38,798 bases of DNA, taken from a virus. Made by a program: the position numbers and the translations under genes. The DNA is taken from positions 1-38,798 of IMG/VR virus record IMGVR_UViG_3300042922_000556; one strand, written 5' to 3'. Position 1 is the stretch's first letter. The number at the start of each line of letters is the position of its first letter. This document shows, piece after piece, positions 1 through 38,798 of this stretch. The notes beneath the pieces are model-generated. The model did no database searches. It saw nothing but the letters and a program-made list of their open reading frames with translations, and was not told the DNA's origin.

Positions 1-184
1 ACTCTGGAGAACAATTAAATATCTCGGCTAGCTTTACAATTGTTTCATGTTTAATATTTTTAATTTCTCCACTTTCATATCTCTGCATAGTGGCTTCCTT
101 GATATCTAACATATCTGCTACTTGTAATAATGTAAGACCCAATGCAAGTCTTCTTTCTTTAATTCTTTCGTTTAATATAGCCAT
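1..184 (-). CDS. CI-type XRE repressor (N-terminal part, cut by window edge)
   Basis: The minus strand reads about 61 codons from ATG at 184 and runs off the left edge. The visible residues form a helix-turn-helix of the XRE/lambda-repressor class (LALGLTLLQVADMLDI followed by a recognition helix with EATMQRYESGEI). A good ribosome site (GAAGGGAGC) lies just upstream. The gene is divergent from the Cro-like gene at 356 with operator repeats between them, which is the usual arrangement of a lysogeny repressor. The C-terminal half is not in the window, so whether it has a LexA-like peptidase or an ImmA-dependent control cannot be seen. Confidence 0.85.
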   Translation of the reverse strand, partial: MAILNERIKERRLALGLTLLQVADMLDIKEATMQRYESGEIKNIKHETIVKLAEIFNCSPE

Positions 185-217
185 AATTAGGCTCCCTTCG
201 TTTAATTTACAATATTT

Positions 218-246
218 ACTATATCATTATCTTACGCAAAATGCAA
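218..246 (-). promoter_or_regulatory. Leftward promoter for the repressor gene
   Basis: On the minus strand TTGCAT (complement of 241-246) and TATAGT (complement of 218-223) are separated by 17 bases, a good sigma-A-like promoter. Operator O1 lies inside the spacer, so the repressor or Cro bound there would block this promoter. Read from sequence only. Confidence 0.6.
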
Positions 247-247
247 T
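231..247. promoter_or_regulatory. Operator O1 of the phage switch
   Basis: Left half CTTAC, seven bases, then a degenerate right half GCAAT. It shares CTTACGCAAA with O2 and sits between the -10 and -35 of the leftward promoter. Confidence 0.6.
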
Positions 248-272
248 ATTTATTTTGTAAAAAATTCAAAAA

Positions 273-289
273 CTTACGCAAAACGTATT
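273..289. promoter_or_regulatory. Operator O2 of the phage switch
   Basis: CTTAC, seven bases, GTATT. It shares CTTACGCAAAA with O1 and overlaps the first bases of the rightward -35 box, so occupancy should affect the rightward promoter. Confidence 0.6.
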
Positions 290-316
290 GACACATACAA
301 AATATGGTGTTAACAT
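288..316 (+). promoter_or_regulatory. Rightward early promoter
   Basis: A perfect TTGACA at 288-293, a 17-base spacer and TAACAT at 311-316. It is flanked by O2 (touching the -35) and O3 (at the expected transcription start). It would drive the Cro-like gene and the early operon. Confidence 0.7.
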
Positions 317-319
317 AAA

Positions 320-336
320 CTTACGTAACAAGTAAG
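320..336. promoter_or_regulatory. Operator O3 of the phage switch
   Basis: Full dyad CTTAC-N7-GTAAG placed over the expected start point of the rightward promoter. Confidence 0.65.
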
Positions 337-355
337 CAAAGAAAGGAGCATAATC

Positions 356-595
356 ATGGCAAGTATATACAAAACAAACGTTATCGAAATCAAAAAAATT
401 ATGATCGAAAAAGGCATCGATACTATAACAGAGCTATCATCAAAGAGCGGAATCAATAGAAATACTCTATCGTTGGTTCTGAGCGGTGATATTCAACCTT
501 CTTCTGAAGTAATGGACAAGCTAGTTTTTACTCTAGATATAAAGCCTGATACAGCAGGGAATATTTTTTTTGGTCCCAACTTACGCAATGAGTAA
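356..595 (+). CDS. Cro-like XRE transcriptional regulator
   Basis: A 79-aa protein that is almost entirely one helix-turn-helix domain (residues about 10-65, with ITELSSKSGINRNTLSLVLS as the HTH core). It is the first gene of the rightward early operon and starts at ATG behind GAAAGGAGC. Size, position and orientation opposite a CI-type repressor suggest a Cro role: binding the CTTAC-N7-GTAAG operators and shutting off the repressor. The last bases of the gene are themselves part of operator O4. The function is inferred from context; an activator role is possible. Confidence 0.75.
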   Translation: MASIYKTNVIEIKKIMIEKGIDTITELSSKSGINRNTLSLVLSGDIQPSSEVMDKLVFTLDIKPDTAGNIFFGPNLRNE

Positions 596-596
596 G
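580..596. promoter_or_regulatory. Operator O4 at the 3' end of the Cro-like gene
   Basis: Dyad CTTAC-N7-GTAAG, extending to seven-base perfect arms (AACTTAC / GTAAGTT, 578-598). It overlaps the stop codon of the Cro-like gene and lies 15 bases before the ATG at 613. It is the most symmetric of the four sites. Confidence 0.6.
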
Positions 597-612
597 TTAT
601 GGAGGTGAATAT

Positions 613-753
613 ATGAAAAAGAAAAGAGAAATTAAAGTAAGGGTTGAGTTTACAGAAGGCTGGGAAGAAAGATTTGCTAGAGCATCTTATGACTTGTATT
701 TACGGTTAGAGAATTCAGATCTGAGGGAAATATTTGAGAATAAAACCGCCTAG
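613..753 (+). CDS. Small hypothetical early protein
   Basis: A 46-residue charged protein (begins MKKKREIKVRVEFTEGWE) with a strong ribosome site GGAGGTGAAT just before the ATG. It sits directly behind O4 in the early operon. No family recognised. The length, ribosome site and tight spacing support a real gene. Its stop codon lies inside the palindrome at 745-758. Confidence 0.6.
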   Translation: MKKKREIKVRVEFTEGWEERFARASYDLYLRLENSDLREIFENKTA

Positions 754-758
754 GCGGT
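745..758. repeat. 14-bp perfect palindrome
   Basis: ACCGCCTAGGCGGT is fully self-complementary and contains the stop codon of the preceding gene. There is no U-tract, so it is not a standard terminator; a protein binding site is possible. Confidence 0.5.
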
Positions 759-777
759 AGAAAGGAGGGACAAGCTT

Positions 778-987
778 ATGAAGAAAGATTATAGCAATGA
801 TGTTGAACTTTGCAGAAGCAATTTGGAGCTTAACGAACTACGTGAATTTCATTCTGTTGATAGTGATGCTCCGCTCGTTACAAAAGTGCTAAACGTTCTA
901 GCAAACGAAGAGCACATGAGTACGAGCAGAGCAGATGCAATACTTACCGATGCTAAAACAATACTTCCGTTTATCAGTACTATTTAA
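778..987 (+). CDS. Hypothetical early phage protein
   Basis: A 69-aa protein with ribosome site GAAAGGAGG ten bases before the ATG. It is predicted mostly helical, and the C-terminal half (residues about 35-69, with MSTSRADAILTDAKTILPF) resembles a short helical bundle. No family recognised. It is convergent with the minus-strand gene at 980-1150 and their ends overlap by eight bases. Confidence 0.65.
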   Translation: MKKDYSNDVELCRSNLELNELREFHSVDSDAPLVTKVLNVLANEEHMSTSRADAILTDAKTILPFISTI

Positions 988-1150
988 GTATTTTCATTGA
1001 TGGGTTCTCTGCAACAAAGGCTTTTTCCGCACGCTGAAGCTCAGCATATATTTCACGATATGCCTTATGCACTTCGGTTGCAGAAAGTGTAGATAGATTA
1101 TTTTTTGCTTTTAATATTTCTAAGGCTAGTGTGTGTAATGTTTCGTTCAC
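980..1150 (-). CDS. Small minus-strand protein inside the early operon
   Basis: A 56-aa ORF starting at GTG (complement of 1148-1150) behind a strong ribosome site AAAGGAGA. The protein is helical and charged (contains TEVHKAYREIYAELQRAEKA) and ends in KILK. It faces against the early operon and has its own plausible promoter (1201-1229) and a dyad (1182-1196) between promoter and gene. No family recognised. Because it is short and uses GTG it is easily missed; codon content and signals support it. Confidence 0.55.
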   Translation of the reverse strand: MNETLHTLALEILKAKNNLSTLSATEVHKAYREIYAELQRAEKAFVAENPSMKILK

Positions 1151-1181
1151 CTGTGTTTTCTCCTTTCATATGTATTTCAGC

Positions 1182-1196
1182 GTATCGTTCTGATAC
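1182..1196. promoter_or_regulatory. Dyad, candidate operator for the minus-strand gene
   Basis: GTATC-N5-GATAC lies immediately downstream of the minus-strand -10 box, where a transcription start would be. It differs from the CTTAC-N7-GTAAG operators, so another regulator would be involved. Confidence 0.4.
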
Positions 1197-1200
1197 CTAC

Positions 1201-1229
1201 ATTATAGGAGTAATTTGGAAAATTTACAA
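1201..1229 (-). promoter_or_regulatory. Minus-strand promoter
   Basis: Complement of 1224-1229 is TTGTAA and complement of 1201-1206 is TATAAT, with a 17-base spacer. It points at the GTG-started gene at 980-1150. Confidence 0.5.
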
Positions 1230-1244
1230 GAAAGAAGGCGATTA

Positions 1245-1421
1245 ATGATGAAGGAAAAATTCGAACAAATGCTGCTGGAGAGTGTCGAAGGAATCGCTCT
1301 CACAGAAAGCGAAACCAAAATCCTTAAATGGCTAGCTGGATGGGATGGATTCGCAGTCGAGAATGTTTGTAGCATTATTAAAAAATGCAGGGAGGCGCAG
1401 AATGAAACGGAAGATACTTGA
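1245..1421 (+). CDS. Hypothetical early phage protein
   Basis: About 58 aa from ATG 1245 (ribosome-like AAGAAGGCG upstream). An alternative TTG start at 1215 behind AGGAG would give 68 aa but would overlap the minus-strand promoter. The body (ESETKILKWLAGWDGFAVEN then a Cys-containing helix) has the look of conserved small clostridial phage proteins. Its 3' end overlaps the next gene by 20 bases, which suggests translational coupling. Function unknown. Confidence 0.6.
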   Translation: MMKEKFEQMLLESVEGIALTESETKILKWLAGWDGFAVENVCSIIKKCREAQNETEDT

Positions 1422-1602
1422 GCTGATAGCATTCCTGTTATTTATGAGCGGTATCGCCGCCATATGCTTCCTGATCGGTGCTAGGACGGGTAAAGTTATC
1501 AACCCGGTATCGTTCTTGATCTGGATGGGAATCACAGGATTTGTTATGTGGCTTGATGCGTTGTGGATTAGCAGAAATTTTGTGGAGGGAGAGTGGACAT
1601 GA
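1402..1602 (+). CDS. Small membrane protein
   Basis: A 66-aa protein from ATG 1402, preceded by GGAGG at 1391. Two hydrophobic segments (residues about 5-24, and about 32-50 with INPVSFLIWMGITGFVMW) predict two membrane spans linked by a short basic loop. An upstream in-frame ATG at 1345 lies inside the previous gene and lacks a ribosome site. Small membrane proteins of this kind occur in phage early operons; superinfection exclusion is one possibility, with no direct evidence here. Confidence 0.6.
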   Translation: MKRKILELIAFLLFMSGIAAICFLIGARTGKVINPVSFLIWMGITGFVMWLDALWISRNFVEGEWT

Positions 1603-1763
1603 AAGCTCGCTGTACATACTGCAGATGTCACTGGGGTATCAGCATCCTGCAGGAGATCCCTAAATCGGGATATGAGTGTCCCTGGTGTGCAAGTAAAAGA
1701 AAACGAGCTCGCCGAAACCGCGAATTTCGAACGAGCTCAAAACAAAATTATCTAAGTGCATAA
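1599..1763 (+). CDS. Small zinc-ribbon protein
   Basis: A 54-aa protein with two CxxC knuckles (CTYC near residue 5 and CPWC near residue 31) followed by a very basic tail (KRKRARRNREFR). The ATG overlaps the previous TGA (ATGA), so translation is probably coupled. A zinc ribbon plus a basic tail suggests nucleic acid binding. Function otherwise unknown; it is too short for most gene callers. Confidence 0.6.
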   Translation: MKARCTYCRCHWGISILQEIPKSGYECPWCASKRKRARRNREFRTSSKQNYLSA

Positions 1764-1789
1764 TAGCACAGAAATTGGAGGATTTCAAT

Positions 1790-2173
1790 ATGGCAAAAGG
1801 TATTGTTAGAAAGATTGATGAACTCGGGAGAATCACACTTCCGATCGAGATAAGACGCAGATTTGAATTAAAAGATAGCGATAGAGTTGGATTACAGCTT
1901 GATGGACAAGTTATCCGTATCAGTAAACATATTACCGGCATGAGTAGACCATTGGACAGCCTCGGCAGGATTGCTTTACCTATTGAGTATCGCAGAGCAC
2001 TTGGACTTGGAGAGCGGCATATGCTTGATATGTACATAGATGATGGTGATATTTGCATCGGTAAGGATGGTTGTGAGTGGTGTGGCAGTGGAGAGGATTT
2101 GATGGATATTAACGGGCATTGTCTCTGCCGCAAATGCGCTTATTCCGTGGTTGATACAGTGATGGAGGTATAA
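1790..2173 (+). CDS. Tandem AbrB/SpoVT-type regulator with C-terminal zinc knuckle
   Basis: A 127-aa protein with two consecutive swapped-hairpin AbrB motifs: residues 10-25 (DELGRITLPIEIRRRF) and 56-71 (DSLGRIALPIEYRRAL). A Cys cluster follows (C95, C98, C111, C113, C116) that could bind zinc. AbrB-type domains are DNA-binding transition regulators and normally dimerise; two in one chain could form an intramolecular dimer. The start at 1790 was chosen because GGAGG at 1775 is correctly spaced. Target genes unknown; early transcription control is likely. Confidence 0.75.
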   Translation: MAKGIVRKIDELGRITLPIEIRRRFELKDSDRVGLQLDGQVIRISKHITGMSRPLDSLGRIALPIEYRRALGLGERHMLDMYIDDGDICIGKDGCEWCGSGEDLMDINGHCLCRKCAYSVVDTVMEV

Positions 2174-2177
2174 GCCT

Positions 2178-2324
2178 ATGAAGCGAGATTATTGGACTTG
2201 TCCGTTATGTAAAAGCAATAACGATTTCGGAGAGCCATGTGATTGTAATCAAGATATTGAGGAGGAAACTAGTAATGAGAATGCTACTGAAAAAGATACA
2301 CATCCAGAACTTCAAAGGGTGTAA
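2178..2324 (+). CDS. Small Cys-rich protein
   Basis: A 48-aa ORF with CPLC near residue 8 and CDC near residue 22, then an acidic tail (CNQDIEEETSNENATEKD). It overlaps the start of the next gene by 50 bases in another frame. The Cys pairs resemble a minimal zinc ribbon. No clear ribosome site of its own, so it may be coupled to the upstream gene. Could be a marginal ORF. Confidence 0.45.
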   Translation: MKRDYWTCPLCKSNNDFGEPCDCNQDIEEETSNENATEKDTHPELQRV

Positions 2325-4212
2325 GGATAGAGTAATTGATTTTGGGATTAAAACAGCTATTAAGGGAATCAACGGTTCCGGTAAAACAACTATAGCCGAT
2401 GCGGTAATGTGGGTCATGTTCGGAAAGGATAGCTCCGGAGCTTCTTCCTTTGATATTCGTCCTAAGGATGCATTGGGTACCGACATTGATTTCGTTGAAA
2501 TCCAAGTAGAAACGGTTTGGGATATTGACGGGAAAGAAGTCACGATTGTTAAAACTCAGAAACAGGATTGGGTTAAGAAGAGGGGTTCCGAGGAGCAGAC
2601 CTTCCAGGGCAATACGAATTCGTATGAGGTTAACACAATCCCGAAAGCTGAGAAGGAGTTCAAGGCATGCATAGAGGAGTTGGTTCCTGAAGAAGTTTTC
2701 AAGTTCGTATCGAATACGAATGCATTCATGGCTCAGAAGTCCGCTGACCGTCGTAAGGCACTGTTTAAACTTGTATCTGATATTACCGATGCTGATGTGT
2801 TGGCTACTGATCCTAAATTCAACAGCTTAGCAGACCAGATGGCTCAGTTTACAGCAGAGGAGATTCTCAGTAGGGATAAAAAGGCTCTGTCTGAGAATAA
2901 GAAAAAGCTCGAAGAGATTCCGGCCAGAATAGATGAAGTGAGCAAAACCATTATTGAGGTTGATTATTCTGACAATGAGAAGAAACTACAGGAGCTCCGC
3001 GAGCAACTTGCCTCTACAGAGAATGGATCTTCGGATGCTTCGATTTACGATCAGGTAAACCAACTTAAGGCTGAAATTTCTCGGTATAAAGGTGAATTGC
3101 AGGAGATAGAGCGTGATGCCAATACAAAAGTTGCCGGTGATAGACGAGCTGTTCAATACAAGATTATTGATACAGATCAGTCACTTACAATCCATGCTAA
3201 CAGGATACCGACCTATGAACGTCAGGTTGAGAGCCTTAAGAGAAATATCGCTAATAGTGATGATAGCCTGGAGAAACTCGGCAACGATTACAAAACAGAG
3301 AAGGCTCGCGAGATGGCAGAAGGTTCTAATTTTTGCCCAGTATGCCATCAAGAGTATCCAGCTGACATGCATGAGAATATGGAGGCCGCCTTTGCTTCCG
3401 AAAAGGAGAAGAAGCTCCTTGAAATCAATATGGCTGGCAAGAGTATATCTAATGCTGTTAAGTCATTTAAAGCTGAACTGACCGATTACGAGAAAAAGCT
3501 CGAGGATGAAAAATTTGAGATCGAACGCTTGAAAGTTGAAAAGGAAAAGCTACAGAAAGAGCTTGAGGTACTTCCTTCCTCTGTAGACCTGCCAAACAAT
3601 GCGATTTATCAGGCAGCGCAAAATTCTTTGATTAATGCGGAAGGCAATCTACAGATAGCCTTAGATATGACCAAGGATGCGGATGCTCAAAAGCAAGCTA
3701 TTGCTGAGTATAAGAGAACCATTCAATCCGAGATCGATACTGTCAATCGGATTCTTTCCGGAAAGCAAACTGTTGCTAATGCGAAGCTTCGTGTTGAGAA
3801 GCTAAAGGAAGAACAAAGGAGACTTTCACAGGACATTGCTTCTACCGAGCGTGAGATTTACTTACTCGAGGAATTCAACAAAGCTAAGGTTAACCTGTTA
3901 TCAGATAAGATTAACGCTCATTTCAAGGTAGTCAAGTGGAAACTTTTCGAGCGTCAGATTAATGGTGGCTATAATCCGATTTGTGAGCCTCTGGTAAATG
4001 GACAAGCATACAGCAGCGCACTTAATTCTGGGCATAAGATACTTGCTGAGCTGGATATCATTCAGGCATTACAAAGAATTTATGATGTGTCGGTACCGGT
4101 ATTCCTTGATAACTCTGAGAGAATTAATGATTTCAACGTACCGGCTATGGATTGTCAGCTGATAACCTTGTCAGTTACTGAGGATCAGTTTTTGAAAGTT
4201 GAGGTAGCTTAA
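2275..4212 (+). CDS. SbcC/Rad50-like AAA ATPase
   Basis: A 645-aa protein. Walker A GINGSGKTT lies at residues 31-39. Long charged coiled-coil segments (about 170-340 and 385-545) flank a zinc-hook-like CPVC at residues 354-357. A Walker-B-like FLDNSE lies at about 610-615, in the SMC/Rad50 order. Such ATPases work with a nuclease to process DNA ends. The start at 2275 (not 2239) is supported by GGAGG at 2261. It overlaps the next gene by one base and is followed by RecT and an MBL-fold protein, so a role in phage recombination or DNA-end resection is likely. No Mre11/SbcD or YqaJ nuclease is adjacent. Confidence 0.8.
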   Translation: MRMLLKKIHIQNFKGCKDRVIDFGIKTAIKGINGSGKTTIADAVMWVMFGKDSSGASSFDIRPKDALGTDIDFVEIQVETVWDIDGKEVTIVKTQKQDWVKKRGSEEQTFQGNTNSYEVNTIPKAEKEFKACIEELVPEEVFKFVSNTNAFMAQKSADRRKALFKLVSDITDADVLATDPKFNSLADQMAQFTAEEILSRDKKALSENKKKLEEIPARIDEVSKTIIEVDYSDNEKKLQELREQLASTENGSSDASIYDQVNQLKAEISRYKGELQEIERDANTKVAGDRRAVQYKIIDTDQSLTIHANRIPTYERQVESLKRNIANSDDSLEKLGNDYKTEKAREMAEGSNFCPVCHQEYPADMHENMEAAFASEKEKKLLEINMAGKSISNAVKSFKAELTDYEKKLEDEKFEIERLKVEKEKLQKELEVLPSSVDLPNNAIYQAAQNSLINAEGNLQIALDMTKDADAQKQAIAEYKRTIQSEIDTVNRILSGKQTVANAKLRVEKLKEEQRRLSQDIASTEREIYLLEEFNKAKVNLLSDKINAHFKVVKWKLFERQINGGYNPICEPLVNGQAYSSALNSGHKILAELDIIQALQRIYDVSVPVFLDNSERINDFNVPAMDCQLITLSVTEDQFLKVEVA

Positions 4213-4475
4213 TGAATATTATCAAGGTCGTATTTATTAATAATGGAATTGCCACAGGAAGGCATTACACATACTTTTCAAAGGAAAAAGTGGAAGTGGG
4301 CGATACGGTACAGATCAATTCTTCATCAAGAGGTCTAGTAGCAGAGGTTGATGTTCCAGAGGAAGAAATTAAGAACTATAAGGATAAGGTGAAGTTCATC
4401 TACGGAAAGGTTTCTGATAAGCAGGAGAATTCTCAGGAGGAAACACCTATTGAAGAAAACGGAGGCATTGAATAA
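4212..4475 (+). CDS. Hypothetical protein with PriA-N-terminal-like beta fold
   Basis: An 87-aa protein. Residues about 1-60 (KVEVGDTVQINSSSRGLVAE and a following FIYGKV) recall the small beta barrel found at the PriA N-terminus (3' DNA-binding domain). The last 25 residues are acidic and disordered. It overlaps both neighbours by one base, locked between the ATPase and RecT, so it is probably part of the recombination module. The PriA resemblance is an impression from the pattern, not a confirmed match. Confidence 0.55.
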   Translation: MNIIKVVFINNGIATGRHYTYFSKEKVEVGDTVQINSSSRGLVAEVDVPEEEIKNYKDKVKFIYGKVSDKQENSQEETPIEENGGIE

Positions 4476-5437
4476 TGACAGAACAAACTGCAGTAGTAAA
4501 AATCGGTATAACTCAGCCAGGTGTTGAGTATGTAACAAATCAGTTGGTTAATGAGGAGAAGAAGGGTCTTAAATTTCCTGTCAATTACAGCCTGACAAAT
4601 GCAATGAATTCAGCGTATCTGATGTTGAAAGAAGCAGAAACAAAAGATGGACAACCTTTATTATCTGTATGCACCCAAGATAGTGTTGTTCTTTCATTAA
4701 CACAGATGGCAACACAGGGACTAAATCCGGTTAAAAAGCAATGTTATTTTGTAGCCTATGGCAATAAATGCAAGTTGGTTCCTTCGTACTTTGGTACCTT
4801 AGCAATCTTAAACAGGGTAACAAGCCTCAAAAGACAGCCTATTGCAAATGTAGTTAGGCAGGGCGATGTATTTGAATATGGATACAATGAGGATATGGAG
4901 CAGGTGATTTATAAGCATGAGACCAAGATAGATAATCTTGACAGCCCTATATTAGCAGCTTATGCGATTATCGTTACTGATAAGGAAAAGGTTATTGAGA
5001 TTATGAGCCGTCAACAGCTTGAAAACGCATGGTCGCAGGGGCAGTCATGGAAGGCAGCCAAGAAAGGTAATTATGAATCTGCAACCCATGCTAAGTTTTC
5101 GGAGGAAATGGCAAAAAAGACAGTTCTTAATCGTGCAAGCAAGAGACTTATCAATGCCACGGACGATAGTTCTGTTATGGGAGATCAATTAATAGAGGCA
5201 TTTAACGATACTAGCGATAATGACTCAGAGGACCAGGTGCAAGCTAATGTTCAGTATCAAATTACAACTAATGCTAATACCGAAGAATTTGTTGTTCCGA
5301 ATGACGATCCAGTTGAAAAGGTACAGGGCGAGGTGGTTGATACTCCTAAAAAGCCGGAAACCGATAAAAAGGATAAACAGACCAAACCTTCAGTAAGCGC
5401 ACCAGATAAACCGGACTGGATGCCTCAGGAGGGATAG
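4475..5437 (+). CDS. recT: RecT-family single-strand annealing protein
   Basis: A 320-aa protein with recognisable RecT core features: an N-terminal helical part, the SVVLSLTQMATQGLNPVKKQ segment, CYFVAYGNKCKLVPSYFG, and later WSQGQSWK and FSEEMAKKTVLNRASKRL. Residues about 235-320 form an acidic linker and a tail ending DWMPQEG, which probably binds partners such as SSB. RecT anneals single strands for phage recombination and replication restart. The start overlaps the preceding stop by one base. A partner exonuclease would normally be encoded beside it; here an ATPase and an MBL-fold protein are the neighbours. Confidence 0.92.
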   Translation: MTEQTAVVKIGITQPGVEYVTNQLVNEEKKGLKFPVNYSLTNAMNSAYLMLKEAETKDGQPLLSVCTQDSVVLSLTQMATQGLNPVKKQCYFVAYGNKCKLVPSYFGTLAILNRVTSLKRQPIANVVRQGDVFEYGYNEDMEQVIYKHETKIDNLDSPILAAYAIIVTDKEKVIEIMSRQQLENAWSQGQSWKAAKKGNYESATHAKFSEEMAKKTVLNRASKRLINATDDSSVMGDQLIEAFNDTSDNDSEDQVQANVQYQITTNANTEEFVVPNDDPVEKVQGEVVDTPKKPETDKKDKQTKPSVSAPDKPDWMPQEG

Positions 5438-5438
5438 G

Positions 5439-6191
5439 ATGAAGCTTAGATGTTTAGGTAGTAATTCGTTAGGAAATTGCTACCTTCTGGAAAGTGAAAC
5501 AGAATGTCTGGTATTAGAGGCCGGGATTCCATTCATATCAGTTAAAAAGGCTTTAAATTTCAACATTTCAAAGATTGTTGGAATTCTCATAACACATGAA
5601 CACGGGGATCATGCGAAGTATGTGAAGGATTATGTTAATGCAGGGATTGAGGCCCGTATGTCACTTGGTACCGCAGAAAACATTGATGCAGATCATCTAA
5701 CCATTACTCTTATTCGAGAAGGTGAATGGCGTCGAATAGGAGGATATGTAGTAACACCCTTTCCAGTAGTTCATGATGCGGCGGAGCCAATGGGATTTAT
5801 CATTCGGCATCAGGATATAGGTACCCTTCTATTTGCGACTGATACTGAATACATAAAGCAGAATTTCGCCAAGCTGAAAGCCAACCATATCTTGATCGAA
5901 TGCAACTACTCCCAAAAGATAATTGACGGACGTATGCACCAGGGTGAAACGGTAAAGGGTCTTCGGGATAGAATTATTCAGTCCCATATGGAGTTAGAAA
6001 CGTGTAAAAGCTTCATTGAGGTAAATAAGACTTCGAGCCTTGATAATGTGGTCTTGCTTCATTTGAGCGATGGTAATTCGAATGAGAAGATCTTCAGAGA
6101 AGAGATACAAGCCATTATCGGTCCAAGAGTAAAGGTTGTAGTGGCAGACAAGGGAGTAACTGTTGATTTAGATATTATGCCATTTTGTTAG
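5439..6191 (+). CDS. MBL-fold metallohydrolase (YycJ-like)
   Basis: A 250-aa protein with the metallo-beta-lactamase signature HEHGDH at residues 53-58, later metal ligands (VVHDAAEPMGF near 110 and FATDTEY near 130) and a final HLSDGNSNEKIF region. YycJ/WalJ-type proteins of this fold are nucleases. Its place directly behind recT (two-base gap) suggests it degrades DNA ends for RecT, perhaps with the SbcC-like ATPase. An AGGAGG site precedes ATG 5439. Phosphodiesterase activity on another substrate is possible. Confidence 0.85.
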   Translation: MKLRCLGSNSLGNCYLLESETECLVLEAGIPFISVKKALNFNISKIVGILITHEHGDHAKYVKDYVNAGIEARMSLGTAENIDADHLTITLIREGEWRRIGGYVVTPFPVVHDAAEPMGFIIRHQDIGTLLFATDTEYIKQNFAKLKANHILIECNYSQKIIDGRMHQGETVKGLRDRIIQSHMELETCKSFIEVNKTSSLDNVVLLHLSDGNSNEKIFREEIQAIIGPRVKVVVADKGVTVDLDIMPFC

Positions 6192-6199
6192 GAGGAACA

Positions 6200-6376
6200 A
6201 TGACAAAACAATTTTGCGATGTATGTCGTAAAGAGATTTACGGCAATAACAAATTTCCAGTAAATATCAATCATTCTAAACCACAGGAATATGATGTTTG
6301 CGGAACTTGCCAGACTGAATTTGAAAAACAGAGAAGAGAGGCTGATATAGCCACTTTTGAGAGATTAAAAAAATAA
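6200..6376 (+). CDS. Small zinc-ribbon protein
   Basis: 58 aa from ATG 6200 (AGGAGG at 6191; an upstream ATG at 6185 is inside the previous gene). CDVC near residue 6 and CGTC near residue 38 form a two-knuckle zinc ribbon, followed by a helical charged tail (FEKQRREADIATFERLKK). It belongs to the recombination operon by spacing. Function unknown. Confidence 0.65.
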   Translation: MTKQFCDVCRKEIYGNNKFPVNINHSKPQEYDVCGTCQTEFEKQRREADIATFERLKK

Positions 6377-6486
6377 GCAGCTCCGGAGTATAACATATCA
6401 CAATGCAATCACTCCGACAAAAACATAGACATTCTTATCTGATCCGGGGTAGTTCATCGCTGCTCCGGAGAAAGGAGTAATACATA
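6377..6486. other. Gap with two CTCCGGAG palindromes
   Basis: The 110-base gap carries two copies of the 8-bp palindrome CTCCGGAG (6381-6388 and 6463-6470), both in the longer context GCTCCGGAGW. The second precedes the AAAGGAG ribosome site of the next gene. No gene or clear promoter is visible. Confidence 0.4.
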
Positions 6487-6999
6487 TTGACAATAATTGA
6501 AGATACTAGACAGCAGATAGATAAACATAAAATCGAAAACGCCCAGCTCGAAAAGCTCGGGATTAAAATATTAAGAAGTAAGCTTCCGGTTGGTGATTAT
6601 GCCAACATGAAGAATTTATCAATCGTAATCGACAGCAAAAAAGACCTGCAGGAGTGTGTTGGTAACATATGCGGTAAAGAGCATGACCGATTCCGGAGAG
6701 AGTGTCAACTTGCTCAGGATAATGGAATAAAGCTTATTGTATTAGTGGAGCATGGTTGGGGAGTTAAATCCATCGATGATGTAGCTCTTTGGCATAACCC
6801 AAGAATAAATGCTTGGAACCGCTCGGTTAAAGCTATGCAGCGCAAATGCCAAAGTACCGCAGGTATGAGGCCGCCTACAAGCGGAGAAACATTATCCAAA
6901 GCAATGAAAACCATGCAGGATAAGTACGGAGTTGAGTTCATGTTTTGCAGTCGTGGTGATGCAGGGAAGAGAATAGTTGATATCTTAGGCGGTGAATAG
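6487..6999 (+). CDS. ERCC4-domain (XPF/MUS81-type) nuclease
   Basis: A 170-aa protein starting at TTG 6487 behind AAAGGAG. It keeps the ERCC4 pattern: EDTRQQ near residue 5, PVGDY near 35, a degenerate catalytic VIDSKKDLQE near 47 (ERK in XPF), and HDRFRRECQLAQ near 65. XPF-type domains cut branched DNA. Here a single domain without a tandem HhH suggests a small structure-specific nuclease for replication or recombination. The DSKK in place of ERK is seen in phage members of the family as far as known; activity is inferred. Confidence 0.75.
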   Translation: MTIIEDTRQQIDKHKIENAQLEKLGIKILRSKLPVGDYANMKNLSIVIDSKKDLQECVGNICGKEHDRFRRECQLAQDNGIKLIVLVEHGWGVKSIDDVALWHNPRINAWNRSVKAMQRKCQSTAGMRPPTSGETLSKAMKTMQDKYGVEFMFCSRGDAGKRIVDILGGE

Positions 7000-7002
7000 C
7001 CA

Positions 7003-7314
7003 ATGGCAAGTTATCGTCAAAGAATTACGATACAGAAACAGCATAAAGAGCTATTTATAAAACGGGATCCATTTACAAAAACAAAAAAAAATTATCGCTC
7101 TGAGACAAAGATATATATCACAAAAGCCATATCAATGTATAAGACAGCAGCGGCTTCTTTCGAGCCACTTTCAGACGAAGAGAAGATATGTAGAGATGAG
7201 ATATTAAAGTATACGATTGACCTTGAGATACTTGAACGGGGTACATACGAGGAGAGCAGGGAGGTGATTAAAAAATATGGAGGAATTATCGGTAAAACAA
7301 TACACGAAGGCTGA
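7003..7314 (+). CDS. Hypothetical protein
   Basis: A 103-aa, strongly basic N-terminal half (RQRITIQKQHKELFIKRD) and helical C-terminal half. It has a GGTGAA ribosome site ahead of ATG 7003 and overlaps the DUF927 gene by 38 bases, which suggests coupling. No family recognised; a helicase accessory role is a guess from position. Confidence 0.6.
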   Translation: MASYRQRITIQKQHKELFIKRDPFTKTKKNYRSETKIYITKAISMYKTAAASFEPLSDEEKICRDEILKYTIDLEILERGTYEESREVIKKYGGIIGKTIHEG

Positions 7315-9103
7315 TTTCAACACCGAAGAACCATACCGGGTATTGTTTTCCTTAAGAAATAATCGTTTTAAATACAACCAGGTATTCACCATATTAAAAG
7401 AGAATGCTTCCAGTGTCGGATTCAAGGATTTCGGCAGAATGCTTAAATCATATGCGGAGGAGCAAGCTGGTAAAGGAGTAATCATTGATAATGTTACTCA
7501 ATTTGATGGCCAGTTGATAGAATTAAAGACCGGTGAATGGTTGGCTGATGATTTCGCGGTTACCAGAAGAAATGAGCGTAATGGCGAGGATATCGCTTGC
7601 GTTCATCCTATCATGCCGGTGGAGTGTTTAAGTAATATCGATACCGGTACAGAAAAACTTCGGATTGCATTTAAAAAAGGTAAGTTCTGGAGAAACGAAA
7701 TTTATGAAAGACGTACGATTGCAAGTGCTAATAATATCCTTGAACTAGCCAATAATGGAGTAGCTGTTACCTCAGAAAATTCAAAATACTTGGTCCGATA
7801 CCTCCACGATATAGAGAACCTCAACTACGATGTTATCCCTCAACACAACTCAGTGGGTCGACTTGGTTGGACAAACAAGGGAGAATTTAGTCCCTATGTA
7901 GAGGATTTGATTTTTGATGGAAATAATGATTTTGAAAATATATATAAATCCATCAGATCCGAAGGAAGTTTTGATGAATGGCTCAAGGTTGCAAAGGAAG
8001 TGCGAGCAAGTGGTTCACCTTCCAAGATAATGCTGGCTGCAAGCTTTGCAAGCGTACTTCTTAAAATTCTTGGAAAGTTAAATTTTATAGTCCATTTCTG
8101 GGGAGGTTCAGAGGTTGGAAAATCTGTTTCGCAGATGCTTGCCATTTCGATATGGGCGGATCCTGGTGAAGAAGCTTATTTTCAAACATTCAACGGCACA
8201 CAGGTCGGAACTGAGTTATTAGCTGGATTTGTAAATAGTATGCCACTTGTTCTAGATGAATTTCAGTTAGTCAAAGATAAAAAAACGTTTGAAACTATCG
8301 TATATATGCTCTGTGAAGGCACTGGACGTATCAGAGGAAAGAAAACGGGAGGAATTCAAAAAACGCCAACATGGAAAAACTGTATTCTTACATCTGGAGA
8401 AGGTCCCATAACGAATAGTGCTTCTGGTGGCGGAGCGGTAAACCGAATTATTGAAATTGAATGTAAGGACAAACTGTTTATAGATATTCCTGCTGTTGCG
8501 GATATCGTCAGAAAGAATTATGGGCATGCCGGAAAAATATACATTATGCTATTGCGTAATGAGGCGGCAAAAGAAGAAGCCGAGAGGCTTTACAAGGAAT
8601 TTTATCATTCCTTTGGATCTGATGCGACCGAAAAACAATCAATGGCCGCAGCTGCTATTTTAACCGCTGATGCATTAGCTACAAAGTGGATATTTTGCGA
8701 TAATCATGCACTTAAGGTGGAGGATATTGAGAAGTATTTAAGTACAAAGGAGTCAATCGATACGAATTTGAGAGCATATGAATACTTTAGGGATATGATT
8801 ACCGCAAATCATTATAAGTTCGCTGCAAAAGGGAACATGCCCGTAGGGGAATGTTGGGGCAGTATATCCGGAGGAAAAATCAATGTTCTCAAGAGCATGT
8901 TTGAAAAGATATGCAGTGATGGAGGTTATGATTCCAAGGCTTTGTCTAGCTGGATGAAACAAAATGGATTTACGGAATCAGCAGCTGATCGCGCGTTTAA
9001 AAGTGTAAGTATAAACGGAATGAAAGCATGGTGCGTCAGTCTTAAAGAAGATGAAGCTGCATTTGAGCCGGTTAATCAACATAAAGTACCGTTTAAAACA
9101 TGA
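7277..9103 (+). CDS. DUF927-family replicative helicase-like ATPase
   Basis: A 608-aa protein. The DUF927 core shows SVGRLGW near residue 191, then Walker A GGSEVGKS at about 276-283 and Walker B PLVLDEFQ at about 322-329, followed by an arginine-containing sensor region (GGGAVNRIIEIE near 380). The N-terminal 140 residues and C-terminal helical part look like accessory domains. DUF927 proteins are superfamily III-type helicases found in phages and integrative elements. No primase motif is evident in the N-terminus. The iteron array begins right after its stop, which fits an origin-specific replication helicase. Confidence 0.85.
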   Translation: MEELSVKQYTKADFNTEEPYRVLFSLRNNRFKYNQVFTILKENASSVGFKDFGRMLKSYAEEQAGKGVIIDNVTQFDGQLIELKTGEWLADDFAVTRRNERNGEDIACVHPIMPVECLSNIDTGTEKLRIAFKKGKFWRNEIYERRTIASANNILELANNGVAVTSENSKYLVRYLHDIENLNYDVIPQHNSVGRLGWTNKGEFSPYVEDLIFDGNNDFENIYKSIRSEGSFDEWLKVAKEVRASGSPSKIMLAASFASVLLKILGKLNFIVHFWGGSEVGKSVSQMLAISIWADPGEEAYFQTFNGTQVGTELLAGFVNSMPLVLDEFQLVKDKKTFETIVYMLCEGTGRIRGKKTGGIQKTPTWKNCILTSGEGPITNSASGGGAVNRIIEIECKDKLFIDIPAVADIVRKNYGHAGKIYIMLLRNEAAKEEAERLYKEFYHSFGSDATEKQSMAAAAILTADALATKWIFCDNHALKVEDIEKYLSTKESIDTNLRAYEYFRDMITANHYKFAAKGNMPVGECWGSISGGKINVLKSMFEKICSDGGYDSKALSSWMKQNGFTESAADRAFKSVSINGMKAWCVSLKEDEAAFEPVNQHKVPFKT

Positions 9104-9366
9104 GGTAACCGAAAAGTACCGTTGTATTTCAAATTACGGTTACTGATAAAAGCTAGTAAAATCAATGGGTTGAGCCTTGCGGTAACCGTTTCACCGCGGT
9201 AACCGTGAAAAATATCAATCCCATATACATTAAATTAATAGAATAATTTTCTATACGCGCGTAAAAAATAACGGTTACTACGGTTACCGTACCAGTTTTG
9301 CCTTATAAATCAAGGCTTTGACGGTTGCCAAGCCAACGGTTACCGTACGGTTACCACGGTTACTGT
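9104..9366. repeat. Iteron array around an AT-rich core, candidate replication origin
   Basis: Ten copies of ACGGTTACC or close variants. Forward: 9136, 9271, 9280, 9321, 9336, 9347, 9356. Reverse (GGTAACCGT): 9104, 9181, 9198. The 9-bp core CGGTWACCG is itself a palindrome with a central W. The three rightmost copies start 9-11 bases apart, near one helical turn. Reverse copies lie left and forward copies right of an AT-rich stretch (9207-9270) that holds the palindrome TACGCGCGTA (9254-9263). A small hairpin (GCCTT/AAGGC, 9300-9316) sits in the right arm. No gene fits here. Behind a replicative helicase this most resembles an iteron origin; an operator array for the next operon is the alternative. 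Confidence 0.7.
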
Positions 9367-9382
9367 AAGGAGGTGCTTCATC

Positions 9383-9598
9383 ATGCCGGATAATGAGCGA
9401 GTCAGGCTAATATTTAAAGATACTTATAACTTTTATCTTAAGTGGAAGGATATTTCTAATCCGGAAGATTGGGTTATCCTGATGAAGGAAATGAAAGAGA
9501 TAGATCATCGGTATGATTGCGACCTATGCCGGCAGATACTTCTGGAGCTGGTTAAGGTGATTGAGAATGAGTTTAAAAGCAGGGAGGGAGTCAAGTGA
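9383..9598 (+). CDS. Hypothetical protein
   Basis: A 71-aa helical protein with an excellent AAGGAGGTG ribosome site. It has aromatic residues YNFYLKWKDIS and one CxxC (CDLC near residue 48), and ends four bases inside the next gene (GTGA overlap). It is the first gene after the iteron array. No family recognised, although similar short proteins are common in clostridial phages. Confidence 0.65.
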   Translation: MPDNERVRLIFKDTYNFYLKWKDISNPEDWVILMKEMKEIDHRYDCDLCRQILLELVKVIENEFKSREGVK

Positions 9599-11754
9599 GC
9601 GAGGAATTACAGGAGTTAATGGATAATAATCCGGAATGGTATAAAGATATTCTCCTGGTCGATGCGAAGGAGTTCATCCGAGCAAATATCAATTCGGCAT
9701 CCAGGAGTTTTGTAGCGATAGGATATTATCTCAAGTATATCCGGGATAATCAAATGTTTACCAAAGATGGGTACCAGAATATTTGGGAATTTGCTCAATC
9801 AGAGTTTGGTATTAGTAAATCATCTGCTAGTCGCTTTATAAATATCAATGATCGGTTTAGTAAAGATGGGAACTCTCCTATTCTTCTGGAACAGTATAAG
9901 GATTTCAACAGCAGTAAATTGTCCGAGATGTTAACCATGACAGATGAACAGATTGAGCAAGTAACTATTACAACAACGGTTGCTGAGATAAGAGAAATTA
10001 AGCAGCCGATTAAGGATGAAGTTGTTGCGACGTCGCAACAGGAACCGCAAAAAGAGATAGAACCACGAATTAGAAATGCAATAATCAGAGCCTACATTGA
10101 CGGATTTACCGACTGGAAAAAGAACAGCATTCGAATGGAATTTGCTTCCTCGAAAAGATTAGAGGACCGTATTGATTATCTAAAATCTTGCGTTGCATTT
10201 GGAAATACGTATTTAACTATTGAGGGTGAAGAGAAAAAGCTGTATCTGAGAAAATCCAGCGATGAAGAGCTTGAATTATCAGACTTTAATAACAGCTTTA
10301 TAGAATTTGCCCCAGGAATAACAAAATTTACTTTCACTTACGGTGAGATGGCTGGCATTGCCGATGGAATGCTGTATGGGTTAAAAACCGAACCGGAATC
10401 AGAAGAAGTAAAACTAATTGACGATCTCGATTTTACCGTCAGAACCTACAACTGTTTGAAGCGTGCCGGAGTCGATACGGTTGACAATCTATGTGAGCTA
10501 ACCGAAATCGAAGTAGAAATGATCCGTAACATTTCTCGGAAATGCGTCGATGAAATCAAGCTGAAATTATCCGAGATTGGTATGAAGCTGAAGACAGATA
10601 TCCCTGAAATTGTGAACGATATCGCTGGAATTGTGGATAATGAGCCTGAAATCGAGAATGATGTGGATGAAACCGAGGCTATGATAGAAGATGGATACTA
10701 TGACAAGTTGGCAGCATACTGGTGTCGAAGGGAAATGACGGTTGAGCTTTATGAATTGGCCAAGAGCCAAGAAGATGAAGACATTGATGTATTCAATCGA
10801 TATTTCAAAGAAAGATATGTCCATGAGTGCATAGCACCATCTTATAATCTTTCGAGATATGAAATTTCATTCGTGACCGATATGGATGGAATAAGTTTTA
10901 ACGATGCTGAAAAAACGAGATATTCATGGCAGCTACTAATTGATTTGGTATGCCAAGAAGCCGAGAATGAAACACCTGCATCAAAACCTACCAATCTTCA
11001 TGAAAATGATGAAGGACTTAAGAGACTTAGAGAAATCAGAAGAGAATTGAAAAGCGGAAAAAGGGTAACGAAATCTGTTGAAACCATACCGGAATACATA
11101 GGAACCGTTAGTGAAGTGGCTGAAAGTGTTATTGAAGAGCCAGAAACTATTACTGAACAGTTTGAAACTGTAGAAGCCGATATCATACAGATGGTACCGG
11201 AGACAGACGAGGATGAAGACGAGCCTGAGATAGTAGATCCGGAGTATTATACATACCAAGATGTTGATACCGAAATTGATAAGTTAATGGAATATCTTGA
11301 AGCGTTTCGCAAGAATAATGATACAGTGCCAGGAAGAAGAAAGGCGAAGATGCGCTTTGATGCAATCTGCCTTCTCAGCAAGGAAATGCAAAAACCTCCG
11401 GTAATCGAAGAGCCTGAACCAATACAACCGGAGTTGCCAATCCTGAAGAATAATGACCAGCGTAAAGATTGGGCTGATAATTATAGAGCCTGGAATGAAT
11501 GGTATTACGATGATCATATCGATTGTCATTATTACAAATATGACTTTCCTAACGGTGACAGACTTGTAGTTGATGAGTATAGGGATAGGGAACTTTATTG
11601 GAAGGCTGGGAAACATGATGAACAGCATTATCATCTGTTAAGAAAAGAAAAGTTAGCTTACGGAGATAGACGTACATACGAGGAAAGATACTCACATCAG
11701 ACTTCAAGCATGACAGAAATAGTTGATTATCTGAAAGATCTTCAGAAGAAATGA
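9595..11754 (+). CDS. Large phage protein with an RNA polymerase alpha-CTD-like domain
   Basis: 719 aa from GTG 9595. The N-terminus (residues about 25-120, with SRSFVAIGYYLKYIRD and FGISKSSASRFI) looks like an HTH/ParB-associated DNA-binding domain. Residues about 272-338 closely follow the bacterial RNA polymerase alpha C-terminal domain: DDLDFTVRTYNCLKRAGVDT, then the helix-hairpin-helix region RNISRKCVDEIKLKLSEIG. After that come acidic linkers (PETDEDEDEPEIVDPE) and a C-terminal domain rich in Trp and Tyr (residues about 620-719). Alpha-CTD binds UP-element DNA and activators, so the protein may redirect host polymerase or use the fold for DNA binding. It is placed directly after the origin-like array. 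Confidence 0.75.
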   Translation: MSEELQELMDNNPEWYKDILLVDAKEFIRANINSASRSFVAIGYYLKYIRDNQMFTKDGYQNIWEFAQSEFGISKSSASRFININDRFSKDGNSPILLEQYKDFNSSKLSEMLTMTDEQIEQVTITTTVAEIREIKQPIKDEVVATSQQEPQKEIEPRIRNAIIRAYIDGFTDWKKNSIRMEFASSKRLEDRIDYLKSCVAFGNTYLTIEGEEKKLYLRKSSDEELELSDFNNSFIEFAPGITKFTFTYGEMAGIADGMLYGLKTEPESEEVKLIDDLDFTVRTYNCLKRAGVDTVDNLCELTEIEVEMIRNISRKCVDEIKLKLSEIGMKLKTDIPEIVNDIAGIVDNEPEIENDVDETEAMIEDGYYDKLAAYWCRREMTVELYELAKSQEDEDIDVFNRYFKERYVHECIAPSYNLSRYEISFVTDMDGISFNDAEKTRYSWQLLIDLVCQEAENETPASKPTNLHENDEGLKRLREIRRELKSGKRVTKSVETIPEYIGTVSEVAESVIEEPETITEQFETVEADIIQMVPETDEDEDEPEIVDPEYYTYQDVDTEIDKLMEYLEAFRKNNDTVPGRRKAKMRFDAICLLSKEMQKPPVIEEPEPIQPELPILKNNDQRKDWADNYRAWNEWYYDDHIDCHYYKYDFPNGDRLVVDEYRDRELYWKAGKHDEQHYHLLRKEKLAYGDRRTYEERYSHQTSSMTEIVDYLKDLQKK

Positions 11755-11761
11755 GGCGCCT

Positions 11762-11935
11762 ATGGAATACGATAAAAAATTAATTCTTAAGGCTGTCAAT
11801 AAACGCTGTGATATCTGCAAGAATTTCATAACCGAGGAAGAAGCGAACAATTGTGAGCTCCATTATTCCAAGGCTTCAAGCAAGAGGGATATCTTTGTAC
11901 ATATCAAATGCTGGATCGAATCTTGGGGGGGGTAA
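11762..11935 (+). CDS. Small Cys/His-rich protein
   Basis: A 57-aa ORF with CDIC near residue 17, then C, H and C (NNCELHYSKASSKRD and KCW), a plausible single zinc site. It ends in a run of eight G that encodes the last GG. The ribosome site is weak (GAGGC). Too short for many callers; the Cys/His pattern supports it. Confidence 0.55.
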   Translation: MEYDKKLILKAVNKRCDICKNFITEEEANNCELHYSKASSKRDIFVHIKCWIESWGG

Positions 11936-11939
11936 AACA

Positions 11940-12188
11940 TTGAAAGAAAATTATTATGCATTACTGATTTGCATCCTTCGTCCGGATTTCACAATTGATC
12001 GTAGTACCGAATTTATGATTGATGGCAGGTTACGTAAGAATTTACCGAAGGGTGAAGGTATCGATGAAATGATCAGCATGAAACAACAGGGAATGACTTA
12101 CAAAGAAATCGGAGAAGTATTTGGATTATCTAAAGATGCGGTACATAAGAGAATTCAAAGGTTTAAGGAGGCGGTTAATTGTGGGTAA
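11940..12188 (+). CDS. HTH DNA-binding protein
   Basis: 82 aa from TTG 11940. Upstream is a run of eight G (11925-11932) that can act as a G-rich ribosome site through wobble pairing. The C-terminal part is a clear sigma-region-4/resolvase-like HTH (GMTYKEIGEVFGLSKDAVHK). The protein overlaps the next gene by eight bases. A longer reading from 11853 exists but lies inside the previous gene. Likely a transcription or replication regulator; the target is unknown. Confidence 0.65.
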   Translation: MKENYYALLICILRPDFTIDRSTEFMIDGRLRKNLPKGEGIDEMISMKQQGMTYKEIGEVFGLSKDAVHKRIQRFKEAVNCG

Positions 12189-13140
12189 GACAAGAAATTG
12201 GACACCGGAGGAAAAGATTTATCTGGAGGACAATTGGGGATCCATATCAATGCCGACCTTAATGTCTAAGCTGGGTCGAAACCATAATGCAATAATGGTT
12301 ATGGTGCAGAGACTTGGGCTGGGGCCATTCCTGGAAAATGGTGATTACCTAACATTAGAAAAGCTTCTCGAAGCCATTGGTTATACCGGAGGATCAGGTT
12401 ATCTGACGAAGAGCTGGATTAGTGATCGCAATTTTCCGGTGAAGTATAAACGAGTCAATGAAAACCGTTTCCGAGTTGTATGCATAGATGACTTCTGGAA
12501 GTGGGCTGAGAAGAATCAGTATTTACTTGATTTTTCACACTTCGAAGAAAATGCTTTAGGCAAAGAGCCACAATGGGTTAAGGAAAAGCGAAAGATAGAT
12601 TTTAGCCACAGGCAGAAGGTAAAGACGGATCCATGGACGCCGACTGAGGATGAAAAATTAAAGAGGTTGCTTAAACAGCAGAAGTACGGATACCAGGAAC
12701 TGTCAAAAATATTTGGTCGTACGTGTGGGGCTATACAGAGAAGATGTTGCGATCTGAAGATACCTGATAGACCATTGAAAGCCAACAATCATATTGAATG
12801 GAAGGATGATAAGCTTGAACTCCTGGGCGATATGATTAGAAAAGGATACCGATATCCAGCTATATCTGATGCGATTGAAAGATCCGACAAGGCAGTTCGA
12901 GGACTGGTATTCCGGTATTACCTGACGGAGAACCTGGATAAGGTTCGAGAATATATAGGAAAGTGTTCCTTCGGAGATAATAAGCCACCTAAAAAGATCG
13001 GCCAGTATAAACTGATGAATGGTGAAGAGCGTGCCGAGGTTCGGGAGCTACTTACTAGGCTGGCTGCCATCCTGAGGTTTGAATATAAACAGTTTTTCGA
13101 GGATGAGGATTACTGGCAAAAGGATATATGTCAGTTCTGA
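12181..13140 (+). CDS. SANT/Myb-like DNA-binding protein
   Basis: 319 aa from GTG 12181 behind AAGGAGG. It has three Myb/SANT-like helical units: NWTPEEKIYLEDNWG at residue 5, PWTPTEDEKLKRLLKQ near 150, and a third around EWKDDKLELLGD near 200. Each is followed by a recognition-like helix. A winged-helix-like stretch (SKSWISDRNFPVKYKRVN) lies between the first two. Such proteins are common in Firmicutes phages and are thought to regulate transcription. The reading frame stops at TGA 13138 but stays open beyond it with a zinc-ribbon sequence (next entry), so this may be the 5' part of a broken longer gene. Confidence 0.75.
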   Translation: MGKTRNWTPEEKIYLEDNWGSISMPTLMSKLGRNHNAIMVMVQRLGLGPFLENGDYLTLEKLLEAIGYTGGSGYLTKSWISDRNFPVKYKRVNENRFRVVCIDDFWKWAEKNQYLLDFSHFEENALGKEPQWVKEKRKIDFSHRQKVKTDPWTPTEDEKLKRLLKQQKYGYQELSKIFGRTCGAIQRRCCDLKIPDRPLKANNHIEWKDDKLELLGDMIRKGYRYPAISDAIERSDKAVRGLVFRYYLTENLDKVREYIGKCSFGDNKPPKKIGQYKLMNGEERAEVRELLTRLAAILRFEYKQFFEDEDYWQKDICQF

Positions 13141-13326
13141 GATGAATACTGCACTAAAAATGAGCATGACTGCGATAGCTGTACAAGCTTCCAGCGAATC
13201 CAACCGCAGTATTGTAAACGGTGTGGAGGTACGTTTTATGAAAGACATCCGGAGTTGATCTGCAAACGATGTAGGGAACAGAGAATTAAGCAGCACTTAA
13301 GAAAGAAAATGGCTTTGGCCAGATAA
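13141..13326 (+). pseudogene. Zinc-ribbon tail separated from the SANT/Myb gene by a TGA
   Basis: Sixty-one codons follow the TGA of the SANT/Myb gene in the same frame and contain three CxxC-type knuckles (CDSC, YCKRCG, ICKRC) and a basic end. There is no start codon or ribosome site at its beginning; the only in-frame candidates are a TTG at about 13255 and a late ATG, both too far in. The simplest reading is a TGG-to-TGA change (QFW would become QF-stop) that splits one gene. Stop readthrough is the alternative. An ATG at 13142 in another frame gives only 37 unremarkable residues. Confidence 0.6.
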
Positions 13327-13336
13327 GGAGGCACCC

Positions 13337-13633
13337 ATGGGAAAACGAAGAACAGACACCCTGCGCAGTCCATCGGAGATCAGGCAGGATAGTGAAAGGC
13401 ATTATAATGCATACATAAAAGAGGCGAAGAAGCAGCCTAGTTTGACACCGAAGAAGAGGAAGTCGATTTCGACTGAGAATTCACCCAGCGTGATCCTTCG
13501 AGATGTTACCGCAGGTGATACAAGGAAGTGCAGTCAGTGTGAATGCACAAATGATAAAGGATTTTGTGATAATTATTTCCTTTTCGCTGTGATGCGAGAA
13601 ATGTGTAGAAGGCCAGTTGAGGAGGTAGTATGA
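13337..13633 (+). CDS. Hypothetical protein with C-terminal Cys cluster
   Basis: A 98-aa protein with a basic N-terminal half (KKQPSLTPKKRKSISTEN) and a C-terminal cluster CSQCECTNDKGFC then C, which may bind zinc. AAGGAGG is well placed before ATG 13337. It overlaps the Dam gene by four bases. No family recognised. Confidence 0.65.
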   Translation: MGKRRTDTLRSPSEIRQDSERHYNAYIKEAKKQPSLTPKKRKSISTENSPSVILRDVTAGDTRKCSQCECTNDKGFCDNYFLFAVMREMCRRPVEEVV

Positions 13634-14400
13634 GAACATTATTAAGATATCCCGGTAGCAAGCAACGCATAGCTCCATGGATCATAGACCAGATGCCGGC
13701 TCATCATAGCTATCTTGAACCGTATGCTGGAGGCATTGCGGTACTGCTGAACAAGGAACCATCCAAGATAGAAACAATTAATGATCTGGATGATGATGTC
13801 GTGAACCTCTTCCGGGTGATCCGGACCAAGAAGGATGAACTAATCGAGATGATAGTTTATACACCATATGCTAGAGCGGAATATGACGGAGCCTTTCCGG
13901 AAAATTCAGATGAATTAACAGATGTTGAAAGAGCAAAGAACTTTCTTATTCGGTCTGGAATGGGTCATGGTTTCCGATTATGTGAGAAATGTGGATGGAA
14001 GAAAGACGTGTATGGACGAGAAGCAGCATATGCGGTCCGGTACTGGAATGACCTTCCGGAAGTAATCACGAATGTAGCGCAACGATTGAAGATGGTTCAG
14101 ATAGAACATAAGCCGGCAATTGAACTAATCAAGGCATTTAACCATTCCAACGTTCTGATTTATGGAGACCCGCCGTATGTGCTGTCTACTCGGAGCAGGA
14201 AGCAATACCGGCATGAAATGTCAGACCAAGATCATATCGAATTACTTGAGACTCTTTTGTTACATACCGGTCCGGTGATGTTATCCGGATATGATAATGA
14301 CATATACAACGATTACCTGAAGGGATGGAGAAAAATAAGCACTCCGGCCAGAGCTGAGAACTCATTGCCCCGGACCGAAGTATTGTGGATGAATTATTAG
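13630..14400 (+). CDS. D12-class N6-adenine DNA methyltransferase (Dam-like)
   Basis: 256 aa with the Dam-type motif order: RYPGSK at residues 6-11 (AdoMet/FxGxK region), LEPYAGG near 30, and the catalytic DPPY near 179. D12 enzymes methylate adenine, often at GATC, and in phages this usually protects against host restriction or marks origins. It overlaps the preceding gene and is the last plus-strand early gene before the accessory block. The recognition site cannot be told from sequence here. Confidence 0.92.
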   Translation: MRTLLRYPGSKQRIAPWIIDQMPAHHSYLEPYAGGIAVLLNKEPSKIETINDLDDDVVNLFRVIRTKKDELIEMIVYTPYARAEYDGAFPENSDELTDVERAKNFLIRSGMGHGFRLCEKCGWKKDVYGREAAYAVRYWNDLPEVITNVAQRLKMVQIEHKPAIELIKAFNHSNVLIYGDPPYVLSTRSRKQYRHEMSDQDHIELLETLLLHTGPVMLSGYDNDIYNDYLKGWRKISTPARAENSLPRTEVLWMNY

Positions 14401-14404
14401 GCAG

Positions 14405-14436
14405 AAATAAAAAGGGCTGCATTTAAAGACAGCCCC
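14405..14436 (-). terminator. Rho-independent terminator for the minus-strand secreted protein gene
   Basis: On the minus strand GGGCTG (from 14435) pairs with CAGCCC (ending at 14414) around a 10-base loop, followed by TTTTTATTT. It lies 11 bases past the stop of the minus-strand gene. The plus strand has no U-tract here. Confidence 0.75.
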
Positions 14437-14446
14437 AAAATAACAA

Positions 14447-14884
14447 CTATTGCCAATATGATCCGGTATATGTATCTATTGATATACCAGAATATGAATA
14501 TATTAAAACTTGGTAAGTCTTTGCAGTTGACTGTGGTAGAATTTCATGTGTAAGCCAATTGGCTGTTACACTTTCATTATATACAATGCCAGTGTCCGAT
14601 GAAATTACCATCCGGAAAGTACCTGTTTGACCGTTAATTAACATACAATCGATTGAAAATGTATTTCCTGCTGGTACATACCAACGACCATCACTAGTTG
14701 TTGTATCCTGCAAAATAGTAGAATGGCCACTCTCCAAATAGTATGGAGGCTGATATTCGAATACTTTTGTACCTGGTACATTAATAACTAAAACTGGTGT
14801 TGATGCTGCAAGTGCAGTAGACGGAGCACTAACTAGCATTACGAGAAACATTAAAGCTGCAATTCTTGTAAACATTTTTTTCAT
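14447..14884 (-). CDS. Small secreted protein (possible lysogenic-conversion cargo)
   Basis: 145 aa from ATG 14884 with AAAGGTGG upstream. A signal peptide is clear: KK near the start, a hydrophobic core (IAALMFLVMLVSAP), then a likely cut after ALA or ALAA near residue 24. The mature protein is about 120 aa, rich in Ser, Thr and Tyr, beta-like, with one Cys, ending GSYWQ. No family recognised. It is opposite to the phage operon, has its own terminator, and is followed by another minus-strand gene: a typical moron arrangement. Confidence 0.75.
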   Translation of the reverse strand: MKKMFTRIAALMFLVMLVSAPSTALAASTPVLVINVPGTKVFEYQPPYYLESGHSTILQDTTTSDGRWYVPAGNTFSIDCMLINGQTGTFRMVISSDTGIVYNESVTANWLTHEILPQSTAKTYQVLIYSYSGISIDTYTGSYWQ

Positions 14885-15070
14885 TGTAAATACCACCTTT
14901 CTTTTTGACTCTTATAAAAGAGCATATGATTGATGACTACGTTACAACAAAATAATACAATAATTGACAGTAATATACAAGTTAATAATTGCCAAATATG
15001 ATTGTAAGAAATATACAAATATATCAAAAAATGTAAATGTTTGTCGAATAAACAAAGTACTAAAAGCAAA
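14885..15070. other. AT-rich spacer between two minus-strand genes
   Basis: No coding sequence is supported. On the minus strand it should hold the promoter of the secreted protein gene, but only weak -10-like sequences (for example TACAAT, complement of 15001-15006) were found, with no good -35. A TTGACA at about 14974 faces the plus strand without a matching -10. Confidence 0.3.
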
Positions 15071-15355
15071 CTATAAACCCATCACCCACTTAGTATTAAT
15101 CACATCAAAGCATAACACTATGTCATTCCGGTACCCGTAAGCTAAATAGGTACAATAAAAGGTCTTAACCATATGCTTATCCTTAATAGCCTTGATGGTA
15201 TCGACTTTAAACTTGAATATCTCGCTGTTATCATCTTCAACGCAAAAATACCTCGGGATGAGATCGCCAATAGTATTAAAGGCTGCTATTACAGCTACAG
15301 GGTGGCCTTGGGGATATCTGATTGTTGGGCTGTGGTCAGGTTTTAGGAATGGCAT
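15071..15355 (-). CDS. Hypothetical accessory protein with its own promoter
   Basis: 94 aa from ATG 15355, chosen because GAGGTGA sits six bases upstream; a longer reading from 15430 has no ribosome site. The protein is globular and mixed alpha/beta (contains IRYPQGHPVAVIAAFN and YCTYLAYGYRNDIVLCFDVI). No family recognised. A strong sigma-A-like promoter (15386-15414) lies immediately upstream, so it can be expressed in the lysogen. No terminator was seen between it and the secreted protein gene, so the two may be cotranscribed. Confidence 0.65.
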   Translation of the reverse strand: MPFLKPDHSPTIRYPQGHPVAVIAAFNTIGDLIPRYFCVEDDNSEIFKFKVDTIKAIKDKHMVKTFYCTYLAYGYRNDIVLCFDVINTKWVMGL

Positions 15356-15385
15356 AGGATTCACCTCATAAAAGTTAGTGAGATT

Positions 15386-15414
15386 ATTATAGAACGTTTG
15401 TTTGGATTTTTCAA
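15386..15414 (-). promoter_or_regulatory. Strong sigma-A-like minus-strand promoter
   Basis: Complement of 15409-15414 is TTGAAA and complement of 15386-15391 is TATAAT, with a 17-base spacer. It drives the accessory gene starting at 15355. Confidence 0.75.
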
Positions 15415-15455
15415 TGGAAAGTAGTAGCAAATTAAGATTTAGCGGAGGTAAAAAA

Positions 15456-15584
15456 ATGAAAATAATTGAAACGATATTATCAATACCGATAATTATAATT
15501 TATTTATGTTCTTTGGGAATGTTAAGTTTTAATATAAAATTTCCAAGTGGAAACACGCTTGAATTAGATGGTTGGTTAATGTAA
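15456..15584 (+). CDS. 42-aa small membrane peptide
   Basis: Starts at ATG 15456 behind GCGGAGGT. Residues 1-25 are almost entirely hydrophobic (ILSIPIIIIYLCSLGML), predicting one membrane span, then a short polar tail ending DGWLM. It could be an independent toxin-like or regulatory peptide. No family recognised. Confidence 0.5.
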   Translation: MKIIETILSIPIIIIYLCSLGMLSFNIKFPSGNTLELDGWLM

Positions 15585-15616
15585 CTAAACTATAATTCAT
15601 CCCTGAAGGAAGCCAA

Positions 15617-15721
15617 GTGTGTATAAGTTGTATGACTGGATGTGTCGGGTGTAACTGGGATGATAAAATTAATTGTGATGCCTGCAGAGGGCAGAATGGA
15701 GATAAGAAGGATGAACAGTAA
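15617..15721 (+). CDS. 34-aa Cys-rich mini-protein
   Basis: GTG 15617 with AAGGA upstream. It contains six cysteines as three CxxC pairs (CISC, CVGC and CDAC), a compact zinc-binding pattern, and ends KKDEQ. Position just ahead of the late regulator and the cysteine spacing are the only support. Another ATG at 15711 gives only 11 residues and is ignored. Confidence 0.4.
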   Translation: MCISCMTGCVGCNWDDKINCDACRGQNGDKKDEQ

Positions 15722-15757
15722 GGAATTAGTAGAACAGGCAGGATAAGGGGTGATTAG

Positions 15758-16201
15758 GTGACAAAAGATATACTAGCACAGTATTGCGACTTGAAAGAAG
15801 AGGTTAAAGACCTTCGGAATAGAATTGACCATCTGGAAAAACAAATTAAACGGATAGAGGACGATGGAATAGTTACAGATTCTGTTACCTGTGGAAAGAA
15901 AGGAAAAAAGCCTCTAGGCACTGTTAAAATATCAGGGTTTCCCAATGCCGAATATAGCCATAAAAAAACAAGGCTATATCTCAATAAAGCTCAACTCGAA
16001 AATGCAGAATTCGAGCTACTTGAGACCACGAGCGAAATCGAGGATTACATACAGTCTCTTACCGATAGTAGGATGAGACGGATTATCAGACATAGGTTTG
16101 TAGATAACTTAACATGGTACCAAGTAGCTATGAAGATGGGTGGGAAGACTACTGAAGAAAGTGTCAAGAAGGAGTTTCAAAGATTTATGACGGAAAAATA
16201 A
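15758..16201 (+). CDS. ArpU/RinA-type late transcription regulator (DUF1492-like)
   Basis: 147 aa from GTG 15758 (GGGGTGA upstream). It has an N-terminal coiled coil (residues 8-36, DLKEEVKDLRNRIDHLEKQI), a middle SGFPNAEYSHKKTRLYL, then a sigma-70-region-4-like HTH (SRMRRIIRHRFVDNLTWYQV, ending EFQRFMTEK). This class of phage protein switches on the late genes. Downstream are TTGTCC repeats that look like its target promoter, and the terminase follows after a non-coding and accessory stretch. Confidence 0.85.
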   Translation: MTKDILAQYCDLKEEVKDLRNRIDHLEKQIKRIEDDGIVTDSVTCGKKGKKPLGTVKISGFPNAEYSHKKTRLYLNKAQLENAEFELLETTSEIEDYIQSLTDSRMRRIIRHRFVDNLTWYQVAMKMGGKTTEESVKKEFQRFMTEK

Positions 16202-16204
16202 TAT

Positions 16205-16233
16205 TTGTCCTACTTGTCCCGATAATCTATGTT
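16205..16233 (+). promoter_or_regulatory. Candidate late promoter with tandem TTGTCC
   Basis: TTGTCC at 16205-16210, 17 bases, TATGTT at 16228-16233. A second TTGTCC starts nine bases after the first (16214-16219). It lies four bases behind the late regulator gene, a common place for the promoter these regulators activate. Confidence 0.5.
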
Positions 16234-16536
16234 ATCATTCAACCTAGGAAAGTTGTCAGAGATGACGACCTCCGTTGGCTGTACGGTGTCAAAGCCGGCA
16301 GCTGATTAAACCGATTTTCTATTATTCTTTGTTCCGGTTTTCAATATAGAAAAGAATGACGTGTATCTGACTGCGCGAGAATCATGTCAGAGGATTTTAC
16401 GGAATGTAGAGTTTGACCAAAACAAACTAGCATGAGGATTGTTATTGCTTCTCGAGATCTCGTAAAACAGATGAAGCATCGTTTAGCCTTTGCATTAAAT
16501 GGTTTCGCGTGAACGATATCATGGAAAATAACGTTT
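16234..16536. other. Non-coding stretch with inverted repeats (possible cos/packaging region)
   Basis: No gene is supported. Visible structure: GCCGGC at 16294; an 8-bp inverted repeat TTTTCTAT (16315-16322) / ATAGAAAA (16346-16353); AGTTTG (16410-16415) / CAAACT (16423-16428); and CGAGATCTCG near 16453. The location just upstream of the terminase block is where cos or pac sites are often found in siphophages. That role is inferred. Confidence 0.4.
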
Positions 16537-16616
16537 GGAATTGTAGCTCAATGGGCAGAGCACTGGCGCGCGCACAACAAGTACAGTGTATGCAGGTTCG
16601 ACTCCTGCCGGTTCCA
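16537..16616 (+). tRNA. tRNA-like sequence with an abnormal anticodon arm
   Basis: Eighty bases read as a cloverleaf except in the middle. Acceptor arm GGAATTG pairs with CGGTTCC (seven pairs, two G-U), followed by A as discriminator. D arm is GCTC-AATGGGCA-GAGC. T arm is GCAGG-TTCGACT-CCTGC with a standard TTCGA loop. Between D and T arms are 30 bases; the best stem is ACTG/CAGT with an 18-base loop, so no normal 7-base anticodon loop forms and no anticodon can be assigned. It could be a degenerate or inserted-into phage tRNA, or a tRNA mimic. CCA is not encoded beyond CCA-like TTCCA. Confidence 0.45.
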
Positions 16617-16639
16617 TTCCCTCACTCCCCCCGAGGGAA
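16617..16639. repeat. Hairpin directly after the tRNA-like sequence
   Basis: TTCCCTC (16617-16623) and GAGGGAA (16633-16639) are perfectly complementary around a 9-base C-rich loop. No U-tract follows, so it may be a processing or stability element. A second inverted repeat, AAGGCATTC / GAGTGCCTT, follows at about 16669-16702. Confidence 0.5.
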
Positions 16640-16780
16640 CCTCAAATACTTATACTCCCCAATAAGAAAGGCATTCAGAAAATTACTAAGTACGAGTGCC
16701 TTCTTGACAAAATATTACTTCCCTATTGAATATTATGGTAAATAGTGGTAGTCTTTGTAATAAGAGAGGGGGTGTATGTT

Positions 16781-16966
16781 ATGGCATACGTTTATAAAGA
16801 TCTTGATGGTAAAGAACACGAATTGTATAAGGATTTAGTGGCTGAAGAATTGATAAACATAACTACTGGAGATGTAACGGGTTACAGAACCACATTCGGA
16901 ATGAGCGAATATAGAATATCGAAAGAGACATACGAAGCCATTGCGAGATTACGTGGCAAGAAATAA
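16781..16966 (+). CDS. Hypothetical protein
   Basis: 61 aa from ATG 16781 behind GAGGGGGTG; a longer reading from 16745 lacks a ribosome site. Mixed alpha/beta with an N-terminal hairpin (VYKDLDGKEHELYKDLV) and a charged C-terminus RLRGKK. A terminator follows immediately. A TTGACA at 16704 lies upstream without a good -10. No family recognised. Confidence 0.6.
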   Translation: MAYVYKDLDGKEHELYKDLVAEELINITTGDVTGYRTTFGMSEYRISKETYEAIARLRGKK

Positions 16967-16975
16967 AAATAATCA

Positions 16976-17000
16976 GAGCATCCTTCGGGGTGCTTTTCTT
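16976..17000 (+). terminator. Rho-independent terminator
   Basis: AGCATCC-TTCG-GGGTGCT stem-loop (one G-U pair, UUCG-type loop) followed by TTTTCTT, ten bases past the stop of the preceding gene. Confidence 0.8.
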
Positions 17001-17020
17001 ATGCCCTCTCAACAACCTTA

Positions 17021-17049
17021 TTGCGGAATTACGTATTTAAGTGTATAAT
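17021..17049 (+). promoter_or_regulatory. Promoter of the DUF7666-like gene
   Basis: TTGCGG at 17021-17026, 17-base spacer, perfect TATAAT at 17044-17049. It lies between a terminator and the ATG at 17075. Confidence 0.6.
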
Positions 17050-17074
17050 AATGGAAAAAGCATGGGGGTTACAT

Positions 17075-17569
17075 ATGATAAAAGCAGTGAGATTAAATTA
17101 TCAGCCTAAAGACGGCGCTCTAAAATTCGAGGTAGGAAAAGAGTATGAATCAGAAAATGGATTTCATTATTGTGAATGTGCTTTTAATACTTTAGAATTT
17201 GAACCATTTGAAAATCCTTTAAAGACTAGATATTTAGAAATAGAACCCTTAGATGACATATGCGATATCGGTGGCAATACGTATTTTTCTAGTCATATAA
17301 AGGTTATTCGAGAAGTAGATAAAATGGAGCTTTGCCAAGCCGAACCTAATTTTAAATTAAGATATGATTATTATTCTGAATTAAGTCAAAAGGCCTTTGA
17401 TAAAATTAAATTAGAAATGGACATTAATAGAAAAATGAGTGATATGAAATTTGAAGCAAAAATGAGAAGATTAAAAAAAATGATTCCCATAGCCTTAATT
17501 CCCGTAATTCTTGTATTATTATATGCTTTGATACCATTAATCTTGGTAAAAATGGGAATATTGCCGTGA
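17075..17569 (+). CDS. DUF7666-like protein with C-terminal membrane anchor
   Basis: 164 aa from ATG 17075 (GGGGGT upstream). Residues about 10-85 follow the DUF7666 pattern: basic start, FEVGKEYESENGFHYCE, then RYLEIEP and SSHIKVIREV. A charged helical linker follows, and the last 30 residues contain a strong membrane span (IALIPVILVLLYALIPLILV). It has its own promoter and is flanked by terminators on both sides, so it is an independent cargo gene placed just before the terminase. The DUF has no assigned function; membrane location suggests superinfection exclusion or host modification, which is only a guess. Confidence 0.65.
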   Translation: MIKAVRLNYQPKDGALKFEVGKEYESENGFHYCECAFNTLEFEPFENPLKTRYLEIEPLDDICDIGGNTYFSSHIKVIREVDKMELCQAEPNFKLRYDYYSELSQKAFDKIKLEMDINRKMSDMKFEAKMRRLKKMIPIALIPVILVLLYALIPLILVKMGILP

Positions 17570-17598
17570 TAAATGAAAATTATATATAACAGTTACTT

Positions 17599-17628
17599 AA
17601 GCCTATAACTTCGGTTACGGGCTTTTCT
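17599..17628 (+). terminator. Rho-independent terminator
   Basis: AAGCC (17599-17603) pairs with GGCTT (17620-17624), with an inner TAAC-TTCG-GTTA helix, then TTCTTA. It closes the DUF7666-like transcription unit. Confidence 0.7.
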
Positions 17629-17667
17629 TATACCCCAAAACAAACGAATAGAGGTGGTGATGCATTA

Positions 17668-18246
17668 ATGTTAACCGATAAACAAAAGTTATTTGCAGAT
17701 GAATATCTAATAGACCTTAATGCCACCAGAGCATATAGGGCAGTCTATAAGAATGTAAAGAGTGATGAAGTAGCAGCTGCAGCCAGTGCCAGATTGTTAA
17801 GAAATGTTAAGGTTGCTGAGTATATCGAACAGAGAATGAAGGATCGTTCCAAGCGGACTGAAATAACACAGGATTTCGTGCTGAATGAGCTGTTCGCTAT
17901 TGCAAAAGCTAAGGGTACAGATTTCGCTCAGATCGTTGAAGAGAAGATAATACAAAACGGTCATTACATAATAGATCCCGATACTGGTCAGATGAAAACG
18001 CTACAGGTTGTAAAGGTGACACCCACTGATAAGCTTTCAGAGGATAAGCAGAAAGCTATTGCCGGTATTAAAGAAGGTAAATATGGTATAGAAGTCAGTA
18101 CATGCGATAAGGTAAGGGCACTGGAGCTCCTCGGTAAGCATCTAGGTATGTTCAAGGATAAGGTTGAAGTTAGCGGACAATTAGACACTGGCACAGAGAA
18201 GCTTAATAGTATTCTAGATCAGATAAAGAAGCATCGAGGTGGTTAA
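17668..18246 (+). CDS. terS: Terminase small subunit
   Basis: A 192-aa protein of the Terminase_2 type. It begins MLTDKQKLFADEYLIDLNAT with the N-terminal HTH (residues about 5-55, including ATRAYRAVYKN and ARLLRNVKVAEYI). A middle oligomerisation region follows, and a basic tail ends IKKHRGG. It binds the packaging site on phage DNA and recruits the large subunit, encoded two bases downstream. GAGGTGGTGA is the ribosome site. Confidence 0.9.
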   Translation: MLTDKQKLFADEYLIDLNATRAYRAVYKNVKSDEVAAAASARLLRNVKVAEYIEQRMKDRSKRTEITQDFVLNELFAIAKAKGTDFAQIVEEKIIQNGHYIIDPDTGQMKTLQVVKVTPTDKLSEDKQKAIAGIKEGKYGIEVSTCDKVRALELLGKHLGMFKDKVEVSGQLDTGTEKLNSILDQIKKHRGG

Positions 18247-18248
18247 CC

Positions 18249-19619
18249 TTGGGTGAAGAATTTATATTATCTGATAAGTACTTGGATTTCATCGAATACA
18301 ATGCACCGGTTGAGTTTCTTGAAGGTACCACAGCGGCAGGTAAGACCACAGTAGGTGTATTTAAGTTTATGTTGAGGGTTGCAGAGAGCCGAAAGAAGAT
18401 ACATATCCTTTCCGGATTGGATCTTGGTACTATCGAGAAGAACATCATAAATAAAGACTTGGGTATCTGTGATGTATTTGGTGCCTTGGTTGAATATAAT
18501 AGCAGCGGTAAAGGGCAGCATTCCCTGCCCCATATCCTTTATCATACCGAAGATGGAGATAAGGTTATATATGTCCTTGGATATGACAACAAAAAGCGCT
18601 GGAAGAAAGCCTTAGGCGGTCAATACGGTTGCTTATTCATCGATGAGCTTAATATCGCTGATATGGAATTCGTAAGAGAGGCTGCCATGCGTTGTGACTA
18701 CCTGATAGGCACACTTAATCCGGATGATCCTAACCTTCCGGCTTATACCGAATACATTAATCACAGCCGACCGTTACCAGAATATAAAGATGATGCTCCA
18801 AGGGAGATCAATGATATGTTGAAAGAGGAACCGAAGCCCGGTTGGGTGCATTGGTTCTTTTCTTTTGCCCATAATGCGGGGTTATCCCGGGAGAAGAAAG
18901 ATCAGATCATTATGAACGTGCCGAAAGGTACGAAGCTGTATAAGAATAAAATTCAAGGCCTTCGAGGTAGAGCTACCGGCTTGATATTCTCTAACTTCAC
19001 CCATAAGCATAATGTGATTACAAAAGAAAAGGCAAAGCAGTTCAAATATGCATACTTTACAGCCGGTGTAGATACCTCTTATTCACAGGAAAGCCCTGAT
19101 ACGTTTGCATTCATATTCGAGGGCATTACTACAGATGGAAAGTGTGTAGTACTTAGTGAGGAAGTATATAACAATAAGGATCTGCAGATACCGCTGGCGC
19201 CCTCCGATATAGTGCCAAGACTGATAGACTTTCTAGAACGCAATCGGAAGGAATGGGGATTTGCAAGAGACGTATTCATAGATAATGCCGATCAGGCAAC
19301 AATCACAGAGCTGCTGAAGCACAAGCGTACTCATCCATGTCTGTATAACTTCCTGAATGCCTATAAGAAGATCACTATCATAGACCGTATTCATCTGCAG
19401 CTTGGCTGGATCAACTGCAATGATAAGGTCTATTATTATGTCCTGGAGACATGTAAGAACCATATTCATGAGTTAGAGACCTACTCATGGAAGGATGATA
19501 AGTACGAGCCTGAGGATGCAAATGATCATACAATCAATGCAGCTCAATACGGCTGGATACCATTTAAAACGAAGATAGGAGGAGTACAAAATGACACCAG
19601 TAAGAACCGAAACAACTAA
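18249..19619 (+). CDS. terL: Terminase large subunit
   Basis: 456 aa from TTG 18249 (AGGTGG upstream). ATPase part: Walker A EGTTAAGKTT at residues about 24-33 and Walker B CLFIDELN near 128-135. Nuclease part: acidic residues GVDTSYS near 272, FIDNADQ near 342 and DHTINAAQYG near 422, as in RNase H-like terminase nucleases. It translocates DNA into the prohead and cuts it. Length is normal for this family. It overlaps the next gene by 29 bases. Confidence 0.93.
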   Translation: MGEEFILSDKYLDFIEYNAPVEFLEGTTAAGKTTVGVFKFMLRVAESRKKIHILSGLDLGTIEKNIINKDLGICDVFGALVEYNSSGKGQHSLPHILYHTEDGDKVIYVLGYDNKKRWKKALGGQYGCLFIDELNIADMEFVREAAMRCDYLIGTLNPDDPNLPAYTEYINHSRPLPEYKDDAPREINDMLKEEPKPGWVHWFFSFAHNAGLSREKKDQIIMNVPKGTKLYKNKIQGLRGRATGLIFSNFTHKHNVITKEKAKQFKYAYFTAGVDTSYSQESPDTFAFIFEGITTDGKCVVLSEEVYNNKDLQIPLAPSDIVPRLIDFLERNRKEWGFARDVFIDNADQATITELLKHKRTHPCLYNFLNAYKKITIIDRIHLQLGWINCNDKVYYYVLETCKNHIHELETYSWKDDKYEPEDANDHTINAAQYGWIPFKTKIGGVQNDTSKNRNN

Positions 19620-19836
19620 TTGTATATTGAGGGGGAATACCCCGGATGTTATGGACCTTCCGGTTACCCAGTATGAAACGGATGACGGGATCCTCGCCAC
19701 GCAGAGTTGCTTTGAGCTGTCTGAAGAAGAGATTCGGGAAGTAATCAGATCAGGAAGGATATATTTTTCGCTTTACGGTAATGCTCATCCGCCTATTTGC
19801 CTTAGCACCACACCATTTGTAGAGGAGGTTAACTGA
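19591..19836 (+). CDS. Hypothetical protein between terminase and portal
   Basis: 81 aa from ATG 19591 with AGGAGG in the end of terL. It has an early Cys, a DLPVTQYETDD stretch, an amphipathic helix (SEEEIREVIRSGRIYFSLYG) and a short hydrophobic C-terminal part. Small proteins at this location occur in several clostridial siphophages. Function unknown. The last base overlaps the portal ATG. Confidence 0.65.
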   Translation: MTPVRTETTNCILRGNTPDVMDLPVTQYETDDGILATQSCFELSEEEIREVIRSGRIYFSLYGNAHPPICLSTTPFVEEVN

Positions 19837-21479
19837 TGGGATGGTTTAAGAACATGGTAATAAGACTATTAAAGATTACACCCGCTAAGGACCGTAAGAT
19901 AACAATTACAGAACCATTATCTTTTCAAGCAAATGTCCTTAAAAATCAACTGCTGTATCGTGGGGATCCTACTGAGATCGAACAGTTTTTTAAGGCCATT
20001 GCTATTGATGATGTATCAAAGTCAAGGTTTTGGGCATCAGTTCCTTATAATAGTGTCAGGAAGATACATTCCGGCATCGTGCAGATAGTCATCGACCGGC
20101 TTAAGGATATTGTGGTTTCAGATCTCGACAGCATTGACCTGGGCGAAGAAGGAGAAAAGACACCTCTTAAGGATCTATGGGAAGAAATAGCCAAAGATAA
20201 TGACTTCGAGGAGACACTAGGACAAGCTGTCCAAGGTGCCTTATCTTCCTCTGATGGAGCTTTTAAGATATCGGTCGATGAAATAAGCAAGTATCCCATT
20301 ATCGAGTTCTATGAGGCTGATTCAGTCGATTTTGTGTATAAGCGCGGCAGGTTGCAGGAGATATTGTTTTATACTACATACACCAAAGGTGATAAGGAAT
20401 ACCGACTGCAGGAAGCATACGGTAAAGGCTATGTGCATTATAAACTGTTTGATGACGCTGGGAAAGAAGTCTTGCTAACCACATTAGAAGAGACTAAGGT
20501 GTTGGTTGATGTTACCTTCTTGGGAGATTTCATCATGGCTGTACCTCTTAAAATCTTCTCCTCGAGTAAGTGGAAGGGAAGAGGCAAAGCCTTATTCGAT
20601 TCTAAGACAGATGACATTGATGCATTGGACGAAATAATCAGTCAATGGCTCGATGCTGTCCGGTCTGGTAGGGTTAAGAGATACATACCCGAGGATCTAA
20701 TTCCCAGAGATCCGAATACTGGGGCATTACTAGAAGCCAATCCTTTCGATAATCAGTTTATCAAGGTTGGTTCTTCCATGGCAGAGGATAATAAATCCAA
20801 GATAGATATATCTCAGCCTCAGATATCCTATGAGGCATATATGAGCTCATACTCGAACTTCCTTGATCTTGTTCTGCAGGGAATTATATCACCGGCTACG
20901 TTAGGCATCGATCTTAAAAAGACTGATAACGGTGAGGCGCAGAGGGAAAAAGAAAAAGTTACTCTTTATACCAGAGGACAGATAGTAAATGCTCTGAATA
21001 AGGTCATACCTCAGCTGGTGTCGGCTGTCTTGAGAACCTATGATACAATGCAGGAAAGAACACCAGGAGAAAATATAGCATCAGTTAAGTTTGGAGAGTA
21101 TGCTTCTCCTGGATTTGATACTACTGTTGAAGTCGTAGGCAAGGCTAAGACTTATGGTATCATGTCCACTGAGAAATGTGTTGATGAGCTTTACGGTGAC
21201 ACCATGACCGATGAGGAAAAAGCCGAAGAGGTTCTGCGGATTAAATCGGAGAACAGCATCGGTATGGAGGAACCAACGATTAAGGAAGATCTCGAAGTTG
21301 ATGATCCAGCATCCGCGGTATTAAATGGTGCTCAGATTACCAGCATGTTAGGTGTTGTGAAGTCGGTAGCATCTGGAGAGTTGACGCGTAATGCTGCCAT
21401 CAGTATCATTACATCGACATTGGGAGTATCCAGGGAGAATGCTGAACTGTTCATTGAGGAGCAGCAAGCTAAATTATAG
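19836..21479 (+). CDS. Phage portal protein (SPP1 gp6-like)
   Basis: 547 aa. The N-terminal region (LLYRGDPTEIEQFFKAIAID), a central beta region, and the stretch SSSKWKGRGKALFDSKTDDI followed by QWLDAVRSGRVKRYIPEDLI are typical of SPP1-type portals. A C-terminal crown-like helical region (NAAISIITSTLGVSRENAEL) completes it. The portal forms the dodecameric DNA gate at one capsid vertex. It sits between terminase and the minor capsid gene, as expected. Confidence 0.88.
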   Translation: MGWFKNMVIRLLKITPAKDRKITITEPLSFQANVLKNQLLYRGDPTEIEQFFKAIAIDDVSKSRFWASVPYNSVRKIHSGIVQIVIDRLKDIVVSDLDSIDLGEEGEKTPLKDLWEEIAKDNDFEETLGQAVQGALSSSDGAFKISVDEISKYPIIEFYEADSVDFVYKRGRLQEILFYTTYTKGDKEYRLQEAYGKGYVHYKLFDDAGKEVLLTTLEETKVLVDVTFLGDFIMAVPLKIFSSSKWKGRGKALFDSKTDDIDALDEIISQWLDAVRSGRVKRYIPEDLIPRDPNTGALLEANPFDNQFIKVGSSMAEDNKSKIDISQPQISYEAYMSSYSNFLDLVLQGIISPATLGIDLKKTDNGEAQREKEKVTLYTRGQIVNALNKVIPQLVSAVLRTYDTMQERTPGENIASVKFGEYASPGFDTTVEVVGKAKTYGIMSTEKCVDELYGDTMTDEEKAEEVLRIKSENSIGMEEPTIKEDLEVDDPASAVLNGAQITSMLGVVKSVASGELTRNAAISIITSTLGVSRENAELFIEEQQAKL

Positions 21480-21493
21480 GGGGGGTGTATGGA

Positions 21494-21721
21494 TTGAGTG
21501 ATAGTGTAAACAATAAATGCCTTGAAACGCTTATCAAAGAAGGAAATGTTGAAGCGGTTATGAGGCATTTTGACAGATTACAAAATTCTGTAGCGATAGA
21601 GCAACAGCGTTATCAAAATTGGGCAGCCGATCAGACCATAAAACTCAAGCAGCAGCTCACCGAGAAGGATGCGACAATAGCAGCATTAATAAAATGTATT
21701 CGCTTATTAGGCGGTGAGTAG
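21494..21721 (+). CDS. Hypothetical head-operon protein
   Basis: About 75 aa from TTG 21494, with a run of seven G (21479-21485) as ribosome site; GTG 21485 is an alternative that would overlap that run. It is almost entirely helical with a coiled-coil stretch (QTIKLKQQLTEKDATIAALI). It directly abuts the minor capsid gene. Function unknown. Confidence 0.6.
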   Translation: MSDSVNNKCLETLIKEGNVEAVMRHFDRLQNSVAIEQQRYQNWAADQTIKLKQQLTEKDATIAALIKCIRLLGGE

Positions 21722-22756
21722 ATGGATGATTATGATGTAGGTCAGATCATGCAGGAGATGGAAATAGAGCTCATCCAGTCCATGCGCCGTAATCTTGGCA
21801 GGCATATGGCTTGGGAAAAGGACGAAGGCTTTCATTGGGAACAGTGGCAGGCTAAGAAGATCAGGGAAATCCGGAAGTATAGGAATCTGAATAAATCTAT
21901 CATGGCCAGTTACTCACAACGGCTAAACGGATCCACCAAGAGCGCCTTGAGGCGCCAGTATCTCGAAGGTGGTCGCAAGGTTGATAAAGAAGTGTCTCGA
22001 GTAATCAAGAAGGGCTTTAGCTTATACAGAGCCACTCCTTCCAACGACTTCTTCCAGGGCGACAATGATAAGTTGGATAAACTGATCAATGCCATAAGAA
22101 ATGATATGAAGCAGGCACAGAACGCAGCTCTCCGTCAGATGGATGACGTATACCGGAAGACGATATTCAAAGCCGAGACATTCCTCGGTGGAGGTGCTAC
22201 TACTGTTGATAAAGCCGTTGATATGGCAACCAGAGATTTCTTGAGATCCGGTATTAACTGTATCACCTATGCAAATGGAGCAAATGTTAATATTGCTTCT
22301 TATACTCGAATGGCAGTCAGGACAGCAAATAAAAGAGTTTTTCTGATGGGTGAAGGTGAGCGCAGGAAGGAATGGGGATTAAGCCTGGTCTTAATATCTC
22401 AATATACAGCCTGTTCTCCTTTATGCTTACCATGGCAAGGCAGAGTATTCATTGATGATGTATACAGTGGGGGCAAAGCCGAGGATGGCGATTATCCGCT
22501 CCTTAGTCAAGCAATCGCCGGTAATCTGTTTCATCCAAATTGCCGTCATACCATGAGTACATATTTCCCTGATATTACCGAGGAACCAGAACCATTACGA
22601 GAAGATGAAACCGGTGAACGATACGAAGTAGCTCAGAGAGAGGCAGAGATCAATCGAAATATACAAAGGTATACCAGGTTAAAAGAAGGTAGTATTGATC
22701 CAGAGAATGTTAAGAAGTACTCAGATAAAATTAAGGAATGGGAGGGGAAGAAGTGA
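21722..22756 (+). CDS. Minor capsid protein (Phage_min_cap2-like)
   Basis: 344 aa. It has an N-terminal helical region, and a C-terminal part with the MuF/min_cap2-like pattern: CSPLCLPWQGRVF near 229, DYPLLSQAIAGNLFHPNCRH near 260, then an acidic PDITEEPEPLREDE. Conserved Cys/His residues (CSPLC and HPNCRH) may bind metal. Such proteins associate with the portal and enter the prohead. Located between portal and scaffold, as usual. Confidence 0.85.
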   Translation: MDDYDVGQIMQEMEIELIQSMRRNLGRHMAWEKDEGFHWEQWQAKKIREIRKYRNLNKSIMASYSQRLNGSTKSALRRQYLEGGRKVDKEVSRVIKKGFSLYRATPSNDFFQGDNDKLDKLINAIRNDMKQAQNAALRQMDDVYRKTIFKAETFLGGGATTVDKAVDMATRDFLRSGINCITYANGANVNIASYTRMAVRTANKRVFLMGEGERRKEWGLSLVLISQYTACSPLCLPWQGRVFIDDVYSGGKAEDGDYPLLSQAIAGNLFHPNCRHTMSTYFPDITEEPEPLREDETGERYEVAQREAEINRNIQRYTRLKEGSIDPENVKKYSDKIKEWEGKK

Positions 22757-23109
22757 AAGTTAATGTATTAGGAACCGAATATACCATTAACAAATATAAT
22801 TATAAAGATAAGCCGGAATTTGAAAAAGGAAAAATTGATGGCTACTGCGACCGTGTTTTAAAAGAAATAGCTTATGCGGACATGACAACGTATCCTGGAT
22901 ACGAGAATGAAACCAAAGAATCCTGCAACATAGTAGAAAAACAGGTAATCAGACATGAGATAGTGCATGCATTCCTTAGTGAAAGCGGTTTGCAAGATAA
23001 TGCAGGACAACCGGTAGGAGCATGGTGTGCAAACGAAGAAATGGTTGACTGGATAGCATTACAGTTTCCTAAAATGCTTAAAGCTTTTCAGGAAGTTGGT
23101 TGCTTATAG
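22753..23109 (+). CDS. HExxH metalloprotease-like phage protein
   Basis: 118 aa from GTG 22753, whose GTGA overlaps the stop of the minor capsid gene; GGAGGGG is upstream. It contains RHEIVHAF (HExxH zinc-peptidase motif) near residue 75 and a downstream NEEMVDWIALQF in which E could be the third metal ligand. That is the minimal gluzincin arrangement. Placed just before the scaffold, it may process a head protein, or it may be a structural relict. No match to the usual S14/S78 prohead protease. Confidence 0.65.
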   Translation: MKVNVLGTEYTINKYNYKDKPEFEKGKIDGYCDRVLKEIAYADMTTYPGYENETKESCNIVEKQVIRHEIVHAFLSESGLQDNAGQPVGAWCANEEMVDWIALQFPKMLKAFQEVGCL

Positions 23110-23140
23110 AGAGGCGGTGATCCACTTATCTCCCATATTC

Positions 23141-23170
23141 AAGACGTTGGGTTAAACGTCTTATTTTTAT
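23141..23170 (+). terminator. Rho-independent terminator before the scaffold gene
   Basis: AAGACGTT (23141-23148) pairs perfectly with AACGTCTT (23155-23162) around GGGTTA, followed by ATTTTTAT. It sits inside the head operon and may reduce, not stop, late transcription. No clear promoter follows before the scaffold ATG. Confidence 0.75.
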
Positions 23171-23249
23171 GTCCGAAAAGACCCTAAACTAATCTATCAA
23201 TAATCCACCGGACGAGACCGGGTTAAAGAAGCGAAGGAGAGACTTTATT

Positions 23250-23846
23250 ATGACGAAACAAGAATTTATAGCATTAGGTATTGCAGATGATTTAGCAACA
23301 AAAGCGGCTGAACAGTCAGCTACAGAACTTAAGACTTACATCCCTAAGCATAGATTTGATGAAGTAACTGAGGAAAATAAAACCCTTAAAGGTACCGTTA
23401 AGGAGAATGAGACAGCCTTAGAAACTTTGAAGAAGTCTACAGGGGATGCAGCTGCTCTCACAAAGCAGATTGAAGACCTTCAGAAGGATAATAAGACCAA
23501 AGACGATAAGTACCAGGCAGACCTAAAGGAGCTTAAGCTTACTAATGCTATAAAGTTGGCAATTGCCGGTAAGGTACATGATGAGGATTTGGCGGTTGGC
23601 TTATTCGATAAGACTAAGCTCATTTTAGGTGATGATGGTAAGATCACGGGTCTTGATGATCAGTTGAAGACCATGCAAGAAAGCAAGAAGTTCTTGTTCA
23701 AAGATGGCCAACAACAGCAACAGCAACAATCCGGATTCACTAGAGTCGGAGCTGACGGCCAGCAAACACAAACTCAAACACCGCCAGGACAAAGGGCAAG
23801 CATGAAAGATGCTATTGCTGCTCAAATCCAGGCACAAACAAAATAA
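23250..23846 (+). CDS. Scaffold protein (GP20-like)
   Basis: 198 aa, charged and helical. A long coiled coil spans residues about 45-105 (VKENETALETLKKSTGDAAA and following). It then shows the GP20 pattern AIKLAIAGKVHDEDLAVGLF and DDQLKTMQESKKFLF, and a C-terminal Gln-rich tail (QQQQQQQ near 153) ending AIAAQIQAQTK. GP20 proteins guide assembly of the major capsid shell and are removed or degraded later. It is directly upstream of the capsid gene. Confidence 0.85.
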   Translation: MTKQEFIALGIADDLATKAAEQSATELKTYIPKHRFDEVTEENKTLKGTVKENETALETLKKSTGDAAALTKQIEDLQKDNKTKDDKYQADLKELKLTNAIKLAIAGKVHDEDLAVGLFDKTKLILGDDGKITGLDDQLKTMQESKKFLFKDGQQQQQQQSGFTRVGADGQQTQTQTPPGQRASMKDAIAAQIQAQTK

Positions 23847-23863
23847 GAGAGGATGATAAAATT

Positions 23864-24829
23864 ATGGCTATTACATTAGCAGAAGCAAGCAAGAATGTAC
23901 AGGATGATTTACAGGCAGGAGTAATCGATGAATTCCGTAAATCCAACTGGATTATGGACCATATTACCTTTGATGATGTTGTTTCCCCTGTAGGAGGCGG
24001 AGCAACCATGACTTATTCCTACGCAAGAATGAAGACACAACCGACCGCAGGGTTCAGAGCTATCAATACTGAGTATGTTCCTCATACAACCGAAAAAGAG
24101 TTATTCCATACGACTCTTAAGGTATTTGGTGGTTCATATGAAATCGATCGTATTATCGCTAACATGGGAGGTATAGCTTCTGAGGTAGAACTTCAACAGG
24201 CTCAGAAGATTAAGGCAGCAAATGCACTTTTTAATGATACCTTTATCAATGGGGATAGTGCTGTTGATACAGATGCTTTTGACGGGCTTGAAAAGGCACT
24301 TGTAGGAAGCACCACTGAGTATAATGGTGCTGTAGGTGATGCAGTAATTGACTTATCAACATCGGCATTAGTCACAGCTAATTACGCTCAGTTCCTGGAT
24401 ATGCTGGATGAGTTTTTAAGCGGATTAGATGGTACTCCTAGCTTCATCGGCGGGAATGCTAAGCTGATTGCAAAGCTTAGAGCCTGTGCAAGACGTGCGG
24501 GAATGTATCAGACTACTAAGAGTGACATTGGTACACAGATCGAATCGTACGGACCTATTCCGTTTGTCGATTTAGGTGCCAAGGCAGGCAGTAATACAGA
24601 TGTAGTTGCTACTGATGGAACTGCAGGCACCACGTCTCTCTATGTTGCCAGACTTGGATTGGATGGTTTACACGCTGTTTCCATGGCTGGGCAGGTACCA
24701 GTTAGAACATGGTTACCGGATTTCACGACTTCTGGCGCAGTGAAGAAAGGCGAAGTTGAAATGACAGGAGCTATCGCTCTGAAAGCAACTAAGGCAGCCG
24801 GTGTATTCCGGAAGATTAAAGTAAAATAA
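23864..24829 (+). CDS. Major capsid protein (HK97 fold)
   Basis: 321 aa. It follows the scaffold with a 17-base gap and AGAGGATGA ribosome site. The pattern includes VVSPVGGGATMTYSYARMKT near 46, LKVFGGSYEIDRIIANMGG near 86, FNDTFINGDSAVDTDAFDGL near 126 and SFIGGNAKLIAKLRACARRA near 190. The absence of a long N-terminal delta domain fits a phage with a separate scaffold. Forms the icosahedral shell. Confidence 0.88.
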   Translation: MAITLAEASKNVQDDLQAGVIDEFRKSNWIMDHITFDDVVSPVGGGATMTYSYARMKTQPTAGFRAINTEYVPHTTEKELFHTTLKVFGGSYEIDRIIANMGGIASEVELQQAQKIKAANALFNDTFINGDSAVDTDAFDGLEKALVGSTTEYNGAVGDAVIDLSTSALVTANYAQFLDMLDEFLSGLDGTPSFIGGNAKLIAKLRACARRAGMYQTTKSDIGTQIESYGPIPFVDLGAKAGSNTDVVATDGTAGTTSLYVARLGLDGLHAVSMAGQVPVRTWLPDFTTSGAVKKGEVEMTGAIALKATKAAGVFRKIKVK

Positions 24830-24842
24830 GGAGGATTAATAC

Positions 24843-25160
24843 ATGGCTAAAATATATGCACCAAATAAGCAATACAGCGGTATCTCTGCCAGTGTAGCCT
24901 TTGCTAAAGGGGTAGGGGAAACTGATAACCCTACCCTTTTAGACTGGTTTAGAGACCATGGCTATGAGGTAGAAGAAATACAGGATGAGAACACACAGGA
25001 TCCACCTAAAGATCCACCGAAAGAACCAGGGAAATTCGATGGAATGGATGTTGAGCAGCTGAAGGCCTACGCTGCTGAAAATAAAATTGAAATTGGCAAC
25101 TCAACATCGGTAAATGGCATCTTAAAGAAGATCATGGATGCCGAGAAGAAAGGGGAATAG
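24843..25160 (+). CDS. Capsid-associated protein with HeH/LEM-like tail
   Basis: 105 aa. Residues 1-50 (YAPNKQYSGISASVAFAKGV and LLDWFRDHGYEVEE) match small head proteins that follow the capsid gene in Firmicutes phages. A Pro/Lys linker (DPPKDPPKEPGK) leads to a C-terminal helix-extended-loop-helix unit (GMDVEQLKAYAAENKIEI to the end). Possibly a head-fibre or connector protein. Confidence 0.65.
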   Translation: MAKIYAPNKQYSGISASVAFAKGVGETDNPTLLDWFRDHGYEVEEIQDENTQDPPKDPPKEPGKFDGMDVEQLKAYAAENKIEIGNSTSVNGILKKIMDAEKKGE

Positions 25161-25163
25161 TCA

Positions 25164-25487
25164 ATGTTTCCATATGCTACTAGCGATACACTGAGTAGTG
25201 AGCTGCTGGATCTGGCTAGCAGCAAAATTGACGAGCTCACCTACAACAGAATACAGGCGGTTGGATTTGATAACCTTACCGCCTTTCAGAAGGATAAGAT
25301 CCAGAAAGCTACGTTGCAACAGGCACAGTACTATGATGATTACGGAACTGATCCGGGAGCCTTAAGCGGATTTAGTGTATCAGGATTGAGTATGAGCCTT
25401 GGTGGCAACAGTTCAGTTCCTTCAGGCGTAAGCCCAGGAGCTTATATGCTGTTAAAGCAAACAGGTCTTATGAATAGGGCGGTGTGA
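25164..25487 (+). CDS. Head-tail connector (gp6-like)
   Basis: 107 aa. Helical N-terminal half (ELLDLASSKIDELTYNRIQA, then FQKDKIQKATLQQAQYYDDY) and a glycine/serine-rich C-terminal loop (GFSVSGLSMSLGGNSSVPSG) are typical of connector proteins that bind the portal ring. It is followed by three small minor capsid/tail adaptor genes, the standard order. Confidence 0.78.
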   Translation: MFPYATSDTLSSELLDLASSKIDELTYNRIQAVGFDNLTAFQKDKIQKATLQQAQYYDDYGTDPGALSGFSVSGLSMSLGGNSSVPSGVSPGAYMLLKQTGLMNRAV

Positions 25488-25489
25488 TT

Positions 25490-25837
25490 ATGATACCTAA
25501 TAAGCTTCCACGGCTTCCTAAAAAGTTATTTAATCAGGATTGGACCATCTCTATCGGTGAAGGTAAACTGAGCGAAGATGGCGAAGTGATCTACGAAGCC
25601 TCAGCAAGTGCAAAGTGCTGGTACAGTGGTAAGTCGCACCAAGTAATGAATGCCGAGAAGCAGATGATTAGGCTAGAAGGTACACTAATCGCCTTAGGTG
25701 ACTTATTCCCCACCTTGTCCGAAATAAGTACCGGAATAGCCAAAAAAGGCGAACAGAAGCCACATAAGATATATAAGTGTGAGAGACCTCTTAATCCGGA
25801 CGGGACTGTCTATGCTACAGTATTGGAGTTGATGTAA
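25490..25837 (+). CDS. Head-closure protein (Minor_capsid_1-like)
   Basis: 115 aa from ATG 25490 (AGGGCGGTG upstream; GTG 25484 also possible). Beta-rich (WTISIGEGKLSEDGEVIYEA, KCWYSGKS, RPLNPDGTVYATVLEL), as expected for the head-completion stopper. The gene order connector, stopper, minor capsid 2, tail terminator supports the call. Confidence 0.72.
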   Translation: MIPNKLPRLPKKLFNQDWTISIGEGKLSEDGEVIYEASASAKCWYSGKSHQVMNAEKQMIRLEGTLIALGDLFPTLSEISTGIAKKGEQKPHKIYKCERPLNPDGTVYATVLELM

Positions 25838-26208
25838 TGAGAGTAAAAGTAAAGATGCATAGAGGTGTAATAAGAAAGCTTTCTAACGATCAGATCATCG
25901 CCCTGGAGCAGACAGCAGAGGCAGTAAAAACCGATGTAATTGCTAAGAATGTGATTCCTTTTGATGATGGAACACTACAGAATGAGTCAACTATGATTGA
26001 TACGTCCGGATCTAAGCGCGGAAGCGTAACAATTTCTTCCGACCTTCCATACGCAAGACGGTTATACTTTCATCCGGAATACAATTTCAGCAGGGAGAAT
26101 AACCCTAACGCTGGCGGCAGATGGTATGATCCGTGGATTGACGGAAGGTATAAGAGCTTTGCACCGAATGCCTTTAAGAAGATCTACAAGAGACTGACGG
26201 GGGTGTGA
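25837..26208 (+). CDS. Minor_capsid_2-like protein
   Basis: 123 aa. The C-terminal motif YFHPEYNFSRENNPNAGGRW followed by YDPWIDGRYK is the family hallmark, preceded by DDGTLQNESTMID. Family members are minor structural proteins of the neck (HK97 gp10-like). The start overlaps the previous stop by one base. Confidence 0.82.
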   Translation: MRVKVKMHRGVIRKLSNDQIIALEQTAEAVKTDVIAKNVIPFDDGTLQNESTMIDTSGSKRGSVTISSDLPYARRLYFHPEYNFSRENNPNAGGRWYDPWIDGRYKSFAPNAFKKIYKRLTGV

Positions 26209-26209
26209 T

Positions 26210-26599
26210 ATGACACTTAAACAAATAAGAGACTGGCTGAAACCACAGATAACAGATATCGCCACCGCCTATATAGGTAAAACGGATCCAACACAGGAAA
26301 AAGTTATCTGTATCTATGGCAGATCCAGCACAGGGAATAAAATTGCGATAGGCGGTCTTAGCAACACATCTACTGCAACCAAAGGTATTAGCATCTTAGT
26401 CCAGTGGTCTAAGAACTGTGATACCACAGAGCAGAAAGCTCAAAGCATATACGATATATTCAATGGCACTCCTGCCGTGATCAGCGGTAAAGAGTGCTTT
26501 TTTAATATGCGATATGATGAACCTGTACCCTTAGGTTCCAATGATAATGATATCTACGAGTACGTAATTGATTTAACTATAATTTATAAGAGAGGATGA
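26210..26599 (+). CDS. Tail terminator-like protein (Minor_capsid_3-like)
   Basis: 129 aa. It includes DWLKPQITDIATAYIGKTDP, KGISILVQWSKNCDTTEQKA, and a final beta pair (YEYVIDLTIIYKRG), as in gpU-type tail terminators. Position just ahead of the tail tube protein agrees. It would cap the tail tube and join it to the head. Confidence 0.78.
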   Translation: MTLKQIRDWLKPQITDIATAYIGKTDPTQEKVICIYGRSSTGNKIAIGGLSNTSTATKGISILVQWSKNCDTTEQKAQSIYDIFNGTPAVISGKECFFNMRYDEPVPLGSNDNDIYEYVIDLTIIYKRG

Positions 26600-26604
26600 T
26601 TTAG

Positions 26605-27285
26605 ATGGCAGTATTATTAGTAAATGGATCGCTTGGCGTGGCCGGAACTACGAGCATTACCGGACTAACTTCAGGGAAGAGATATAAGGTCACTACCGGT
26701 GGTTTTGTGTATCCTGTATTAGCTGGTGGTACATTAGGCGTTCCCGGTTCCAGTGTTGCTTATGCAGATTTATCAGGGTTGACAGGTACCAGTATTACTG
26801 GATTAATTGATGGTGAGGCATACTTGGTGCAGGAGGTAACTTCTGCAGCGATTAAGTCCGGTGTTAACCCGGTTAATGAAATCACATTCGGGGTAAACAC
26901 ATCCGGAAGAACTGGATCAACTAGCACAGTAGTAAAAGATGCCGAATCATTGGCAATTGCCATCGATGGTAGCATCGAGGAATGGAACCCTATGGATATG
27001 GGTGGATGGGTTAGACGTCTTATGACTGCTAAGTCCTTATCAATATCCATGGGAGGTAAAAGAAATTACGGTGATCCTGGTAATGATTATGTAGCGGGAT
27101 TAGCTTGGAAGAATGGGCAGGATTGCAATAGTATTTTTACTATAACTTTCCCGAATGGCGACAAGCTTGTATTTGATTGTGTAATCAACGTAACATCAAT
27201 GGCCGGTGATAGCACTGCAATCGATGCGCTTGAGTGGGAAGCCTTATCCGATGGTAAGCCTACCTACACAGCATATGCAGCGTAA
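26605..27285 (+). CDS. Major tail tube protein with duplicated N-terminal extension
   Basis: 226 aa. The tube core starts at about residue 82 (IKSGVNPVNEITFGVNTSGR) and continues to the end (GDKLVFDCVINVTSMAGDST and following), a typical siphovirus tail tube. The first 80 residues are an addition built from two similar units: SLGVAG then TSITGLTSGKRYKV, and TLGVPG then TSITGLIDGEAYLV. Family members usually begin near the core, so this looks like a domain added by fusion, perhaps exposed on the tube surface. Confidence 0.82.
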   Translation: MAVLLVNGSLGVAGTTSITGLTSGKRYKVTTGGFVYPVLAGGTLGVPGSSVAYADLSGLTGTSITGLIDGEAYLVQEVTSAAIKSGVNPVNEITFGVNTSGRTGSTSTVVKDAESLAIAIDGSIEEWNPMDMGGWVRRLMTAKSLSISMGGKRNYGDPGNDYVAGLAWKNGQDCNSIFTITFPNGDKLVFDCVINVTSMAGDSTAIDALEWEALSDGKPTYTAYAA

Positions 27286-27302
27286 ATGATGCTTTATAAC
27301 AA

Positions 27303-27335
27303 GGAGTAGGCTAACAACCTACTCCATTTTGTTTG
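27303..27335 (+). terminator. Rho-independent terminator after the tail tube gene
   Basis: GGAGTAGG (27303-27310) pairs perfectly with CCTACTCC (27318-27325), then ATTTTGTTTG. A partial terminator after an abundant structural gene lowers expression of the following chaperone and tape genes. Confidence 0.8.
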
Positions 27336-27355
27336 ATTAAAAGGAGGACATGAAC

Positions 27356-27697
27356 ATGTCAAATATTATAGATATCAGTGCCAAAATTACTAACCAGCTC
27401 CCGATCGTAAAGATCTCTGATGAAATCATCGCTACAGTCAACAACCGACACAGCACTATCATGAGTATGCAGTTGATGATAAAGGAGCAGGAGAAGAAGG
27501 CAAAGGAAAACAATGACGAGTATGACGAGATGGCATTCATGGAAAAGGTACTCAACATGCTTACAAGTAAAAAGATAGTAGATGCAATTAATAAGCTTGA
27601 CCTTCCCTTCCCTGAATACAAGACGGTATACGGGGCAATCATGGCAGCGGCTACCGGCCAGTCACAGGAGGAAGTAGATAAACGATTTCAAGGATAA
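27356..27697 (+). CDS. Tail assembly chaperone, short form (gpG-like)
   Basis: 113 aa from ATG 27356 (AAGGAGG with 8-base spacing; ATG 27350 is too close). It contains QLPIVKISDEIIATVNNRHS near residue 11, an acidic helix (KAKENNDEYDEMAFMEKVLN), and YKTVYGAIMAAATGQSQEEV. It lies between tail tube and tape measure, the location of the chaperone pair. Its end overlaps a second open frame by 20 bases in the +1 frame, consistent with a G/GT frameshift pair. Confidence 0.78.
   Translation: MSNIIDISAKITNQLPIVKISDEIIATVNNRHSTIMSMQLMIKEQEKKAKENNDEYDEMAFMEKVLNMLTSKKIVDAINKLDLPFPEYKTVYGAIMAAATGQSQEEVDKRFQG
27683..27697 (+). other. Predicted +1 frameshift site
   Basis: The frame reads CGA TTT CAA GGA TAA. 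After TTT (27686-27688), slipping one base forward places the Phe tRNA on TTC and continues AAG GAT AAC in the open downstream frame, skipping the C at 27689. The slip avoids the TAA at 27695. The frame change needed is +1 (or -2); -1 does not connect them. Confidence 0.5.
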
Positions 27698-28034
27698 CAG
27701 CGAATCGTTTTATGATCTTTATGATGATTGGGAATTAATCGAAGCAAGCTTTCTTAAGCAGTATGGTATAAGGCTCCGGCAAAAGGATGATATGTCCTGG
27801 TCGGAGTTTTGTTCGTTATTAAGCGGAATTATGCCGGACACGCCACTCGGGAACATCGTATCCATCCGAGCGGAAAAGGATCCTAAGCGGATAAAGGAAT
27901 TCACGAAGGATCAGAAGAAGATTCGCAATGATTGGGTTATTAAAAGAAATCAGAAACTGAAAGAAAATCCGGCAGCTTATAAAGCATATTGGGAAGGTTT
28001 CCAGCAATGGGCGAAATCAGCCTTCAGTAATTAG
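27690..28034 (+). CDS. Tail assembly chaperone, frameshift extension (gpT-like)
   Basis: Open from 27678 with no ATG before 27792 and no ribosome site. Conserved-looking residues start well upstream of that ATG (KDNSESFYDLYDDWELIEAS), so translation must come from the short-form gene. From AAG 27690 it adds about 114 residues, including DDMSWSEFCSLLSGI and TPLGNIVSIRAEKD. The longer chaperone form binds the tape measure during tail assembly. Confidence 0.7.
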   Translation, partial: KDNSESFYDLYDDWELIEASFLKQYGIRLRQKDDMSWSEFCSLLSGIMPDTPLGNIVSIRAEKDPKRIKEFTKDQKKIRNDWVIKRNQKLKENPAAYKAYWEGFQQWAKSAFSN

Positions 28035-28071
28035 TGAAAACAAATAATGAAGAAAGGAGGTTGAATAACTC

Positions 28072-30954
28072 ATGAGCATGGAAGTTGGAAGAATAGATCT
28101 TGGATTGGATGTAAATAAGAAAGACTTTAATCGTCAGTTATATGGTATTGCCGGTGGAGCTGAGAAAGACGTAAAGAAAGCATTTAGCGGACTAGGTGCA
28201 AAGATAGGTATTACCTTAGGCGGAGCTGCTGTCGTCAGTTTTGTTAAATCGAGTTTGGATCTCGGTAGCGCTTTAAGCGAAGTTCAGAACGTAGTTGATA
28301 CGGTGTTCCCATCGATGAATAACCAGGTTAATAATTTCGCACAGAACGCAATGGAGCAATTTGGATTATCCGAAACAGTTGCAAAGAAATACATTGGTAC
28401 CCTTGGTGCTATGTCAAAGTCGATGGGATTCTCAGAACAAGCATCCCTAAGTATGTCGCAGGCAGTTGCTGGCTTATCTGGCGATGTAGCATCATTCTTC
28501 AATATGACCAGTGATGAAGCTTATACCAAACTGAAATCCATATGGACCGGCGAGACCGAAAGCTTGAAAGAACTCGGTGTTGTCATGACTCAGACTAATC
28601 TTGAAAATTACGCAATGAACAATGGCTTTGGCAAGACCATGAAGAACATGGACGAACAGACCAGAGTTATGCTCAGATTCCAATATGTCACATCAGCTTT
28701 GGGAGCCGCACAAGGTGATTTTGCTAAGACAAGCGAAAGCTGGGCGAATCAGACCAGAGTATTAAGCCTTAGATTTGACAGTTTAAAGGCTACATTAGGA
28801 CAAGGATTTATTAATTTACTAACGCCCCTTGTTCAGGCTCTGAATAGCTTGATCGGCAAGCTTCAGGGAGCAGCGAATGCATTTAAAACCTTTACCGAAT
28901 TAGTTACCGGTAAGACAATCGAGACCTCTACAGGAGCAATTGCAAATAACGCACTCGATGCAACTGAAAATATATTAGGAATGGGAGATGCTGCTGAATC
29001 AAGTGCTAAGAAAGCAGCAAAGGGGTTAGCAGGGTTTGATGAACTTAATTTACTGTCAAGCCAGGGAAGTGGAAGCGGAAGCAACAGTGCAGCATCCGGA
29101 TCAGGATCAACAGATACAACAACGGGCGGATCCACTACTGTATCAGATGCAGACAGCAGCCTGCTAAAAGCCTTCGAAGGATTTAAGGAAAAGATACAGC
29201 CTACAATTGATTCCCTTGAAAATTTAAAGGAAGCACTTAAGCCTATTGGTGAGTTTGTGTTTTCGAACGTCAAGAGCTTCTATAAAGATTTTCTTGTACC
29301 GGTTGGCACATGGGTTTTAGGAGAAGGCCTTCATGGGTTGATAGATGCACTTACTGATTTACTAAGTGATATTGATTGGCCTAAACTTTCCGGCGCTATC
29401 GAGAGATTTAATAAAGCCGTTGCTCCTCTAGCAATTGCAATAGGACGAGGGTTTGTTAATTTCGTTAAGGACTTGGCCAGTGCGCTTAAACCCGTCTTGG
29501 CTACAACTGTGGATTTATTAGCTGATGCATTGGACGGCTTGTCTGGCATACTCGAAAATATTGACCCAAAGACAATGGAAGATGTCGGATATGGCATTGG
29601 AGTAATCGGAACCGCGCTTGCTGGAATTAAAATATCTACCGGACTTCCTGCTTTTTTGTTATCTGCTGGACTAGGATTACAATCATTAGCGCTTGGATTA
29701 TCGAATTTAGCATATTTAAATCCGGTTATGCTGCCGGCATTATTTGATTTGCTTGGGTTAGATGAGTGGTTAGATGATCTTTATTTAAAGTTGCCAGATT
29801 GGGCAAGGGGTCTATGGGAAGGTTTTTGGCAAGTTATCGAAGATATGGTTGTGGCTGTGTTTAATTTTGACCAGACCTTCGCTTTGGTCGAGGATATAGT
29901 TGCAACATTTAAAGAAGCCTTTGATGCTGATGGAGATAAGTGGTACGAAATCGGCGGGAATATAATTAAGGGCATACTAGAAGGCTTACTCGTACCCGTT
30001 AGCTTTATCCTTGAACCAATTGTAGATTTCTTTGATAGTTTAATCAAAAATATATGCGATGTGTTTGGCATAGCCTCTCCAGCTAAGGAGATGAAGCCAT
30101 ATGGTGAAAACATCCTACTTGGTATACTCGAAGGGTTTAAAGATGCATTCACCAGCTGGTGGGATTCTATTAAAACCTGGGGATCAACAACAAAAGATAA
30201 ATTCAAAACTTGGGCTAGTGGAATATGGGACGGAATAAAAGGCGTATTTACCAGCGTTGGTACTTGGTTTAAAACTACATTTGAAGGTGCTTGGACGAAT
30301 ATAAAAACCGCTTTCAGCGGAGTTAAAACTTGGTTTGAAACTAAGTATAACGACATCACCGGTATATTCAAAAATATCCCGGATTGGTTTAAGACCAAAT
30401 TTACTGATGCATGGACTAATGTGAAAAATGTATTCAGTACTGGTGGTAAGATTTTCGACGGTATTAAGGACGGAATAGCCGAAACTTTTAAAACAGTTGT
30501 AAACGGATTGATCAACGGCATTAATAGAATTATAAAGACGCCTTTTGAAAAGATTAATTCCATGTTAAATACTATTCGAGATGTAAGTGTTCTAGGAATA
30601 GAACCATTTAAAAATCTTTGGTCCAGAAATCCGTTATCAATACCACAAATACCAGCTCTTGCACAAGGCGGATATGTAGGCGCTAATCAACCTCAGCTAG
30701 CCATGATCGGTGATAATAAGCGAGAGGGCGAAATTGTATCTCCGGAAAGCAAGTTCCAGGAGATGCTTAATGCGGCTGCTAAATTATCCGGAGGCGGTGG
30801 AATTACCGAAGAAATATTATACAGAGTTATGTCCAGAGTATTCCGAGAAAATCAGTTAATTTTAGTTCCGGATGGAAACGGATTATATAAAATCATTAAG
30901 AAGGCAAACAGAGAGAATTACTTACAGACCGGTAGAAATGATTTAGTCTATTAA
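28072..30954 (+). CDS. Tape measure protein
   Basis: 960 aa, the longest gene. The N-terminal region is typical (KAFSGLGAKIGITLGGAAVV, then SALSEVQNVVDTVF and FGLSETVAKKYIGTLGAM). A Ser/Gly/Thr linker lies at about 327-358, with hydrophobic segments around 505-560 (LPAFLLSAGLGLQSLALGLS). A repeated Trp-containing unit spans about 700-790 (SIKTWG, VGTWFKTTFEGAWTNIK, IPDWFKTKFTDAWTNVK). It sets tail length and is ejected with DNA. At about 0.15 nm per residue a tail near 140 nm is expected, a family-based estimate. Confidence 0.92.
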   Translation: MSMEVGRIDLGLDVNKKDFNRQLYGIAGGAEKDVKKAFSGLGAKIGITLGGAAVVSFVKSSLDLGSALSEVQNVVDTVFPSMNNQVNNFAQNAMEQFGLSETVAKKYIGTLGAMSKSMGFSEQASLSMSQAVAGLSGDVASFFNMTSDEAYTKLKSIWTGETESLKELGVVMTQTNLENYAMNNGFGKTMKNMDEQTRVMLRFQYVTSALGAAQGDFAKTSESWANQTRVLSLRFDSLKATLGQGFINLLTPLVQALNSLIGKLQGAANAFKTFTELVTGKTIETSTGAIANNALDATENILGMGDAAESSAKKAAKGLAGFDELNLLSSQGSGSGSNSAASGSGSTDTTTGGSTTVSDADSSLLKAFEGFKEKIQPTIDSLENLKEALKPIGEFVFSNVKSFYKDFLVPVGTWVLGEGLHGLIDALTDLLSDIDWPKLSGAIERFNKAVAPLAIAIGRGFVNFVKDLASALKPVLATTVDLLADALDGLSGILENIDPKTMEDVGYGIGVIGTALAGIKISTGLPAFLLSAGLGLQSLALGLSNLAYLNPVMLPALFDLLGLDEWLDDLYLKLPDWARGLWEGFWQVIEDMVVAVFNFDQTFALVEDIVATFKEAFDADGDKWYEIGGNIIKGILEGLLVPVSFILEPIVDFFDSLIKNICDVFGIASPAKEMKPYGENILLGILEGFKDAFTSWWDSIKTWGSTTKDKFKTWASGIWDGIKGVFTSVGTWFKTTFEGAWTNIKTAFSGVKTWFETKYNDITGIFKNIPDWFKTKFTDAWTNVKNVFSTGGKIFDGIKDGIAETFKTVVNGLINGINRIIKTPFEKINSMLNTIRDVSVLGIEPFKNLWSRNPLSIPQIPALAQGGYVGANQPQLAMIGDNKREGEIVSPESKFQEMLNAAAKLSGGGGITEEILYRVMSRVFRENQLILVPDGNGLYKIIKKANRENYLQTGRNDLVY

Positions 30955-30971
30955 GAAAGGAGGAACACAAC

Positions 30972-31376
30972 ATGTCAGCATATGCAGGCTATTTATTAAA
31001 AATCAATGGAACTGTTCTCCCGAATAAGTACATTCTTATGGACAGCTATAATTCAACTCCGCATCAGCAGTCGGATATAGATTCGTATGAGGACGGTAAC
31101 GGACTTCTACACAGGACCGTAGCGCCTCATACGAGAAGTAAGCCTGACTTCAATACAGTACCTAAGTTAGCACTGGCTGAGAAAATGGCGCTTCAGGAGA
31201 TTATACCGACAAGTGCTACCGAAAGAATAAGGTTGACCGTTGAATACTGGGATGATGATACTAATACCTATCAGACCGGTGATTTTTATGTACCGGATAT
31301 TACATACCCTATCCATGATGCCGGAGCAACAGATATTATTTATAATTCAATCCGGATCGCATTTATAGAATACTAA
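30972..31376 (+). CDS. Distal tail-type protein (DUF6711-like)
   Basis: 134 aa behind AGGAGG. Residues YLLKINGTVLPNKYILMDSY, GLLHRTVAPHTRSKPDF and SIRIAFIEY at the end give a beta-rich small tail protein. It lies between tape measure and the large tail protein, where the Dit protein of the baseplate normally is. The DUF6711 assignment is from pattern memory. Confidence 0.65.
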   Translation: MSAYAGYLLKINGTVLPNKYILMDSYNSTPHQQSDIDSYEDGNGLLHRTVAPHTRSKPDFNTVPKLALAEKMALQEIIPTSATERIRLTVEYWDDDTNTYQTGDFYVPDITYPIHDAGATDIIYNSIRIAFIEY

Positions 31377-31388
31377 GGAGGGATATTA

Positions 31389-33776
31389 TTGAATGTAGAT
31401 GAAGCGTTAAAGCTATTATATAAACAAGATAATATCCCAAAGGCATTGTCACTTTATTTTCCCGGACTGGGCCTTACCATTACCAATAGTAAGATTGTAT
31501 CTGAAAGTATGGAATTGACAGAGCAGATATGCTCCGGTGATGATTTAGTTTTTGGATCATGTGAAGCTTCCCAGCTTAAAATTACAGTAGCAGATATTCC
31601 AGAGGAATTAAAGGACCAGGAATTTATTATTACACAGAACGTTGGGGCATACATAATGCCTCTCGGTACATATAAGGTTGAATCAGCTTTAAAGCAGAAT
31701 GATAAGAGGTTTAAGGATATTATTGCTTATGACCGTATGAGATCGATTGACATTGATGTAGCAGCCTGGTATAACGCATTAACCTTCCCTTTGACATTAG
31801 CTGCTTTTCGTGCTAGCCTGCTGGCTTATCTAGGATTAACAGAGGCACTGCGGACACTGCCAAATGACAACATGATGGTGGAAAAGACCATTGAACCCAC
31901 TCAAATAGGCGGAAGGGTAGCATTACAAGCTTGTGAAGAAATAAACGGTGCGTTCGGTCATATAGATCGCTCAGGACAATTTACACATATCATCTTGGAA
32001 CCTGGGTATGGATTATATCCATCAGAAACTTTATATCCGGCCGAAGATTTATATCCGGTATCTGAAACAGATACATCCTATGTTCAACTTGATTTTATCA
32101 CTGAGACAATTGAGAAATCCATGTATCGTCAGGATGGTGTTAGATTCGAAGAATATACGGTCAAGGAGATTGACAAACTTCAGATACGATCCGAAGAGGA
32201 TGACATTGGTGCAATCGTAGGTATCGGAACAAATGCCTATGTCATTGAAGGAAACTTCCTTATATTCGGAAAGAGTGCGGCAGAACTAGAAACCATAGCT
32301 TTAAATGCGTATGGCAATATGGCAAAGAGACCTTACAGACCATACCAGAGCGAGAATATTGGCTTACCTTATGTCGAGGTAGGAGACACTATTGCAATCA
32401 GCACAGATGATGTTGTGACCGGATATGTATTTCAGAGGACAATGACAGGCATCCAAGCATTAAAAGATTACTTTGTTGCAGAAGGCTCGGAGAAAAGGGA
32501 ACAGAACTTTGGATTGAATAAAGAAATTATTCAGCTCCAGGGACGTACTGCCTTAATTAAGAAAACCGTCGACGAAGTAAGTGTTACGTTAACCGACTTA
32601 GCAGAAAATACTCAATCACAATTTACACAGACTACCCAACAAATATCGGCAGAGGTTACAAGAGCAACGCAGGCAGAAGGAACGCTTAGCGGTAGTATCA
32701 GTGTAATGGCTGATAATATATTGTTAAAAGTAGATAAAAATGGCATTATAGGTGCTATCAATCTTACATCAGAGGAAGCCACTATCTCAGCTGGCAAGAT
32801 TAATTTTAACGGGTATGCTACTTTTAACGTGGATGGACTGTTGACCGGAATTAAAGGCGATGTGATAAACACCGGAACGATTAATGCAGGCCTGGTAAAT
32901 GTAATTAATTTAAATGCAAATAATATTACTGCAGGAACAATCTCAGGAGATAGAATTAATGGCGGCACGATATCGGGTGTTACCATACAAACAACAGGAT
33001 CGCAGTATACTACCACTATTACCAATGGGTACATTGATACTGATTTCATGTCAGCAGAAGCGATAAACATAACCGAGCAGATGGTTGTTGGTAGCGGCAT
33101 AAGCATGACCGCATCCACCGGGGTAATAACAGCAACAAGAATAAACTGTAATAACATTAATGGTTACACGCCTATACACAGTGGAAATATAGGCAGTCAA
33201 AATGTTAGTTATGCCTCTTCTTCTGGTTCAGCAGGTAGCGCAGATGCAGCAGGTTATGCCGAATATGCAGAAATATCAAACAATTCAACATATTTAGATG
33301 GTGTAGTATATATATCAGAATACGCCAACTTGAGACCAATTACCGCATATGCAGGTGTGGCTTCGTGCGGAACATCATTGGGAAAATGGAGTTCAGTATG
33401 GGCAAACAACGGAACAATACAAACCTCTGACGAGAGGTTGAAAATTAATATTAAGCAACTTGATGAAGACACCAGATTTTTATCCTTTGCAAAAATGATC
33501 GTACCATATATGTACCAAATGATAGAAGGAACAAGCGGAAGATATCATATTGGTTTTATAGCACAACGCATAGAAGAAGCAATGGCAGAGTGTGGCATAT
33601 CGGATATGGAATTCGCCGGGCTAATCAAAGCTCCTGTATATTCTGAAAAATTAAAAGATGAAGACGGTAACGAGATAGATGAATACGATATAAGCAGTGA
33701 GATTATTGATTACAGCTATAATCTGAGGTATGATGAATTTATACCTTTAATTTTCTTATGGCTTTTAAGTTTATAA
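31389..33776 (+). CDS. Tail protein with C-terminal S74 intramolecular chaperone
   Basis: 795 aa from TTG 31389 (AAGGAGGG upstream). Residues 1-380 are the tail-tip domain (gp37/Tal-like), with three LYPxE-type repeats at about 209-225. Residues about 400-450 form a coiled coil (TLTDLAENTQSQFTQTTQQI), followed by a beta-helical fibre (NNITAGTISGDRINGGTISG). The end (from about 679) has the endosialidase-chaperone signature TSDERLKINIKQLDE and HIGFIAQRIEEAM, a self-cleaving trimerisation domain (catalytic Ser in SDERLK). This is the likely central spike or receptor-contact protein. Confidence 0.85.
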   Translation: MNVDEALKLLYKQDNIPKALSLYFPGLGLTITNSKIVSESMELTEQICSGDDLVFGSCEASQLKITVADIPEELKDQEFIITQNVGAYIMPLGTYKVESALKQNDKRFKDIIAYDRMRSIDIDVAAWYNALTFPLTLAAFRASLLAYLGLTEALRTLPNDNMMVEKTIEPTQIGGRVALQACEEINGAFGHIDRSGQFTHIILEPGYGLYPSETLYPAEDLYPVSETDTSYVQLDFITETIEKSMYRQDGVRFEEYTVKEIDKLQIRSEEDDIGAIVGIGTNAYVIEGNFLIFGKSAAELETIALNAYGNMAKRPYRPYQSENIGLPYVEVGDTIAISTDDVVTGYVFQRTMTGIQALKDYFVAEGSEKREQNFGLNKEIIQLQGRTALIKKTVDEVSVTLTDLAENTQSQFTQTTQQISAEVTRATQAEGTLSGSISVMADNILLKVDKNGIIGAINLTSEEATISAGKINFNGYATFNVDGLLTGIKGDVINTGTINAGLVNVINLNANNITAGTISGDRINGGTISGVTIQTTGSQYTTTITNGYIDTDFMSAEAINITEQMVVGSGISMTASTGVITATRINCNNINGYTPIHSGNIGSQNVSYASSSGSAGSADAAGYAEYAEISNNSTYLDGVVYISEYANLRPITAYAGVASCGTSLGKWSSVWANNGTIQTSDERLKINIKQLDEDTRFLSFAKMIVPYMYQMIEGTSGRYHIGFIAQRIEEAMAECGISDMEFAGLIKAPVYSEKLKDEDGNEIDEYDISSEIIDYSYNLRYDEFIPLIFLWLLSL

Positions 33777-33819
33777 ATAGGTTAATATTTGTAATTAATG
33801 TGGATATTGTAAAAAAATG

Positions 33820-33828
33820 TGCTATAAT
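33820..33828 (+). promoter_or_regulatory. Extended -10 promoter of the secreted BIG2-like gene
   Basis: TGC directly followed by TATAAT (33823-33828) is a full extended -10. No -35 at the right distance is needed. The expected start is close to the AGGAGG ribosome site, so the leader would be very short. Confidence 0.6.
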
Positions 33829-33848
33829 ATGTCTAGGAGGTGATTCTA

Positions 33849-34715
33849 TTGAAAAAAATATTATTATGCATCGTATTATTAGCGTTAATGATTGCAACTA
33901 CGGCAAGTGCGGAAGAAGTTGACAAAAAAATACCTATTTACGGTGGAGATAATGGGAAAATTGTATTTGGTGGCCCCGTAGGATGTGACAAAGGTGATGT
34001 ACTCCCAATGATGAATTTTTATTCAAAAGGGGAAAAAGTCCATGGTACGTTAATTTATGAAAACTGGGACAACTCCACCGTAGGTGAATATGACCTTTTA
34101 TGGACATTTACCCCTGATGATCCAGCATTTGAAACCAAAACCGGTATTATGAAAATTAAAATTACACCAAGGGAAGAGGAAGTCATAGAAGCACCAACAG
34201 TACCAGCCCTCACAGCTACAACCGTCCTGCTCGATGCAGCCACAACCTATGATATTAACTTAGATAATAAAATAACAGGCTCCTCTTATCTCTGGACAAG
34301 CTCAGACACCGACATAGTAGAGGTAAACCCAAAAAGCGGATTACTCAAAGCAAAGAGCACCGGCAAAGCAAATGTAACATGTGAAATTACTCTTCCGGAT
34401 GCAACGACTCAAACATTAGTGTCTGAGGTTACCGTAGGAGTAGATGATAACGCTCCACTGTTGACCGAAACAACCCTTGATTTAGAGACAGGTGATGTAT
34501 TTGACATAAACCTTGAAAACAAGGTCGCTAAGTCAAAATACAGGTGGGTAAGCTCAAATAGAGCAGTTGCTATGGTTAATTCATCTAACGGTAAAGTAAC
34601 CGCGATCGGAACTGGATCAGCTTATGTAACATGTACGATAACCACACCTGAGAATCAAGTAATTGTATTGAGGTGTGATATCAATGTAACAGCTCCGGCA
34701 GTAGTAACCGAATAG
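33849..34715 (+). CDS. Exported protein with two BIG2-like Ig domains
   Basis: 288 aa from TTG 33849 (AGGAGGTG upstream). A signal peptide: LKKILLCIVLLALMIATTA with a likely cut at ASA. An N-terminal beta domain (residues about 25-110) is followed by two Ig-like bacterial domains, each with the pattern WTSS or WVSS near the start (SSYLWTSSDTDIVEV and SKYRWVSSNRAVAMV) and a Gly-Lys-Ala turn. It lies inside the tail operon but has its own extended -10 promoter and terminator and an export signal that virion genes lack. A lysogenic-conversion gene is likely; a surface or adhesion protein is a guess. Confidence 0.75.
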   Translation: MKKILLCIVLLALMIATTASAEEVDKKIPIYGGDNGKIVFGGPVGCDKGDVLPMMNFYSKGEKVHGTLIYENWDNSTVGEYDLLWTFTPDDPAFETKTGIMKIKITPREEEVIEAPTVPALTATTVLLDAATTYDINLDNKITGSSYLWTSSDTDIVEVNPKSGLLKAKSTGKANVTCEITLPDATTQTLVSEVTVGVDDNAPLLTETTLDLETGDVFDINLENKVAKSKYRWVSSNRAVAMVNSSNGKVTAIGTGSAYVTCTITTPENQVIVLRCDINVTAPAVVTE

Positions 34716-34740
34716 GACTTATACAACTTAATAGTAATCC

Positions 34741-34774
34741 AAAGGGCAGAACCGTGAGGAACTGCTCTTTTATT
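34741..34774 (+). terminator. Rho-independent terminator
   Basis: AAAGGGCAG (34741-34749) pairs with CTGCTCTTT (34762-34770, one G-U) followed by TATTA. Closes the secreted BIG2-like gene's transcription unit. Confidence 0.75.
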
Positions 34775-34797
34775 ATGCCTAAAAAGGATGTGATAAC

Positions 34798-35022
34798 ATG
34801 GCAAAAGGAATTAACCTGCAGATAACAGAACTAAAAGAAAAGTTGGCAGACGTAATCAATGAAGCAAAGTTACCGCCTACAATAGTACAGATGGCGTTGT
34901 TCGAGATTAACAGTCAGGTAAACAATCTGGCGGCACAGGCCATAGAGTCAGAGCGAAAAGCACTTGAGGAAGGAGGTAAAGAGGATGGCAAAGAGATACA
35001 TAAAGATAACACCGTTTTATGA
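34798..35022 (+). CDS. Hypothetical helical tail-region protein
   Basis: 74 aa from ATG 34798 (AAAAGGATG upstream). Almost entirely helical and charged (LQITELKEKLADVINEAK, then LFEINSQVNNLAAQAIESER). It overlaps the fibre gene by 38 bases, suggesting translation coupling. Possibly a fibre assembly helper; no family recognised. Confidence 0.6.
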   Translation: MAKGINLQITELKEKLADVINEAKLPPTIVQMALFEINSQVNNLAAQAIESERKALEEGGKEDGKEIHKDNTVL

Positions 35023-35539
35023 TAGACCATCAACCGCCGGACCGGTAAGTGCTGCTAGGCTCAATGCAATGAATGACGCTCTGGATGCATGTGATACTGA
35101 GCTAGAAAACAAATTCGCCGCAGCAAACATTGTCCAGACAACAGCTGCAGCGAACACCGATAAGGTACCGAGCGCTGCCGTAACCAAGAGTTTACAAGAT
35201 CAGATTACTGCACAAAATGATAATTTAGCACAGTTATTTACTGTACCTGCTGGAGCTAGTATTGTGCTCCAATGCTATGAGAATTCGTTGTATCTTTTTC
35301 ACACTGCGTTTGCACTTGTAGCGGCTCGTACGTTTTGTATTGTTATTGGTGGTAATGGAGGTCAGGCTAATACAGGACAGCCTGCAACTATAAATAATAT
35401 AATAACTGGATCATTAATCAGTTATGCTGTGAGTACGGTAGTTGGTAAATTAAATCAGATTACAATTACAAATTCGGGTGCATATGCCGTTACTTTAGTG
35501 GTTACAACTTTATCTGGATACCGGACATTAAAATTATAA
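34985..35539 (+). CDS. Tail fibre-like protein, expressed orientation
   Basis: 184 aa from ATG 34985 (AGGAGGTAAAGAGG upstream; 34964 is less well supported). The N-terminal part (PSTAGPVSAARLNAMNDALD, LENKFAAANIVQTTAAANTD and KSLQDQI) is helical and virion-attachment-like. The C-terminal part from about residue 90 is a beta-rich tip with Ala, Thr, Val and Gly, including ITITNSGAYAVTLVVTTL near the end. The adjoining minus-strand ORF carries a second tip with the same plan in reverse (entry at 35556), so this may be one state of an invertible fibre. Confidence 0.65.
   Translation: MAKRYIKITPFYDRPSTAGPVSAARLNAMNDALDACDTELENKFAAANIVQTTAAANTDKVPSAAVTKSLQDQITAQNDNLAQLFTVPAGASIVLQCYENSLYLFHTAFALVAARTFCIVIGGNGGQANTGQPATINNIITGSLISYAVSTVVGKLNQITITNSGAYAVTLVVTTLSGYRTLKL
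35215..35228 (+). repeat. Left copy of a 14-bp inverted repeat in the fibre gene
   Basis: AAATGATAATTTAG. The reverse complement of 35843-35856 is AAATGTTAATTTAG, 13 of 14 identical. In both genes it is read in the same frame (NDNL here, NVNL there) at the start of the variable tip. Confidence 0.5.
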
Positions 35540-35555
35540 CTAAATAGCTATTTGC

Positions 35556-35879
35556 TTAATCAAGCCTTATAACAAGTACCCTGGTATATGCCTGTACTGC
35601 TGTTATCGTCACTGTAGTTCCACTGGCAGTAACGGTCATTGAATTTGCATTGGCTTTAATAGGTGATGGATAACCGATATTGCTAAATTCGGATACTAGA
35701 TAAACGGCGCTTTGAGCTGCGTTGTCACTAATGACCAGATACACCCCATCTGACGCAACGTTAAACTGCACGGTGCCTCCAGCGGTTGTAACAACTGTTT
35801 TTAAGATTTTCTTATAATTGCTTATATTACCGCTCAGAGCACCTAAATTAACATTTAACTCATTAACTAAAGTCCTCAC
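35556..35879 (-). pseudogene. Silent reverse-strand tail-fibre tip cassette
   Basis: A 107-codon minus-strand frame whose coding quality is clear but which lacks a ribosome site and promoter; its GTG start falls inside a terminator stem. Its N-terminal part (NELNVNLGALSGNISNYKKI) and its end (SMTVTASGTTVTITAVQAYT, then VLVIRL) match in style and spacing the fibre tip of the gene at 34985, which points toward it. It reads as an alternative tip. Inverting the segment between 35215 and 35856 would join it in frame to the fibre N-terminus. The type pseudogene here means silent. Confidence 0.6.
35843..35856 (-). repeat. Right copy of the 14-bp inverted repeat
   Basis: Reverse complement AAATGTTAATTTAG, one mismatch to 35215-35228. 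Located inside the silent cassette, at the start of the tip domain. It could be a crossover site or only conserved codons. Confidence 0.5.
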
Positions 35880-35895
35880 GAGGGCTTATTTTATT
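35869..35895 (+). terminator. Rho-independent terminator after the fibre region
   Basis: AAGTCCT (35870-35876) pairs with AGGGCTT (35881-35887, one G-U) around CACG, then ATTTTATT. It ends the fibre transcript on the plus strand. Confidence 0.7.
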
Positions 35896-35915
35896 ATCAA
35901 GAAAGGATTAAAACA

Positions 35916-36260
35916 ATGGAAAAAATTAAATTAAGTAATGGAGTAATCTTCGAAATCACCCCTATGGGAATCACATCATTAGATGTACAGAAGAGGAGAA
36001 GTTTTAACTTTGCCTCCGAATTATCTTATGACGAAATTGAAACAGAATTTAAAAATCCGGACAACATCGCAAGTATTCAGTATCTATCCGAAGCTGATGA
36101 GGTATTAAAGACTTATGCGGATTGCGTTTCTCTGAAAATACTCAGTAAAAATATTGATACCGGGGTTTATACCGCTGAGTGCAGCACTGATGCGGTTGAA
36201 CTGCAGATTAGACAGATGCAAGCACAAATTGCAGCATTGACAGCGGCACAGCAACCTTAA
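35916..36260 (+). CDS. Hypothetical tail-region protein
   Basis: 114 aa from ATG 35916 (AAGAAAGGA upstream). Mixed fold with a beta start (KLSNGVIFEITPMGITSLDV) and a C-terminal coiled coil (ELQIRQMQAQIAALTAAQ). Short proteins of this type sit between fibre and holin genes in related phages. Terminators lie on both sides, so it may need readthrough or its own weak promoter. Function unknown. Confidence 0.65.
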   Translation: MEKIKLSNGVIFEITPMGITSLDVQKRRSFNFASELSYDEIETEFKNPDNIASIQYLSEADEVLKTYADCVSLKILSKNIDTGVYTAECSTDAVELQIRQMQAQIAALTAAQQP

Positions 36261-36265
36261 TTATT

Positions 36266-36287
36266 GGGAGCCTAACGGCTCTTTTTT
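36266..36287 (+). terminator. Rho-independent terminator before the lysis genes
   Basis: GAGCC (36268-36272), TAAC loop, GGCTC (36277-36281), then TTTTTT: a compact strong terminator. Confidence 0.85.
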
Positions 36288-36318
36288 AATACCAAAAACA
36301 TAGAAAGAAGGTTAAATT

Positions 36319-36741
36319 ATGAAACAAATACTATGTAGTATATTCGGAGCAGTCGGAAGTGGACTAGCATATCTATTCGGAGGGTGGGACGCAGCGTTGA
36401 TAACTTTAGTGATTTTTATGGGGATAGATTTTATCACTGGACTTATCGTCGCCGGAGTGTTTAAAAAGTCTACCAAAACAGAAACGGGAGCATTAGAAAG
36501 CAAAGCCGGTTTTAAAGGGTTATGCAGAAAATTTATGATCTTTTTCTACGTACTAATTGCTACAAGGTTAGATATGATGCTCGGAGGTGAATTTATTCGA
36601 AATGCTGTGATTATAGGATTTATAGTAAATGAAACGATCTCGATTACAGAAAATGCCGGATTAATGGGACTGCCATTGCCTAAATCTATCTCTGGTGCGA
36701 TTGATTTGCTAAAGAAGAAAGAAGGCGACACAGATGAATAA
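36319..36741 (+). CDS. Phage holin
   Basis: 140 aa of the TcdE/Phage_holin_4-like type. Hydrophobic segments at about 8-22, 25-48 (AALITLVIFMGIDFITGLIV) and 72-105 (KFMIFFYVLIATRLDMML, then IRNAVIIGFIVNETISI), and a charged tail ending KKKEGDTDE. Holins form membrane pores to release the endolysin. It overlaps the endolysin gene by eight bases. Confidence 0.88.
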   Translation: MKQILCSIFGAVGSGLAYLFGGWDAALITLVIFMGIDFITGLIVAGVFKKSTKTETGALESKAGFKGLCRKFMIFFYVLIATRLDMMLGGEFIRNAVIIGFIVNETISITENAGLMGLPLPKSISGAIDLLKKKEGDTDE

Positions 36742-37402
36742 ACTACCAGAAAGATGCAGTGATCTGCAAGAACTTAATAAACTTGTTAGAACCATGCTCG
36801 AATTAGCAATAGAAGATATAAAGTCCCAAGGAGTGAATCCATTAGTAGTGGAAACATACCGTCCACAGGAAAGACAGAATTATTTATACTGCCAAGGACG
36901 CACCATTGCCGAATGTACTGCAAAAGGAATAAATACTGCTTTTGCTACCGCATATTGTAGCCTTAAGGCGGGTAAGGTTACTTGGACGCTCAATAGTGTA
37001 CATAAGTCACGTAAAGCCGTTGATGTGGTCCCGCAGCGCGTAGTATACGGCAAGTTAACAGCTATCTGGAATACCAAGGATCCTCAGACGCAGATCATAA
37101 TAAAGACAATGCAGAAATATGGCTTCGAAGCAGGAGCAAACTGGACAACCTCTCCTGATAGTCCTCACTTTCAAGTCAAAGGTGATTTTACTACGGTATT
37201 CGATGCAAAGCATACAACTCCATACGTGACGAAAGCCATTCAGACAGCTTTAAACGAGCGCAAGTGCAATAACCTTACCGTAGATGGTAAATGGGGTCCT
37301 GCGACCACTGAGGCGGTTAACATATTCAGGAAATGCCAAGGATATAAGACTGCTCTGGGTCAACTTGGAGCCGAGGCATTCAAAGAATTAATGAGTAGAT
37401 AG
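36734..37402 (+). CDS. Endolysin: M15-type peptidase with PG-binding domain
   Basis: 222 aa. The N-terminal catalytic domain shows SVHKSRKAVDVV near residue 88 (SxHxxxxAxD zinc ligands) and SPHFQ near 144 (HxH-like), the VanY/L-Ala-D-Glu peptidase pattern. The C-terminal part from about 160 (VTKAIQTALNERKCNNLTVD, WGPATTEAVNIF) is a PG_binding_1 domain. No signal peptide, so it depends on the holin. It cleaves peptidoglycan stem peptides at lysis. Confidence 0.9.
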   Translation: MNKLPERCSDLQELNKLVRTMLELAIEDIKSQGVNPLVVETYRPQERQNYLYCQGRTIAECTAKGINTAFATAYCSLKAGKVTWTLNSVHKSRKAVDVVPQRVVYGKLTAIWNTKDPQTQIIIKTMQKYGFEAGANWTTSPDSPHFQVKGDFTTVFDAKHTTPYVTKAIQTALNERKCNNLTVDGKWGPATTEAVNIFRKCQGYKTALGQLGAEAFKELMSR

Positions 37403-37416
37403 GCAGGCATAAGATA

Positions 37417-37440
37417 ACCCCGGTCTTAATTGGCCGGGGT
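37417..37440. terminator. Bidirectional terminator-like hairpin
   Basis: ACCCCGG (37417-37423) pairs perfectly with CCGGGGT (37434-37440) around a 10-base loop, between the convergent endolysin and secreted protein genes. Neither side has a good U-tract; the sequence beyond is AT-rich. Confidence 0.55.
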
Positions 37441-37447
37441 ATAAATA

Positions 37448-38479
37448 TTATTCTTCATATGATTTTACATCGAAATAGATTATCTTATTATATGGTATGT
37501 AGTGCTTTATACTCTTATATGGGGTAACTGTGCCCTTGACAGTGAATATGTAAAAAGCTTTTCCGGCTCCATTTGAAATATCGTTGTACCACGAAAGAAA
37601 ATTATCTATTTCAGTACCGGTAAGATTATATTCCTTTACTATACCGTTATCCATATAAATATTGAGTATGGCGCTTGATGTAACAGTTGGAGCTACTGGA
37701 ATTGCAAATGCTTCATTTGAATTTACAATTTCTGTTCCTGATACAACTGCGCTTACAACATAATAATATGTAGTACCATTTGTTAAGCCTGTATCAGTAC
37801 ATATGATTGATGATCCTGACACTGTCGTTGCGAGTGAAAGTACTTCATAAGGGCCACCAGAGGTTTCAGAACGCTTAATATTGTAGCTTGTTGCATCATC
37901 TACCGTGCCCCAAGCTAGAGTAACCTGAGAGTCTCCAGACTCGGTTGTTAGATATATAGGTTGATAATAATCTACCAAATAACCAGTTTCATCTATGTCA
38001 AATGCATCTAAACTCATATATTTTGTATCTTGTGTATTTGTTACTACAACAGTATGATAACCCTCAACTAATCCAATTTTTTCAAATATTAAATAACACC
38101 CTGTATAAGATGTAGTGGTTTCATTAAAATAATATTCATTACCATCAATTTTAACAGATACTTGTGTGCAATGCCCATATGTATTTGTACCTACTAATAG
38201 TCGTAATTTCGTTCCATAAAATTTAAATCGATAAGATGATCCTTGGCTTGCAGTATAACTATTTTTATTATTGTAATAAAAGGAACTCATGGTTGTTGAA
38301 TTTTGCCATGATCCATTGTAGACAATTCTTGTATCAGTATCATCAAATCTCTGCCAACTTGATTCGGGCTCAGGTAGACGATCACCAATTGTTGCAGCTT
38401 TCGCATTGATAGGTACCATAAACACCATAGCCATAACAAATAACATTGTAAAAATACTTAATTTTCTTCTCAAATTCAT
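37448..38479 (-). CDS. Secreted protein with carbohydrate-binding-like and Fn3 domains
   Basis: 343 aa from ATG 38479 (AGGAGG upstream). Signal peptide: basic start, LSIFTMLFVMAMVFMVPINA, likely cut at AKA. Residues about 35-150 resemble a jelly-roll carbohydrate- or glycan-binding domain (SSWQRFDDTDTRIVYNGSW, then KIGLVEGYHTVVVTNTQD). Residues about 160-250 are fibronectin type III (VTLAWGTVDDATSYNIKRSE, GLTNGTTYYYVVSAV). The last 70 residues (EYNLTGTEIDNFLSWYNDIS and KIIYFDVKSYEE) form an extra domain seen in clostridial surface proteins as far as remembered. It is opposite to the phage operon at the lysis end, typical for lysogenic conversion. Confidence 0.75.
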   Translation of the reverse strand: MNLRRKLSIFTMLFVMAMVFMVPINAKAATIGDRLPEPESSWQRFDDTDTRIVYNGSWQNSTTMSSFYYNNKNSYTASQGSSYRFKFYGTKLRLLVGTNTYGHCTQVSVKIDGNEYYFNETTTSYTGCYLIFEKIGLVEGYHTVVVTNTQDTKYMSLDAFDIDETGYLVDYYQPIYLTTESGDSQVTLAWGTVDDATSYNIKRSETSGGPYEVLSLATTVSGSSIICTDTGLTNGTTYYYVVSAVVSGTEIVNSNEAFAIPVAPTVTSSAILNIYMDNGIVKEYNLTGTEIDNFLSWYNDISNGAGKAFYIFTVKGTVTPYKSIKHYIPYNKIIYFDVKSYEE

Positions 38480-38798
38480 CTTTTGTATCCTCCTGTAATA
38501 TGAAGTGTTAAAATTCATTTCATATTAATGTTACCAGATAAGTATTTTTTTACCAGTCTATATATACAAAAATTAACATGGTATAATTATCCTTTTGTGT
38601 ACGATAGCATTATTATACAAAGATACCCACACACCAGTTCTCTCTCCCGATGCATGGGGTATCTATGGGGAATATCTTTACATTATCACATATTACAATA
38701 TTTGTAAATAGACGTTTTTCGACAATTATACATGGAAATATGATGGATGAAAATATTATCTATTTATCATCATGCGACCTGATGGTATCAATATAATA
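38480..38798. other. AT-rich intergenic region at the right edge
   Basis: No gene is supported. An 8-bp inverted repeat AGATACCC (38621-38628) / GGGTATCT (38657-38664) is present. No convincing -35/-10 pair for the minus-strand secreted gene was found. The right attachment site could lie further on; nothing identifies it. Confidence 0.4.

Follow-up and report, generated by a model that had tools for sequence, protein, structure and literature searches.

The window, by which we mean the whole 38,798-nucleotide stretch analysed here, encodes a terminase, a portal, a major head protein, a tail tape measure, a major tail protein and an endolysin. These genes mark it as a tailed phage and not a satellite, PICIs obtaining their virion proteins from a helper phage. 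At positions 7277-9103 on the plus strand lies the gene of a 608-residue putative initiator helicase, in which Pfam searches recover a DUF927 AAA+ core (residues 102-363; e-value 4e-42) and a C-terminal Cch winged-helix domain (HTH_56; residues 495-580; e-value 2e-15). Directly 3' of it, as an earlier sequence-only reading had noted, is an array of short repeats whose first copy begins one base past the helicase stop codon, and directly downstream of the array starts an operon (9383-11754), leaving a gap of 279 bp (9104-9382). In SaPIs a primase gene precedes rep or is fused with it, whereas no primase gene was recognized beside the helicase here using Pfam and PHROG. The gene just upstream (7003-7314; 103 residues) has no match in either collection; at the corresponding place a primase is annotated in two relatives, L009 and L010.

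The only confident sequence relatives of the helicase in the PDB are SaPIbov1 Rep (8tch; profile match with E = 1.9e-55) and the SCCmec helicase Cch (5dgk). An AlphaFold2 model built from an alignment of 65 homologues (pLDDT 88.3) likewise matches SaPIbov1 Rep best (VIA Z 33.5, rmsd 5.4 over 455 residues), followed by Cch (Z 30.9), with MCM helicases next at Z ~13. The upstream gene thus codes for an MCM-like helicase that is homologous to SaPIbov1 Rep over most of its length. The SaPIbov1 ori with its DUF927 Rep was reportedly described by Ubeda et al. in 2007 and 2012, and the SCCmec Cch helicase (5dgk) is said to come from the work of Mir-Sanchis et al. in 2016. We also considered the Rep_3/RepA class of iteron plasmid origins and rejected it, the adjacent gene coding for a DUF927 helicase without a Rep_3 match in Pfam. 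For the C-terminal domain alone, sequence searches recovered no relative in the PDB; structure comparison, on which the link rests, superposes it (residues 491-597) on TcpK (5vfy; Z 11.3 over 93 residues). In the model its wing hairpin comprises strands 575-579 and 582-590, and a helix spans residues 553-562.

The array had been described as ten copies of a palindromic 9-mer, seven forward and three reverse. All ten were found again in the window on the strands and at the positions claimed, the forward copies starting at 9136, 9271, 9280, 9321, 9336, 9347 and 9356 and the reverse ones at 9104, 9181 and 9198, although the 9-mer is only nearly palindromic (GGTTACC / GGTAACC) and no true palindrome. 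The left set, which is irregular, comprises on the minus strand TCGGTTACC at 9104-9112, directly 3' of the helicase stop, a degenerate copy AAAGTACCGTT at 9113-9123, and two inner iterons ACGGTTACC at 9181-9189 and 9198-9206; the degenerate copy forms a direct repeat with an iteron-like AAAGTACCGTT on the same strand inside the C-terminal codons of the helicase (9083-9093). In opposite orientation to this set stands a single plus-strand copy ACGGTTACT (9136-9144), with an inverted single at the matching place in relatives. The right set, on the plus strand, consists of an inner pair (ACGGTTACT at 9271-9279 and ACGGTTACC at 9280-9288) and an outer triple (9336-9344, 9347-9355 and 9356-9364), between which lies a single copy ACGGTTGCC (9321-9329) to which we assign no strand. 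As letters the latter is a seventh forward copy; since the closest relatives, L016 and L096, carry the reverse copy GCGGTAACC in the same slot, it is probably a decayed inverted one. Exact copies of ACGGTTAC number eight in the window, every one within 9136-9363, against 0.45 expected window-wide, a count matched by none of 100 shuffles of the window. In 100 simulated windows any 8-mer occurred at most four times within 263 bp, versus eight here, and the rest of the 38,798 nucleotides contains no second array of comparable kind.

Between the two sets lies the AT-rich core that had been claimed, at 9207-9270 (no strand; ~79% A+T, with 20-24% GC in 50-bp windows), which is a candidate melting region (DUE). 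On its right edge is a plus-strand TCTATACGCGCGTA box (9250-9263). Of 96 relatives, 21 have the motif CGCGCGT within their AT block (0.6 expected), mostly at the same place as the TCTATACGCGCGTA of the window; the edge words that recur among relatives are CTATATA at the left end of the block and CGCGCGTA at the right end. The spacer at 9307-9328 (no strand) holds AAATCAAGGCTTTGACGGTTGC, which is 73% like 9159-9180 and has related words in the spacers of relatives: a second recurrent element, resembling AAATCAAGGCTTTGA (AACCCGCAT in other relatives), stands between groups of iterons to the left as well as to the right of the AT block. The gap 9104-9382 contains no ORF of at least 60 codons, which bears out the earlier statement that no gene explains these 279 bases, and no promoter-like or terminator-like site. 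Neither does it match an Rfam family, and on this ground we rejected a structured RNA. No switch in GC skew was seen at the array, which is uninformative because nearly all of the phage genes run one way and mask such a signal.

The sequence-only reading had suggested looking for the same repeat in related prophages. We drew relatives from IMG/VR, GTDB genomes and phage records, and scored an array wherever the 430 bp that surround and follow the helicase stop codon contained at least five identical 7-mers. Such an array is present in 83% of the 154 non-identical homologues whose downstream sequence was long enough, the commonest 7-mer in control windows of the same loci averaging 2.5 copies; the remaining ~17% show no clear array by this simple 7-mer criterion. 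Chance or low-complexity repeats without function, for which only the shortness of the word speaks, are refuted by this conserved placement in more than 100 relatives, together with the eight exact copies and the simulations given above, and we hold their probability to be negligible. Among the carriers are phages 36-50 kb in length and a staphylococcal island. The named phages Anaerostipes AC844P2, Ruminococcus phiRg507T2_3, Roseburia Jekyll, Thermoanaerobacterium THSA-485A and Faecalibacterium FP_Epona have the array 3' of the homologous helicase gene, and the stretches of these five records that we examined have no origin annotation. What is shared is the array rather than the word: ACGGTTACC occurs in the window, L016 and L096, whereas other loci carry TTGGGAACC, TTGGGTACC, TGTCCCACA, GGTGTTACA, AAACGTACA, GGTGAAACA and further words besides, and each of the five named phages has its own. 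When the iterons are placed in a common frame, positions 7-8 are mostly AC and positions 3-6 are variable.

To describe the layout we used 107 well-resolved loci, which were filtered beforehand (eight names by hand), the motif finder having misplaced the core or picked AT words at some loci (e.g. L007, L053 and L153). In the right set a same-strand pair at 0/+8-9, which was itself a selection criterion, is accompanied by features that were not selected for, namely an inverted single mainly at +51 to +54 and outer copies at +63-65, +73-76 and +83-85. On the left the arrangement is approximately the mirror image of this, and the gap between the two sets has a median length of 81 bp and a mean A+T content of 73%. 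Copies on the two strands number 459/96 on the left and 524/135 on the right, counts that overstate the asymmetry because the orientation of each array was chosen to maximise opposition. Similarly, the array of the staphylococcal element PT1028 has copies of its word TCGGGAACT at 0+, 9+, 54-, 76+ and 87+. Thus, the spacing of the iterons recurs across relatives with different words and in a staphylococcal island.

Three proteins had been put forward as possible binders of the repeats, namely the DUF927 helicase, an alpha-CTD protein and the HTH proteins. The second of these is a 719-residue product (9595-11754) of the downstream operon, in which an RNA polymerase alpha-CTD domain (residues 270-327) is set within an otherwise phage-type protein. 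Were the repeats operators, through which the alpha-CTD protein, the HTH protein or a 71-residue protein encoded just downstream of them controls this operon, their position directly in front of it would be explained, and cooperative operators, too, typically comprise several spaced sites. However, of the 107 arrays only 9, 8 and 2 come with genes for the 71-residue, alpha-CTD and HTH proteins, respectively, the region has no promoter-like site, operators need no AT block between opposed sets, and the sequence of the iterons tracks the wing of the helicase. We therefore rejected operators as the main explanation and regard this possibility as improbable; of the proposed binders the helicase is favoured by the covariation of its wing, and the other two are disfavoured.

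The evidence for the helicase comes from comparing its sequence with that of the iterons across these loci. A global Mantel test of iteron distance against C-terminal-domain distance gave a weak correlation of 0.235 (partial correlation 0.14 after accounting for the AAA+ core, a value reached by none of 499 permutations); because iteron distance saturates, we relied instead on residue-level and nearest-neighbour tests. After correction for overall helicase distance, the residues most strongly coupled to iteron positions cluster at 566-585, the HTH domain contributing 43 of the top 100 couplings, a share of 4.6% of its tests versus 1.0-1.9% elsewhere. The scan also lists position 9 as coupled with residues of the core, which is probably phylogenetic. 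When the iteron is predicted from the nearest neighbour among helicases whose bodies are at least 45% different, residues 571-590 yield 75% correct letters, as against 64% for the body, 57% for the median 20-residue window and 54% for random pairs; windows in the wing rank first and second among all 20-residue windows at four distance cut-offs. In the model this best covarying region is the wing hairpin and not the helix 553-562. Hence the iteron sequence co-varies with the wing of the helicase at about residues 566-590, and the corresponding codons (8972-9046, plus strand) probably specify the iteron-reading element, as suggested by covariation, the nearest-neighbour tests, pairs of near-identical phages and the secondary structure of the model.

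These pairs show wing and iterons changing together. The helicase bodies of L078 and L083 are 99% identical; wing residues 572, 576, 583 and 587 are different in the two, and the iterons read AGTTCCGCA in the one and AGTCCCACA in the other. In L035 and L036 the wing differences are at 585, 587 and 589, with iterons TCACACA versus TCGCACA. The bodies of L127 and L128 are identical, but their wings differ at 11 residues and their iterons are not the same. At the DNA level L078 and L083 are 99-100% identical until ~180 bp before the stop, 75-93% over wing and origin, and 98-100% again just past +300, with a similar profile in L035/L036, whereas L127/L128 diverge from the wing on and never rejoin. 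Across these pairs body identity stays at 94-100% while the wing and origin DNA fall together; the dip is absent from pairs that share their iteron and whose bodies are just as similar. The simplest inference is that wing and origin have apparently passed as a single cassette between phages that are otherwise near-identical. A stretch of about 400 bp contains both the wing codons and the iterons, so that their specificity would be exchangeable in a single recombination event.

Within one clade the correspondence can be written out residue by residue: N at residue 572 goes with C at iteron position 4, A or K with T, and H or R with G, while at residue 576 G or A goes with A at iteron position 7, C or S with G, and N with C. 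We fixed prediction rules before new loci were fetched and then obtained 29 new C-terminal sequences, seven of which belong to the clade of the rules. In these seven helicases 21 of 22 predictions were correct: three of three at position 4, five of five at position 7, seven of seven at positions 5-6 (CC, counted as one item) and six of seven at position 3. The lone miss, L237, has D and not G at residue 570, and how this locus scores hinges on aligning its word by the conserved AC. Three pairings for which no prediction had been made extend the code: R572 goes with G at position 4 (L226 and L233), and C stands at position 7 with N576 (L227) and at position 4 with G572 (L223). A clear array is absent from six of the 29 new loci; in four of them the sequence is gapped at key wing residues, and the reading frames of those four may therefore be incomplete. 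Nearest-neighbour prediction fails once about 10 or more of the 21 wing positions differ. The iteron word is thus partly predictable from the sequence of the helicase. Binding of the iterons by the helicase through its C-terminal wing is a prediction: covariation speaks strongly for its specificity, and cassette exchange and the blind test support it as well.

A structural precedent for such recognition exists in TcpK of plasmid pCW3, which binds tandem 9-mers GGAACTTTA (in the context CAGGGAACTTTA) with its beta-wing in the major groove, its canonical helix making only one backbone contact (PMC6137059). The superposition of the helicase domain on this winged helix, together with its wing-read 9-mers, therefore offers an independent reason to expect wing reading here, and the GGGAAC of the TcpK boxes is the core of several iterons in our set. 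TcpK itself has no helicase and serves at oriT as an accessory protein of the relaxosome.

The arrangement as a whole corresponds to that of known satellite origins. SaPI Rep uses its C-terminal domain to recognise an iteron origin that follows its own gene directly (PMC7581432), and PICI origins consist of two iteron sets around an AT-rich region, a layout for which an E. coli PICI has been assayed as a replicon (PMC6092414). The locus shares with them its position directly 3' of rep, the two sets around an AT block and a homologous initiator, and departs from them in its word, ACGGTTACC, in having no recognised primase gene beside rep and in being carried by a tailed phage. The DUF927 helicase Cch, itself related to SaPIbov1 Rep (PMC7581432), shares the fold and the Cch HTH domain of our protein. 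Cch2 resembles it in that its C-terminal domain binds direct repeats downstream of its gene, a putative origin where none had been identified in SCC elements before, but it is a D5-type helicase and the repeats are three 5-nt iterons (PMC7581432). The initiator homology, the SaPI-origin layout, its conservation in more than 100 relatives and the wing-iteron coupling make it very likely that the 279-bp gap is the replication origin of the phage, of SaPI/PICI type, in agreement with the probable iteron origin next to a DUF927 helicase that had been proposed from the letters; membership of the array in this known type, here in a tailed phage, appears well supported by these comparisons.

Covariation identifies the reader of the repeats and not the site at which replication starts. 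It would also be compatible with a helicase that binds the repeats mainly for self-regulation, partition or incompatibility while replication starts elsewhere, the coupling showing binding specificity and not replication itself. Plasmid iterons also act in copy control, which lends some credit to such a role. However, the array lies downstream of the helicase gene and not in front of it, its two sets with an AT block are the published layout of SaPI/PICI origins (PMC6092414), and the window has no other such array; accordingly, we give this alternative little weight. At an origin of the SaPI/PICI type, by analogy with the SaPI literature from which melting, loading and initiation are taken, helicase subunits would bind the 9-mers via the wing in the major groove, assemble as a hexamer on either side of the AT block, melt this block and load themselves without DnaA or a separate loader, whereupon synthesis would start with host or phage replication proteins.

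Beyond the window, we consider it reasonably probable that origins of this type, instead of being a hallmark of satellites, are common in a large group of clostridial temperate phages, and that their specificity resides in a swappable, fast-diversifying cassette of ~400 bp, combining helicase wing and iterons and obeying a partly readable residue-to-base code. Perhaps this diversification serves escape from incompatibility, superinfection or hijacking. The locus offers a concrete origin candidate for phages of anaerobic gut-type bacteria, in whose records, as far as examined, the replication start is unmarked. The layout was held in 2018 to be exclusive to PICIs (PMC6092414), and the conflict of our results with this view bears on the source of the replication module of the satellites. 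More than 100 natural initiator-origin pairs, with a specificity partly readable from a few wing residues, also provide a testable recognition code for which TcpK could be the structural template; within a limited literature search this code, the cassette exchange and the breadth in phages appear to be new.

Two minor observations concern the proteins of the window. A 132-residue protein (1775-2173) matches a PHROG antitoxin family. Of 153 homologous helicases, 54 have at their C-terminus an acidic stretch plus [ILVM]PF, resembling the C-terminal tip of SSB (HKVPFKT in the window, 9080-9103), and this could perhaps be a docking tail for host replication proteins.

Follow-up and report, generated by a model that had tools for sequence, protein, structure and literature searches.

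A predicted RNA polymerase α-CTD as an optional cassette in a putative ParB-like phage protein

The C-terminal domain of the RNA polymerase α subunit (α-CTD) is where the polymerase recognizes UP elements and responds to many activators. In E. coli numbering, which is used for the family as well, the UP-element contact set in RpoA is R265, N268, C269, G296, K298, S299 and E302, and residues 259 and 261 are sigma-facing. In B. subtilis, α-CTD contacts lie at Y263 for Spx and at C265 and K267 for ComA (PMC2801614). Three further papers describe KorB as a ParB-type clamp repressing transcription (PMC11790492), survey phage ParB-type proteins with extra domains and name a sigma-70 fusion among the bacterial ones (PMC12704722), and define polyvalent phage proteins as long polypeptides that each carry several conflict-related, often enzymatic, domains (PMC5512222). 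The main text of the ParB survey mentions no α-CTD fusion and does not contain the words "RNA polymerase".

Here we describe a 719-residue protein encoded in a 38,798-base virus record (the window, meaning the whole stretch that was analysed), whose genes include those for a terminase, portal, tape measure and endolysin. The protein is not described by title or abstract in the literature searched, which covered few subscription papers. The reading frame proposed in the first-pass annotation is real, and the HTH-like N-terminus, long acidic linkers and Trp/Tyr-rich (conserved) end that had been ascribed to its product are all present. The features of this region are the following.

7277-9103, plus strand: DUF927/Cch-like primase-helicase with a Cch HTH domain, directly upstream of the 719-residue gene (Pfam, PHROG)
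about 9104-9376, no strand assigned: array of CGGTTAC repeats in the gap that separates the helicase gene from the 719-residue gene
9595-11754, plus strand: open reading frame of 719 residues with a GTG start; ParB-like N-terminus, α-CTD cassette, mosaic middle and conserved C-terminal part
9625-10014, plus strand: all-helical N-terminal domain (residues 11-140), resembling in the model the parS-binding HTH domain of ParB/Spo0J/SopB
10402-10575, plus strand: RNA polymerase α-CTD domain (residues 270-327, Pfam PF03118); the modelled domain extends to about residue 334 (10596)
10663-11151, plus strand: middle with exchangeable modules and with acidic linkers (about residues 357-519, from alignments); about 372-510 recurs in the relative L005
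11152-11751, plus strand: conserved C-terminal part (residues 520-719) with linker motif VEADIIQ and motif QPELPILKNNDQR (alignments, motif count)
11425-11463, plus strand: motif QPELPILKNNDQR (residues 611-623), within the conserved C-terminal part

The protein shares with the α-CTD of RpoA its profile, predicted fold, R265, N268, C269, K298 and E302, acidic residues in positions 259 and 261, and the Gram-positive tyrosine. Unlike RpoA it has no α N-terminal domain, the α-CTD is embedded in a phage protein, and intact copies have Ser or Ala for G296 and Cys for S299. Its predicted N-terminal fold resembles the DNA-binding domain of ParB, Spo0J, SopB and KorB, and the relative L108 is a ParB beside parA with the same tail, but the window protein lacks the ParB_N CTPase domain and any detectable sequence kinship to these proteins. 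Other non-RpoA proteins of Lachnospiraceae and of phages likewise have PF03118 outside RpoA, though those inspected have neither the ParB-like N-terminus of this family nor its C-terminal part. PHROG 15077, whose function is unnamed, matches the protein at E 4.3e-100 in two stretches, the C-terminal one better, and has 546 profile positions against the 719 residues here. No enzymatic domain at or above the Pfam cut-off was found in the Pfam scan of the protein. The overall confidence of an AlphaFold2 model built from 16 sequences is low (mean pLDDT 60, pTM 0.28), and the acidic linkers at residues 140-270 and 336-440 are mostly below a pLDDT of 50.

An α-CTD-like domain had been proposed at 10411-10613, coordinates that are accurate and correspond to residues 273-340, and both the profile and the model bear the proposal out. 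PF03118 (RNA_pol_A_CTD) matches residues 270-327 with an E of 7.6e-18 and 64.5 bits (cut-off 23.8) in the Pfam scan; the sole other Pfam row is DUF2894 at E 0.13, and no rival helix-hairpin-helix family appears up to E 1. In a phmmer search against PDB chain sequences, 46 of the 49 distinct sequences up to E 10 are RNA polymerase α subunits, and the best match to the protein is a Gram-positive (B. subtilis-type) α-CTD at E 6.4e-15. The domain is modelled at a pLDDT of about 85-94 within the full AlphaFold2 model, and the top Foldseek matches to residues 270-334 are all α-CTDs (3gfk_B, E 4.2e-5). VIA-align superimposes the modelled domain on an α-CTD with Z 12.2 and rmsd 1.6 over 65 residues and ranks helix-hairpin-helix rows from Rad51/Dmc1 lower (Z 8.4-8.8), so that the α-CTD fold is favoured over its rival. 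For helical domains the tool cautions that Z values below about 13 are weak, and this applies to the comparisons of both domains of the protein. NCBIfam RpoA models score only 43-64 bits against cut-offs of 228-523, only the C-terminal domain of RpoA being matched, and a PF03118 search of the whole virus record returned this single copy. Residues 270-334 are confirmed, by profile and predicted fold, as a genuine α-CTD, and neither outcome that the first-pass annotation had named as refuting it (no α-CTD match ranking above other helix-hairpin-helix proteins, or a different fold) was observed.

The N-terminal domain was modelled as all-helical with a pLDDT of 90 and pTM of 0.78. Five of its nine VIA-align rows are DNA-binding domains of ParB, Spo0J or SopB (ParB 7o0n Z 7.7, Spo0J 4umk 7.3, Spo0J 1vz0 6.9, ParB 6t1f 5.7 and SopB 5.0), and with the full model ParB 6t1f aligns at Z 8.8 over 105 residues, within residues 17-139; all of these are weak by the same limit of about 13. 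Foldseek with this domain found no significant match (best E 5.1), hhalign against L108 gave a probability of 0.3%, a Pfam scan of 23 members assigned the domain to no family, and a PDB hmmsearch returned chance rows only. NCBIfam produced a weak row to a Borrelia partition family at E 0.0064, below its cut-off. Descent of the domain from ParB at the sequence level was rejected on the hhalign, Pfam and hmmsearch results, and because all sequence-profile tests were negative the link to ParB is one of structure and architecture only. The ParB_N CTPase domain (PF02195) is absent from the Pfam rows of the protein up to E 1, and no parA was found among the window ORFs scanned, which are part of all its ORFs.

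The architectural side of this link comes from L108, whose N-terminus matches PF02195 ParB_N at 26.5 bits (cut-off 26.3) and TIGR00180 at E 7.9e-9, the latter below its cut-off, and is followed by the same middle module, α-CTD and C-terminal part as in the phage family. The adjoining gene encodes a ParA-type ATPase (AAA_31, E 5.7e-47). L108:2306-5037 can be described as a parA-parB pair with a phage-family tail, and a Lin1244/Phg_2220_C-type protein adjoins it. The N-terminal domain of the window protein is likely to be a ParB-type DNA-binding domain, going by its modelled fold and by the architecture of L108.

Relatives were collected from viral-contig scans with the whole protein, the N-terminal part and the C-terminal part and from scans of genome contigs; a viral-contig scan with A2 and a single-sequence scan of genome contigs gave little yield. 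They include Lachnospiraceae MAGs, a Lachnoclostridium MAG, an Oscillospiraceae MAG and one complete genome, that of Anaerocolumna sp. MB42-C2 (L036), where one frameshift lies near the N-terminus. The family belongs to phages and prophages with Lachnospiraceae-type hosts; its N-terminal domain and C-terminal part are conserved, and its middle is a mosaic. The C-terminal motif, written as Q-x-x-(L/M)-x-(I/L/V/M/F)-x-(K/R)-N-N, occurs in 15 of the 20 proteins scanned and looks like QLxLPL, the beta-clamp binding motif of Hda. The closest relative, L001, matches the window protein at 79% identity in both the N-terminal 140 and the C-terminal 200 residues and has no α-CTD; its middle is made of other, Cys-rich modules with no Pfam match. 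Cys-rich modules recur in the exchangeable middle of L001, L006, L010 and L035 and are probably metal-binding.

The α-CTD is found in nine family members, and close relatives are without it. Carriers of the cassette include the window, L004, L007 (with near-copies L008, L012, L013 and L033), L010 (decayed), L011, L020, L034 and L036, and both the position of the domain in the chain and its flanking modules vary among L004, L007, L011, L020, L034 and L036. On an N-terminal tree of 23 rows, seven of them with the cassette (L036 was omitted for its frameshift, L108 for its other N-terminus, L022 as a near-copy and L025 as truncated), the α-CTD label needs 6 changes, and strongly supported (starred) branches force at least 4. 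Shuffled labels needed a mean of 6.2 changes, and 273 of 500 shuffles were as low as the observed 6; label changes are no fewer than shuffled, and therefore the cassette has been exchanged freely. In these sequences the α-CTD is one of several optional middle cassettes. The L028 prophage encodes a family protein without the cassette and, two genes downstream, a separate α-CTD gene. This gene (L028:6520-6873) encodes 117 residues that include Cys motifs and an α-CTD, as though the fusion had been split in two.

We also looked at α-CTDs outside RpoA more widely. PF03118 matches were present in 286 of the 299 genomes of the family of G004, and 42 genomes besides G004 had at least two (counted by eye from the table of 299); some of the extra matches come from a second RpoA-like gene, as in G016, G184 and G266. 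A search with the phage profile covered the 42 genomes, chosen for their two or more PF03118 matches, and found one further member of the protein family, L108 in G170; G004 was the one genome inspected among the remaining 257. The other loci inspected (n = 19) have the α-CTD in AAA+ proteins, roughly 900-residue proteins that also contain sigma-70 region 4, sigma-like proteins, other large proteins and small proteins; L120, a weak match in an Mfd-like protein that is probably due to chance, was dropped before counting. Lachnospiraceae proteins that join an AAA+ ATPase to an α-CTD are L109 and L111, according to Pfam, and, judged by eye, L110 and L112; proteins of about 900 residues with one or two α-CTDs occur there too (L114-L118), and in L114 and L117 Pfam identifies sigma-70 region 4. 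Sigma-70 region 4 and an α-CTD are combined in L127, L136, L138, L139 and L141. Four of these are single phage chains (L136:3386-4435, L138:3338-4201, L139:3290-4255 and L141:3290-4249), uniting two promoter-recognition parts of polymerase in one phage polypeptide, and L138, L139 and L141 carry a Cro/C1-type HTH besides. Small α-CTD proteins were seen in L121, L122, L133, L140 and L143, the last three in phages. The 16 phage records include short ones, which may be fragments of host rpoA. Non-RpoA α-CTDs are not rare in Clostridia and their phages, and their fusions there (to sigma region 4, to AAA+ and in small Cys-containing proteins) suggest that the domain is a general DNA-binding module.

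The contact residues of the cassette are partly those of RpoA. The window α-CTD retains five of the seven UP-element contacts (R265, N268, C269, K298 and E302) and has Ser for G296 and Cys for S299. Across the nine family members, with L010 included in the residue counts (it was omitted from profile A6), N268 is conserved in all and R265, C269, K298 and E302 in eight, the exception being L010, a decayed copy with R265 changed to Ser and its later helix altered. Position 296 is Ser in seven, Ala in one and Gly in one (L010), and position 299 is Cys in eight, Ser299 being replaced in all intact copies. All seven contact residues are invariant in 65 RpoA loci, some of which are one gene counted twice. 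Residues 259 and 261 are Asp in all nine members. The window domain also retains the equivalents of B. subtilis Y263, C265 and K267; the Spx-contact Tyr is kept in eight of nine members, and the Cys and Lys of its helix likewise. The DNA face of the α-CTD is altered in a shared way across all intact copies. The suggestion in the first-pass annotation that the protein might bind UP elements stands in so far as the α-CTD is genuine and most DNA contacts are kept, but RpoA-like binding is not assured, because the changes at G296 and S299 are common to the family. Since these two positions are DNA-contact positions in RpoA, DNA binding may be weak or of other specificity.

With regard to origin, the window α-CTD is 49% identical to the nearest of the 16 RpoA domains compared. 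Recent theft from a host rpoA was considered and is not favoured: the eight intact copies have 49-58% identity to the nearest of the 16 and 64-83% to the nearest family copy. For L010 these values are 33% and 40%, and an α-CTD tree, built on some 60 columns, has poor resolution.

The 719-residue protein is most likely a ParB-like DNA-binding regulator or replicon-maintenance protein with the α-CTD as a portable DNA clamp. More closely stated, it would be a DNA-binding protein of the phage that has the build of a ParB accessory factor or regulator and uses the α-CTD as its second DNA clamp, a reading with about an even chance of being right. From its predicted fold, and from the replacement of this domain by ParB_N in L108 beside parA, the ParB-type N-terminal HTH would find a site on phage DNA. 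Flexible acidic linkers would carry the α-CTD, which, as the conserved residues suggest, could grip the minor groove of nearby A/T-rich DNA through Arg265 and its neighbours, and the conserved C-terminal part would do the job common to the family. We infer that both the N-terminal domain and the α-CTD bind DNA; the α-CTD is therefore most likely a portable second clamp that adds affinity or reach, while its contact with host sigma or activators is no more than possible.

It is possible, though unlikely, that the protein mimics a polymerase subunit, with its N-terminal domain on phage DNA and the α-CTD presented to host sigma region 4 or activators so that polymerase is recruited to phage promoters. 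The Asp residues at 259 and 261, the Spx-contact Tyr and the Cys and Lys of the same helix are conserved as this would predict, and phages of the same collection fuse an α-CTD to sigma-70 region 4 (the four chains above). However, residue conservation does not single out a protein contact, because the fold and DNA binding use the same residues, and a promoter scan around the gene found 4 promoter-like sites against 9.8 expected from shuffles, none of which stood out. A bolder version, in which Lachnospiraceae phages use a swappable α-CTD to imitate the α arm of polymerase and dock host sigma or activators, giving a built-in UP element or activator tuned by cassette swapping, is in our view rather doubtful.

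The same contact residues, together with the optional presence of the α-CTD between near relatives, as expected of a host-facing accessory, could also fit a decoy that soaks up host activators (e.g., of the Spx type) or UP elements and lowers host transcription, and the small α-CTD proteins in other phages (L133, L140 and L143) and the separate gene in the L028 prophage are in keeping with it. We nevertheless consider such a sponge improbable for the window protein, where embedding in a large DNA-binding protein, as opposed to a small abundant one, would be a poor fit.

The gene had been described as encoded right after an origin-like array, and its position holds: nine CGGTTAC motifs, six on one strand and three on the other, lie between the helicase gene and the 719-residue gene. 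The array itself follows the helicase encoded upstream, L011 and L034 excepted. The window, L001 and L036 form a CGGTTAC group with helicases 80-89% identical, and L005, L007 and L020 a GTGTTAC group with helicases 77-87% identical to one another; between the groups helicase identity is 34-36%. A replication or initiation factor that binds the CGGTTAC repeats lying upstream of the gene encoding it would suit a gene placed directly after helicase and array, and would be helped by L011 and L034, whose helicases are 72-77% identical to those of the CGGTTAC group and whose gaps have no CGGTTAC; because of these two, the array is not tied to the helicase without exception. Against it, the motif otherwise switches with the helicase group while the N-terminal domain of the family protein in L007, a GTGTTAC member, stays 83% identical to that of the window. 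Array binding was for this reason rejected as the main reading and has little probability, and the CGGTTAC array is best read as the putative origin of the helicase.

That the α-CTD is an inert hitch-hiker, kept without function in a recombination-prone middle, is the least probable reading: the decayed L010 copy and the many relatives without an α-CTD would agree with it, but dN/dS is 0.08-0.25 in the 10 of 21 copy pairs with unsaturated dS, the other 11 pairs, saturated at synonymous sites, have a pN of only 0.11-0.28, and 25 of 67 positions are invariant across seven copies. The cassette, by these measures, is under purifying selection.

In these results the α-CTD behaves as a mobile module that has been grafted onto a phage protein of ParB-like type and is gained or lost between close relatives. 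The window and L001 encode near-identical proteins with and without the cassette, so a clean comparison is possible. Should the α-CTD have kept its binding to A/T-rich DNA or to host sigma, these phages would have a route for coupling replicon maintenance with control of host transcription.
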